Made by a program: the position numbers and the translations under genes | Notes under the pieces: generated by a model | What the model was told of the DNA's origin: nothing | The model's input: the letters and a program-made list of their open reading frames with translations, nothing else | Databases searched by the model: none | NCBI GenBank assembly: GCA_905181825.1 | Contig: CAJIZJ010000022.1 | Span: forward strand, 74,794 to 122,713 | DNA: 47,920 nt | From: an uncultured Flavobacteriaceae bacterium | Lineage (GTDB): Bacteria > Bacteroidota > Bacteroidia > Flavobacteriales > Flavobacteriaceae | Reading direction: 5' to 3' | Shown here: positions 1-47,920 of the stretch, piece after piece | Layout of the letters: every line of letters starts with the position of its first letter | How positions within the stretch are numbered: the stretch's first letter is position 1

Positions 1-545
1 TTAAAGGCTGTGCATTAGGGCTAAAAACCAAAGTTAATGCCGTTAATTTCGATGCACATACTGACTTAAGAACCTTAGAAGGTCGCCACAGTGGAAATGG
101 GTTTAGCTATGCTATAGAAGAAGGGTTTTTAGACCGGTATTTTATTTTTGGTTTGCATGAAAACTATATCACCAAGAAAATATTAAAATACATTAGTACT
201 TCCAAATCCAAGATAAAATTTATCTCATTCGAAGATTTAATAGTACGTAAAGAAACTAGTCTAAGAAGGGCTTCAAAAAATGCGTTAAAATTTGTTTCGA
301 AATCAAATTTTGGAATTGAAATTGATTGTGATGCTATTGAAAATATTCCCAGCAGCGCTCAAACCCCTAGTGGATTTTCTGTTAATCAAACACGGCAGTT
401 CGTTCATTACTTTGGAAAACATGAAAAGGCTTTCTACCTTCACATTTGTGAAGCTGCTACAGTAAAAGACGAACGATTAAATGAGCAAACTGGAAAACTT
501 ATTAGCTATTTAATTACCGATTTTATAAGTGCCAAAAAAAGTTAA
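1..545 (+). CDS. Arginase/formimidoylglutamase family hydrolase, 5'-truncated
   Basis: This gene runs into the window from the left. The open frame is continuous from base 3 and ends at the TAA at 543-545, so about 180 C-terminal residues are visible. Two metal-binding elements of the ureohydrolase fold can be read: NFDAHTDLR near the left edge, and IEIDCDAIENIPSSAQTPSG later on, which matches the arginase D-x-D block followed by a P...TP.G loop. Members of this family hydrolyse guanidino or formimino groups with a binuclear Mn centre; arginase, agmatinase and formimidoylglutamase cannot be told apart from the half seen here. The TTG at 153 is internal to the gene and not its start. It converges on the gene at 547-1422 with a single base between the two stops. 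Family call is firm; the substrate is unknown. Confidence 0.85.
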   Translation, partial: KGCALGLKTKVNAVNFDAHTDLRTLEGRHSGNGFSYAIEEGFLDRYFIFGLHENYITKKILKYISTSKSKIKFISFEDLIVRKETSLRRASKNALKFVSKSNFGIEIDCDAIENIPSSAQTPSGFSVNQTRQFVHYFGKHEKAFYLHICEAATVKDERLNEQTGKLISYLITDFISAKKS

Positions 546-546
546 T

Positions 547-1422
547 TTAATCTCCTTTTTTAAATCCGTAAAATATTTGACCCAAAAAACTAGAAGGCAT
601 TTGATGGTCGTTCTCATATCCCAACACTACATCTTTATCAGGTATTGGAACATAATTGGTCTTAAAAATATAATCCCAAATACTTAAACTAATTGCAAAG
701 TTAACTCCTACATTAAAATTAGCTGGCAATCCCTTAGCGTGGTGATATAAATGCATTATTGGGTTGTTGAAAATATATTTAAAAGGTCCGTAATCGATTT
801 TAATATTTGAATGGTTGAGATGTCCAATTGAAATGGTCATGAAATGTACTATAAATGCTTGCTCAGGTTGAAACCCACCAATGAGCATTAATGCAATGAC
901 TTTAAGAGGCTTGTAAGCAATGTTTTCCATCCAATGATAGCGAAGGTGTGCCGCAAAACCCATTTCTTTTACAGAGTGATGTACTTTATGAAACTTCCAT
1001 AAAAACGAAAAACGATGCATTAATATATGTGTTACCCATTGCACAAAATCAAGAACAACAAAAAATAGTAACAGTTGAACTAAAGGCGAAAGGGTAGACA
1101 AATTTATAACAGCTATTGAACTTGGTAAAATTTGAAATTCGTCGACAGCAACTTTTGATATAATTTTATATAACCCACTTATAAAAATACTGAAGATGAA
1201 AAAATTGAAAAACATATAAAAACCATCAAGAAAAAAGTCTTTTCTAATAAGAGCTTGTTGTTTACGCCAAGGAAATAGCATTTCAAGACCCCAAACAATT
1301 AATGAAATAACGATTAGCCCCCAGAAATAATTACGTGTCCAAGGCACATCAAAACAAATTGACCTCCAAGTCCAATCTAGTGTCCCTAAAAAAGCGCTAA
1401 AAAATAAGTCTAAATATTCCAT
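547..1422 (-). CDS. Sterol desaturase / fatty acid hydroxylase family membrane protein
   Basis: A 291-residue integral membrane di-iron oxygenase. Hydrophobic segments lie around residues 32-50, 66-85, 112-130 and 174-200. The histidine clusters of the superfamily are present: H132-x3-H136, the H-x-x-H-H motif at 145-149, H201-x2-H204 and HLYHH at 224-228. These ligate a di-iron site that hydroxylates or desaturates lipid chains or sterols with O2. Its ATG follows the stop of the oxoacid dehydrogenase gene with no base between them (TAA then ATG), so the two are almost certainly co-transcribed and translationally coupled. Because the upstream enzyme makes branched acyl-CoA starters, a hydroxylase acting on iso-branched lipids is an attractive guess, but that is inference. 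The real substrate cannot be read from the sequence. Confidence 0.88.
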   Translation of the reverse strand: MEYLDLFFSAFLGTLDWTWRSICFDVPWTRNYFWGLIVISLIVWGLEMLFPWRKQQALIRKDFFLDGFYMFFNFFIFSIFISGLYKIISKVAVDEFQILPSSIAVINLSTLSPLVQLLLFFVVLDFVQWVTHILMHRFSFLWKFHKVHHSVKEMGFAAHLRYHWMENIAYKPLKVIALMLIGGFQPEQAFIVHFMTISIGHLNHSNIKIDYGPFKYIFNNPIMHLYHHAKGLPANFNVGVNFAISLSIWDYIFKTNYVPIPDKDVVLGYENDHQMPSSFLGQIFYGFKKGD

Positions 1423-3417
1423 TTAATAATCTAAAAGGTCTTTTAATTCTTTTTCAAAAGTTCGTTTTGCAAGATACTGTTGTTCTAGCGCACTTGCAAA
1501 TGGAATGGGCGTTTCTATACTTGCCACTCTTATGACTGGTGCATCTAAAAACTCAAAGGCCTGTTCCATTAATTGGGATGAAATATCTGAAGAAATACTA
1601 CCAAACAATGAATCCTCTTGTAAAATAATGGCTTTGCTTGTTTTTTTAACAGAGGCTAAGACTAACTCAAAATCAAGAGGCTGCAAGCATCTCAAATCAA
1701 TTAAATCAGCTGAAATATGGGGGTTATTTTCTAGAGTTTCAAGCGCCCAATGAACTGCGGCACCATAAGATATTATAGTAACATCTGAACCTTTCTTAAT
1801 CAAAGAAGCGACTCCAAGAGGCAGCGTAAAATAATCAACAGGGACCTCTTGCCTTATGCTTCTGTATAAAGCTTTGTGTTCAAAAAATAATACCGGATTT
1901 GGGTCATTTATTGCCGTGGCTAATAAGCCTTTTGCATCGTATGGAAATGCCGGATATACCACTTTTAATCCTGGAGTTTTTGTAAACCAAGCTTCATTTG
2001 TTTGGGAGTGAAAAGGACCTGCAGCTACTCCAGCACCACAAGGCATACGAATCACAACATCAGCAGCTTGTCCCCATCTGTAGTGAGATTTGGCTAAATA
2101 ATTAACTACAGGGTTGAAACCTGAGGAAACAAAATCAGCAAATTGCATTTCAACAACTGATTTTATTCCTGCAATTGATAAACCCATAGCAGCCTCAACT
2201 ATAGCTGACTCACAAATAGGTGTGTTTCTAACACGACTTTTTCCAAACTGTTCAACAAAGTTTTCAGTAATCTTAAAAACTCCTCCGTATTCTGCAATAT
2301 CCTGTCCCATAATAACTAAGTCCGAATGGACTTCCATAGACTGCTTTAAGCCTTCGGATATAGCATCAACAAGACGTATTCGTTGCCTGCTTAAGGACGG
2401 TTCAATCGCTGTGGCTGCATAATCAAAATGATTAAAAACATCAGATAACTCGGTTTTTAAATCTGGAGTAATAGCAGGTTCGTCAAAGGCACGCTGTAAA
2501 CCCATTTTAATTTCATCAGCATAGGAAATTTTGAAATCTTCTATTTCCTTAATTGAGATTTCGTTTTCTTGTATCAGATAATCTTCAAAATTTGATAATG
2601 GGTCTTTTTCAGCCCACGCATCTAATAACTCTTGTGAAACATATTTAGTACCACTCGCCTCTTCATGTCCACGCATTCTAAAGGTTTGAAACTCGATCAA
2701 TACTGGCCGAGGATTTTTACGAATACTTTTTGCAATGGCATCAACTTTAGAAAACACTTCCAAAACATTATTTCCTTCTATCACATGTGATTCCATCCCA
2801 TAACCAAGACCCCGATCGGCAATAGATTCGCAATTATATTGTTCGTTAGTTGGGGTTGAAAGCCCGTATCCATTATTTTCAATACAAAACAAGACAGGCA
2901 AACTCCATACAGAAGCCACATTAAGTGCTTCATGAAAATCGCCTTCACTAGTACCTCCATCTCCAGAAAACACAGCTGTAACCTTAGATTCATTTTTTAA
3001 AACATGAGATAATGCAATCCCATCAGCGACCCCCAATTGTGGTCCTAAATGGGAAATCATTCCAATAATTTTGTAGTCTTGTGTTCCGAAGTGAAAGGAG
3101 CGATCTCGCCCTTTAGTAAAACCATTAGCCTTTCCTTGCCATTGAGAAAATAAACGATATAATGGTATTTCTCGGGTGGTAAAAATACCTAAATTTCGGT
3201 GCATCGGTAAAATATATTCATCTGCTTTTAATGCAAGGGTAACCCCCACTGAAATGGCTTCTTGACCAATCCCTGAAAACCATTTAGAAATTTTACCTTG
3301 TCTTAGTAAAATCAACATTTTTTTTTCAATAAGCCTAGATTTAAGCATATTAAAATATAATGATTTTCTATTACTGCGACTAACGTCTTTAGGATTGTAT
3401 TGGAAAGTAGGTTTCAA
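1423..3417 (-). CDS. Branched-chain 2-oxoacid dehydrogenase E1, alpha and beta halves fused
   Basis: A 664-residue single-chain thiamine-diphosphate dehydrogenase component. The alpha half (about 1-330) carries the TPP/Mg motif starting GDGG at 152 and ending in NN at 181-182. The beta half (about 340-664) begins with the typical LVDAISEGL and MGQDIAEYGG segments. In most bacteria these are two proteins; fused versions of 660-690 residues are common in Bacteroidota. The enzyme decarboxylates 2-oxo acids, probably those from Val, Leu and Ile, and hands acyl groups to an E2 that is not in this window. The start is TTG at 3417: an in-frame stop lies three codons upstream and no ATG occurs before residue 24, which would cut into the conserved N-terminus. 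A -7 box at 3437-3444 would place transcription about 13 bases ahead of this TTG. Confidence 0.9.
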   Translation of the reverse strand: MKPTFQYNPKDVSRSNRKSLYFNMLKSRLIEKKMLILLRQGKISKWFSGIGQEAISVGVTLALKADEYILPMHRNLGIFTTREIPLYRLFSQWQGKANGFTKGRDRSFHFGTQDYKIIGMISHLGPQLGVADGIALSHVLKNESKVTAVFSGDGGTSEGDFHEALNVASVWSLPVLFCIENNGYGLSTPTNEQYNCESIADRGLGYGMESHVIEGNNVLEVFSKVDAIAKSIRKNPRPVLIEFQTFRMRGHEEASGTKYVSQELLDAWAEKDPLSNFEDYLIQENEISIKEIEDFKISYADEIKMGLQRAFDEPAITPDLKTELSDVFNHFDYAATAIEPSLSRQRIRLVDAISEGLKQSMEVHSDLVIMGQDIAEYGGVFKITENFVEQFGKSRVRNTPICESAIVEAAMGLSIAGIKSVVEMQFADFVSSGFNPVVNYLAKSHYRWGQAADVVIRMPCGAGVAAGPFHSQTNEAWFTKTPGLKVVYPAFPYDAKGLLATAINDPNPVLFFEHKALYRSIRQEVPVDYFTLPLGVASLIKKGSDVTIISYGAAVHWALETLENNPHISADLIDLRCLQPLDFELVLASVKKTSKAIILQEDSLFGSISSDISSQLMEQAFEFLDAPVIRVASIETPIPFASALEQQYLAKRTFEKELKDLLDY

Positions 3418-3436
3418 ATGTCTTTAGTTTGTATAC

Positions 3437-3444
3437 CAAATGTA
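3437..3444 (-). promoter_or_regulatory. Bacteroidota -7 box for the oxoacid dehydrogenase operon
   Basis: Read on the minus strand this is TACATTTG, an exact match to the TAnnTTTG element recognised by the Bacteroidota primary sigma factor. It predicts a transcript start near 3430, a short leader, and translation from the TTG at 3417. A clear -33 TTTG is not seen at the usual spacing, so the call rests on the -7 box and its position. Confidence 0.5.
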
Positions 3445-3505
3445 GGAAAATAATTGATAGAAAAGTTTAACTTAAAAAATGTCTTTTATAAAACTTTTGA
3501 TTTCT

Positions 3506-3513
3506 TATCTTTG
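3506..3513 (+). promoter_or_regulatory. Bacteroidota -7 box for the oxygenase operon
   Basis: TATCTTTG matches TAnnTTTG exactly and lies 25 bases before the ATG at 3539. Together with the box at 3437-3444 on the other strand it marks the 121-bp gap as a divergent promoter region. The -33 region is only weakly matched. Confidence 0.5.
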
Positions 3514-3538
3514 TTAGTAACATGATTAATAAAAAGCT

Positions 3539-4489
3539 ATGAATAAAATCCCAAGTGTTAATCTTTTAGATTTCTTATCTAACAATCCAGAAGACAAACA
3601 AAGGTTTGTTGAGCAAATTGGAAGGGCTTATGAAACGATTGGTTTTGTAGCTTTAAAAGGACATTTTTTAGAAGATAAGCTAGTCGACAATTTATACTCA
3701 GAAGTTAAAAGATTTTTTGACTTAACTACAGAACAGAAACAAAACTATGAAGTCCCTGGCATTGGTGGACAACGGGGATATGTATCATTTGGAAAGGAAA
3801 GTGCCAAAGGCAAAAAAGAAGGGGATTTGAAAGAGTATTGGCATTTTGGACAGTATGTAGAAAATAATCCACAACTAGAAAAAGAGTATCCTACAAATAT
3901 TGAAGTTAAAGAATTAGCTGAATTCAATACGGTTGGAAAACAAACGTACAGAATGCTTGAAAAAACAGCTAAATATGTTTTAAGAGCTTTAGCAATTTAT
4001 TTAGATTTAGATGAATATTATTTTGATAACTATATTCACAACGGCAATAGTATTCTAAGACCTATTCATTATCCTCCAATTAAAGAAGCGCCTAAAAATG
4101 CAGAACGTGCTGCAGCTCATGGAGATATTAATCTAATTACCTTATTAATGGGGGCGCAAGGAAAAGGATTACAAGTACAAAATATCAAAGGCAAATGGAT
4201 TGATGCCATTGCTGACCCTGACGAACTTATGATTAATGTGGGAGACATGCTGTCTCGACACACAAACAATAAATTAAAATCAACTATTCACCGTGTGGTT
4301 AATCCACCTCCAGAAAAGTGGGGAACTTCCCGTTATTCAATTCCATTTTTTATGCACCCAATTAGTTGTATGGATTTAAATGTTTTGGACAACTGTATTA
4401 GTGATGAAAACCCAAAACAATTTGAGGACATCACTGCTGGTGATTACTTAAACCAACGAATTAAAGAACTTGGACTAAGTAAAAAATAA
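3539..4489 (+). CDS. Isopenicillin-N-synthase-like 2-oxoglutarate/Fe(II) oxygenase
   Basis: A soluble 316-residue protein with the full fold of the IPNS/2OG oxygenase family. The N-terminal DIOX_N part covers about residues 4-130. The catalytic jelly roll follows, with the iron triad H194-x-D196 and H251, and the R265-x-S267 pair that binds the 2-oxoglutarate C5 carboxylate. The R-x-S pair argues that it uses 2OG rather than acting as a true IPNS. Reactions in this family include hydroxylation and oxidation of amino acids and small metabolites; the substrate here is unknown. It is the first gene of a compact plus-strand run and its TAA overlaps the next ATG by one base. Family assignment is secure. 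Confidence 0.92.
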   Translation: MNKIPSVNLLDFLSNNPEDKQRFVEQIGRAYETIGFVALKGHFLEDKLVDNLYSEVKRFFDLTTEQKQNYEVPGIGGQRGYVSFGKESAKGKKEGDLKEYWHFGQYVENNPQLEKEYPTNIEVKELAEFNTVGKQTYRMLEKTAKYVLRALAIYLDLDEYYFDNYIHNGNSILRPIHYPPIKEAPKNAERAAAHGDINLITLLMGAQGKGLQVQNIKGKWIDAIADPDELMINVGDMLSRHTNNKLKSTIHRVVNPPPEKWGTSRYSIPFFMHPISCMDLNVLDNCISDENPKQFEDITAGDYLNQRIKELGLSKK

Positions 4490-4818
4490 TGGATTTAAAA
4501 GATCAACTAAAAAACCTATTTCCTGAGCACACTGAAATTCCTGAAGCTGCTACAGAAGACACGCAAACTTCCATTTGGATGCAAGACGCTCCTATTATTT
4601 GTAAATATGAAAAACGAAAAGGAAAGCCAATTACTATTATTGAAGGCTACACTGGGGCTGATAAAGATTTCAAAGCATTAGCAAAAGACCTAAAAAAAAG
4701 ATTAAGTGTTGGTGGAAGCTTTAAAAATGACACCATTATTATTCAAGGCGATTACCGTGATAAAATTATGAGCTTTCTAAAAGATGTCGGATTCAATGTC
4801 AAACGAGTGGGTGGTTAA
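4489..4818 (+). CDS. yciH: SUI1/eIF1-like translation factor (YciH family)
   Basis: A 109-residue protein whose C-terminal two thirds is a SUI1 domain: KYEKRKGKPITIIEGYTG, then DLKKRLSVGGSFKNDTIIIQGD and a closing FNVKRVGG. This is the bacterial relative of eukaryotic initiation factor 1, which monitors start-codon selection. E. coli YciH is dispensable. The length fits the family. The ATG overlaps the stop of the oxygenase gene in a TAATG, so translation is probably coupled. There is no evident functional link with its metabolic neighbours; this may be a housekeeping gene carried in a convenient operon. Confidence 0.9.
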   Translation: MDLKDQLKNLFPEHTEIPEAATEDTQTSIWMQDAPIICKYEKRKGKPITIIEGYTGADKDFKALAKDLKKRLSVGGSFKNDTIIIQGDYRDKIMSFLKDVGFNVKRVGG

Positions 4819-4833
4819 GCAATACATAAAAAC

Positions 4834-5703
4834 ATGTCTATAAAAAACTCTGAACTTATACTAAATTCTGATGGCAGTATTTACCATCTTCATCTAAAAC
4901 CTTCAGATATTTCGGATACCATTATTTTTGTTGGAGACCAAGATCGTGTCAGTGAAGTTACAAAGCATTTTGATTCAATTGAATTTGAAACTCAAAGTAG
5001 AGAGTTTAAAACACAAACAGGCACCTATAAAGGCAAACGACTCTCAGTGATTTCTACAGGGATTGGATCAGATAATATTGACATTGTTATCAACGAATTA
5101 GATGCTTTAGTAAATATTGATTTCAAAACTAGAGAAATTAAAGAGGCTAAAACGAGTTTATCTATTATTCGCATTGGCACTTCAGGAGCACTACAACCAG
5201 ATATTGACATTGATAGTTTTTTACTTAGCAGCTATGGAATGGACATTAACGGGATGCTTCATTCCTACAACATTGAAACTATTAAAAATGACGCTATCGA
5301 ACAAGCCTTTGTAAAACACACGAAGTGGAATTCAAAAAAACCATATCCTATAATTGTTAGTAATTCAGACAGACTAGAAGACCTTCTTAGTAGTGATCAA
5401 ACTCTTAAAGGAATGACTGCCACTTGTGGGGGGTTTTATGGGCCTCAAGGCAGGGTGTTACGTTTAGAGCTACAAGATGACAGTTTAAATAACAAAATGG
5501 ATAGCTTTGATTTCAAGGGCTTAAAAGTTAGTAATTTTGAAATGGAAACCTCTGCTATCTATGGCCTATCAAAATTACTGGGACATGAGGCGTGTTCAAT
5601 GAATGCAATTTTAGCAAACAGAGCCTTAGGCACCTTTAGCAAAAACTCTCAAGAAACAATCGACAAATTAATAACCTACACCCTGAATAAACTTATTTCT
5701 TAA
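4834..5703 (+). CDS. Nucleoside phosphorylase, uridine-phosphorylase type
   Basis: A 289-residue member of the PNP/UDP family. Visible are the phosphate-binding GDQDR near residues 34-38, the strand with RIGTSGAL at 113-120, and the FEMETSA segment near 235, whose Glu-Met-Glu contacts the ribose. The enzyme cleaves a nucleoside with phosphate to free base and ribose-1-phosphate. The overall sequence is closer to uridine phosphorylases than to MTA/SAH nucleosidases, but the base is not proven. It starts 15 bases after the SUI1 gene, and its TAA is immediately followed by the ATG of the binding-protein-like gene, so those two are coupled. Confidence 0.85.
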   Translation: MSIKNSELILNSDGSIYHLHLKPSDISDTIIFVGDQDRVSEVTKHFDSIEFETQSREFKTQTGTYKGKRLSVISTGIGSDNIDIVINELDALVNIDFKTREIKEAKTSLSIIRIGTSGALQPDIDIDSFLLSSYGMDINGMLHSYNIETIKNDAIEQAFVKHTKWNSKKPYPIIVSNSDRLEDLLSSDQTLKGMTATCGGFYGPQGRVLRLELQDDSLNNKMDSFDFKGLKVSNFEMETSAIYGLSKLLGHEACSMNAILANRALGTFSKNSQETIDKLITYTLNKLIS

Positions 5704-6558
5704 ATGAAAAATGTACGGATTGGCGGCGTTCCAGAACACTTTAATTACGCTTGGTACTTAGCACTAAAACAAGGCCATTTTAAAGAACATAATATTGATG
5801 TTCGTTGGAAGGATTATTTTGGTGGCAGCGGTCAAATGACAAAAGCACTTCGTGAAAACGAGATTGACATGGCAGTGATTCTTACAGAGGGAATCATAAA
5901 AGACATCACAGAGGGAAATCCTAGTAAGATTGTACAGATTTTTGTTGAATCCCCTTTGATTTGGGGCATTCATGTCGCTCAAGACTCTAACTATAAAAAC
6001 CTCAGTGAACTAAAAGGACAAAAAGCAGCTATTAGTAGGTATGGATCTGGTTCGCACTTGATGGCCTATGTAAATGCCTTAAAACTAAAATGGAACACTG
6101 CTTCAGACTTACAGTTTGAAGTGGTTAAAGACCTTGATGGTGCTGTTGAATCCTTGAGCAGGAAAGAAGCTGATTACTTTATGTGGGAGAAATTCACTAC
6201 TAAACCCCTAGTAGATGAAAAAATATTTAGACGCTTAGGGGATTGCCCAACGCCATGGCCCTGTTTTGTAATAGCGGTGCGTGACGAATTTATTCTTAAT
6301 GAAAAAGAAACGCTTCAAAATATTCTAAAAACAATTAATGCAATCACATCAAGTTTTAAAGAAATATCACAAATAGATCGTATTATTTCCGAGCGATACC
6401 AACAAAAAAATGAAGATGTTAAAGCATGGCTAGAGTTAACAGAATGGTCACAAAAAAACATAGATCCCGAAACAGTTGAGGCTGTTCAAAACCAGTTACT
6501 TAAACTAAATATTATTTCTGAAAAATGGGCTTATGATCAATTAGTAACAACTGTATAG
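5704..6558 (+). CDS. Cytosolic periplasmic-binding-protein-fold protein, NMT1/THI5-like
   Basis: A 284-residue protein with the type II solute-binding fold of the SsuA/NMT1/ThiY group. It opens with RIGGVPEHFNYAWYLALKQG, has the lobe-crossing segment ISRYGSGSHLMAY around residue 110, and includes DYFMWEKFTTKP in the second lobe. There is no signal peptide or lipobox: the fold begins at residue 4. No permease or ATPase gene lies nearby. It therefore looks like a cytosolic ligand binder or an enzyme built on this fold, as with yeast THI5 pyrimidine synthase. From memory, a structurally studied Candida albicans protein (Ca3427) shares this signal-less architecture and similar motifs. It is translationally coupled to the nucleoside phosphorylase, which hints at a nucleobase-related ligand. 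Function unknown. Confidence 0.8.
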   Translation: MKNVRIGGVPEHFNYAWYLALKQGHFKEHNIDVRWKDYFGGSGQMTKALRENEIDMAVILTEGIIKDITEGNPSKIVQIFVESPLIWGIHVAQDSNYKNLSELKGQKAAISRYGSGSHLMAYVNALKLKWNTASDLQFEVVKDLDGAVESLSRKEADYFMWEKFTTKPLVDEKIFRRLGDCPTPWPCFVIAVRDEFILNEKETLQNILKTINAITSSFKEISQIDRIISERYQQKNEDVKAWLELTEWSQKNIDPETVEAVQNQLLKLNIISEKWAYDQLVTTV

Positions 6559-6560
6559 AA

Positions 6561-7226
6561 CTACCCCCACTTTATTGCTGACTTTCCATTTAACGTTAAC
6601 AATGCATTCGTTTTACTAAAATGTTTATTTCCAAACCAATAACCACGATTTGCACTCATAGGAGACGGATGCCCACTTTCTAGAATATGGTGTTTACTTG
6701 TATCTATTAGTTTATTTTTGTTTTTAGCAAAACTACCCCATAACAGAAAAACTAGATCTGTTTTTTGTTGCGAGAGTGTTTTAATAACGTTGTCCGTAAA
6801 TTCTTCCCATCCTTGTTTTTGATGACTACCCGCCTCTTTTAAACGGACACTTAAACTCGAATTTAAAAGAAAAACCCCTTGTTGAGCCCAAGAAATTAAA
6901 TCGCCACTTTTAGGGTATGGAAGCTTCATATCTGCTTCTATTTCTTTAAAAATGTTTTTCAAGGAAGGAGGATGACTTATGTGGTCATTCACAGAAAAAC
7001 ACAAACCGTTGGCCTGGCCCTCGCCATGATACGGATCCTGACCAATAATCACTACCCTAATTGATTCAAAAGAACAACTACTGAAAGCATTAAAAATCTG
7101 ATCAATCGGTGGGTAACATGTTTGCTCAGTGTACTCCGACTGCACAAATGCACTGAGTGCTTTGAAATAGGGCTTGTTACATTCAGCTTCAAGAAGGGGA
7201 CGCCAGGATTCTGGTAGCTTTAACAT
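6561..7226 (-). CDS. ung: Uracil-DNA glycosylase
   Basis: A 221-residue family 1 UDG, the usual length. It removes uracil from DNA as the first step of base excision repair. The water-activating motif GQDPYHG starts at residue 62, with D64 as the catalytic base. The uracil-pocket helix is present as GVFLLNSSLSV at about 117-127, and the DNA-intercalating loop HPSPMS at 186-191 carries the catalytic His. In the second position of the loop core it has Met where Leu is more common. It converges on the binding-protein-like gene with two bases between them. A TAAATTTG element on the minus strand at 7262-7269 is a likely -7 box. Confidence 0.97.
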   Translation of the reverse strand: MLKLPESWRPLLEAECNKPYFKALSAFVQSEYTEQTCYPPIDQIFNAFSSCSFESIRVVIIGQDPYHGEGQANGLCFSVNDHISHPPSLKNIFKEIEADMKLPYPKSGDLISWAQQGVFLLNSSLSVRLKEAGSHQKQGWEEFTDNVIKTLSQQKTDLVFLLWGSFAKNKNKLIDTSKHHILESGHPSPMSANRGYWFGNKHFSKTNALLTLNGKSAIKWG

Positions 7227-7261
7227 ATATTTAAATTACTTAATAATTAAGTCTTAGACTT

Positions 7262-7269
7262 CAAATTTA
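7262..7269 (-). promoter_or_regulatory. Putative -7 box for ung
   Basis: The minus strand reads TAAATTTG, which fits TAnnTTTG. It lies 36 bases upstream of the ung ATG. No clear -33 element was found. Confidence 0.35.
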
Positions 7270-7295
7270 AACTATATTTTTTAAACTTTAATACC

Positions 7296-7303
7296 TACAT
7301 TTG
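7296..7303 (+). promoter_or_regulatory. -7 box for mutS2 and the DCC gene
   Basis: TACATTTG on the plus strand matches TAnnTTTG and lies 22 bases ahead of the mutS2 ATG, predicting a leader of about 15 bases. The 99-bp gap with ung thus holds two divergent -7 boxes. Confidence 0.45.
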
Positions 7304-7325
7304 TAGAGGCCAATGAACGAACGCA

Positions 7326-9494
7326 ATGATTAATATTTCCAAGAAAACTTTACAAGATTTAGAATTTGAATCTGTTATCATGCAGGTGGCATCTCACAAC
7401 GTCACATCTTTGGGGAAAACTGCAATTTTGGAAACAATTCCGTTTTCAAAAAGAGCTGATGTGGTTGAAGCCCTTCTACTCACTAATGAATTTGTAGCGT
7501 CATTTGAAAATGAAAACCGAATCCCTAATCACGGATTTGATTCAATTACCAAAGAACTGAAATTAATTAAGATAGAGGACAATTATTTGGAAATCGATGG
7601 GTTTCGGAAAATTGTAAGTATTTGTATAACAACAAATGTTCTTCTGAAATTCTTTAAGAAATTTCACGAATATTACCCCTTACTACACGGGCACTCTATT
7701 CGAATAGAAACTAACACAAGTATTTCTGAAGCCATAAATGGTGTGGTTGATAAGTATGGTGAAATAAGAAATGATGCTTCTGATACACTTTACACACTAC
7801 GAAAATCAATTCAAGCGGTAAGAAGCAAGGTTAATACCAGTTTCAATTCTGCGCTGAGCATGTATAACAGTGCAGACTATTTAGATGATATTCGTGAAAC
7901 AGTCATGGAAAATCGGCGTGTTTTAGCTGTTAAAGCTATGTATCGGCGTAAAGTAAAAGGCAGCATTATGGGTGCTAGCAAAACAGGGAGTATCGTTTAC
8001 ATAGAGCCTGACACAACGCAGCAACACCAACGTGATCTTAATAATTTAGAATTTGAAGAAACTGAAGAAATTAAGAGAATTTTACTTGAACTGACGAGCT
8101 TTATTAGTGGCTTCTCCCCGCTCTTGGAATCTTATCAGTTGTTTTTGACCAAATTAGATGTCATTTATGCCAAAGCTAAATACGCTAAATCAATTGATGC
8201 TATTTCTCCAGAAATTACAGAACATCAAGAAATTGATCTCGTAAATGCTTACCATCCACTTTTGCTAGTTGCCAATAAAAGTGAAGGAATTACCACCTAT
8301 CCACAAACTATTACCATGACGACCGAAAGTCGGATCATCGTTATATCAGGTCCTAATGCTGGTGGAAAAAGCATTACCCTTAAAACTGTGGGACTGCTGC
8401 AACTAATGGTGCAATCAGGAATGCTTATTCCCGTTCATGAACGTTCAAAACTATGTTTATTTGAATCTATTCTGAGTGATATTGGGGATAATCAGTCCAT
8501 AGAAAATCATTTGAGCACCTATAGCTATCGTCTAAAGCAAATGAATCATTTTTTGAAGAAATGCAATAAGCATACTCTGTTTTTAATTGATGAATTTGGA
8601 ACAGGAAGTGATCCTGAATTGGGGGGCGCCTTAGCTGAAACGTTTCTTGAAGTCTTTTATGAACGTGAAGCTTTTGGTATTATAACGACGCACTACAGTA
8701 ATTTAAAATTACTCGCCAATGAACTCCCACATATTCAAAACGCGAATATGTTGTTTGATGAAAAAACCTTACTTCCATTATATAAATTAGTCATAGGACA
8801 AGCAGGAAGTTCTTTTACTTTTGAGGTGGCTCAAAAGAACGGCATTCCGTTTAGTTTAATTAATCGCTCTAAAAAGAAGATTGAGCGTGGTAAAATCAGG
8901 TTTGACAAAACCATTTCAAAACTCCAAAAAGAACGTTCCAAACTTGAAAAAACAGAACGTGCACTTAAGCAAAATGAAATTAAAAAGAGTTTAGAAGCCG
9001 ATAAACTAGAAACGACTAATGCCAAGGCTAAGAAAAAGCTACAAAGCTATCAGGAGCTTTTTGACAGTAATCAACGTTTAGTATACTTAGGGCAAAAAAT
9101 AAATGACTTAGGTGAAAGCTACTTAGAAAACAATCGCAAACGCGAATTAATGAATGAACTTTTTAAACTAGTTCAGGTCGAAAACTCGAAACGCCAAAAA
9201 GTGAGTCTCAAACAAAAAAGAGCACTCAAAGCTAAAGAGATAGAACTCCAAAAAGAAGTAGACCAAAAGGTCGATGTCATTCGCAAACAAAAAAAGAAGC
9301 AAAAAGAAATAGCAGCGCTTGTACCCCCAAAACCAAAACGGGTTCTTGTCATTGGAGACTCGGTGCGTTTGGAAGACGGCCGTGCGGTAGGAACTTTAGA
9401 TAAACTCGAAAAAAACAAAGCGGTTGTCAATTATGGCCTTTTCACGACTACGGTAAGCGTGGATCGACTAGAGTATGTAAAAACTAAAAAATAA
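7326..9494 (+). CDS. MutS2-family DNA-binding ATPase lacking the Smr nuclease domain
   Basis: A 722-residue MutS-superfamily protein of the MutS2 type: no N-terminal mismatch-recognition domain, core and clamp helices to about residue 320, then the ABC-type ATPase. The Walker A motif is GPNAGGKS at 342-349; Walker B is LIDEFGTGSD near 419-428, followed by TTHYSNLK. Residues about 510-665 are a long Lys/Glu-rich coiled coil. The protein ends in a small beta domain (about 672-718) that resembles the KOW-like module of MutS2. The Smr endonuclease domain that normally follows is absent, and the DCC gene starts at once. MutS2 proteins act on branched DNA and on collided ribosomes; without Smr the cutting step must be missing or supplied by another protein. 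Confidence 0.9.
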   Translation: MINISKKTLQDLEFESVIMQVASHNVTSLGKTAILETIPFSKRADVVEALLLTNEFVASFENENRIPNHGFDSITKELKLIKIEDNYLEIDGFRKIVSICITTNVLLKFFKKFHEYYPLLHGHSIRIETNTSISEAINGVVDKYGEIRNDASDTLYTLRKSIQAVRSKVNTSFNSALSMYNSADYLDDIRETVMENRRVLAVKAMYRRKVKGSIMGASKTGSIVYIEPDTTQQHQRDLNNLEFEETEEIKRILLELTSFISGFSPLLESYQLFLTKLDVIYAKAKYAKSIDAISPEITEHQEIDLVNAYHPLLLVANKSEGITTYPQTITMTTESRIIVISGPNAGGKSITLKTVGLLQLMVQSGMLIPVHERSKLCLFESILSDIGDNQSIENHLSTYSYRLKQMNHFLKKCNKHTLFLIDEFGTGSDPELGGALAETFLEVFYEREAFGIITTHYSNLKLLANELPHIQNANMLFDEKTLLPLYKLVIGQAGSSFTFEVAQKNGIPFSLINRSKKKIERGKIRFDKTISKLQKERSKLEKTERALKQNEIKKSLEADKLETTNAKAKKKLQSYQELFDSNQRLVYLGQKINDLGESYLENNRKRELMNELFKLVQVENSKRQKVSLKQKRALKAKEIELQKEVDQKVDVIRKQKKKQKEIAALVPPKPKRVLVIGDSVRLEDGRAVGTLDKLEKNKAVVNYGLFTTTVSVDRLEYVKTKK

Positions 9495-9889
9495 TGGATA
9501 ATATCATCTTCTTTGACGGCGTTTGTAACCTCTGTAACAGCAGTGTCAACAGACTTATAAAAAATGACGTGAAAAAGGTGTTTAAGTTCGCCTCCTTACA
9601 GAGTGAATTTGCAAAGTCTTTTGTGCCTGACCACCTATTAAACTACAAAAATTTAGATACTATTTTATTTTATAAGAATGGCCAATTCTACGATCGAAGC
9701 AACGCAGTACTGAACATTTGTAAAGCCTTAGGAGGTGGGTTTAACCTACTTCTAATAGGATACCTCATACCCCGATTTATGCGCGATTCCTTGTATCGTT
9801 TGGTGGCGAATAATCGCTATAAATGGTTTGGAAAAACAGAGCAATGCAGGGTGCCTACAGATGATTTAAAAGAGCGGTTTATGGATTGA
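9494..9889 (+). CDS. DCC-family thiol-disulfide oxidoreductase-like protein (DUF393)
   Basis: A 131-residue protein starting IIFFDGVCNLCNSSV, the D-G-x-C-x-x-C signature of the DCC family (C11 and C14), in a thioredoxin-like setting. The later part, ALGGGFNLLLIGYLIPRFMRDSLY, is typical of the family. The physiological role is poorly defined; redox activity is inferred from the CxxC. Its ATG overlaps the mutS2 stop by one base (TAATG), so the two are probably one transcription unit. It converges on the DUF4251 gene with 12 bases between them. Confidence 0.88.
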   Translation: MDNIIFFDGVCNLCNSSVNRLIKNDVKKVFKFASLQSEFAKSFVPDHLLNYKNLDTILFYKNGQFYDRSNAVLNICKALGGGFNLLLIGYLIPRFMRDSLYRLVANNRYKWFGKTEQCRVPTDDLKERFMD

Positions 9890-9901
9890 AAGAACAGGTA
9901 A

Positions 9902-10462
9902 CTAATCGAGTCCTTTGATAATATTTGCTTTCTTTGGGCCAAAAATATGGCCATAAAGAGTAAAATGACTGCCATTTTTATAGTCAACCGAAACGGTTGT
10001 TCTTCCTTTAACGTTTATTCTAAAAAAAATATCAAAATATCCGTAATTAATTGAACTAAACCCAACTTTCAAAATAAATGACTTTCGCTTTTTATTTATT
10101 TTTAAATCGTACTTTGATATTTTTGACTTCAAAGTAATTCCACCGATTCCATTAGTCGAAAAACCACGAATAGGAGATAGTTGAACAGTTATATAGTGTT
10201 GGTCAATCTGAATGAAATTAAATGCTTGATTTATCGAAACTTTGGGGGCTCCGTAAGTATTAAAAAAATCAGCTTCAAACACAACTGATTCACTTGACAA
10301 TAACACCTTTGTCTCGTAAAATTGTCTGTTAATCTTTTGTTCTTTGATTTCTTTCCTAGAAAGTTTACTATTTTTAAAGGAAGTTTGTTGGGCGTGATTT
10401 AAGAAGAATAAAATACATGACATGAAAGTCAATGCTATTTTACGAAAATAGAAAGAGTTCAT
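9902..10462 (-). CDS. DUF4251 secreted protein
   Basis: A 186-residue protein with a signal peptide (FYFRKIALTFMSCILFFLNHAQQ, cleavage probably after HA or AQ). The mature part has the DUF4251 pattern, a Bacteroidota family: a Lys/Arg/Glu-rich stretch, VVFEADFFNTYGAPKVSINQ, a central GGITLKSKISKYDL, and a C-terminal TLYGHIFGPK. It is probably periplasmic or surface-exposed. No function is established for the family. It is monocistronic, with a -7 box at 10521-10528 and a weak hairpin in its leader region. Confidence 0.8.
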   Translation of the reverse strand: MNSFYFRKIALTFMSCILFFLNHAQQTSFKNSKLSRKEIKEQKINRQFYETKVLLSSESVVFEADFFNTYGAPKVSINQAFNFIQIDQHYITVQLSPIRGFSTNGIGGITLKSKISKYDLKINKKRKSFILKVGFSSINYGYFDIFFRINVKGRTTVSVDYKNGSHFTLYGHIFGPKKANIIKGLD

Positions 10463-10486
10463 AAGTAGGTTTTTTAACTATACAAA

Positions 10487-10505
10487 TCCTTAATTGGGTT
10501 AAGGA
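10487..10505 (-). terminator. Weak hairpin between the symporter and DUF4251 genes
   Basis: A 7-bp inverted repeat (TCCTTAA and TTAAGGA around a 5-base loop) lies 45 bases past the symporter stop on the minus strand. It is followed only by TTTG, so it is at best a weak terminator. It could also form in the leader of the DUF4251 transcript. Confidence 0.3.
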
Positions 10506-10520
10506 AATATAATCACTACT

Positions 10521-10528
10521 CAAATGTA
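10521..10528 (-). promoter_or_regulatory. -7 box for the DUF4251 gene
   Basis: TACATTTG on the minus strand matches TAnnTTTG, 59 bases upstream of the DUF4251 ATG. Confidence 0.4.
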
Positions 10529-10549
10529 ATTTAAAAAACTTAAAATGAA

Positions 10550-11872
10550 CTATTTAACCTCATCTAAATGGTCATCCCATTCTTTTGATTTTGGGGTGTG
10601 AAGCTTCCCTTCTAGTTTGGCTACAATCATGGAAACGGTGGCATCTCCCGTTACATTTACCATAGTACGACACATATCCAAAGGACGATCTACTGCAAAA
10701 ATAAGCGCCAATCCAATGGCTAGTTTGTCCGCTGGAAACCCTACAGATTCCAAAACAATTACTAACATAACCATTCCTGCACCAGGAACTGCTGCACTTC
10801 CTATAGAAGCTAAAAGCGCCGTGAGGACAATCATTAACTGATCTGCAAAGGTCAGATCAAAATCTAATGCCTGTGCTATAAAAACGGCCGCCACTGCTTG
10901 GTACAAGCTAGTACCATCCATATTAATAGTTGCTCCGACAGGTAATACAAAACTTGAGACTTCTTTATCAACCCCTAAGTGCTCTTCTACACGCTCCATC
11001 GTGACTGGCAAAGTAGCCGCACTACTACTGGTTGAAAATGCTAATAACTGAGCTGGACTAATTTGTTTTAAAAACCAAAATGGATTTCTTTTAGTAATCA
11101 CAGTCACCAATATTAGATAAAAACAAACCATTAAAAGCAGTCCACTAACCACTACGCCTGAGTAAAACAAAAGGGCATAAAGCAACTCAGGATCCCCTGA
11201 GGAGACGACTACATTAGCCAGTAACGCAAATACAGCAAAAGGAGCCGTTAACATGATAAGGTCCACCATTTTTAATACTACATCATTTAAAGAATCAAAA
11301 AAATCTTTTAGTGGCTTTGCACTTTTTTCTCCAACCAACAAAAGAGAAATACCTAAAAACATCGCTAAGAAGATTACCTGTAGCATGAGTTTATTGTTAC
11401 TTAAAGCTGAGAAAGCATTGTCAGGAACCATATCCACTAGGAAATCTAAAGGACGTCCGGCTTGTTGGCGACTTGCTTCTGCAATTTTACCTTGTACTCC
11501 ACTATTTCCCGCATACGTTTCGGTCAATTTAGAAATCGTTTCTTGAGATACCCCATCACCAGGGTTGAATGTATTTACCAATATTAATCCTATACTTATA
11601 GCAATGACTGTGGTAAGCACGTAAATGACAATAGTTTTAAGCCCAATAGATGCAAATTTTGAAATGTCTTTTAAATCTGAAATTCCTTTAATTAGTGAAG
11701 CTAAAATAAGCGGAACTGCAATTAATTTTAAGAGTTTTACAAAAATAGTCCCAATGGGTTTGACCCAACTAGCAACAAAATCGGCACCGCCTACTTCAAG
11801 CATGATAAAACCAAAGGTCACACCTGATAGCATGCCAATTAATATTTTCCAGTGTAAGGCAAGTGATTTCAT
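10550..11872 (-). CDS. Dicarboxylate/amino acid:cation symporter (DAACS/GltP family)
   Basis: A 440-residue secondary transporter of the glutamate transporter fold. The re-entrant hairpin HP1 carries the serine-rich STSSSAATLP at 280-289. TM7 has the cation-site motif NMDGT at 317-321. HP2 has SIGSAAVPGAG near 357-367. TM8 has DRPLDMCRTMVNVTGD at 395-410, with the aspartate and arginine that bind acidic substrates. It imports glutamate, aspartate or C4-dicarboxylates with Na+ or H+; which one is not certain. It lies 20 bases downstream of aroC in the same direction, probably in the same transcript, although no functional tie to aromatic biosynthesis is obvious. Confidence 0.93.
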   Translation of the reverse strand: MKSLALHWKILIGMLSGVTFGFIMLEVGGADFVASWVKPIGTIFVKLLKLIAVPLILASLIKGISDLKDISKFASIGLKTIVIYVLTTVIAISIGLILVNTFNPGDGVSQETISKLTETYAGNSGVQGKIAEASRQQAGRPLDFLVDMVPDNAFSALSNNKLMLQVIFLAMFLGISLLLVGEKSAKPLKDFFDSLNDVVLKMVDLIMLTAPFAVFALLANVVVSSGDPELLYALLFYSGVVVSGLLLMVCFYLILVTVITKRNPFWFLKQISPAQLLAFSTSSSAATLPVTMERVEEHLGVDKEVSSFVLPVGATINMDGTSLYQAVAAVFIAQALDFDLTFADQLMIVLTALLASIGSAAVPGAGMVMLVIVLESVGFPADKLAIGLALIFAVDRPLDMCRTMVNVTGDATVSMIVAKLEGKLHTPKSKEWDDHLDEVK

Positions 11873-11892
11873 AAGATATGTGTTTATTTAAT

Positions 11893-12957
11893 TTAAGCTT
11901 TACTCAGTCGATTTAAGAGCATGAAATCGGCAATAACTAATGCTGCCATGGCTTCTACGATAGGGACGGCTCTTGGCACCACACAAGGATCGTGGCGTCC
12001 TTTGCCATGCATTTCAACTTCATTACCATCTTTATCAATCGTGTCCTGGGCTTGCATAATCGTAGCGACTGGCTTGAAAGCCACATCAAAATAGATATCC
12101 ATTCCGTTACTAATTCCGCCCTGAATACCACCAGATAAGTTGGTTTTTGTAGAACCATCGGCACTAAATGAATCGTTGTGCTGACTCCCTTTTAATTGGG
12201 TTCCTTCAAATCCACTCCCATATTGAAAGCCTTTAACGGCATTGATAGATAGCATTGCTTTCCCTAATTGAGCATGTAAGCGATCAAAAACTGGCTCGCC
12301 TAATCCAACAGGTACATTTTTAATGACACAAGAGATCACACCTCCTATGGTATCACCTTCCTTTCGAATGGCTTTTATTTTGGATATCATTTGTGCGGCC
12401 ACTTCTGAATCTGGACAACGAACGTCATTCGTTTCAGCATTGGCTAAATTTAATTCTTTATAGGATTTATTAAGTACTATGTCTCCAACTGAAGAGGTGT
12501 AGGCATTTATTTCTATTGTGTTTATGAATTGTTTTGCCAAGGCTCCTGCAACCACACGACAAGCTGTTTCACGTGCCGAACTACGTCCACCCCCACGGTA
12601 ATCCCGCTGACCATATTTTTCAGAATAAGTAAAATCGGCATGACTTGGACGAAACACATCTTTTATATGAGTATAATCTTTAGATTTTTGATTGGCATTT
12701 TCAATCATAAAACCAATAGGTGTTCCTGTTGTTTTACCCTCAAAAATCCCAGATAAAAACTTGACAGTATCGGGCTCTTTACGTTGTGTTACAATCGCAG
12801 ACTGGCCTGGCTTTCGCCGGTCCATCTCCAATTGAATGGCTTCAAAGTTGACTGTAATGCCTGCAGGACAGCCATCAATAACGCCACCAATAGCAGTGCC
12901 ATGAGACTCCCCAAATGTAGTGAGTTTAAAAATAGATCCAAATGCATTCCCTGCCAT
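11893..12957 (-). CDS. aroC: Chorismate synthase
   Basis: A 354-residue enzyme of normal length that converts 5-enolpyruvylshikimate-3-phosphate to chorismate, the last step of the shikimate pathway, using reduced FMN. Signatures are the N-terminal FGESHG at 13-18 with [10 protein letters not shown], the RRKPGQS loop near 48-54, [20 protein letters not shown] in the active site, and [18 protein letters not shown] near the C-terminus. The gap to bshA upstream is 92 bases and contains only near-matches to a -7 box, such as TACATTTT. The symporter follows 20 bases downstream. Confidence 0.98.
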
Positions 12958-13049
12958 ATGCTAAAACTTAAGTATTAAAATGTAAAAGTAATTGTATTAT
13001 TATAAAAACAAAAATTAGAAACCGACTAAGTAACAAATCTTCTAATAAA

Positions 13050-14186
13050 TTAAATAGATTTACAATTCTGTAACGCTTCTTCATAAATAGCTTCATAAAA
13101 AGGAACTATTTTATGAATATCAAATTTGATTGCTGCCTCTTGAGCTGCTTTTTTAAATTTATTAAGAACTAAGTCATCTTTAATGATCTTTATGGCATTC
13201 TGTGCCATTTCGTCTAGAGCACCTACGGGACTTAAGTAACCCGATACGCCTTCAATATTTACTTCTGGAATCCCTCCAGAATTACTGGATATAACAGGGA
13301 CCCCTGAGGCCATTGCTTCCAAAGCAGCTAAACCAAAACTTTCTGTTTGTGAAGGAAGAAGAAATAAATCACTAAAACATAATATTTTATCTACCTCATT
13401 ACTATTTCCTAAAAACACGACTTTATTTTCAATTCCATAAGTCTTACATAACTGCTCCGCCTGTTTACGCTCAGGCCCCTCGCCTACCATCATTAACTTT
13501 GATGGCACTTCCTTTTGAACTCTATAAAAGACTTCAATGACATCGGCAATCCGCTTGACGGGTCTAAAGTTACTGACATGTGTAATCACCCTTTCAGATG
13601 GAAGTGCTAATAAATCACGATCACACTCTTTAAAACCAGTTTGATATTTATCTATATCAATGAAATTTGGAATTACTTTTATATCTTTTTGTGTATTAAA
13701 TAAACGCTGCGTATCTTCTTTAAGACTTTGAGAAACAGAAGTAACAGCATCGGATTTATTAATACTAAAAGTAACAGCCGTTTTATAAAATGGATGGCTT
13801 CCCACTAATGTTATATCAGTACCATGCAACGTGGTTACAATAGGTATTTTAATACCTTCTTCGTGAAGCATTTTTTTGGCCATGTAGGCTGCATACGCGT
13901 GTGGAATCGCGTAGTGTACATGTAAAACGTCAATTTTGTGCACTTTTACCATGTCCACTAATTTACTAGACAAAGCCAATTCATAGGGCTGATAATGAAA
14001 TAAGGGATAATCCGGAACATTAACTTCATGAAAATGAACATTAGAATTTAACAACTCCAGCCGTACGGGTTGTCTGTAGGTAATAAAATGGACTTGGTGG
14101 CCCTTTCGAGACAACTCTAAGCCTAGTTCTGTCGCCAGAACACCACTACCTCCAAAGGTTGGGTAACATACTATTCCTATATTCAT
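13050..14186 (-). CDS. bshA: N-acetyl-alpha-D-glucosaminyl L-malate synthase
   Basis: A GT4/GT-B glycosyltransferase of 378 residues from the ATG at 14186. It joins UDP-GlcNAc to L-malate as the first step of bacillithiol synthesis. The N-terminus MNIGIVCYPTFGGSGVLATE and the HFITYRQPVRL segment are characteristic of BshA. The C-terminal half has the GT4 donor-site run ESFGLAALEAMASGVPVISS with its E-x7-E pattern. An in-frame TTG at 14195 would overlap the upstream stop by eight bases, but the ATG at 14186, one base past that stop, gives the family N-terminus and is preferred. It is therefore coupled to the GH3/beta-lactamase gene. Bacillithiol is the expected low-molecular-weight thiol in this phylum. 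Confidence 0.95.
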   Translation of the reverse strand: MNIGIVCYPTFGGSGVLATELGLELSRKGHQVHFITYRQPVRLELLNSNVHFHEVNVPDYPLFHYQPYELALSSKLVDMVKVHKIDVLHVHYAIPHAYAAYMAKKMLHEEGIKIPIVTTLHGTDITLVGSHPFYKTAVTFSINKSDAVTSVSQSLKEDTQRLFNTQKDIKVIPNFIDIDKYQTGFKECDRDLLALPSERVITHVSNFRPVKRIADVIEVFYRVQKEVPSKLMMVGEGPERKQAEQLCKTYGIENKVVFLGNSNEVDKILCFSDLFLLPSQTESFGLAALEAMASGVPVISSNSGGIPEVNIEGVSGYLSPVGALDEMAQNAIKIIKDDLVLNKFKKAAQEAAIKFDIHKIVPFYEAIYEEALQNCKSI

Positions 14187-14187
14187 T

Positions 14188-17103
14188 TTATTCAATAATT
14201 GATTCGTAAATTAAACGCTGTATTTCTGTTCTAATATTTTCTTTCAAAAGTCTATTAGCATCCGACTTTGGGAATGTTCTATTGGCTAAAAATACATAAA
14301 CTATTTCTTTATCTGGGTCTGCCCATGCATAGGTTCCAGTAAATCCTGAATGCCCAAAACTACGCATCGATAAACATCCACATGTGGGCCCTTCATCTTC
14401 TAATTGAGGTTTATCAAATCCTATACCACGACGGTTGTCTTGATCGCAATAATGGCAGGTGTTAAATTTATCAAACGTATGAGAGGAAAAATAACGTTTA
14501 TTTCCATACACACCCTTTTGAAGGTACAACTGCATCAACTTAGCAGTGTCATTGGCGTTACTAAATAAACCTGCATGTCCACCCACACCTCCTTGCATAG
14601 CGGCTCCCATATCATGTACATAGCCTTGTACTTTATCATATCTAAAATAATCATCTATTTCTGTTGGGACGAGTTGTTGAATACTGAATTTCTCTAATGG
14701 TTTATAAGTTGATAAATTAGCGCCTAAAGATTTGAAAAGACGCTGTTGAACTAATTCATCTAGAGGTTGACTATATTGTTTTTCTATAATTGACTTTAAC
14801 ATATAATAAGGCATGTCACTATAACGATACTTTTTTTTATCTAATAACTCAGACTCTATAATTTTAGATTGAATACTATCTTTAAAATCGTTTCTGAGAT
14901 ATAAGTCTTTACTAACTTGGATCGAAAATTCTTTAGTTTGATTAGATTTATAAAAAGTAGGATTTGGCTTCTGGGTTATAGAGTCTAAGGTTGAAACATA
15001 AAAGGGGATCCATGGTTTTAGTTGGGCGTAATGAGAAAGCATTTCTTGAACCGTAATAGATTCTTTATTACTGCCTTTATAAACGGGTAACAATTCACCT
15101 AATGTGGATCCCAGCTGTATCACTCCTTGGTCAACAAGCTCTATAAGTAATGGAAGTGTAGCTAATATTTTTGTAAGCGAGGCGACGTCATATAAATCAT
15201 TGAGCTTAACTTTAGTAGTTTTATTATAGGTGTGATGTCCAAAACATTTTTCGTAAATCACTTTTCCTTTACGGGCGACTAAAAGCTGAATCCCGGGAGT
15301 CATTTGTTCATCAACCGCATAAGCAGCAACAGAATCTATTTTGTGTAAGCGTGTCGAGTCCATTCCTACTGACTCTGGCAAACCATAAGACAGTCGGTCT
15401 ATAGCAGGAGTGGATATTCCATGTCCTACCTTAAATACTGAATTAATACTAACGGGTAGTTTTCCTTTAGCAGCGAGACCACCAAAAATAATTTGAGCTG
15501 CCGTTTGTTGGGCTATAGAGCTATTCTGATAAGCCATAACAATGCTTTCAAAATTAGCAAAAGACTTAAAATCATTTAAGGCATATGGCTTTGCAAAAAT
15601 CGTTAAAACAACCCTATTAGTACGTGCTATTTCATAAAGCCAAACAAGTTCTTTATGTGTGAATTGATATGCCTTCCAAGGGCTGGCATTAGAGGTGTGC
15701 AAGCCAACGATGACCGTATTATACTGACTTAAATCAGAAACTAATTCGTCTAAATTATAAGCGCTTACAGAATCAACTTGTGTGTATTTGTTAAGTATTT
15801 TTAAAAATGGAGAGGCATCTGCTTCTCCCATATTCACATAAGCAATTTTGTGTAATTCTAAATCTTTAATGGGTAGTATATCGTTTTTATTTTGAACAAG
15901 AGTAATAGCATTCTCCATTAATTTCTGGTATAAAACGTCATCTCTTTTACGATTTAAATCCGCTACTAAATTGTCCGTATTTATAGGCTTGTACTGAGTG
16001 AGTCCAACTTTAAATTTAGCACTTAGTATTTTTTTGACAGAGTGCGCTAAACGTTGTTCAGAAATAACTCCGGACTCTACAGCCCTCTGAAGGGCAGCTA
16101 TGCCTTGACTCACATCTGCTGACATTAGCATCACATCGTTTCCTGCCAGAAAAGCCAGTAAATCAACTTCGCCTGGATTGCTAAAATTTGAAGCGCCTTT
16201 CATGTCCAAAGCATCAGTGAAAATCAACCCTTTAAACCCAAGCTTTTCTTTTAATAACTCTGTGACAATCGGATAAGATAAAGAGGAAGGGTAATTTGAA
16301 CGTGCATCAAGACTAGGCACATTGAGATGTGCTACCATGACACTTGAAAGCCCTTTTGAAAATAGTTTCTTGTACGGATATAGTTCCAGTGAATCAATGC
16401 GTTGTTGAGAAAAATTAATAGTAGGTAGTGTTTTATGAGAGTCCGAGTCTGTGTCTCCATGACCAGGAAAATGTTTGGCATTGGCCATCACTCCTGCTTC
16501 TTGCATCCCCGCTATAAATGCTAAAGATCGACTTGAAACGGCCTCTTTATCTTCTCCAAAAGAACGGTTTCCAATGATTGGATTTTTGGGATTGGTATTG
16601 ATATCAACTACTGGAGAAAAATTAATATGAACTCCGAGACGCTTACAATGTTCTCCTATATGTTGCCCTGTTTTACGTATTAAATCTAAATCTTTAATGG
16701 CTCCCAAAGTCATATTCCAGGGAAATGCATAGGTAGAATCTAATCGCATGCTCAGACCCCACTCAGCATCCATCCCAACTAACAAGGGTATTTTTGATGC
16801 TGACTGTAGCTCATTGTTTAAGTGAGCCTGACGTACAGGGCCCCCTTTAGAATATATAATACCTCCAATGTGATAGTTTTTAATTTGATTTAAAATCAAT
16901 TTCTTGGTGGCTTTGTCTTGATTTGAAAAAACCTGAACCATAAACAACTGTCCAATTTTCTCCTTAAGACTAAGCGCATTATAAGTACTGTCTACCCATG
17001 ATTTTTGACTACTTTTATTTGAAGAATCTAATGGTGAGCTCGGGGCTTGGGCTAAAAGTGTAAGTGTGGAACAAAAAACAAGAAGTGTGCAAAAATAACG
17101 CAT
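14188..17103 (-). CDS. Secreted GH3 beta-N-acetylhexosaminidase fused to a beta-lactamase-like serine hydrolase
   Basis: A 971-residue two-domain enzyme. The signal peptide runs from the ATG at 17103 (MRYFCTLLVF... to LLAQA); an in-frame TTG two codons earlier is less likely. The GH3 domain (about 35-360) has the NagZ-type loop KHFPGHGDTDSDSH at about 210-223, supplying the His/Asp acid-base dyad, and the nucleophile in FTDALDM at about D297. A GH3 C-terminal-like domain follows. The C-terminal part (about 590-965) is a class C beta-lactamase/penicillin-binding-like fold with S642-L-T-K645, Y761-S-D and H918-S-G. Such fusions are common in Bacteroidota and are thought to trim peptidoglycan in the periplasm. 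Whether the serine domain is an esterase or a peptidase is unknown. Confidence 0.93.
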   Translation of the reverse strand: MRYFCTLLVFCSTLTLLAQAPSSPLDSSNKSSQKSWVDSTYNALSLKEKIGQLFMVQVFSNQDKATKKLILNQIKNYHIGGIIYSKGGPVRQAHLNNELQSASKIPLLVGMDAEWGLSMRLDSTYAFPWNMTLGAIKDLDLIRKTGQHIGEHCKRLGVHINFSPVVDINTNPKNPIIGNRSFGEDKEAVSSRSLAFIAGMQEAGVMANAKHFPGHGDTDSDSHKTLPTINFSQQRIDSLELYPYKKLFSKGLSSVMVAHLNVPSLDARSNYPSSLSYPIVTELLKEKLGFKGLIFTDALDMKGASNFSNPGEVDLLAFLAGNDVMLMSADVSQGIAALQRAVESGVISEQRLAHSVKKILSAKFKVGLTQYKPINTDNLVADLNRKRDDVLYQKLMENAITLVQNKNDILPIKDLELHKIAYVNMGEADASPFLKILNKYTQVDSVSAYNLDELVSDLSQYNTVIVGLHTSNASPWKAYQFTHKELVWLYEIARTNRVVLTIFAKPYALNDFKSFANFESIVMAYQNSSIAQQTAAQIIFGGLAAKGKLPVSINSVFKVGHGISTPAIDRLSYGLPESVGMDSTRLHKIDSVAAYAVDEQMTPGIQLLVARKGKVIYEKCFGHHTYNKTTKVKLNDLYDVASLTKILATLPLLIELVDQGVIQLGSTLGELLPVYKGSNKESITVQEMLSHYAQLKPWIPFYVSTLDSITQKPNPTFYKSNQTKEFSIQVSKDLYLRNDFKDSIQSKIIESELLDKKKYRYSDMPYYMLKSIIEKQYSQPLDELVQQRLFKSLGANLSTYKPLEKFSIQQLVPTEIDDYFRYDKVQGYVHDMGAAMQGGVGGHAGLFSNANDTAKLMQLYLQKGVYGNKRYFSSHTFDKFNTCHYCDQDNRRGIGFDKPQLEDEGPTCGCLSMRSFGHSGFTGTYAWADPDKEIVYVFLANRTFPKSDANRLLKENIRTEIQRLIYESIIE

Positions 17104-17415
17104 AAACAAATTTAAAAGGGAGATTATAATTCCTCAACAAATTACTGTTTTTAATAGATAAATGGAACGTTTTAAGATCAATTTAATACTTCGAGGTTGT
17201 TTTTATTAAATTTAATCCTTTTAATTTCTTGATTTTTAAGTTTTTATGATTTAAATATGAATGTTTATTGCATATTTTAATTACATTTATTGTGATTTAG
17301 ATCCCAAATCTAATTCTTCACAACCAATTGATCTGATTGTAGTTTATTGATTTACTATTTACCAAGTAAATAAATATATTAGGAATAAGAAATTAATGAA
17401 TTTAAAAAATAAATC
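17104..17415. other. 312-bp AT-rich divergent intergenic region
   Basis: This gap separates the divergent GH3/beta-lactamase and SIMPL genes. No plausible coding frame was found in it. It contains a perfect 7-bp inverted repeat at 17356-17372. No exact TAnnTTTG box lies at a sensible distance from the SIMPL start. A CAAATTTA at 17107-17114 is too close to the GH3 start to be its promoter. Confidence 0.6.
17356..17372. repeat. Perfect inverted repeat TATTTAC-caa-GTAAATA
   Basis: Two 7-bp arms around a 3-base spacer, 44 bases ahead of the SIMPL gene ATG. The size and symmetry would suit a dimeric repressor site, but such repeats also arise by chance in AT-rich DNA. Confidence 0.4.
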
Positions 17416-18111
17416 ATGAAAAAAAACATTATCACGACTCTTTGTATCGCTACTACACTAATGGGATTCACTCAGTCTAAAAATTTTATTGACCAACCCT
17501 ACCTAGAAACTACCGCAAAAGCAGACTCTTTGGTGGAACCCGACCGCATCTATCTATCAATTTTAATTCAAGAAAAAGAAGACCGCGGCCGAACCTCTGT
17601 AGAAAAACAAGAACGCGAGATGGCTAGTGCTTTGGAGGAACTGGGGATTGACTTAAAAAAACAATTAAAAATTGAAGACTTAGCGAGTAACTACAAAAAA
17701 TATTTTTTGAGAAAAAAAAGTGTCTTGAAATCTAAAAACTATGAGTTAGTCGTGTATGATGGCTTAACAGCAAGTAAGGTTTTAGTTCATTTAGAAGCCA
17801 AAGGTATTTCAAATGTGAGACTGATAAAAACAGCCTATTCCAAGACCGAGGCCTTAAAGCTCATATTAAGATCTAAAGCCATTTTAAAAGCACAAACACA
17901 AGCAAATTTCCTTATAAAACCCTTGGGTCAGGCACTTGATAAAGCTATCTATATTTCAGATAAATACTATTCCAATAATTACTACCCCCAAACAATGAAT
18001 AGAATGAAGGTTGCCTATGATTCGGTTGGAGTTTTAGAAAAACCTATGGATCTTGAATTCTCGGGAATTAAAATTGAAAGTGAAGTAGTGGTACGGTTTT
18101 CTATACTTTAA
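17416..18111 (+). CDS. SIMPL domain (DUF541) exported protein
   Basis: A 231-residue protein with a signal peptide (KKNIITTLCIATTLMGFTQS). The SIMPL domain begins with PYLETTAKADSLVEPDRIYLSI, matching the family opening in which a signature Ala-x-Ala strand precedes a P-D-x-x-x-x-x-x-I segment, and ends with a VVVRFSI strand. The family is found in the bacterial envelope. Some members protect against oxidative stress or form oligomeric rings, but no enzymatic activity is generally accepted. It stands alone and ends one base before the convergent gene at 18113. Confidence 0.82.
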   Translation: MKKNIITTLCIATTLMGFTQSKNFIDQPYLETTAKADSLVEPDRIYLSILIQEKEDRGRTSVEKQEREMASALEELGIDLKKQLKIEDLASNYKKYFLRKKSVLKSKNYELVVYDGLTASKVLVHLEAKGISNVRLIKTAYSKTEALKLILRSKAILKAQTQANFLIKPLGQALDKAIYISDKYYSNNYYPQTMNRMKVAYDSVGVLEKPMDLEFSGIKIESEVVVRFSIL

Positions 18112-18112
18112 A

Positions 18113-18595
18113 TTACATAAACCGATTGTGCCAGCTTTCGGAGGCTGGTACTTCCCAAAACTCTTGGTATTCACTTTTGGAGTTAACAAGGTTATTAAAT
18201 ACAATCGTATTTTTAGAAACGGCTTTGTCCTTAGCCATCTTTTTAAAATCTGTTAGTGTTTTATAGGCTACGTACTCTCCTTGTTTGTAGGACACATTCA
18301 TCTTATCCATCAAGTCCACAGAATACAAAGTCTCTAGGGCTTGAATAAACTGTACAGAAGCGTCAATGGAACAACCAGTTGCCGGTTGCTTTTCTTGGTC
18401 CAAAGCAATGATTATAAAGCGCTTATATTTTATTTCAAATCCTGCTTGTAATTCAGATCCATGTGCGGTCCAAGCCTGTAAAAAGACGTTTAATTTGATT
18501 GAAATATTTTGCAACTCAATTTCAGTAAAAGAGCGATTAGATTGGTAAATCCAAATACGGGAATTATCTGGAAGTGCATCAAAATTAACTAACAT
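18113..18595 (-). CDS. Conserved flavobacterial protein, often mislabelled ABC transporter ATPase
   Basis: A 160-residue soluble protein. I recognise the opening, DNSRIWIYQSNRSFTE followed by a LNVFLQAWTAHGSEL block, and GCSIDASVQFIQAL, as a family that recurs in Bacteroidota and is often called ABC transporter ATPase. No Walker A, Walker B or ABC signature is present, so that name is not supported here. The Cys-Ser-Ile-Asp and W-x-A-H-G segments look like the conserved core. It is the last gene of the operon starting with mlaD, 21 bases after the CCG protein. Function unknown. Confidence 0.75.
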   Translation of the reverse strand: MLVNFDALPDNSRIWIYQSNRSFTEIELQNISIKLNVFLQAWTAHGSELQAGFEIKYKRFIIIALDQEKQPATGCSIDASVQFIQALETLYSVDLMDKMNVSYKQGEYVAYKTLTDFKKMAKDKAVSKNTIVFNNLVNSKSEYQEFWEVPASESWHNRFM

Positions 18596-18616
18596 TTGTT
18601 TAAAAAGTATTTAGTT

Positions 18617-19405
18617 TTATAAATCGTTTGCATTGGCTATTAATTCAGCCACATCCATGACTTTGATTTGACCTTCTGCTTTATTCTTCACACCATCAGT
18701 CATCATGGTATTACAAAATGGGCATCCTGCTGCAATAATATCAGGCTTAACCTCCATGGCTTGCTCTGTTCTTTCGATATTAATTTCTTTATCTCCTTGT
18801 TCAGCATCTTTAAACATCTGAGCACCTCCGGCGCCACAGCAAAGCCCCTTTTTACGGCAGTTTTTCATTTCCACCAATTCTGCATCTAACTTTTTGATCA
18901 AGTCGCGAGGAGCCTCATACACATCATTTGCACGTCCCAAAAAACAGGGGTCGTGAAAAGTAATACGCTTTCCTTTAAATTTACCACCTTCAATGGTTAG
19001 TCGTCCTTCGTCCAACAAACTCTTAAGAAATTGGGTGTGGTGCATTACTATATAATCGCCTCCTAAGGACGGATATTCGTTTTTAAGTGTATTAAAACAA
19101 TGCGGGCATGCGGTTACAATCTTTTTAACATCGTACGCATTTAAAACCTCAATATTGGTAACTGCCTGCATTTGAAATAAAAACTCATTTCCAGAACGTT
19201 TGGCTGGGTCACCTGTACAACTTTCTTCAGTTCCCAAGACCGCAAATTCAACTTCGGCTTTGTTTAATAATCTAACAAAAGCTTTAGTTATTTTTTTTGC
19301 ACGGTCATCAAAACTGCCAGCACAGCCTACCCAAAACAAAACCTCAGGCTGCTTGCCAGTAGCCGCAAATTCGGCCATTGTTGGTACTTTTAACACTTCA
19401 CTCAT
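18617..19405 (-). CDS. CCG-domain Fe-S protein (HdrB/GlpC/LutA-like)
   Basis: A 262-residue soluble redox protein with two cysteine-rich CCG-type halves. The first has C28, C63 and the C100-x2-C103 pair. The second has C154, C183, the CCGAGG at 189-194 and C228-x2-C231. In HdrB these cysteines hold noncubane [4Fe-4S] clusters, and in related proteins they pass electrons between flavoproteins and quinones. The gene lies in one operon with the membrane Fe-S protein at 19886, separated only by the small HAD gene. The two together resemble the parts of a single-chain EtfD-type electron-transfer-flavoprotein:quinone oxidoreductase. The partner is inferred, and no etf gene is in the window. Confidence 0.88.
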   Translation of the reverse strand: MSEVLKVPTMAEFAATGKQPEVLFWVGCAGSFDDRAKKITKAFVRLLNKAEVEFAVLGTEESCTGDPAKRSGNEFLFQMQAVTNIEVLNAYDVKKIVTACPHCFNTLKNEYPSLGGDYIVMHHTQFLKSLLDEGRLTIEGGKFKGKRITFHDPCFLGRANDVYEAPRDLIKKLDAELVEMKNCRKKGLCCGAGGAQMFKDAEQGDKEINIERTEQAMEVKPDIIAAGCPFCNTMMTDGVKNKAEGQIKVMDVAELIANANDL

Positions 19406-19415
19406 AGTTTATATA

Positions 19416-19862
19416 TTAATCATGCTGACCATCGTCAAAAACTTCAATCGTTACTTCTTTTTCAACTAAATCCGTGAATTTACCTTTGTAACGCGTCGCT
19501 TTCACTAAATGGTTGTCAATCCAGTGGTAGTTTCCACCTCTAGGCTTGCCCATTAAAAGGCTATGATAATTGAAACCATGTTGCTTTAACCAACCTTCAG
19601 TAACGGCTCTATGCGTTTCTGTACGTGATGTAAAAAAACAAATCATATGTCCTTCTTCATACCAACGGTTACAAGTTTCTAAGGCATCTACAAAAGGTAA
19701 ACACGTTCCCATTCGCTCTGGCTCTTCATTAGGAACATCTTCCGTAATTGTTCCATCGATATCAATTAAATAATTTTTTACGCCTCCTGGAAGCACTGGG
19801 CTTACAAGTTCACCAGCTTCTACTTTTTCATGTAATAACTTATCAGCTTCTTCTCTTTTCAT
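19416..19862 (-). CDS. Small HAD-superfamily phosphatase
   Basis: A 148-residue HAD hydrolase. The nucleophile motif is D34-I-D36-G-T; motif II is the S/T in FFTSRTETHR; a C-terminal Lys in KPRGGNYHWIDN with an acidic pair WIDNH provides motifs III and IV. The size and the TSR-E-T-H-R sequence place it with small cap-less HADs, related to LNS2/polynucleotide kinase-like phosphatases. I recall homologues being called phosphoheptose isomerase, which the HAD motifs contradict. It sits between two Fe-S genes, 10 and 23 bases from them, but its substrate is not known. Confidence 0.85.
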   Translation of the reverse strand: MKREEADKLLHEKVEAGELVSPVLPGGVKNYLIDIDGTITEDVPNEEPERMGTCLPFVDALETCNRWYEEGHMICFFTSRTETHRAVTEGWLKQHGFNYHSLLMGKPRGGNYHWIDNHLVKATRYKGKFTDLVEKEVTIEVFDDGQHD

Positions 19863-19885
19863 TGTTAATTTTTATAAATATATTT

Positions 19886-21178
19886 TTAATCGTTTTTCCA
19901 GTTTAATCGGTCCATTTGATTGTAAGGCCAGGGGGCACCGTTATTTTCAATGTTAGACATCATATTGTTTAGCTCCATAGGGGCATCACTTTGCTCCATA
20001 ACCAAGTAACGTCGCATCTCAAGAATAATTGAAAGTGGATCTATGCTCACTGGACAAGCTTCTACACAAGCATTACAGCTAGTACAGGCCCATAGCTCTT
20101 CGTTTGTAATATAATCGCCTAATAATTGTTTACCATCAAGCTTAAACTCACCATTATTGGCATCTATGTTTTCACCTACCTCTACCAGACGATCTCGAGT
20201 ATCCATCATTATTTTCCTTGGAGATAATTTTTTACCAGTCTGATTTGCTGGACATTCGCTTGTACAACGTCCGCATTCCGTACATGTGTATGCGTTTAAA
20301 AGCTGTACCCAGTTAAGATCCTGAACATCACTAGCTCCAAACTTGTCAGGGGGTGCAGCATCTTCAGCGGTGGCGGCATAGGGATCAGCATCAGGGTCCA
20401 TCATGAGCTTAACTTCATTTGTAACGGCTTCTAGGTTGTTAAGTTGACCTTTGGGCTTAACACTTCCATAATAAGTATTTGGAAACGCTAATAAAATATG
20501 TAAGTGTTTTGAATAGTATAGGTAGTTCAGAAAAACTAAAATACCAGTAATATGTACCCACCAAGCAACTCTTTCAATTAAATGGACATTATAACCCTCA
20601 AACATTGGGGCAAAAAACTGACTTATAACATTACCTGAATTCATGGACTGAAATTCAACGTCTGTTGCGTTCATAATGATGAACAACCCCATCAAAACAA
20701 TTTCAAAATACAGAATCAAATTCCCATCAAGTTTCGGCCATCCTTTCATTTCGGACTTCATAAATCGTTGAATCTTCACAACATTTCTTCGAAACCAAAA
20801 AATCACAACCGCTATAAAGACTAAAGCAGCAAGCACTTCAAAAACCCCAATCAAAACTCCATAAAGGGGACCAATAACAGAGAAAATTCGGTGAGTACCG
20901 AACAAGCCATCAATGACAATTTCTAAGACTTCAATATTAATGATCACAAACCCTACATAGACTATAATGTGAAGAATTCCGGAGATTGGACGACGGACCA
21001 TCTTACCTTGACCAAGAGCTATTTTAGCCATATTGGTCCAGCGTAATTTAGTATTACCACTAGTATCTACATCTTTTCCTAAATAAATATTTCGTTTAAG
21101 CTTGCTTACGTTTCGCAGAAAGAAGGCAACCCCAGAAAAAAGTATAAGTGCAAAAACTATGTTAGGTAATAAACTCAT
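19886..21178 (-). CDS. Membrane Fe-S protein, heme b-type anchor plus two [4Fe-4S] clusters
   Basis: A 430-residue protein. The N-terminal half has about six hydrophobic segments (residues 4-22, 68-90, 100-127, 155-172, 203-222 and a short one near 225) and resembles the NarI/DsrM fold. Likely heme ligands are H70 in RRPISGILH and H209 with H225/H227 in WWVHITG...SKHLHI. The C-terminal half has two full CxxCxxCxxxCP motifs: C299, C302, C305, C309 and C365, C368, C371, C375. This architecture fits transfer of electrons between a soluble donor and the quinone pool. With the CCG protein downstream it reconstitutes an EtfD/HdrDE-like module. It begins 4 bases after mlaD. Confidence 0.9.
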   Translation of the reverse strand: MSLLPNIVFALILFSGVAFFLRNVSKLKRNIYLGKDVDTSGNTKLRWTNMAKIALGQGKMVRRPISGILHIIVYVGFVIINIEVLEIVIDGLFGTHRIFSVIGPLYGVLIGVFEVLAALVFIAVVIFWFRRNVVKIQRFMKSEMKGWPKLDGNLILYFEIVLMGLFIIMNATDVEFQSMNSGNVISQFFAPMFEGYNVHLIERVAWWVHITGILVFLNYLYYSKHLHILLAFPNTYYGSVKPKGQLNNLEAVTNEVKLMMDPDADPYAATAEDAAPPDKFGASDVQDLNWVQLLNAYTCTECGRCTSECPANQTGKKLSPRKIMMDTRDRLVEVGENIDANNGEFKLDGKQLLGDYITNEELWACTSCNACVEACPVSIDPLSIILEMRRYLVMEQSDAPMELNNMMSNIENNGAPWPYNQMDRLNWKND

Positions 21179-21182
21179 TTAA

Positions 21183-22148
21183 TTACTCTTTCGTGGTTTT
21201 CATTTCGTTACCCTCTGAATCGTATTGTTTTGTCTTTTTTCCAAATAATGAAAAATGCACATAACGTTTTGGATTTAATTTCATGTCTTCCAAAAGCTGT
21301 TCTAACTGTTTAGTTGCCCCCTTAAGGTTATTGTATACACCATCGTCCTTCATCAATTTTCCAATAGACCCTTCACCGCTTTCAATAGTCGTCAATAAAT
21401 TACCAAAACTAGATATCGTTGATTTAAGATCAAACATGATTGAATCTAAGTCAGATTCTGTAAGAGATTTACTGACTCTAGTCAAATCCTCAGAAATTTT
21501 ATTGAAATTTAAAATCGTTTCTCCAATTGCAGATTTATTATCTGTTACTAACCCATTTAAAGATTCAGAAGTTGACTTAAAGGAGGCGATAGTTGTGCTA
21601 AGCTCAGAGATGCTTAGTTTGATATTATCTTTTGTTTGAATGTCAAAAACATCATTCAGATTGCTAAGCAACAAATCTGCGCTAACCATCATCTTTTCAA
21701 TTTTTTCTTGAAGTGGCGTTAAGCGTTGATTAACTAAGTCTGTAAGACCTGGTTTGACAGTAGAACTTAGCACATCTCCAGACTGAACTAATGCTGCATC
21801 ATCAAAGGCCGGAATTATTGCAATTGCTTTACCACCTATTAAGCCAGCTTCATATAACTCGGCCGTACTATTGACGGAAAAGTCAAAATCATTTCCAATA
21901 AGCATGGTTACTTTTAACAAACCAGAACCATCTCCGTTGAATTTGATGGATTGAACTTTACCGATTTTATGACCGTTTATAGTAACAGCTGCAGAGGGCG
22001 CTAAGCCTTCAACATTATCATAAATAGCGCTGATTTTTTTGGAAGCATCAAATACATTTTCGCCCTTTAAATAATTAAAGATAAAGATGAATAGCAATAT
22101 CCCTGAGATCACAAGAATAGCTGTTTTTATTTCTTTAGATAGTTTCAA
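21183..22148 (-). CDS. mlaD: MCE/MlaD-family lipid-transport protein
   Basis: A 321-residue protein with an N-terminal membrane anchor (TAILVISGILLFIFIFNYL) followed by one MCE domain, starting KISAIYDNVEGLAPSAAVTI and including NGHKIGKVQSIKF. A long helical region (about 150-290) follows. MCE proteins form hexameric rings that move phospholipids between the membranes; MlaE and MlaF partners are not in this window. I place the start at the TTG at 22148, giving LKLSKEIKTAI, which is the family N-terminus. The TTG at 22166 would fall at or before the transcript start predicted from the -7 box at 22169-22176. It probably heads the operon down to 18113. Confidence 0.9.
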   Translation of the reverse strand: MKLSKEIKTAILVISGILLFIFIFNYLKGENVFDASKKISAIYDNVEGLAPSAAVTINGHKIGKVQSIKFNGDGSGLLKVTMLIGNDFDFSVNSTAELYEAGLIGGKAIAIIPAFDDAALVQSGDVLSSTVKPGLTDLVNQRLTPLQEKIEKMMVSADLLLSNLNDVFDIQTKDNIKLSISELSTTIASFKSTSESLNGLVTDNKSAIGETILNFNKISEDLTRVSKSLTESDLDSIMFDLKSTISSFGNLLTTIESGEGSIGKLMKDDGVYNNLKGATKQLEQLLEDMKLNPKRYVHFSLFGKKTKQYDSEGNEMKTTKE

Positions 22149-22168
22149 TATGATGGTTTTTCTCAATA

Positions 22169-22176
22169 CAAATTTA
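22169..22176 (-). promoter_or_regulatory. -7 box for the mlaD operon
   Basis: The minus strand reads TAAATTTG, matching TAnnTTTG, and lies 20 bases upstream of the TTG at 22148. It predicts initiation near 22162 and decides between the two candidate mlaD starts. No strong -33 element was seen. Confidence 0.45.
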
Positions 22177-22200
22177 AGTATAAAATTGAAATAATTATGC

Positions 22201-23346
22201 CTAATTCACACTAGATTTCAAGGCTTGCTTAATTGATGTTTTTTCTCCGTCTTTATAAGCGACTACAAGAGCATCGGAAAACCCTTTAGATATTGCTATA
22301 TCTAACAACTTTACAGCAGCGGAATAACTAGTCGTATTTCCATAAAAGTAGCGGTAAATTGTACTTGATTTTTGTCTTGAAATCTGATCAAGTCCATTGA
22401 AGTTATACGATTTGGGTGCCAACTTTTTAGAACCCGCTGCTATTTGCACTTTAAAAACGATCAAAGGCTTGCTTAACGAAGGTTCTACAACGGGAGCATC
22501 TACTGGCAAAACAACTTCTGAATCTACGTAATCCACCTGATTTGATGCTGTCTCAATTACGGCAGGTGTATCGGAATTTAGTTTTGATTTATAATCTAAA
22601 ATAGCATCAGAAATACTTTTGGACATATTGATCTTTCCAGAAGCTGAATTGAGGTAATCTCCTTCTGTTTTGTTAGTGATAAACCCCGTTTCTATTAAAA
22701 TACTAGGCATATAAGTGTTGTGTAACACCCAAAATCCAGCTTGCTTGACGCCTCTGTTTTTTCGTTTTAATTTGTAAGTGAAATTATCCTGTACATAGCG
22801 AGCTAGTAAAATACTTTGATCTAAGTAATCTTCTTGCATTAGAGTCAGACCAATCATTGATTCTGGAGAATTTGGATCAAAACCTTCATAATTTGATTCA
22901 AAATCATCTTCTAAAAAGATCACTTCATTTTCTTGTTGCGCCACCCTAAAGTTTGAATCGTTTCTATGCAGACCTAGCACATAAGTTTCTGTTCCATGTG
23001 CCTGAGAGTTATGGGCGTTACAGTGAATGGAAACAAATAAATCCGCATCTGCTTTATTCGCTATTTTTGCACGCTGCCTTAATTCAATAAACACGTCTGT
23101 ACTTCTTGTATAGATTACTTTTATATTATCCTGCTTTTCAAGGTTCTCCCCTACCTTTAAAACTATATCTAAAGCGATATCTTTTTCCTTGTAACCAAAA
23201 TTGGTGGGGCGCCCTGGATCTTTACCTCCGTGTCCAGCGTCTAAGACCACTACAAAAGGCTTTATACTTGTTTGTGCCATAGAATTTGCACTAAAAATAA
23301 GAGCCAGAAATAAGAATAATTTAATCTGCTTTTGCATGCGAAACAT
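22201..23346 (-). CDS. N-acetylmuramoyl-L-alanine amidase with C-terminal SPOR-like domain
   Basis: A 381-residue secreted Zn amidase of the Amidase_3/AmiC type. After a signal peptide (to about residue 25, cleaved after MA) the catalytic domain starts VVLDAGHGGKDPG, whose His is a zinc ligand. It continues with VSIHCNAHNSQAHG and ends with SILIETGFITNKTEGDYL, whose Glu is catalytic. An acidic linker leads to a C-terminal part (about 295-378), FKVQIAAGSKKL through AISKGFSDALVVAYKDG, typical of SPOR domains that bind denuded septal glycan. Such enzymes split daughter-cell peptidoglycan. A second in-frame ATG three codons in is also possible. lptD is divergent. Confidence 0.93.
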   Translation of the reverse strand: MFRMQKQIKLFLFLALIFSANSMAQTSIKPFVVVLDAGHGGKDPGRPTNFGYKEKDIALDIVLKVGENLEKQDNIKVIYTRSTDVFIELRQRAKIANKADADLFVSIHCNAHNSQAHGTETYVLGLHRNDSNFRVAQQENEVIFLEDDFESNYEGFDPNSPESMIGLTLMQEDYLDQSILLARYVQDNFTYKLKRKNRGVKQAGFWVLHNTYMPSILIETGFITNKTEGDYLNSASGKINMSKSISDAILDYKSKLNSDTPAVIETASNQVDYVDSEVVLPVDAPVVEPSLSKPLIVFKVQIAAGSKKLAPKSYNFNGLDQISRQKSSTIYRYFYGNTTSYSAAVKLLDIAISKGFSDALVVAYKDGEKTSIKQALKSSVN

Positions 23347-23396
23347 TTAACCTATCAATCGATTCTTCAAAATTAAAAAATCACTAAAAATATCCG

Positions 23397-23404
23397 TAAC
23401 TTTG
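23397..23404 (+). promoter_or_regulatory. -7 box for lptD
   Basis: TAACTTTG matches TAnnTTTG exactly. It predicts transcription from about 23410, only a few bases before the TTG at 23416 and about 41 bases before the TTG at 23452, which bears on the lptD start. Confidence 0.45.
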
Positions 23405-23415
23405 ATTTTTAATAA

Positions 23416-26145
23416 TTGAGTCACCTATTTACAAAAATACACTTAAAAGCATTGAAAACAACACTATTTCAACTACTTTTTGTTCTAATTTTTACAGTGT
23501 TTGCCAACACTTTTGGCATTGCTCAGGATGCTCAAAACCTAAATTCTTCAGCTAAATCTGTATCGGAAAATGATATTCAAAAATCTAAAAATGACTCCAT
23601 TACAAGTAAAGACGTTAAAAGTATTGAAATAGATTCCATTACAAACGATAGTCTTTCAAAGCCCAAAAGCTTTCTTGAAGGTATTGTAAATTACAAAGCA
23701 AAAGACTACACTTCAATTAATCAAAAAACACAGCAAATTTACCTTTATAATGAAGCTGAAATTCAGTATAAAGATATGGATATCAAGGCTGGAGTCATTA
23801 TTATTGATTACGGAAAAGATATTATTTATGCGGGACGTTTAAAAGACTCATTAGGAGTTTACACACAGCACCCTGTCTTTAAGCAAGGAAACGACCTTGT
23901 AGAGCCTGATTCAATTGCTTTTAATATCAAAACCAAGAAGGCTTTAATTTGGAATTCAAAAACCGAACAACAAGGAGGAAGAATAATTTCAGATTTAACA
24001 AAAAAAGAAAACGATTCTGTATACTTTGTTAGACGTGCTAAATTTACGACTTCAGAAAACCTTGAGAATCCAGAGTACTACTTCCTATTAAGAAAGGCTA
24101 AGATAGTTCCTGGCAAAAAAGTAGTGACTGGACTTACTAATATGTTTATAGCAAATGTACCAACACCAATTGGATTCCCTTTTGCATTTCTTCCAATGTC
24201 TAAAACACGTTCATCTGGAGTGATTTTCCCTACTTTTGGCGAACAAAACAATAGAGGGTATTTTTTACAAAATGGAGGCTATTACTTCGCATTAAGTGAT
24301 TATTTTGATTTAGCGACTTTGGGAGACTACTATACAAATGGAAGTTATGGTGCACGGGTTGAAAGTAGTTACGCAGTCCGCTATAAATTTAGAGGATCAT
24401 TGAGTTTCCGTTACGAGAATTTGATTAATAGTGAACGGGGATTCCCCGACTACTCAAAGAGTACAATTTATAATTTAAGGTGGAACCAAAATCAAGATTC
24501 AAAATCAAATCCTAGTTCACGTTTTTCTGCTTCTGTTAATTTAGGATCTAGTACCTATTTTCAAGAATCTGTAAACCAGCTCAATTCATCAAACTTCTTA
24601 AACAACACTCTATCGTCTTCAGTATCCTATTCTAAGACTTTTCAAGGAGAGCCACAAGTAAACGTAAGTGTCACAGCAACTCACTCGCAAAATACAAACA
24701 CCGAAAGTATCAATATGACCTTACCTACTTTTCAGGGTAGTGTAGACCGAATATTTCCATTTGCTCCTAAAACAGGCAGCAAAAAAGGGGCCTTTCAAAA
24801 TATAAACTTTCAATATAACGTTCGTGCCGAAAACCGCATTCAAACCACAGACTCATTATTTTTTAAACCTGAAATGTTTGAAGACGCCAAAGCAGGATTT
24901 CAACACACCATTCCGTTAAGTACAAATTTTAAAGTTTTTAAACACTTTAGTATGAGTACAAGTGCAAATTTCAAAGAAAACTGGACCTTTAATACGATTA
25001 AAAAAGAGTATGATACAGAAAATCAATCTGTTATTACAACGCCACTTAAAGGGTTTGACTCCTATCGCACTTACAACTTTAGCACAAGTATTGGAACGAC
25101 TGTGTACGGAATGTTTGAATTTGGGGACGACAAAAAAATTCAGGCTATACGCCACGTAATGCGACCATCAATTAGCTACAACATCAACCCTTCATTTGAT
25201 CAATACTACGAAACTTACGAAGTAATTAGTGCCGACGGCACTACCACTAACGAAGTTGATTACACTAGGTTTGAGCAGTCGTTATTTGGATCTCCTGGAA
25301 AAACTTTTTCTAGCGGTATTGGGCTCTCATTAAATAATAACTTGGAAGCAAAAGTTCGTGATAAAGACAGTACTGCAACAGACCCAAAAAAGATATTTCT
25401 ATTGAACTCCCTAAATTTCTCTACAAATTACAATGTTGCTGGAGATTCACTAAACTGGAGCCCTGTAAGAGTTTCTGGAGGAACACAACTTTTTGACAGC
25501 AAAATGAGCCTTAATTTTGGGGCCACTTTAGATCCCTACGCCCTTGACAACAACAATAACAAGATAGATGTGTTTAATGTAGACAATGGCGGCAGTTTGT
25601 TTCGATTAACAAGTGCAAACATGACCATGAGCTACAATTTGTCCAGTGAAACATTTGAAGGTGGAGATTCTGACGAAGACCAAGCAATTGAAGAGTCTGT
25701 AAAAAGTGGTGGTCGCGCAGATGATTTATTTGGAAAACCACAAGACTTCTCTAACCAGTCTTTAAATAAAGACGACAACAAAAAAATAGAACCTTCAGCA
25801 CTTTATAACTATAAAATCCCCTGGAGTTTACGGTTAGCGTACGCAGTCAATTATAATAATTCCAGACGTCAAAGGGAAATCTCATCTCATTCATTAATGT
25901 TTTCAGGGGATATAGAACTTTCTCCGCGTTGGAGTGTTGGCGCCTCCTCAGGATATGATCTTAAAAACAATGGATTTACTTACACACAGTTACGTTTTGA
26001 ACGAGACTTGTTGAGCTGGAAAATGAATTTTTCTTGGATTCCTTTTAGTAACCGAAGTTCTTGGAATTTCTTTATTGGAATTCGATCAAGCATGTTTAAA
26101 GATATTAAATACGAAAAACGCAGACAGCCAGACAAACAATTATAA
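23416..26145 (+). CDS. lptD: LPS-assembly protein LptD, outer-membrane beta-barrel
   Basis: Up to 909 residues. A signal peptide (TTLFQLLFVLIFTVFANTFGIAQ) is followed by a Ser/Asp-rich linker. An OstA-like beta-jellyroll domain follows (about 95-200; QQIYLYNEAEIQYKDMDIKAG). A long barrel runs from VIFPTFGEQNNRGYFLQNGGYY to the end. This fits the Bacteroidota LptD type that inserts lipopolysaccharide or lipooligosaccharide in the outer leaflet. No ATG is available: a stop codon directly precedes the TTG at 23416, and the only other good candidate is the TTG at 23452, which starts exactly at the positively charged n-region of the signal peptide. I give the longer form, but the shorter one (897 residues) is at least as likely. 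ridA follows 4 bases later. Confidence 0.9.
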   Translation: MSHLFTKIHLKALKTTLFQLLFVLIFTVFANTFGIAQDAQNLNSSAKSVSENDIQKSKNDSITSKDVKSIEIDSITNDSLSKPKSFLEGIVNYKAKDYTSINQKTQQIYLYNEAEIQYKDMDIKAGVIIIDYGKDIIYAGRLKDSLGVYTQHPVFKQGNDLVEPDSIAFNIKTKKALIWNSKTEQQGGRIISDLTKKENDSVYFVRRAKFTTSENLENPEYYFLLRKAKIVPGKKVVTGLTNMFIANVPTPIGFPFAFLPMSKTRSSGVIFPTFGEQNNRGYFLQNGGYYFALSDYFDLATLGDYYTNGSYGARVESSYAVRYKFRGSLSFRYENLINSERGFPDYSKSTIYNLRWNQNQDSKSNPSSRFSASVNLGSSTYFQESVNQLNSSNFLNNTLSSSVSYSKTFQGEPQVNVSVTATHSQNTNTESINMTLPTFQGSVDRIFPFAPKTGSKKGAFQNINFQYNVRAENRIQTTDSLFFKPEMFEDAKAGFQHTIPLSTNFKVFKHFSMSTSANFKENWTFNTIKKEYDTENQSVITTPLKGFDSYRTYNFSTSIGTTVYGMFEFGDDKKIQAIRHVMRPSISYNINPSFDQYYETYEVISADGTTTNEVDYTRFEQSLFGSPGKTFSSGIGLSLNNNLEAKVRDKDSTATDPKKIFLLNSLNFSTNYNVAGDSLNWSPVRVSGGTQLFDSKMSLNFGATLDPYALDNNNNKIDVFNVDNGGSLFRLTSANMTMSYNLSSETFEGGDSDEDQAIEESVKSGGRADDLFGKPQDFSNQSLNKDDNKKIEPSALYNYKIPWSLRLAYAVNYNNSRRQREISSHSLMFSGDIELSPRWSVGASSGYDLKNNGFTYTQLRFERDLLSWKMNFSWIPFSNRSSWNFFIGIRSSMFKDIKYEKRRQPDKQL

Positions 26146-26149
26146 AACT

Positions 26150-26530
26150 ATGAAAAGGATTATCACGACCCATAAAGCACCCCAACCTATTGGACCTTAT
26201 AATCAAGCCGTATTGGTAGGTGACATGTTATATACTTCTGGTCAAATAGCTATACACCCTGAGACTGGTGATTTAGTAATGGATTCTATTCAAGTAGAGA
26301 CCACTCAAGTAATGGAAAATCTTAAAGCGGTATTGGAAGCAGCAAACATGACGTTTGAAAACGTGATTAAATCTTCTATATTTATTTCAGATATGAATAC
26401 ATTTACAGCTATAAATAGTGTTTACGGAACCTATTTTGAGGAAGCAACGGCACCCGCAAGAGAAACTGTTGAGGTGGCCAACTTGCCTAAATTTGTAAAT
26501 GTAGAAATCAGTATGATTGCGGTTAAGTAA
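26150..26530 (+). CDS. ridA: RidA-family enamine/imine deaminase
   Basis: A 126-residue protein of the YjgF/RidA family, which hydrolyses reactive enamine/imine intermediates such as 2-aminoacrylate released by PLP enzymes. Signatures are APQPIGPYNQA at 10-20, LYTSGQIA at 27-34 and APARETVEV at 101-109, whose R104 is the essential active-site arginine. The ATG at 26150 lies 4 bases past the lptD stop. A longer frame with an upstream TTG at 26075 would overlap the lptD barrel by 70 bases and adds residues unlike the family, so it was not used. It converges on the kinase gene with 4 bases between the stops. Confidence 0.96.
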   Translation: MKRIITTHKAPQPIGPYNQAVLVGDMLYTSGQIAIHPETGDLVMDSIQVETTQVMENLKAVLEAANMTFENVIKSSIFISDMNTFTAINSVYGTYFEEATAPARETVEVANLPKFVNVEISMIAVK

Positions 26531-26534
26531 TTAA

Positions 26535-27407
26535 CTAAGAACGCTTGGTAATCTCAGCATGATATTCAACCAGCCCTTCAATTGGACGGCGCTCAAAGTT
26601 ACCGACAGTAAATCCAAATTCCTGTGCAACTTCTTTAATTTCTTCTTGAGTGAAATAAGCAATAGACCCTGCAAAATGAACAGGAACAGTCTTGATTTCC
26701 TCTTTATATTGTAGAATCATATTTTTAACAAATATGCGCAAACCTTTCTTTATTAGGTTTTGGACATAATCAGATTCCTTATTAAGTATCATAAATTCTG
26801 CAAAAGTTGCAAGGTATGCGTTTGGATTGGCTTTTTTGTACAAGTTACTTTTAATTACATCGTCGTTAACGTCATAGCGTGTTTTGAAAACTAATTTCAA
26901 ATCGTGAGGCATATGATCAAAGTAATAATCTCTTAATAGTTGTCTGCCGTAATAATTCCCAGACGCATCATCCATCACTGAATATCCTAGAGAAATTATT
27001 CTTTGTTCTACAGATTCACCATTATAATAAGAGCAGTTAGACCCTGTTCCTAAAATACACACAACTGCAGGGCTATGAGAAACGCCTACGGTGGCGTATA
27101 CTGCGGCGTATGTGTCTTCTTTGACAACAACTTTAGCATTTTCAAAAATAGACTGCAATACACCCTTAAGCATTTTTACTGGCTTTTCAGTACCACATCC
27201 AGCGCCGTAAAAATAAATTTGAGATACTGATAATTTATTTCCATAAATAACCTCATTTTCCTTTATAATATCAAACGCATCTGTACTAGAGATGATCGCA
27301 GGGTTTAGTCCTCTAGTTCGTTGTTTATCGAAAATTGGCTCTCCTGTAGAAGAATCAATGGCAATCCAGTCGCATTTTGTTGAACCGCTGTCTATTACAA
27401 ATATCAT
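26535..27407 (-). CDS. N-acetylglucosamine-kinase-like BadF/BcrAD ATPase
   Basis: A 290-residue ASKHA-fold kinase. The phosphate-1 loop is IDSGSTKCDW at 5-14, the phosphate-2 motif is LGTGSNC at 119-125, and DDASGNYYGRQLL provides a substrate-side loop like those of the human N-acetylglucosamine kinase family. It probably phosphorylates an amino sugar, such as GlcNAc released by wall turnover, to the 6-phosphate. It lies 61 bases downstream of gap, but the strong terminator at 27422-27454 separates them, so it may be transcribed by read-through or by a promoter I could not find. Substrate is inferred from family. Confidence 0.87.
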   Translation of the reverse strand: MIFVIDSGSTKCDWIAIDSSTGEPIFDKQRTRGLNPAIISSTDAFDIIKENEVIYGNKLSVSQIYFYGAGCGTEKPVKMLKGVLQSIFENAKVVVKEDTYAAVYATVGVSHSPAVVCILGTGSNCSYYNGESVEQRIISLGYSVMDDASGNYYGRQLLRDYYFDHMPHDLKLVFKTRYDVNDDVIKSNLYKKANPNAYLATFAEFMILNKESDYVQNLIKKGLRIFVKNMILQYKEEIKTVPVHFAGSIAYFTQEEIKEVAQEFGFTVGNFERRPIEGLVEYHAEITKRS

Positions 27408-27421
27408 AATTAAAAAGTATT

Positions 27422-27454
27422 AAAAAAATACACTGCTAAAATAGCAGTGTATTT
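27422..27454 (-). terminator. Strong Rho-independent terminator after gap
   Basis: On the minus strand a perfect 12-bp stem (27443-27454 with 27426-27437) closes a 5-base ATTTT loop and is followed by a run of T residues. It lies just past the gap stop and should end most pfkA-gap transcription before the kinase gene. Confidence 0.85.
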
Positions 27455-27468
27455 ATAAAGTATTGCTA

Positions 27469-28497
<1,029 letters not shown>

Positions 28498-29484
28498 TTA
28501 TATACTCATTATATCAGATACTCTTAATAACTCTTCATCTATTTTTGAATGTCCCTTGACAGCTTTATCAATAGGATATAACTCAAGTTTATTGTTAACT
28601 GTTCCAACCATAAAATTATTTTTACCTTCTAATAAAGACTCCACAGCCTTGACTCCCATTCTCGATGCTAAAACTCTGTCAAAACATGAAGGCGAGCCCC
28701 CACGTTGCATATGTCCTAAAACAGAAACACGCACATCATAATCTTCAAGATTTTCGTCAACATAATCCCTTAACTCAAATACATTTTTACCAGTTTTATC
28801 ACCTTCAGCAACCACAACAATACTAGAGGATTTTCCTGTGTGTCTGCTTTTTTCTAAAGACTCTAGAAGACGATCCAGCCCCAAGTCTTCTTCAGGCACT
28901 AAAATCTCTTCTGCTCCCGAACCAACTCCGGCATTCAAGGCTATATGTCCAACATCTCGCCCCATTACCTCCACAAAGAATAAACGTTTATGTGAACTTG
29001 CTGTATCTCTAATTTTATCAATCGCTTCAACCGCTGTATTTAGAGCGGTATCATATCCAAGTGTATAATTGGTTCCAACGATGTCATTGTCTATTGTGCC
29101 AGGGATTCCTATTATGGGGAAGTTATATTCTTCATTAAAAATCATTCCACCAGTAAAGGTTCCATCTCCTCCAATTAACACTAAGGCATCAATATTTTGT
29201 TTTATTAATTGATCGTAAGCTTTTTTTCGACCTTCTTTTGTCCTAAACTCTTTAGAACGTGCAGATTTTAAAAACGTCCCCCCTTTGTTTATGATATTAT
29301 TAACGCTTCTAGCGTCCAAAACTTCAAAATCTCCTTCTATCATTCCTTCGTAACCTCTGTAAATACCGACACATTCAATATTGTGATATGCACAAGTGCG
29401 CACAACGGACCTTATTGCTGCATTCATCCCGGGAGCATCGCCTCCAGATGTTAATACCCCAATTTTTTTTATATTACTTTCCAT
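28498..29484 (-). CDS. pfkA: 6-phosphofructokinase, ATP-dependent
   Basis: A 328-residue group A phosphofructokinase, the committed step of glycolysis. The ATP-site motif is IGGDGTF at 104-110; the Gly following GGD is the residue found in ATP users, whereas pyrophosphate enzymes usually have Asp there. The sugar-phosphate catalytic motif is PGTIDNDIVGT at 128-138, and VEVMGRDVGHIAL gives the effector/F6P region. It precedes gap by 27 bases on the same strand, and the upstream gap of 160 bases should hold the promoter, although I saw only an imperfect TAAGTTTT element there. Confidence 0.97.
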   Translation of the reverse strand: MESNIKKIGVLTSGGDAPGMNAAIRSVVRTCAYHNIECVGIYRGYEGMIEGDFEVLDARSVNNIINKGGTFLKSARSKEFRTKEGRKKAYDQLIKQNIDALVLIGGDGTFTGGMIFNEEYNFPIIGIPGTIDNDIVGTNYTLGYDTALNTAVEAIDKIRDTASSHKRLFFVEVMGRDVGHIALNAGVGSGAEEILVPEEDLGLDRLLESLEKSRHTGKSSSIVVVAEGDKTGKNVFELRDYVDENLEDYDVRVSVLGHMQRGGSPSCFDRVLASRMGVKAVESLLEGKNNFMVGTVNNKLELYPIDKAVKGHSKIDEELLRVSDIMSI

Positions 29485-29644
29485 AGTTGTAATGGTTTAT
29501 GTTGTAAAATTAATAAAACTTATATGTTAAAAAATAATCGTGGTCATCAATTTTATCAACTTCAACAAATTCAAACGTTTTCGTTAATAACTATTTGATT
29601 TTGAAGCTAAAAAATTAATTATTAGCTAGATTTTGGGGGGTAAA

Positions 29645-32600
29645 TTACTTGAAATTCATAAAATCAGTTGTTTCGGGGTTGAAGTCCTGGTCTGTGGTAG
29701 ATTTTATTTCTTTAGTTTGCTTTTTAAATAGGGCCCCTAAAAGTTCTTTTAAATTATCAAACTCAATATTATACGAAAGCCCTACCCCTTGGGTGTAACC
29801 AATTTGTTCACCAAAATTTTGAATGCTATTTTCTCTGTTAAAAAACTTAAGAGACAAGGTGCGGTCTTCGTTTAATAAAACTTCTACTTCAAAATCTCCT
29901 GCAACTGTTGTTTCACTAACTCCACCAACCGGCACTCCAACTTTTCCGTTAATAAGTACATTATCACTTATTTTTGTTGACACAGTCACTCCTAACCGAC
30001 TGTCAGTTTCATATTCAGGAGTTGTTTTACCCAAGTCTAAATCAATTCCTAACTGAACTTTATTATCATCATCTGCAAAAAGCTCGTTTAGCATGCTTGT
30101 AACCCCATCTGATACCAACCCAAAAGCATCTTGCGAATCCAACGTTAGCTCGCTTCTAAAAGCCCCAGTAGCCAACAAGGAAAGTGCTTGGAATTCTTTC
30201 CGATCCTTATCCCTTAGTCGATCTGCTAACTCACTATTAAGAGTTGAATTAACACTTGGAAACCGAATATCAAAATTTAAATCTGGGTTTTCTAATTTTC
30301 CTGTCAAATGAACTTCAACTTCGGTCGGAATACTTTGATTAATAGGATTGTCTAATAGCGTTGAGGGATTTACATTGATTCCCTCATAAAGCGCCTTTAT
30401 ATTTATATCTGCATTTAATGGACTTCCATCCCAAGCCAAGGTTCCGTCTTTAACTACTTTAAATTTCTTTTGAATAATTCGCCCAAAAGAAAAGTTATAA
30501 ATTCCGGAGAGGACTATAAAATCGCCAAACATTTGAAACTTCCCTTTGGTGTTGATTTGAGCCAACATACTTCCATTACCTCGTCCAATAATTGAGCTTC
30601 CTGTTTGTTTGTCTATTACAATTTCAATTTCAGCATTATCGTTAATATCCATATTGAATTCCATTTCAAGTCCTTTAACATCGTCCAATTCAAAATCTCG
30701 GGTAGTTGTTTTAGTTGTTTTTTGATCTGGACTTAAAAAACTTATATAAGAGCTTTCAGATAATATCTCACTATCATTTAGAGGGATCTTAAAAATTGTT
30801 CCATCAGAGGTCCCTACATTAGCCTCAATAAATAATTGATCTGTGGGCCCAGAAACATCAATATCACCAGCTACAAAGGCAGTTCCATAATAAAGCGATT
30901 CTTCTTGCTCAATCGTGTTAAGCACAAGTAACCGATCAGAATCAATATTCAAGTCTAATGACCAATTCGAAAAATTATTGTGACTAATATTTCCGCTTAA
31001 ATAAGCCTGCGACTGGAAATCAACATCACTCATTAATGCTTTATCAAAAATAAAGCTTTGGTTTTTTAGAGTAATAATAGTAGCCTCTGCAAAATCATAA
31101 CCAACATTAAGATAGGGAATGGCTAAACCTGCATTATCTAAAACCAAACGCCCCTCAATTTGAGGTTTTTCAAGTTGACCACTAAGAGATGTATGCCCTG
31201 AAATCTCTCCACGAATATTTGTAATCACATCGGCTCCAAAAGGATTTAAGGGATCCAATATAAAATCATTAAATGAAATATCGAGATCAAGATTAGAATT
31301 ATCACCAGACACATCTAAAGTACCCATTACAGATAAAGATTCGTTAGCGTCTTCTTTCAATGATATATTGACATCATAATTTGTAAGGGATTGATTCCCT
31401 TGAATAGCTGCCTTAAAAGAACCTAAATTAAAATCATTAACTTTCAGGTTATCCACAGTTAAACTAGACTTTGGGAGGTACACACTTTTTAGTTGATTAA
31501 TATTTAGACTGCCATTCAAACGGCCATCTAGTTTTAGGTTTTTGACTGAGGGTGTTATTTTTGCTAGATCTACATTTTTAAAGTCAAGATCTATATTTTT
31601 GTTGTCTGAACCCTGTATAAGCGCATTAAAAAGAATTTCCTCATCTGCATACGTCATATTTAAATTATCAACTAGAACCTCCTTGAAAGCTCTGTCAAAG
31701 CTAATCTTGTTTTGTGAACCCTGAGAGTTATTTATATGCCATGGAGTGTCCTTAAAAATAACGGTCGATTTTTTAACTCCAACGACAGACTTGTTTGACT
31801 CGTCTATGGTATAATATAAATTTAAATCAAATGAATCTTTATAATTTTCACCGCCTTTAAATTCAGTTTTCATATACAAGGTGTCATTGAGGGTTACATT
31901 TATTAGGCTAAACTCAGAGACATTATAGTAGGCCGTGGCAAGACTATCTATTTCTACATATGAATTAAATAATGTATTATCATTTATGAGTTGAAGCTTG
32001 ATCTTATTGGCAAAAAAATCATCCATTTTGATCGTAGGAGACTTGAAGGTAAGTTTAAAGTTTTTAGGATCAGTTTCTACCCTTCCTTTTACGGAGGTGT
32101 TAGGTCCTAATTGCAAGTCTGGATAAAACAGTTCTACAATTTTATTATAAATCTTAAAATTAAAGTTTAAATATTGATTTTCTAGAACCTCAAAAGAATT
32201 AAATTTAGTATAAATATCCCCTATTGAATTTCTCATTAGATTAGGGAGCTGGTTGATACGAAATTCTCCTTTCAAACTTCCATTTACTATTTCTGGAGAA
32301 TTTACTTGAATGGTCCTTGACTTATTACTATCAAACATAGAAGTAATTTCAAAGTCTTTGAACTCATAGCTATCATTTTGATTCTCATACAAAGCATCTT
32401 TAAAACTAAGAACTCCATAAACATCATCGATACTAGTGCCTTTCATATCTATAGACATTTCTCCTTTTAGCACAGAAATTTTGTCACGATCTACCAACTT
32501 TAAGGCGTTCAGATTAGCATAATCAATAATCGCCGAAAAATCATATATATTTTCATTATCAGAAAAATCTACAAGGCCAGAAAAGTTTAATTTTAAATTA

Positions 32601-34021
32601 GGATCTGCAGCATCCAATTGACCGTTAAAAACCTTATCCGTAATGACTCCGGAAACCTGTAAATCTGAGTAATTATAATCTTTAAACACAAAAGAGCTTA
32701 CCCCCCCATTTATATTACAACTAATCGATTCTTTTCTGAACCCACTACCTACCACACGATGACTAGAAGTAACCAAGCCAATTGTTGGCTCGCCTATAGC
32801 CCTTCCTAAATTAAAATCTGTAAAACGTATTTGACCCACATAAGAGGCATTATCAATAACTTCTATTTCATTTAAATTCAGGTCAATAAAAAGGGATCCT
32901 ATTTCTGTAGAAATATCCATGACAGCCTTGACAGACTCATTTGTTATTTTTGTACTACCGCTCATCTTAAAGCGGCCTAAGACATTAAAGGCTGATGGAA
33001 TCGTATTACCTAAAACTCTTGGCAATAATGCTGTAAGCTCCTCATAGCTTGACGATATTGCATCAAACTCTCCATCAAGCAAAAAACCATCTGAACTTGA
33101 ATCAAATAGCTCATTAACATGAAACCTGCCAATAATAGAGGTATTGCTGTTAGTTTTTAAATTAAATTCCTCGAATTTCAAATCCTTCAATGTCCCTGAA
33201 AAAGTGGTATTTAGCTGGGCTTTTTGGTTATCACCAAATTCATCATACAACAAATTAAACTCCCCTAAATCTAAAGAACTGTTTTCAAAAAAACCAGAAA
33301 TAATAACCTTGTCTGAAAAAGAATTAAGATCCTCACGTTGGTAATCAAATTGGAGTTTTCCTGAAACTAAGGATGAGTCTGTCCTGATGCCCAAATCAGA
33401 GAATAACATCTTAGTTGGTGTATAACTGAACACTGTTTCAATATTTTTTAGGGCTAGGCCTCTTGAATCTATAAAAGAAAGACGTTTTATATTTGCATCT
33501 ATGTCTGGCCCAGAAATTAAAAAATCTGTAGCTAAGATATTAAGATCAGTGAAATTTAAAACAACAGGAGAATCTTTATTTTCATCTGTAAGACGAAAAA
33601 CACTACTGTTGATATTCAAACTACTGGATGAGAGTAAGAATTTAGCTACATATTTTCTTGGGTTTTGCGTATCAAACTTATCTACAAAAATATCTAAATT
33701 TGTGTCACTTTCTCCTTTATAGGTCTTGACATGAAAAAATAGATTGTATAAATCTATGTCTCCAAACACAAGCTCGTTGTTAACCATTTTTGCGAAGTTT
33801 AAAACCGAAGTGTTGAGTTCAGAAACTGAAATCATAGGCGCTTCAAAATGATCTTTAATTAAAATAGACTTTAATTCTACATCTCCGTTAAACTGCAGGC
33901 CTGCCTTTTCAATTTTAATATCTGTACCATAAACATCATTAATTTTACCGGTTGCATAACTACCTAAAGCTGTTTGGATGGCTGGAATTGACAAAAGCAC
34001 CACCAAAAAAATGAAGAACAA
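29645..34021 (-). CDS. tamB: TamB/DUF490-family inner-membrane-anchored envelope protein
   Basis: A very long protein (at least 1458 residues) with an N-terminal hydrophobic anchor and extended repeated beta-structure, ending in the conserved C-terminal TamB domain. Recognisable parts there are NTKGKFQMFGDFIVLSGIYN, EVEVHLTGKLENPDLNFDI and ADRLRDKDRKEFQALSLLATG. TamB-like proteins span the periplasm as beta-taco conduits and help move phospholipids or assemble outer-membrane proteins. No ATG exists at the 5' end: the only canonical start is the TTG at 34021, and it falls inside the hydrophobic anchor. Reading the frame upstream to the stop at 34073-34075 adds a basic n-region, INKYLKIVLKAVSALA, that would complete a normal anchor from an ATC or ATA codon. 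The start is therefore unresolved. Confidence 0.9.
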   Translation of the reverse strand: MFFIFLVVLLSIPAIQTALGSYATGKINDVYGTDIKIEKAGLQFNGDVELKSILIKDHFEAPMISVSELNTSVLNFAKMVNNELVFGDIDLYNLFFHVKTYKGESDTNLDIFVDKFDTQNPRKYVAKFLLSSSSLNINSSVFRLTDENKDSPVVLNFTDLNILATDFLISGPDIDANIKRLSFIDSRGLALKNIETVFSYTPTKMLFSDLGIRTDSSLVSGKLQFDYQREDLNSFSDKVIISGFFENSSLDLGEFNLLYDEFGDNQKAQLNTTFSGTLKDLKFEEFNLKTNSNTSIIGRFHVNELFDSSSDGFLLDGEFDAISSSYEELTALLPRVLGNTIPSAFNVLGRFKMSGSTKITNESVKAVMDISTEIGSLFIDLNLNEIEVIDNASYVGQIRFTDFNLGRAIGEPTIGLVTSSHRVVGSGFRKESISCNINGGVSSFVFKDYNYSDLQVSGVITDKVFNGQLDAADPNLKLNFSGLVDFSDNENIYDFSAIIDYANLNALKLVDRDKISVLKGEMSIDMKGTSIDDVYGVLSFKDALYENQNDSYEFKDFEITSMFDSNKSRTIQVNSPEIVNGSLKGEFRINQLPNLMRNSIGDIYTKFNSFEVLENQYLNFNFKIYNKIVELFYPDLQLGPNTSVKGRVETDPKNFKLTFKSPTIKMDDFFANKIKLQLINDNTLFNSYVEIDSLATAYYNVSEFSLINVTLNDTLYMKTEFKGGENYKDSFDLNLYYTIDESNKSVVGVKKSTVIFKDTPWHINNSQGSQNKISFDRAFKEVLVDNLNMTYADEEILFNALIQGSDNKNIDLDFKNVDLAKITPSVKNLKLDGRLNGSLNINQLKSVYLPKSSLTVDNLKVNDFNLGSFKAAIQGNQSLTNYDVNISLKEDANESLSVMGTLDVSGDNSNLDLDISFNDFILDPLNPFGADVITNIRGEISGHTSLSGQLEKPQIEGRLVLDNAGLAIPYLNVGYDFAEATIITLKNQSFIFDKALMSDVDFQSQAYLSGNISHNNFSNWSLDLNIDSDRLLVLNTIEQEESLYYGTAFVAGDIDVSGPTDQLFIEANVGTSDGTIFKIPLNDSEILSESSYISFLSPDQKTTKTTTRDFELDDVKGLEMEFNMDINDNAEIEIVIDKQTGSSIIGRGNGSMLAQINTKGKFQMFGDFIVLSGIYNFSFGRIIQKKFKVVKDGTLAWDGSPLNADINIKALYEGINVNPSTLLDNPINQSIPTEVEVHLTGKLENPDLNFDIRFPSVNSTLNSELADRLRDKDRKEFQALSLLATGAFRSELTLDSQDAFGLVSDGVTSMLNELFADDDNKVQLGIDLDLGKTTPEYETDSRLGVTVSTKISDNVLINGKVGVPVGGVSETTVAGDFEVEVLLNEDRTLSLKFFNRENSIQNFGEQIGYTQGVGLSYNIEFDNLKELLGALFKKQTKEIKSTTDQDFNPETTDFMNFK

Positions 34022-34123
34022 CGCGAGAGCTGAAACAGCTTTAAGTACTATTTTAAGATATTTATTGATATGCTAAAGGGGTTATTTATTCACAATTTAA
34101 CTATTTATACTAAAATTTAAACT

Positions 34124-34168
34124 CTGCAAAGCATTTATTTTACTGCTATTTTTTTTATTTCTTTGCAG
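34124..34168. repeat. Inverted repeat CTGCAAAG...CTTTGCAG between tamB and tsaD
   Basis: Perfect 8-bp arms at 34124-34131 and 34161-34168 flank 29 AT-rich bases in the divergent promoter region. It may be a regulatory site; no known operator was recognised. Confidence 0.3.
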
Positions 34169-34242
34169 TAATCTAATTAATGGATTAAATTATACCTAAT
34201 TATAATTACAAATTAAACGAATATTCTGACTAAATCGTCTTA

Positions 34243-35265
34243 ATGAGCTTAAAAAATACATACATTTTAGGAATTGAATCTTCTTGCGACGACACGGCTG
34301 CAGCTGTACTACTTAATGGAGAAATACTTAGCAATGTTGTGGCCTCCCAAGCAATACACGAATCCTATGGGGGGGTTGTTCCTGAATTAGCATCAAGAGC
34401 ACACCAGCAAAACATTGTTCCAGTAGTAGATCAGGCATTACAAAAAGCTGGTGTTTCCACTACGGATCTGGATGCAGTCGCATTTACACAAGGCCCTGGA
34501 CTGATGGGCTCTTTGCTAGTAGGAACTTCATTTGCAAAATCACTAGCATATGGACTTGAAATTCCACTAATTGATGTCAACCATATGCAAGCGCATATAT
34601 TGGCGCATTTTATTGAAGAAGATGGCTATAATAAACCCCCATTTCCATTTATTGCCATGACCATTTCTGGCGGACACACGCAAATCGTACGTGTAGACGA
34701 CTATTTTAAAATGACGGTAATTGGAGAAACTATTGATGATGCCGTCGGAGAAGCATTTGATAAAAGCGGTAAAATTTTAGGGCTAGGGTATCCTGCAGGC
34801 CCAGAAATTGATAAGCGAGCAAAGCTAGGAAACCCAAAAGCATTTAAATTTACCAAACCCAAAGTAAAGGGTCTTAATTTTAGTTTTTCAGGACTAAAAA
34901 CTGCTATTTTGTATTTTGTGCAAAAACAAGTCAAAGAAAACCCTCAATTTATTAAAGAAAATCTCAACGATATTTGTGCTTCAATTCAGTACACTATTGT
35001 TGGTATTTTAATGGACAAATTAAAATTAGCGGTTTCGGAAACAGGGATCAATCATATTGCTATTGGCGGAGGGGTTTCTGCAAACTCAGGCATTAGATAT
35101 GCACTAAAAAAAGCAGAAAGTCAACATGGATGGACCTCATATTTACCTGCATTTGAATTCACAACAGATAATGCTGCAATGATTGCAATCGTAGGCTATT
35201 TAAAGTTTCAGAAAAAACAGTATGCAGACCAATCCATAATGGCGTCCTCGCGCTTAAAAATATAA
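34243..35265 (+). CDS. tsaD: tRNA N6-threonylcarbamoyladenosine transferase subunit TsaD
   Basis: A 340-residue ASKHA-fold protein that transfers the threonylcarbamoyl group to A37 of ANN-decoding tRNAs, with TsaB and TsaE. Motifs are LGIESSCDDTAAAVL at 9-23, TQGPGLMGSLLVGTS at 82-96 and the metal-binding pair H114 and H118 in NHMQAHILAH. GGHTQIV follows, then GEAFDKSGKILGLGYPAGPEID. It heads an RNA-modification operon; rsmE starts 5 bases later. No exact -7 box was found in the 221-bp gap to tamB. Confidence 0.98.
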   Translation: MSLKNTYILGIESSCDDTAAAVLLNGEILSNVVASQAIHESYGGVVPELASRAHQQNIVPVVDQALQKAGVSTTDLDAVAFTQGPGLMGSLLVGTSFAKSLAYGLEIPLIDVNHMQAHILAHFIEEDGYNKPPFPFIAMTISGGHTQIVRVDDYFKMTVIGETIDDAVGEAFDKSGKILGLGYPAGPEIDKRAKLGNPKAFKFTKPKVKGLNFSFSGLKTAILYFVQKQVKENPQFIKENLNDICASIQYTIVGILMDKLKLAVSETGINHIAIGGGVSANSGIRYALKKAESQHGWTSYLPAFEFTTDNAAMIAIVGYLKFQKKQYADQSIMASSRLKI

Positions 35266-35270
35266 AGCAA

Positions 35271-35975
35271 ATGCAATTATTTTATAACTCAGAGCTCAAC
35301 GAAACAACAAAGACCTTTAATTTTTCAAAGGATGAAAGCCGTCACATTGTAAAGGTATTGCGTAAATCTACTGGAGATATCCTGATCATTACTAATGGGG
35401 TTGGCTGGACTTTTGAAGCTGAAGTTGTGATTCCTAACCATAATAAATGTGTGATGAACATACAAAGCTCTAAGTATACCCAACCAAAAGACTACTCTGT
35501 TCACCTAGCGGTATCTCCTACAAAAATGAATGATCGCTACGAATGGTTTTTAGAAAAAGCTACAGAAATAGGTGTAACACAAATCACTCCTATTATCAGT
35601 CATAATAGCGAAAGAAAAGTAGTTAAAACTGAACGCTTTGAGAAAATTATACAATCAGCGATGAAGCAGTCCCTAAACCCCTACCTCCCAACCCTTGGGG
35701 CAGCTGTCACATTTGCTGAATTCCTAAAAAGCCCTCAAAAAGGAAAAACTTTTATTGCTCATTGTGCTGAAGGAGATAAACACGCTTTCAAAAACAAGAT
35801 TGAACCTGGAGCATCAATAACCATTTTAATTGGTCCAGAAGGAGATTTTAGCAGTCAAGAGATATCTAATGCCTTAGAAAAAAACTACATACCTGTATCT
35901 TTAGGAAGCTCTAGACTACGCACCGAAACTGCCGCTATAGTAGCCTGTCACACAATACAACTTTGCAATGAATAA
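35271..35975 (+). CDS. rsmE: 16S rRNA (uracil(1498)-N(3))-methyltransferase
   Basis: A 234-residue SPOUT methyltransferase. An N-terminal PUA-like domain (about 1-70, with DESRHIVKVLRKSTGD) precedes the knotted catalytic domain. That domain has KATEIGVTQITPIIS, then LIGPEGDFSSQEI and LGSSRLRTETAAI, the two SAM-binding knot loops. It methylates U1498 in helix 44 of 16S rRNA. It is 5 bases from tsaD and overlaps the next gene by eight bases, indicating a shared transcript. Confidence 0.96.
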   Translation: MQLFYNSELNETTKTFNFSKDESRHIVKVLRKSTGDILIITNGVGWTFEAEVVIPNHNKCVMNIQSSKYTQPKDYSVHLAVSPTKMNDRYEWFLEKATEIGVTQITPIISHNSERKVVKTERFEKIIQSAMKQSLNPYLPTLGAAVTFAEFLKSPQKGKTFIAHCAEGDKHAFKNKIEPGASITILIGPEGDFSSQEISNALEKNYIPVSLGSSRLRTETAAIVACHTIQLCNE

Positions 35976-36612
35976 ACGAATACTCTATTTAATTCTCATC
36001 TTTGGATTTCACTTGTGTGAAAGCCAAAGCATCGCTGTTTTAAAATATGATGGCGGTGGCGACTGGTACAGCAACCCAACAGCCTTAAAAAACTTAATAC
36101 AGTTTTGTAATACAAATATATTAACTGTAATTAACAAAAAACCACAATCTGTAGAAGCTGGAAGTGCGGCCATATTTGAATATCCATTTATTCATATGAC
36201 AGGGCACGGAAATGTGGTGTTTTCGGAAAGTGACTCCAAAAACTTAAGAACGTATTTATTGTCTGGTGGGTTTTTACATATTGACGACAACTACGGCATG
36301 AAACCTTATGTAATAGAAGCACTCAAAAATGTGTTTCCATCTAAAAAAATGACTGAAATCCCCTTGTCACACCCTATCTACAACAATGTATATCCATTTC
36401 CAAAAGGCCTTCCCAAAATTCATGAACATGATGGACTCGCTCCCAAAGCTCTCGGTTATTTTCATAAAAGCAAACTAGTACTTCTGTTCACCTACGAAAG
36501 TGATTTAGGAGACGGATGGGAAGACTCAAACGTGCATAACGACCCAGAAGACGTAAGGTTAAAAGCATTAAAAATGGGGGCTAATATTATTAAATACGCC
36601 TTTGAAAACTAA
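35968..36612 (+). CDS. DUF4159 exported protein
   Basis: A 214-residue protein. A short hydrophobic N-terminus (RILYLILIFGFHLCESQS) acts as a signal peptide or anchor. The DUF4159 domain opens with LKYDGGGDWYSNPTALKNL. It continues FIHMTGHGNVVFSESDSKNLRTYL and GGFLHIDDNYGMKPYV, and ends FTYESDLGDGWED. This domain has a class I glutamine-amidotransferase-like fold and is known in Bacteroidota and other phyla, often beside MoxR/BatA-type genes. Its ATG overlaps the end of rsmE. An exported protein inside an RNA-modification operon is odd, and no function is known. Confidence 0.85.
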   Translation: MNKRILYLILIFGFHLCESQSIAVLKYDGGGDWYSNPTALKNLIQFCNTNILTVINKKPQSVEAGSAAIFEYPFIHMTGHGNVVFSESDSKNLRTYLLSGGFLHIDDNYGMKPYVIEALKNVFPSKKMTEIPLSHPIYNNVYPFPKGLPKIHEHDGLAPKALGYFHKSKLVLLFTYESDLGDGWEDSNVHNDPEDVRLKALKMGANIIKYAFEN

Positions 36613-36619
36613 AGCTGTT

Positions 36620-37129
36620 ATGCAATTAGACCACTATACATCTAAGTTTTCAAAAAAAACCTTTCCAATTGTTTTGGTAAGTGACAACGTTAGCCATGCT
36701 GCCAATCTAGGAAGCCTATTTAGAACCGCTGATGCTTTTGGTGTAACACATTTAATTTTAGGGGGAAGCCCTGTAGAACTGGGACGCAAATTTACTAAAA
36801 CTTCTAGAGCAACCGAACAGTCTATTTCATTTGAACAAACTAAAAATACACTAGAAAAAATAAAAGACTTTAAGTCAAAAAACTACTTAATAATTGGTCT
36901 TGAGATCACAAAGGATAGCGTTCAAATATCTGACTTAAACTTTCCTAAAAACAGTAAAATAGCCTTTGTTATTGGAGATGAAAAGCATGGTGTATCATCG
37001 TCAATTTTAGAAATTTGCGACCACGTCGTTCACATTGAAATGTATGGTCAAAACAGCAGTATGAATGTGGTGCAAGCGGCTAGTATCGGTTTATATGAAT
37101 TTACAAAAAAACTAACACAACATACCTAA
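36620..37129 (+). CDS. TrmH/SpoU-family RNA 2'-O-methyltransferase
   Basis: A 169-residue SPOUT-class enzyme from the ATG at 36620. It has SHAANLGSLFRTADAFGVTHLIL (the N-x-G-x-x-x-R-x-A motif that forms the catalytic Arg site), IAFVIGDEKHGVSSSIL (motif 2) and the knot motif NSSMNVVQAASIGLYE (motif 3). It transfers a methyl group to a ribose 2'-OH in tRNA or rRNA; the site cannot be assigned. An in-frame TTG at 36602 would overlap the DUF4159 gene by 11 bases; the ATG, 7 bases after that stop, is preferred. Confidence 0.92.
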   Translation: MQLDHYTSKFSKKTFPIVLVSDNVSHAANLGSLFRTADAFGVTHLILGGSPVELGRKFTKTSRATEQSISFEQTKNTLEKIKDFKSKNYLIIGLEITKDSVQISDLNFPKNSKIAFVIGDEKHGVSSSILEICDHVVHIEMYGQNSSMNVVQAASIGLYEFTKKLTQHT

Positions 37130-37137
37130 ACCTTTAC

Positions 37138-38319
37138 GTGAACAGATTTATATTAAATACTGATAAACAAGAGTTTATAGAAAAAAACTTAAACTCCAAC
37201 ACACATGCGTTAATTCTCAAAGGAAGTGCTTTCGAAGGGGTTGATATTAAGGAACTCACTGAACAGATAGAAGCTAAGAAAAAATGTGAATCAAAATTAA
37301 AAACATGGTTTCAAACTCCCAACATCTACTACCCTAACAAACTCAACATTGAGCAAACCTCATCGGAAACCACTGCACTTATTAAAAGTCGTTTAATTAG
37401 CGGCATCTCCCTACTAGACCTAACCGGCGGATTTGGGGTTGATAGCTATTATTTTTCAAAACAATTTAAGACCGTTATCCATTGCGAAGTGAACGCCAAA
37501 CTAGCCGAAATTGCAACACATAATTTTACAATTTTACAAGCCAAAAATGTCACTACCAAATGCACAGATGGCATAGAATTTCTGAAAACCTTAAAAGAAA
37601 AATTTGACTGGATTTATATAGATCCATCACGTAGAGATACTCAGAAAAATAAAAAATTTCTAATTGAAGACTGCAGCCCAAATATTTCAACAATCCAAGA
37701 TCTGGTTTTTGACCACTGCGAAAACGTTCTGATTAAAATGTCTCCAATGCTAGATATTAGCAGTACACTTCAAACACTAAAAAATGTAAGTACTGTTTAT
37801 ATTGTGGCTGTAAAAAACGAGGTTAAAGAGCTGTTATTTCACCAAGAAAAAGGGATTCAGTCGGAAGTAACCATCAACACCAGCAATACCTATTTTGGCG
37901 GAACAGAACACTTTTCTTTCAAAATATCCCAAGAAAAATCAGCAGAGGCTACACTTAACACCCCTAAACACTACCTTTACGAGCCCAATGCAGCTGTGAT
38001 GAAGTCTGGGGCATTTAAATTAGTTTCAGAGCAGTACAAGCTCGATAAGCTCGATATAAACACACACCTATACACCAGCGTTGATCTTATCAAGGACTTT
38101 CCAGGAAAAATTTATAAAATCAACTCGACACACCCCTATCACAAAAAAACACTAAAGCGACTTATTGGTGGCCAGAAAGCGAATTTAAAAACTAGAAATT
38201 TTCCAGAAAAAATAGAGACTATAAAAAAGTATTTTAAGATTTCTGATGGTGGTGACAACTACCTCTTTTTCACGTGCAGCTTAGAAGGTAAGATTGCCAT
38301 GCAGTGTCAGCTAGTATAA
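37138..38319 (+). CDS. Class I SAM methyltransferase with THUMP-like C-terminal domain
   Basis: A 393-residue protein starting at a GTG 8 bases after the SpoU gene. The N-terminal part (1-95) is variable. Residues about 96-240 form a Rossmann methyltransferase: motif I is LLDLTGGFGVDSYYF, the acidic CEVN follows, and DWIYIDPSRRD replaces the D/N-PP-Y/W catalytic motif with DPSRRD. The C-terminal part (about 270-393), with YLYEPNAAVMKSGAF and YFKISDGGDNYLFFTC, is the THUMP-like domain that follows it in Bacteroidota homologues. RNA is the likely substrate, from the domain and the operon. Target base unknown. Confidence 0.85.
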   Translation: MNRFILNTDKQEFIEKNLNSNTHALILKGSAFEGVDIKELTEQIEAKKKCESKLKTWFQTPNIYYPNKLNIEQTSSETTALIKSRLISGISLLDLTGGFGVDSYYFSKQFKTVIHCEVNAKLAEIATHNFTILQAKNVTTKCTDGIEFLKTLKEKFDWIYIDPSRRDTQKNKKFLIEDCSPNISTIQDLVFDHCENVLIKMSPMLDISSTLQTLKNVSTVYIVAVKNEVKELLFHQEKGIQSEVTINTSNTYFGGTEHFSFKISQEKSAEATLNTPKHYLYEPNAAVMKSGAFKLVSEQYKLDKLDINTHLYTSVDLIKDFPGKIYKINSTHPYHKKTLKRLIGGQKANLKTRNFPEKIETIKKYFKISDGGDNYLFFTCSLEGKIAMQCQLV

Positions 38320-38396
38320 ATTAAGTTAGGACTTGATTGAAAAAAATGATATTCAACTAAATTTCTTAGGATTGAAAAAATGCTACACAAAAAACA

Positions 38397-39494
38397 CTAT
38401 TTGTAAAAGATAAGCTTATCACTCGTTAGAGACCATTGAACTTCACTGAATTTTTTCATAAAGGACACCCCAAGCAAGGACATATTTGCAGTTGGCAACG
38501 TTTCCACGTACGCCACAATATTTTTAATAGTATATGAACCAATTTTAAGCTCATGAATTTTAATTAATTTATTATCAGATGGCACTCCACTAACACCAAC
38601 TCCCTGCACTACAATGTTCAAATCATCATATTTTAGTCCGTTCTTTTTAAGGTAATCAAATAACCTGAAGCCAATTGAAAAAACTTCTGCACCTGTATCA
38701 AAAACAAATCGAACAGGCTCAATAGTTGTTTCAGTAGAAAAACCCAAGTAGATAATCATCGAATTTCCATCTCTTTCTAAATCAACAGCAATAAAATCAT
38801 CCTGACCTACAATATCATTTTCAATAAAGTAGTTTTTAGTGTTATTTTTAATTTCTGTTTCAACTCCATCAAAAACTTCACTCTCAATGACTATATTGTC
38901 TTCATAAACATACTTTTTTGTGCCATTTTCTAATTGTCCGTCAGAACGATGCTTCCCATAACTATAAACTACACAATCAACTGTATTCAGAATTCTCTCT
39001 ATAGTCTTTTTATTTTCGACTTGTGAAACTGATGACATACCATTGCCAAAATCTATTTCTTTTACTCCAGTTAGCAACTGATTATCAACAAAAAAACCTT
39101 CAGATTTTTGAATCTGACCCTTATTGATTATTGTCAATATTCCCTGACCGTTTTTTGAGTTGTTTTTCCATTGACCATCATATACTTGACCATTACTGTC
39201 AGTCATTACTCCAGAACCTTCCATCTCACCTCGCACCCAACCACCATCATACACTTGACCATCATCAAAAGTCATTACTCCAGAACCTTCCATCTCGCCT
39301 CGCAACCAATCACCGTCATATACTTGACCATTATCGAAAGTCATTATTCCATGACCACTAGGATTACCCTCATAATCTAGACACCCGATATAGGTGGCGT
39401 TATTATAGCTTTTGTTTTCAGCACATTTCGATTTCTGGCCATGCGATGCAGATAAAAAACTAAAAAAGATGAATAAAAAAGTGATGTATTTCAT
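38397..39494 (-). CDS. Secreted MORN-repeat protein with retropepsin-like aspartic protease domain
   Basis: A 365-residue protein with a signal peptide (MKYITFLFIFFSFLSASHGQ). Residues about 47-135 hold MORN repeats of 23 residues, such as GQVYDGDWLRGEMEGSG and its near copies. After a linker, residues about 235-365 form a single-lobe aspartic protease: VRFVFDTGAEVFSIG with catalytic D266 in DTGA, a GVGVSGVPS stretch that could be the flap, and a closing MSLLGVSFMKKF, which matches the conserved end of clan AA proteases. A single DTG lobe implies a homodimer. Substrate and role are unknown. The MORN repeats are nearly identical at the DNA level, so the copy number may vary between strains. 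Confidence 0.85.
   Translation of the reverse strand: MKYITFLFIFFSFLSASHGQKSKCAENKSYNNATYIGCLDYEGNPSGHGIMTFDNGQVYDGDWLRGEMEGSGVMTFDDGQVYDGGWVRGEMEGSGVMTDSNGQVYDGQWKNNSKNGQGILTIINKGQIQKSEGFFVDNQLLTGVKEIDFGNGMSSVSQVENKKTIERILNTVDCVVYSYGKHRSDGQLENGTKKYVYEDNIVIESEVFDGVETEIKNNTKNYFIENDIVGQDDFIAVDLERDGNSMIIYLGFSTETTIEPVRFVFDTGAEVFSIGFRLFDYLKKNGLKYDDLNIVVQGVGVSGVPSDNKLIKIHELKIGSYTIKNIVAYVETLPTANMSLLGVSFMKKFSEVQWSLTSDKLIFYK
39181..39370. repeat. Tandem 69-bp repeats encoding the MORN units
   Basis: Units begin at 39181, 39250 and 39319, an exact 69-bp period that equals 23 codons. The first two units share long identical tracts. Recent duplication is suggested by identity at silent positions. Confidence 0.85.
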
Positions 39495-39572
39495 TGTATT
39501 AATATTGGTTGTAGTTGCTAATTTAAGACTATTTCTATAGCTTTAAAAATCACAACCACTAAACTAAACAGA

Positions 39573-40079
39573 ATGAGTAAATCAATTATCGTTTGTGCAT
39601 TACTATTACATAGTACTTGTATTGCTAGTCAAAACGACCAAGAACTCGCTTTAATAGTTCATAATGAGGCAAGAGCTGAGCTAGGTATAGCCCCTCTCTC
39701 GTACTCCAAAAAACTAGCCAAACAGGCAGATGCTTATGCAAAAAAAATGGCAAAACTAGACAGAGGTTTAAATCATAGTAAAACAACTAAAGACGGCGAA
39801 AACCTATATATGAGCTATAGCTCAAGTGGAAATGAAGTTACTTTTAGTAATCACCCATTTAAAGACGCCTCGTTGAGCTGGTATAGAGAAAAAAAAGACT
39901 ATCGCTACTCTAGGATTGGGGAAGAACCCAATTTTGGAGCCATTGGACACTATACTCAAATGATTTGGGAAACAACGGCCCATGTTGGCTTTGGCTTTGC
40001 CCGTTCTAAGACCGGGAAAACGTATGTGGTTGCCCGCTACGCAAAAGCAGGGAACATTACAGGCTATTACCCGTATTAG
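39573..40079 (+). CDS. Secreted CAP/SCP domain protein
   Basis: A 168-residue protein with a signal peptide (MSKSIIVCALLLHSTCIASQ) and one CAP domain. The family marks are HNEARAELGIAPLSYSKKLAK in helix 1, the NHSKTTKDGENLY block with its cavity His, and GHYTQMIWETTAHVGFG, the HYTQ-x-x-W signature carrying the second His. The end is ARYAKAGNITGYYPY, which matches the CAP2 motif of PR-1 proteins. CAP proteins occur in all kingdoms; the bacterial role is mostly unknown. It is divergent from the MORN/protease gene. Confidence 0.92.
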   Translation: MSKSIIVCALLLHSTCIASQNDQELALIVHNEARAELGIAPLSYSKKLAKQADAYAKKMAKLDRGLNHSKTTKDGENLYMSYSSSGNEVTFSNHPFKDASLSWYREKKDYRYSRIGEEPNFGAIGHYTQMIWETTAHVGFGFARSKTGKTYVVARYAKAGNITGYYPY

Positions 40080-40112
40080 TGACATTGAATTTATTTAATG
40101 ATTAAAGTAATA

Positions 40113-40565
40113 TTACTTGATAAATCTAAGCCCCTCAAAAACAACAATACTCACGGCGTTGGCTAAGTTTAGACTTCTCACGTGTGGACTATGAATCGGA
40201 ATTTTAAATAATTTATTTGCGTTGTTCGCCACCAACTGCTTGGGTAAACCAACAGACTCTTTTCCAAATACAAAAAACAAATTATCAGAATAGTCAATCT
40301 CAGTATACTCCTTATCGGCTGCAGCAGAAAGAAAGACCATCTTCTCATTTTTATTAATGTCTAAAAAAGACTCTAAGCTCTCATAAGTTTTAACTGTAAT
40401 ATACTGCCAGTAATCCAGCCCTGCGCGTTTAAGGCGCGCATCGGTTAACTCAAAACCAAACGGTTTTACAAGGTGCAATACCGATCCAGAGGCCAAGCTT
40501 AGCCTACCTATGTTTCCAGTGTTGTTAGGGATTTCTGGTTCTACCAGTACAATATTAAAGGCCAT
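40113..40565 (-). CDS. trmL: tRNA (cytidine/uridine-34-2'-O)-methyltransferase TrmL
   Basis: A 150-residue minimal SPOUT enzyme that methylates the ribose of wobble base 34 in tRNA-Leu isoacceptors. It begins NIVLVEPEIPNNTGNIGRL, as in all TrmL/YibK proteins. It includes FGFELTDARLKRAGLDYW, which is strongly conserved in TrmL, FVFGKESVGLP as the second SAM loop, and IPIHSPHVRSLNLANAVSIV as the knot. The length is typical. It converges on the CAP gene, with 33 bases between the stops. Confidence 0.97.
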   Translation of the reverse strand: MAFNIVLVEPEIPNNTGNIGRLSLASGSVLHLVKPFGFELTDARLKRAGLDYWQYITVKTYESLESFLDINKNEKMVFLSAAADKEYTEIDYSDNLFFVFGKESVGLPKQLVANNANKLFKIPIHSPHVRSLNLANAVSIVVFEGLRFIK

Positions 40566-40671
40566 TTGGTTGGTTGGTTTAGTTAACTTGCATTTATTTG
40601 TTATATAAACTTGATTTAAAACTCTATTAATAAATATAATTTTATCAAATTAAATACATGCTAAATTTAAA

Positions 40672-40703
40672 CAAAAAAAACCTTACCAATACGGTAAGGT
40701 TTT
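40672..40703 (-). terminator. Rho-independent terminator after the outer-membrane barrel gene
   Basis: A perfect 9-bp stem (AACCTTACC with GGTAAGGTT) around a 5-base loop is followed on the minus strand by eight T residues. It ends the barrel gene transcript 30 bases past the stop. Read on plus it also has a T run of four, but no plus-strand gene precedes it. Confidence 0.85.
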
Positions 40704-40733
40704 AATACAAAAATACTAGCAACTACGCTGCTT

Positions 40734-41228
40734 TTAAAACAACGTGTATCCAATATAAAATGAGTAATTTGTTGTTGACTCTCCAACAAGATCTTCACCA
40801 TAGGCAACGTATCTTGCGCCAAATCTAAAACTTTCAGTATGGTAAGACGCATCAAATAACGGGACTGTATTTGACATACCTCCAAAATTAAGCTGTAGAC
40901 CTGCTGCCAAATGAAAATTATCCATAACGTATTTGGCCATTAATGGAATTTCAATGAATGACGCATCATCACTAACAGTATAAGATTGCTCTCCCTCTCC
41001 ATAAGTAGTTTCCCAAGACATCGTTGTATAGTTAATTTCCCCTTCTAAAGCGAAGCTTTCAGACAGGTACATGGTTTCAAAATAGCCAATACTGAAACCA
41101 AGGTCGGCATCTGTACTACTTCCTGAAACAGAAGGCATGTTAAGACTAAACTTAACACCGCCAAAAAGGTCTTGTGCTTGCGTTGCTGAAAAAGTAAACA
41201 AGCAAATAAGTAAAATTAATTTTTTCAT
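40734..41228 (-). CDS. Small outer-membrane beta-barrel protein (porin-like)
   Basis: A 164-residue protein. A clear signal peptide (MKKLILLICLFTFSATQAQ) is followed by alternating strands, such as ALEGEINYTTMSW, IEIPLMAKYVM and FHLAAGLQLNFG, and a C-terminal strand ending in the aromatic YIGYTLF. This is typical of eight-stranded outer-membrane barrels of the porin-family/OMP_b-brl group in Bacteroidota. Function unknown. It follows a lipoprotein gene 56 bases upstream on the same strand and ends at the terminator at 40672-40703. Confidence 0.82.
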   Translation of the reverse strand: MKKLILLICLFTFSATQAQDLFGGVKFSLNMPSVSGSSTDADLGFSIGYFETMYLSESFALEGEINYTTMSWETTYGEGEQSYTVSDDASFIEIPLMAKYVMDNFHLAAGLQLNFGGMSNTVPLFDASYHTESFRFGARYVAYGEDLVGESTTNYSFYIGYTLF

Positions 41229-41284
41229 AATATGTTATTTAAATTAGTTTAAAATCGTTATTTATTCTTTAATCTGATGACTTA

Positions 41285-41734
41285 CTATAGATCACCTTGT
41301 TTTTTCTGAAAAATACGATTAATGGTACCTGCATAGCCAGTTACTTTTACGTCAATCTTTTTGAAAAATACGTAGTCCATAACATTAACCTCGTAATTTG
41401 GATGCACAATAACATCACAACCAGAAGACTTAACCGCTTTAAATGCAGCAGATGCTTTAGCTCTATCAACTTTTAAACTTGGAAGTAATCCAGATTTTGT
41501 AGAATAATCTACACCTTCTGCATACTTAGAGTCTCCTTTGATTCTGAAAAACAAGAAATACAATGACTCTGAACGACCTTCAATTTTAGTGTTGACATCT
41601 ACAGAAATATCTGCATCTAAAGGTCTGATATTTTCTGTCACCGCAAGTGGCGTAGAAGACACACTAGCTAAAGTTGACTTACAGCTAGTAGTAGCAAATA
41701 GGGTGATTAAACACCCAAAAAGTAATTTTTTCAT
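41285..41734 (-). CDS. Putative lipoprotein of unknown function
   Basis: A 149-residue protein with a lipoprotein signal: KKLLFGCLITLFATTSC, with the lipobox-like ATTSC and the Cys at residue 18. The mature part contains ASAAFKAVKSSGCDVIVHPNYEVNV, then FFKKIDVKVTGYAGTINRI, a pattern seen in small Bacteroidota lipoproteins that resemble TRL-type proteins. That resemblance is only impressionistic. A -7 box lies at 41760-41767. It could be co-transcribed with the barrel gene 56 bases downstream. Confidence 0.7.
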   Translation of the reverse strand: MKKLLFGCLITLFATTSCKSTLASVSSTPLAVTENIRPLDADISVDVNTKIEGRSESLYFLFFRIKGDSKYAEGVDYSTKSGLLPSLKVDRAKASAAFKAVKSSGCDVIVHPNYEVNVMDYVFFKKIDVKVTGYAGTINRIFQKKQGDL

Positions 41735-42099
41735 AATAAGTTATTTGTTTTAGTTTAAACAAAAATATTAAATGGCATCTTAATTTTTAAGCCCATATAC
41801 AGCCCATAGCTAAAAAAAAATATGTAATTAAATGTAGTTTATTGATTTCCAGAGACTTAATGGCGATACTGATCATATGTAACTGATAAACAAACTAATA
41901 ACTTTATTTACTATATTAATATTGAACTCAAGAACATAACATTAAGGACCAATTTCTTTAAATTGTTATATAATTTATTTATATTGAATTCATAATAAAT
42001 AAAATCATACCAAATGATTCATGTACTCTACAAAAAAGAAGTGAAAATAAGCATGAATAACTAAAAGTTAGATATGGTCATAATTATAAAAAAAAACGG
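41735..42099. other. 365-bp very AT-rich divergent intergenic region
   Basis: No credible coding frame was seen. Near the left end, CAAAAATA at 41760-41767 reads TATTTTTG on the minus strand, a fitting -7 box for the lipoprotein gene. On the plus strand only an imperfect TAACTTTA at 41899-41906 was found, which would leave a leader of about 190 bases before the nitroreductase GTG. Confidence 0.55.
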
Positions 42100-43212
42100 G
42101 TGAAAAATTTGAGACGTGAATTTATAAAAAAAACATTGCTTGGAGTATCCTTTATCGCTGTGACTAACCCATTCAAACAGTTGTGGGCGTTAACTAAAGT
42201 CATACCTTGTGTTACTCCTAGTTGGAACGAATTAATAGAAATTGCACGCTGGGCTCCCACCATTCACAACTTACAGCCCCACCAAGTGAAGATAATTTCA
42301 GAAATCGAAGCCGAACTTTTTTACAACCCTGAGCGACTTCTTCCAGTAGAAGATCCTGATTCTATATTTACAACGATAGCAATGGGCGTATTTATTGAAC
42401 ACCTTTCAATTGCTGCAGCCCCATTTGGTTATAGAGTAACAATAGAGCATTTTCATGATTCAGTTTCAATTAAATCATCTAAACCAACGCTTTTTGCAAC
42501 ACTGAAACTCGTTTCAACCATAGAAAAAGAGGAACTAAACAAAAATTTAATTTTTGATAGAAGAACGTCTCGTCTTCATTATGATGGCAAAAAGCTAAAA
42601 CAAAATACCATTAAACGCATAAAAAAAGAAGCTGAAAAATTTGATCACGATTTTTTTCACTCATCGGAAAAGGAGGTCGTCGACTTTGTCGTCAACTTAA
42701 ATGAAGAAACCTTATTTGAGGACTTAGCTTCAAAACCAACTAGAGATGAACTTGACCGCTTGTTTCGATACAGTAAAAAAGAAGCCAAAACTCATAAAGA
42801 TGGCCTCTGGACAAAGTGTATGGGTTTTTCTGGCCGTTTGACAAGATCTATTTTCAAAAACCATAATAGATGGACCAAAGGCTTTCGTAAGAAATTATTA
42901 AAAAAGTATTACATGTCAACATTTAAGGGAACCAGTACGATCTGTTGGTTTGGAGGCGCATTTAACCAAAAAGAGGACTGGGTACAATGTGGAAGGATGT
43001 TTGCTAGAACTTGGCTTATAATGAGCGATGAAAATGCTTACATTCATCCATTTGGATCTTTGATTACAAACAAAAATGCCTACAGTAAAATTAAAGATCA
43101 ATTAACTCAGCCAGAAGCCCCTAAAAAGACATGGATGATTTTTCGTGCAGGATACAGTAAAACTCCGACAAGAAGCTTTAGGTTAAGTACAAATGAAATA
43201 TTAATTAATTAA
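42100..43212 (+). CDS. Tat-exported Acg-like nitroreductase-family protein
   Basis: A 370-residue protein from a GTG start. The N-terminus has a twin-arginine signal: R5-R6-E-F-I-K-K followed by a hydrophobic stretch to about residue 31. The nitroreductase fold then starts with IARWAPTIHNLQPHQ at 48-62, the A-P-S-x-x-N-x-Q-P FMN-binding motif with Thr for Ser. YNPERLLPVEDPD at 75-87 and RRTSR at 154-158 resemble the Acg/Rv2032 group, whose two fused half-domains bind FMN without a partner. Tat export fits a protein folded with its flavin. It is followed after 3 bases by the PaaK-like gene. Substrate unknown. In some Acg proteins the active-site cavity is closed, so sequestering flavin is an alternative role. 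Confidence 0.8.
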   Translation: MKNLRREFIKKTLLGVSFIAVTNPFKQLWALTKVIPCVTPSWNELIEIARWAPTIHNLQPHQVKIISEIEAELFYNPERLLPVEDPDSIFTTIAMGVFIEHLSIAAAPFGYRVTIEHFHDSVSIKSSKPTLFATLKLVSTIEKEELNKNLIFDRRTSRLHYDGKKLKQNTIKRIKKEAEKFDHDFFHSSEKEVVDFVVNLNEETLFEDLASKPTRDELDRLFRYSKKEAKTHKDGLWTKCMGFSGRLTRSIFKNHNRWTKGFRKKLLKKYYMSTFKGTSTICWFGGAFNQKEDWVQCGRMFARTWLIMSDENAYIHPFGSLITNKNAYSKIKDQLTQPEAPKKTWMIFRAGYSKTPTRSFRLSTNEILIN

Positions 43213-43215
43213 ATT

Positions 43216-44730
43216 ATGAGACACCTAATAATCTTATTCTACGCATGGTTAATTGAGCTTATCCGAAAACCATTAATGCTATCAAATTTTACCATAAAGC
43301 TTATACATATTTCAGGGATTAACAAAATTAGAACATTTAATAGCAAAGCCAGAGCCTATTCAGAATTTATTAAGGCCAAAAGAAGAGTGCCGGCTTACAA
43401 GGCATTTTTAAAGACTCATAATTTTTCTAAACCTTCGTTTAGTGGGCTGGTACCCAATATTTATGAGATTCCAGAAATTGATAAAAAAAATTATATCAAT
43501 AAATTTTCTATTGATGCTAGATGTGTAGGAGGGAAAATTCCAACTAAAAATATAATTATTGATGAATCTTCGGGGAGTAGTGGAACAGCAACCAACTGGG
43601 TTCGAGGCTTAAAAGAAAGAAAACGAAATGCCAAAATGATTGAGTTTGGAATGAGATCCCTAGTGGGCAAAGAGCCGTTATTTGTCATTAATGCTTTTGC
43701 ATTAGGCCCTTGGGCTACGGGTGTCAATGTTACTATGAGTTGTGTCTCCTTTTCAAAATTAAAATCTCTGGGTCCTGAAAAAGAAAAAATTGAAAATACG
43801 CTTAAACAATTTGGAAAAAATCATAATTATGTAATAATGGGCTATCCTCCCTTTCTAAAATATTTAGTTGATAACTCAGAAATAGAATGGGAGAAATTTA
43901 ACATTGCTTTCATTTTTGGAGGAGAATCAATGTCTGAAGGAATGAGAGATTATCTATTTCAAAAAGGAATTAAAAAAGCCTATAGCTCTTTGGGAGCATC
44001 TGATTTAGAATTAAATATTTCTGCAGAAAATGATTTTACAATAAGCCTTAGAAGATTATTACGTTCAAATCAATCATTACAATCAAAACTCTTAAAGCAC
44101 ACCGGTGCACTTCCAATGATTTTTCAATATAATCCAACAGATTTTTTAATTGAGTCGTCTGAGGCTGGGGAATTAATTGTTACGATCGGTCGCCCCGATT
44201 ACATATCTCCTAAAGTGAGGTATAACATACATGATAGAGGCCATACCTTATCAATTAAAGACCTCTACTCTATTTTAAAAAGTTTAAATATCAGCCTTGA
44301 TAAATTAGCAAGACCTCAAACAGATTTACCATTATTATTTCACTACGGAAGAGCAGATATGACGGTATCGTTTTTTGGAGCAAACATAAGCCCTACAGAT
44401 ATTAATGAAGTTATTTATTCGCTACCTGAATTATCTAAAATTGTTAACTCTTACAACCTTACTATAGACGAAGACAACGAAGGGAATAAAAAATTAATCA
44501 TTTCAATAGAAGTTCAGAAAGGAGAAACAATCGAATTACTAGATCTTGAAAAAACTCAAGCAGCCTTTTTTGATAATTTATCAAAAATAAATCAAGATTT
44601 CAGAGAAGCCAGAAAAATGCTCCCCAATAATAGACTGACTATAATTAGTTTCGAAGATTTTGGCTCAGGTTCATTCAAAGAAAATGACATTAGAATAAAA
44701 GCAAAATATATTGTAGGATCAAGAAATTAA
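43216..44730 (+). CDS. PaaK-like adenylate-forming (acyl-CoA ligase superfamily) enzyme
   Basis: A 504-residue member of the ANL superfamily of the phenylacetate-CoA-ligase type. The P-loop is ESSGSSGTAT at 117-126, FIFGGESMSEGMRDYL at 233-247 and AYSSLGASDLE at 255-265 correspond to motifs A4/A5, and FHYGRADMTVSFFGANISPTDINE (about 375-398) to A7/A8. The N-terminal 35 residues are hydrophobic and may attach it to the membrane. It would activate a carboxylate with ATP; whether CoA is the acceptor is not known, and coenzyme F390 synthetase shows that the family also adenylates other acids. It lies 3 bases after the Acg-like gene, so the two form an operon. The acid substrate cannot be deduced. 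Confidence 0.8.
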   Translation: MRHLIILFYAWLIELIRKPLMLSNFTIKLIHISGINKIRTFNSKARAYSEFIKAKRRVPAYKAFLKTHNFSKPSFSGLVPNIYEIPEIDKKNYINKFSIDARCVGGKIPTKNIIIDESSGSSGTATNWVRGLKERKRNAKMIEFGMRSLVGKEPLFVINAFALGPWATGVNVTMSCVSFSKLKSLGPEKEKIENTLKQFGKNHNYVIMGYPPFLKYLVDNSEIEWEKFNIAFIFGGESMSEGMRDYLFQKGIKKAYSSLGASDLELNISAENDFTISLRRLLRSNQSLQSKLLKHTGALPMIFQYNPTDFLIESSEAGELIVTIGRPDYISPKVRYNIHDRGHTLSIKDLYSILKSLNISLDKLARPQTDLPLLFHYGRADMTVSFFGANISPTDINEVIYSLPELSKIVNSYNLTIDEDNEGNKKLIISIEVQKGETIELLDLEKTQAAFFDNLSKINQDFREARKMLPNNRLTIISFEDFGSGSFKENDIRIKAKYIVGSRN

Positions 44731-44792
44731 ATGTTTCTCAAAAATGATTTAAATAGATAAAATAACGAAACTATCTTAGATCAAATTATAAG

Positions 44793-44811
44793 CAATTAGT
44801 ATTACTAATTG
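44793..44811 (+). terminator. Palindromic hairpin, likely terminator of the nitroreductase/PaaK-like operon
   Basis: A 19-base near-perfect palindrome (9-bp arms CAATTAGTA and TACTAATTG around a single T) begins 63 bases after the stop and is followed by GTTTC-free T-rich TTTCATTT. The stem is AT-rich, so termination is plausible but not strong. Confidence 0.45.
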
Positions 44812-44838
44812 TTTCATTTAAGGAAACTCTCGTCATCT

Positions 44839-44854
44839 ACCTAAGCTCTTAGGT
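44839..44854 (+). terminator. Second hairpin in the same gap
   Basis: Arms ACCTAAG and CTTAGGT around CT, followed by TATTTATC. It may back up the hairpin at 44793, or be an independent binding site. Confidence 0.35.
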
Positions 44855-44962
44855 TATTTATCTAAATAATCCCTTCAATTACGAAATAATAATAGAAATT
44901 TAATAACTAATGCATATTATTACACTTAATTAAACCCATACAACTAACTAAATAAAACAAAA

Positions 44963-45667
44963 ATGAATTTAAAATATATAATCCTCTCCGTGTTTTTATT
45001 ACAATTCATCACCCAAGATATAAACGCTCAGAACTGGAGTGAATTTGCAAATACAGGATATTATGCAAAAGCTAACCTAGAACTTAAGCTACATTCGAAA
45101 ACTGAAAATCGAGTCGTTTTGATGGGGAATTCTATCACTGAAGGGTGGGTGTTTATGCGTCCAGAATTTTTTGAGAATAGAGATTATATTAACAGAGGGA
45201 TTGGTGGCCAAACAACGCCTCAAATGCTACTGCGTTTTCGGCCAGATGTAGTGGATTTAAATCCAAAAGTAGTGCTTATATTAGCGGGTACAAATGATAT
45301 AGCAGGAAACACAGGATTTACGCCCTTAGAAACCATTATAGGAAACATTAAATCCATGGCAGAAATAGCCAATGCCAACGGAATAGAAGTTGTGATTTCC
45401 TCCATCTTACCTGCGATAGAGTATTTATGGAAGCCCGGATTAAATCCTGCACCAAAAATCATTTCAATCAACAAAGAATTAAAGGCTTATGCCAAACAAA
45501 ACAACTTCATATATCTTGATTACTTCACTGCAATGGTCGATGATAATGATGGCTTAAAAGTACCAGATTATACTGCTGCAGACGACCTTGTTCATCCTAA
45601 TGTAGCGGGCTATTTAGTCATGGAAAAACTAGCAGAAAAAGCAATCGAAACTGCCTTAAGTAGATAG
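44963..45667 (+). CDS. Secreted GDSL/SGNH-type esterase
   Basis: A 234-residue SGNH hydrolase with a signal peptide (MNLKYIILSVFLLQFITQDINAQ). Block I is VLMGNSITEGW, with S57 as nucleophile; block II gives the Gly in RGIGGQTT near 78-85; block III is AGTNDIAG with N111; block V is DLVHPNVAGY with D208 and H211. Such enzymes remove acyl, often acetyl, groups from sugars in polysaccharides or glycans. It precedes a sialate-O-acetylesterase-like lipoprotein by 2 bases, so a shared role in glycan deacetylation is likely. The substrate is not known. Confidence 0.93.
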   Translation: MNLKYIILSVFLLQFITQDINAQNWSEFANTGYYAKANLELKLHSKTENRVVLMGNSITEGWVFMRPEFFENRDYINRGIGGQTTPQMLLRFRPDVVDLNPKVVLILAGTNDIAGNTGFTPLETIIGNIKSMAEIANANGIEVVISSILPAIEYLWKPGLNPAPKIISINKELKAYAKQNNFIYLDYFTAMVDDNDGLKVPDYTAADDLVHPNVAGYLVMEKLAEKAIETALSR

Positions 45668-45669
45668 AC

Positions 45670-47712
45670 ATGAAGCGAACTTCTTTAAGTTTAGTATTGC
45701 TGTTTACTGTTTTGGTTCTTAGTGGCTGTCAGCAGTCAGAAAAAAAAGAGCTGCACCTAAATGCGCTGTTCACTGACCATATGGTGCTACAACAAAAAAA
45801 AGAGGTGGCATTTTGGGGAAGCTATACACCAAACGAAGAAATTACAGTTCACGGAAGCTGGGGAAGTGAATCCACTTCTGTGGCCGATGCTTTTGGGCAG
45901 TGGAAACTTAGCATCGCTACGCCTAAAGCAGGAGGACCTTATGAGGTTACTATTCGTACCAAAAGTACTACCATATCAATTAAAGATGTGTTGATCGGGG
46001 AAGTCTGGTTGGCCTCAGGACAATCCAATATGGAAATGGACTTTGATTACTGCTGTAATACGACTGATTTTTCAGAGTTAGAACGCTCCACCGCAAATTA
46101 CCCAAACATTCGCATGATTAATGTTGAAAAACAATTGAGTTTAATCCCGGTTGAGGAATTCAAAGGGACTTGGAAAAGAGCTGTAGGAAACACCATCTCT
46201 CCATTTAGTGCTGCTGCGTATTTTTTTGCAAAAAGACTTCATAAAGAATTAAATGTTCCTGTTGGGATTATACACGCTAGTTGGGGGGGCACTGATATAG
46301 AAGCGTGGACGAGTAGAGCCAAACTGAGCACCTTAGATGTTTTGGATGATACCATGAGTAATTACGGCGCATTAATTGAAAACGCTTCGAGGTCTCACGA
46401 ATGGTTTTCACAATTTGAATCTGAAAAATCACCTTCCGATATTTGGTATTTGTTTATTGAGGACCCACATGGGGTTCCAGAACAATGGAAGCATTTTGAT
46501 TTTAGAGATGAGCCATACATCACTTCAAAGGACACGGATTATGACAGCTGGAAGCAAATAAAAATCCCAGGAAGCATTGATAATATTTACGAAACCAATG
46601 ATTTTGACGGGGCTATTTTAATTCAAAAAGCGTTCACTCTAACAGCTATTAAAGGCGATTATTCGCTGCGTTTGGGCGCGGTAAACGATATGGATTTCAC
46701 CTATTTAAATGGGGAACTCATTGGGTCGACTATGGGGAAACCAAGCGCCAATACTAGAACTTATAAAATTCCGAAAAATATACTTAAAGTTGGAGAAAAC
46801 AGTATTGTCATTAGGGTGGTCAATCAATATAAAGAGGGCAATGTAGGCAGCGTTTCACTACTTCACTCTGAGAGCGCTCCTATCGATTTAGATGGGACTT
46901 GGAACTATAAAGTCTCTGCCGAAGTATATCACTCTTTGAGTGCGCATTCATGGCCGTACATCGATTTTTATTTTTACAATAAAGCGTCTATTGATTTTTC
47001 CAAAAGACCAGCGGTAACCACCTACAATCAAAATTCAAAATCGTCGCTTTTCAACGGCATGATTAACCCCTTAGTTCCCTACGACATTAAAGGAACAATA
47101 TGGTATCAAGGAGAAAATAACATACTCCGATTTAAGGAGTATGAACAACTGTTCCCTGCTTTAATTACCGATTGGCGAACCCAATGGTCCAATGACTTTC
47201 CGTTTTACTTTGTACAAATAGCTCCCTTTGAATATCATAATGGCCTCTCATCATCCCTGCGTGATGCACAAAGAAAAACATTGAAATTACCCAAAACAGG
47301 AATGGTGGTCACTTTGGATATTGGAGAAGATAATGACATACATCCGTCTAACAAACACGATGTAGGCTATAGATTGGCAGGCTTGGCATTAGCAAATGAT
47401 TATGGAAAGGCACTCGTGGCCTCTGGCCCGCTCTACCGGAGTCAGAAAATAGATGGACCTAAATTAATCTTAGAGTTTGATTTTATAGGAAGTGGCCTAA
47501 TGAGTTCCACTGGGGCGTTGAAAGAATTTGAAATTGCGGGAGCGGATAAGATCTATGTACCTGCGGTTGCAAAAATTATAGGAAAAACAGTAGAGGTGTT
47601 TTCAGCCTCTGTACCCAACCCAAAGTTTTCTAGATATGCCTGGAGAGACGTTAGTAATGCCAGCTTATTTAATAGAGAAGGCTTGCCTGCATCTTCGTTT
47701 ACAACAGAATAA
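45670..47712 (+). CDS. Sialate O-acetylesterase-like lipoprotein
   Basis: A 680-residue protein with a lipobox (LSGC, Cys20), so anchored in a membrane and probably facing the periplasm or surface. LNALFTDHMVLQQKKEVAFWG starts the family N-terminal domain. The catalytic domain has EVWLASGQSNMEM (S119 nucleophile), IIHASWGGTDIEAW and GTIWYQGENN, with the Asp/His in IGEDNDIHPSNKHDVG. An inserted beta-sandwich (about 285-410; WKQIKIPGSIDNIY to SIVIRVVNQY) resembles glycoside hydrolase family 2 sugar-binding domains, as in other SIAE-type proteins. It removes O-acetyl groups from sialic acids or from plant or algal polysaccharides such as xylan. No sialidase or carbohydrate-binding genes lie next to it, so the target is open. 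Confidence 0.92.
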   Translation: MKRTSLSLVLLFTVLVLSGCQQSEKKELHLNALFTDHMVLQQKKEVAFWGSYTPNEEITVHGSWGSESTSVADAFGQWKLSIATPKAGGPYEVTIRTKSTTISIKDVLIGEVWLASGQSNMEMDFDYCCNTTDFSELERSTANYPNIRMINVEKQLSLIPVEEFKGTWKRAVGNTISPFSAAAYFFAKRLHKELNVPVGIIHASWGGTDIEAWTSRAKLSTLDVLDDTMSNYGALIENASRSHEWFSQFESEKSPSDIWYLFIEDPHGVPEQWKHFDFRDEPYITSKDTDYDSWKQIKIPGSIDNIYETNDFDGAILIQKAFTLTAIKGDYSLRLGAVNDMDFTYLNGELIGSTMGKPSANTRTYKIPKNILKVGENSIVIRVVNQYKEGNVGSVSLLHSESAPIDLDGTWNYKVSAEVYHSLSAHSWPYIDFYFYNKASIDFSKRPAVTTYNQNSKSSLFNGMINPLVPYDIKGTIWYQGENNILRFKEYEQLFPALITDWRTQWSNDFPFYFVQIAPFEYHNGLSSSLRDAQRKTLKLPKTGMVVTLDIGEDNDIHPSNKHDVGYRLAGLALANDYGKALVASGPLYRSQKIDGPKLILEFDFIGSGLMSSTGALKEFEIAGADKIYVPAVAKIIGKTVEVFSASVPNPKFSRYAWRDVSNASLFNREGLPASSFTTE

Positions 47713-47782
47713 ATGCAGTTGAAAAATTTTATAAATAGACGGTTGTTATAAAATATCATACATTTAAATAAAAACATAAAAC

Positions 47783-47884
47783 ATGTGGGGCTCAAATAAA
47801 TGGACTGAAACTATGCTTAAAAAGTACTGGTGGGTTGTTGTTCTTTTAGCGATTATTTTCGCATTAGGCAAACTCATCAACTAA
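47783..47884 (+). CDS. Candidate 33-residue single-pass membrane peptide
   Basis: A short frame from ATG to TAA encodes MWGSNKWTETMLKKYW, then a hydrophobic stretch WVVVLLAIIFALGKLIN. The layout (polar N-terminus with Lys-Lys, then one transmembrane helix) is that of many genuine small membrane proteins. It starts 70 bases after the esterase stop in the same direction. A near-consensus TACATTTA at 47759-47766 could be its -7 box. It is too short for certainty. Confidence 0.5.
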   Translation: MWGSNKWTETMLKKYWWVVVLLAIIFALGKLIN

Positions 47885-47920
47885 CCCAAAGGCCCAACTC
47901 TTAATGTATTGGATTACCAT

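Follow-up and report, generated by a model that had tools for sequence, protein, structure and literature searches.

A widespread gene pair of an Acg-like flavoprotein and a PaaK-type ligase as a possible activate-and-desaturate lipid module

A 47,920-nucleotide stretch of contig CAJIZJ010000022.1 from an uncultured Flavobacteriaceae bacterium, hereafter called the window, carries a gene for an Acg-like flavin-dependent oxidase (FDO) followed by a gene for a PaaK-fold adenylate-forming ligase (LIG), raising the question of what these two enzymes do together. The original prediction held that no described pathway is known to join the two families. This stands for the PaaK-type ligase, as no description of a pathway joining it with this oxidase family, or of a function for this Acg-like flavoprotein branch, was found in the literature; the oxidase superfamily, however, is already joined to ThiF in characterised oxazolone pathways and in N-acyl-dehydrotyrosine gene clusters. 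In mycobacteria, ThiF and a nitroreductase-superfamily oxidase produce acyl-oxazolones (PMC10404671, PMC12856293). We propose, with a probability of roughly 0.4, that the two enzymes act together as an activate-and-desaturate module for lipids, the ligase taking the role that the unrelated ThiF cyclase has in the tyz, trz and oxz pathways.

Conservation of the gene pair

ORF calling recovered both genes where they had been placed, with 3 nt between them (Table 1). The long AT-rich gaps described on either side are present, with a GC content of 22% against 35% for the whole window. The description of the flanks as unrelated envelope genes is roughly right, because they consist of an OMP beta-barrel gene and a short ORF lacking any Pfam match on the 5' side and of GDSL hydrolase and SASA esterase genes on the 3' side.

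Table 1. Positions of the gene pair and its features in the window
Feature	Position	Strand	Basis
AT-rich gap 5' of the pair	41735..42099	.	365 nt, 22% GC
Acg-like flavin-dependent oxidase (FDO) gene	42100..43212	+	ORF, GTG start, 370 aa; HMM matches; AlphaFold model
Twin arginine R5 R6 in LRREFIKK of FDO, predicted lineage-specific Tat-type signal	42112..42117	+	Sequence, motif survey, TatC in the same genome
R223 of FDO, aligned with Arg of the ELRW-type motif of TrzS homologues	42766..42768	+	Alignment, position count, paper passages
PaaK-fold adenylate-forming ligase (LIG) gene	43216..44730	+	ORF, ATG start, 504 aa; profile match; model
P-loop-like DESSGSSG, ligase residues 116-123	43561..43584	+	Conservation in aligned ligases
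K495, candidate catalytic C-terminal lysine of the ligase	44698..44700	+	Conservation
AT-rich gap 3' of the pair	44731..44962	.	232 nt, 22% GC

The gene-neighbourhood search that the original prediction had called for shows that the adjacency spans many phyla and is not confined to close relatives. Of 81 two-gene loci spread over many phyla (L004 and L006-L085; L001-L003, which repeat the window, L006 and L007, are left out of the counts), 79 have the FDO gene upstream of the ligase gene on the same strand, and at the other two the contig starts at the ligase. With start codons picked by rule, the two genes overlap in 50 of the 79 loci, 41 of them by exactly 4 nt, and are separated by a gap of 0-20 nt in 24. 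A further, independent draw covered 297 actinobacterial genomes, centre included; all 23 ligases in it have a same-strand FDO gene close by, 6 of them in the two-gene form, 16 in a four-gene form and one fused to the FDO. The distances in the ligase and FDO trees correlate with r = 0.93 over 42 of the 79 pairs, a value reached by 0 of 999 permutations. As judged by sequence, the ligase and FDO genes form a conserved unit.

The distribution of the pair is patchy: one draw of 198 other genomes of the family contained no copy, 2 of 17 other members of the genus carry it, and a related locus whose flanking genes are the same lacks it. Carriers in culture include Pedobacter frigidisoli, a Hymenobacter and an Arthrobacter. 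Such patchiness, together with the compact cassette, would suit an anti-phage or conflict system. Neither the FDO nor the ligase matches PADLOC, and no Pfam family recurs beside the two-gene pair: among the 87 neighbouring ORFs scanned, which were called with a simple longest-ORF rule around 32 of the two-gene loci, at most 3 share a family. A role in defence was rejected as highly improbable. No ligase relative was found in viral contigs and phage records. The same lack of a recurrent neighbour family speaks against a detoxification pair, in which a nitroreductase would act on nitro or quinone compounds and a CoA ligase would serve breakdown of the product. The family names of the two proteins suggest such a role, but TyzC and TrzS, oxidases that have been characterised, serve lipid biosynthesis as desaturases that use O2 (PMC10404671, PMC12856293), and we regard detoxification as very unlikely. 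The idea that the two-gene form includes a third conserved gene was also rejected, since every other neighbour cluster is present in at most 9 loci, the largest coming mostly from Hymenobacter.

Predicted folds and motifs of the two proteins

The FDO had been predicted to have a divergent flavin-binding fold, and the family models bear this out. It scores 24.4 bits with Pfam Nitroreductase (PF00881), over the curated cut-off of 23.5, and 141.6 bits with the NCBIfam Acg/Rv3131 family (NF047509), under the cut-off of 199; solo relatives score 275-333 bits (L091, L102, L158 and L159) and 190 bits (L156) with the latter. The AlphaFold model of the FDO has a mean pLDDT of 91.3, and its top PDB match is Acg (2ymv, M. 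smegmatis 5246; E 3.3e-14, TM 0.67/0.76), nine orders in E-value ahead of the runner-up (2.8e-5). The FDO is thus predicted to share the fold of the Acg and Rv3131 FMN oxidoreductases, but it differs from them in falling below the family cut-off, in forming a separate clade and in being coupled to a ligase. In an FDO tree of 71 rows (37 two-gene FDOs and 16 of the 17 four-gene FDOs among them; L126, L091 and broken or short rows dropped), the 37 two-gene FDOs form one group (100/99) and 11 TrzS (FDO-A) domains another (100/100). The four-gene, fused and Ensifer FDOs group together with a support of only 86/87, which counts against our proposal, as does the position of the two-gene FDOs apart from TrzS and closer in score to the Rv3131 (FDO-B) model.

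R223 of the FDO has a counterpart Arg near position 540 in TrzS homologues, as judged by alignment and position count. According to the TrzS paper, the Ala variant of TrzS Arg540 has no desaturase activity. R223 is possibly equivalent to Arg540, judging by an alignment that covered homologues of TrzS. The fused FDO has no R223 equivalent in the alignment, a further point against the proposal. FMN binding and O2-dependent desaturation are putative properties of the FDO.

The ligase gives one weak Pfam match, to AMP-binding_C_2 (E 0.0021, under the cut-off), and 12 bits with the phenylacetate-CoA ligase PaaK equivalog TIGR02155, whose cut-off is 646.3. A profile of 44 ligase relatives retrieves PaaK structures at E 5.5e-11; the ligase model has a mean pLDDT of 86.6, its top PDB match is the BT_0428 acyl-CoA ligase (4r1m, E 3.0e-20), and its best PDB matches are PaaK-type ligases. 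The ligase is accordingly predicted to have a PaaK fold. BT_0428, PaaK1/2, NatL2, AjiA1 and ClxA share with it the predicted fold, the P-loop-like stretch and GR.D, but at 12-16% identity, and relative to BT_0428 the ligase has about 20 extra N-terminal residues (profile position 47 is chain residue 26). Matches to Vaccinia L1 (E 0.009) and to interleukin-18 (E 0.6) were taken as chance.

The DESSGSSG stretch fits the P-loop of an adenylate-forming enzyme that had been claimed for the ligase. D116, E117, S118, G120 and G123 are invariant in all 84 two-gene-type, 17 four-gene and the single fused ligases, S119 being Ala in the fused one. In the GR.D motif, G378 and R379 are invariant in all three types, and D381 is present in 81/84, 17/17 and 1/1, respectively. 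A catalytic C-terminal lysine, the absence of which had been named as grounds for refutation, has a candidate in K495, near the C-terminus, which is Lys in every ligase compared (84/84, 17/17 and 1/1); a profile alignment to one PaaK-like protein stops ahead of it, and model residues 492-496 have a pLDDT below 50. The ligase is a putative adenylating enzyme. Its N-terminus, described as hydrophobic, is a predicted helix at residues 2-20 but only moderately hydrophobic (88th percentile of 18-mers sampled from these proteins), and a strong membrane anchor there was rejected.

There is the possibility that the four-gene cluster makes an N-acyl-amino-acid product, the two-gene form having switched to a different acid or a phenol, such as a natural product of amino-acid or peptide type or a cofactor. 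F390 synthetase, a relative of PaaK, acts on cofactor F420, and the ligases give weak matches to the F390 synthetase model. Consistently, the ligases of the two forms fall in separate clades, as do their FDOs, and no third gene common to both forms was found in the flanks. The ligase motifs are shared by both forms, however, and the F390 matches lie below the PaaK matches in both searches, and so such a shift appears unlikely.

Tat-type signal of the oxidase

The twin-arginine signal claimed for the window FDO is found near its N-terminus ahead of a hydrophobic stretch, and the same genome encodes TatC, so that Tat export and cleavage are predicted for this protein. Of 37 Bacteroidota-type loci, the window not counted, 35 have an RRxF[IL]-type stretch ahead of the flavin domain, both others being cut off by contig starts; 2 of 2 Gemmatimonadota loci have it too, and 39 loci of other phyla were scored without it. 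Among the loci surveyed, the Tat-type signal by its motif is lineage-specific, belonging to Bacteroidota and Gemmatimonadota only, and a general role for export in the mechanism was rejected.

Relation to ThiF-dependent lipid pathways

The TyzACB and TrzAS systems of mycobacteria (PMC10404671, PMC12856293) resemble the pair in having an adenylating enzyme and a nitroreductase-superfamily flavin oxidase encoded by adjoining or fused genes, and these papers describe the same for OxzAB of Pseudoalteromonas rubra. These systems differ from the pair in using ThiF in place of a PaaK-type ligase, in the clade of the FDO and in the Tat-type signal of some lineages of the pair. The N-acyl-dehydrotyrosine gene clusters likewise combine an adenylating enzyme, here ThiF, with a nitroreductase-family protein, but contain a synthase gene. 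A GNAT-family gene is common to tyz/trz/oxz and the four-gene form, in which it is present at 17 of 17 loci as a candidate N-acyltransferase gene. The two-gene loci, in contrast, have no N-acyltransferase gene alongside, and no homologue of the four-gene GNAT lies in the available flanks of any of them, which counts against our proposal.

Plasmid clusters of Ensifer, Rhizobium and Shinella (L160, L161 and L163) have the gene order hypothetical-ThiF-hypothetical-GNAT-FDO, with a ThiF Pfam match at E 1e-35. Their GNAT and FDO are homologous to those of the four-gene clusters, and all three FDOs match the profile of two-gene FDOs; ThiF replaces the ligase, and a hydrophobic protein replaces the af470-like protein. 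In a GNAT tree, the three Rhizobiaceae and 16 four-gene GNATs group together against 11 other GNATs (100/99), the others being a small sample and the short L138 sequence being dropped. By these homologies, ThiF stands in the place of the ligase beside related GNAT and FDO genes, and this interchange points to a substrate class shared with the ThiF pathways. The GNAT family itself is broad by sequence, which weighs against the proposal: the Ensifer GNAT matches other GNATs outside such clusters at up to 122 bits (tblastn) and the four-gene GNATs listed at 84-120 bits (phmmer). Two further observations run the same way. The first gene of the Rhizobiaceae cluster gave no match in regions near the TrzS genes, and the idea that a GNAT encoded at a distant site serves the pair was rejected, since its presence does not track the pair (a homologue in 1 of 3 genus members with the pair and 3 of 15 without) and the genus homologue away from the pair falls among the other GNATs in the tree.

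An alternative scheme would have the ligase turn a simple fatty or aryl acid into its acyl-AMP or acyl-CoA, in which the FMN oxidase would form an alpha,beta double bond; the product would be an unsaturated lipid, and no oxazolone would arise. In favour of this scheme, the solved structures nearest to the ligase are those of PaaK-type acid ligases, an acyltransferase is missing from the two-gene form, and of the Rv3131 (FDO-B) and Rv1355c models the former gives the two-gene FDO the higher score. The product of FDO-B enzymes is not known, and Grigg et al. suggest that they may desaturate other lipid species. The ThiF-ligase interchange beside related GNAT and FDO genes argues against this scheme. 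Production of fatty acyl-CoA is not known for ThiF-type enzymes. We consider the simple-acid scheme possible but doubtful.

The linkage, the tree-distance correlation, the ligase motifs, the folds, the ThiF substitution, the TyzABC, TrzAS and dehydrotyrosine precedents and R223 argue for the activate-and-desaturate module. In such a module, the substrate would be a lipid acid, in all likelihood an N-acyl amino acid, and the ligase would adenylate its carboxyl group at the expense of ATP. Ring closure of the activated acid on its own amide would yield an oxazolone (azlactone), from which the Acg-like FMN oxidase would then remove two hydrogens, with O2 as the acceptor, to give an unsaturated product. 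Because the oxidase has a Tat-type signal in Bacteroidota and Gemmatimonadota, oxidation would there take place on the outer face of the inner membrane and the ATP step in the cytosol; in other lineages both enzymes would be cytosolic. A wider hypothesis, which we hold only tentatively, is that the pair represents a widespread type of natural-product pathway that relies on an ANL (PaaK-type) ligase instead of ThiF to turn N-acyl amino acids into oxazolones, as a self-contained two-gene cassette in many phyla and, in Bacteroidota and Gemmatimonadota, with ATP-dependent cyclisation inside and FMN/O2-dependent desaturation outside the inner membrane. The oxazolone lipids in the cited papers are tied to ThiF clusters. 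If the ligase does the work of ThiF, the same chemistry would be built with two unrelated activating enzymes and would reach Bacteroidota, Gemmatimonadota, Actinomycetota and several candidate phyla, and this branch of Acg-like flavoproteins would gain a partner and a testable reaction. The two-gene size should make heterologous expression easy.

The oxidase–ligase pair and its conservation

The first gene of the pair encodes an Acg-like flavin-dependent oxidase (FDO) and the second a PaaK-fold adenylate-forming ligase. As described in the original prediction, the two genes are only 3 nt apart and lie between AT-rich gaps, both with a GC content of 22%. FDO belongs to the nitroreductase superfamily, Acg type (Pfam, 24.4 bits; cut-off, 23.5), and scores 141.6 bits with the NCBIfam Acg/Rv3131 model, below its cut-off of 199. 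The AlphaFold model of FDO (mean pLDDT 91.3; residues 1–33 below 50) has M. smegmatis Acg (2ymv) as its best structural match (E = 3.3e-14; runner-up chain, 2.8e-5). The ligase shows no good match to family models; its profile, made from 44 relatives, finds PaaK-type structures (E = 5.5e-11), and its structural model (mean pLDDT 86.6, built from 42 sequences) matches BT_0428, PaaK1/2 and the ligases NatL2, AjiA1 and ClxA.

Coordinates of the gene pair and of two further features
Feature	Position	Strand	Remarks
FDO gene	42100-43212	+	ORF, 370 aa
Ligase gene	43216-44730	+	ORF, 504 aa
MORN repeats, then retropepsin-like aspartyl protease domain, in one protein	38397-39494	-	in the window
Homologue of the four-gene GNAT	G000:C22:59512-60264		source genome, same contig, ~57 kb upstream of the pair, outside the window

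A pattern scan of 84,980 species genomes has identified 362 ligase relatives. By record labels, the best 80 of these are mainly from Bacteroidota and Actinomycetota, with one MAG each from Gemmatimonadota, Planctomycetota, an alphaproteobacterial lineage, Omnitrophota, Acidobacteria, Krumholzibacteriota and Eremiobacterota, three Patescibacteria MAGs and a few ambiguous labels. Together with a Gemmatirosa plasmid locus, they make up 81 two-gene loci (L004, L006–L085). In 79 of the 81, the ligase gene has the FDO gene immediately upstream and in the same orientation; the sequence starts at the ligase in the two exceptions (L029 and L030). When spacing in the 79 loci is measured with rule-chosen start codons, L034 falling outside the measurement, the reading frames overlap in 50, by exactly 4 nt in 41, and the gap is 0–20 nt in 24 and longer in four (L036, L039, L041 and L083); an extra ORF separates the genes in L041, and the FDO frame is broken in L083. 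No third conserved gene has been found next to the pair among the neighbours of the two-gene loci. The pair thus forms a conserved unit in many phyla, not in close relatives only, and the genomic coupling of ligase and FDO is firm. Tree distances of the two proteins in 42 of the 79 pairs correlate with r = 0.93 (0 of 999 permutations as high), as expected if the genes travel together, although shared vertical descent would also give a correlation. FDO is divided between two reading frames in L037, L042 and L077 through sequencing error or decay. Pairs in L040, L045, L066 and L016 are on MAG contigs labelled Polynucleobacter or Patescibacteria, where binning errors are possible, as in the Polynucleobacter-labelled L016, since its ligase start is the same as in the Flavobacteriales loci L017 and L019.

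In less selected samples, the ligase is found in the source genome only among 199 genomes of the family and, with the source genome included, in 3 of 18 genus members. Three matches among 392 Bacteroidota genomes are the source genome, one more pair (L088) and a remote ligase (L089/L090, genome G578; 235 bits) with several differing motif residues and no FDO gene found in the surrounding 19 kb. An actinobacterial order (297 genomes, centre included) has yielded 23 ligase matches, of which six are two-gene pairs (L103–L108), 16 have the four-gene order ligase, PF13826 (af470-like) protein, GNAT and FDO, and one (L142) is a single ORF fusing ligase and FDO; therefore the ligase is linked to FDO on one strand in all 23. 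With the Nonomuraea locus, where the four-gene order was first found, 17 of 17 agree, and GNAT and FDO share one ORF in L128, L133 and L135. Within 24 kb of a Pseudonocardia contig (G599, C97, 25.5–49.6 kb), the oxidase part of the Rv1355c model finds four matches, and both of those scored with the Acg-family model (L091 and L102) exceed its cut-off.

A possible ThiF-like role of the ligase

In two studies on mycobacteria, TyzC and TrzS, both flavin-dependent oxidases from the nitroreductase superfamily, desaturate either N-acyl amino acids or a cyclised form of these, and a ThiF homologue or domain carries out ATP-dependent cyclisation, which precedes desaturation for TrzS (PMC10404671, PMC12856293). 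Word searches of both have found no mention of such a ligase–FDO pair. ThiF and nitroreductase genes of dehydrotyrosine producers adjoin N-acyl amino acid synthases, according to a third (PMC12479983). Among the literature covered, which leaves out most subscription papers, no such pair is mentioned, whether looked for as the ligase with an Acg/nitroreductase partner or through an adenylate-forming enzyme for oxazolone biosynthesis.

Three Rhizobiaceae plasmid clusters (Ensifer, Rhizobium and Shinella; L160, L161 and L163) have the order hypothetical, ThiF, hypothetical, GNAT and FDO. GNAT and FDO of the Ensifer cluster match their four-gene counterparts with best E-values of 1.4e-35 and 3.8e-23, its ThiF matches Pfam with 1e-35, and the two-gene FDO profile matches all three Rhizobiaceae FDOs (6e-35 to 2e-28). 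Since the GNAT family is broad, a tree of 30 GNATs was built from rows cut with a profile of the four-gene and ThiF-cluster groups; a branch with support 100/99 separates 16 four-gene and three ThiF-cluster GNATs from 11 others, a small sample. Because GNAT and FDO relatives are common to both cluster types, the adenylating enzyme appears from gene content to be exchangeable, a PaaK-type ligase in one and ThiF in the other, and this is the strongest reason to suggest that the ligase may take the role of ThiF. R223 of FDO aligns with an Arg of TrzS homologues; counted from the first Met, this Arg has the number 542 in L144 and 538 in L147, and it lies further along in two others with ambiguous starts (the pattern missed 3 of 7). 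The TrzS R540A variant loses desaturation, as reported in PMC12856293. An activate-then-oxidise scheme in general is likely, and an oxazolone product is a testable proposal.

Some observations run counter to a ThiF-like role, and activation of a simple fatty or aryl acid by the two-gene ligase is a serious rival. When 71 oxidase domains are placed in one tree, two-gene FDOs form one group (100/99) and TrzS a separate one (100/100), and the four-gene, fused and Ensifer FDOs group together (86/87). FDO of the window also fits the Rv3131 model better than that of Rv1355c. The two-gene form lacks GNAT, and a GNAT acting from elsewhere in the genome has been rejected, as homologues (1 of 3 genus members with the pair, 3 of 15 without) do not track the pair.

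In a survey of 84 two-gene-type (window, L004, L006–L085, L088 and L143), 17 four-gene and one fused ligase, D116, E117, S118, G120, G123, E237, D263, D340, R379, K495 and Y498 are invariant; S119 is Ala in the fused ligase, and N337 and D381 differ in four and three proteins, respectively. The C-terminal lysine on which the original prediction depended would thus be retained as candidate K495, whose equivalence to the PaaK-type lysine we only infer, because the profile alignment to one PaaK-like protein stops short of it.

Predicted export and local history

Of 37 loci of Bacteroidota type other than the window (L006–L028, L031–L039, L041–L043, L047 and L048, with L016 labelled Polynucleobacter and L032 uncultured bacterium), 35 have an RRxF[IL]-type stretch ahead of the flavin domain, and the two misses (L021 and L032) are truncated by contig starts. 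In Gemmatimonadota L004 and L072, the stretch is followed by a lipobox-like Cys; that of L072 was seen by eye, the pattern search having missed it. None of 39 other scored loci, from other phyla, has the motif within 75 residues before the domain, a pattern match in L067 being interpreted as out-of-gene sequence; the nearest start codon is 0–27 residues before the domain in 38 of these, and none was found in L044. TatC is present in all 18 genus members, source genome included. Judged from these motifs, the proposed export stands as a prediction for the window protein but not as a general feature. A Bradyrhizobium plasmid (L158) encodes an Acg-family protein (4863-5945) that bears the annotation Tat pathway signal protein, and none of the genes annotated in the 10.8 kb examined is a ligase; therefore Tat signals occur in the family without the ligase.

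One genus member (G206, L174) lacks the pair, and its SpoU (880-1329) and GDSL (1501-2202) genes are 171 bp apart. In the window, 4.4 kb separate these two genes and contain the pair, an OMP gene and a short ORF, all absent in L174. L006 again has the pair downstream of SpoU, and its identity with the window is 93% for the ligase, 78% for FDO, 83% for SpoU and 66% for the upstream methyltransferase. Comparison of the three loci suggests gain or loss of the pair at one site.
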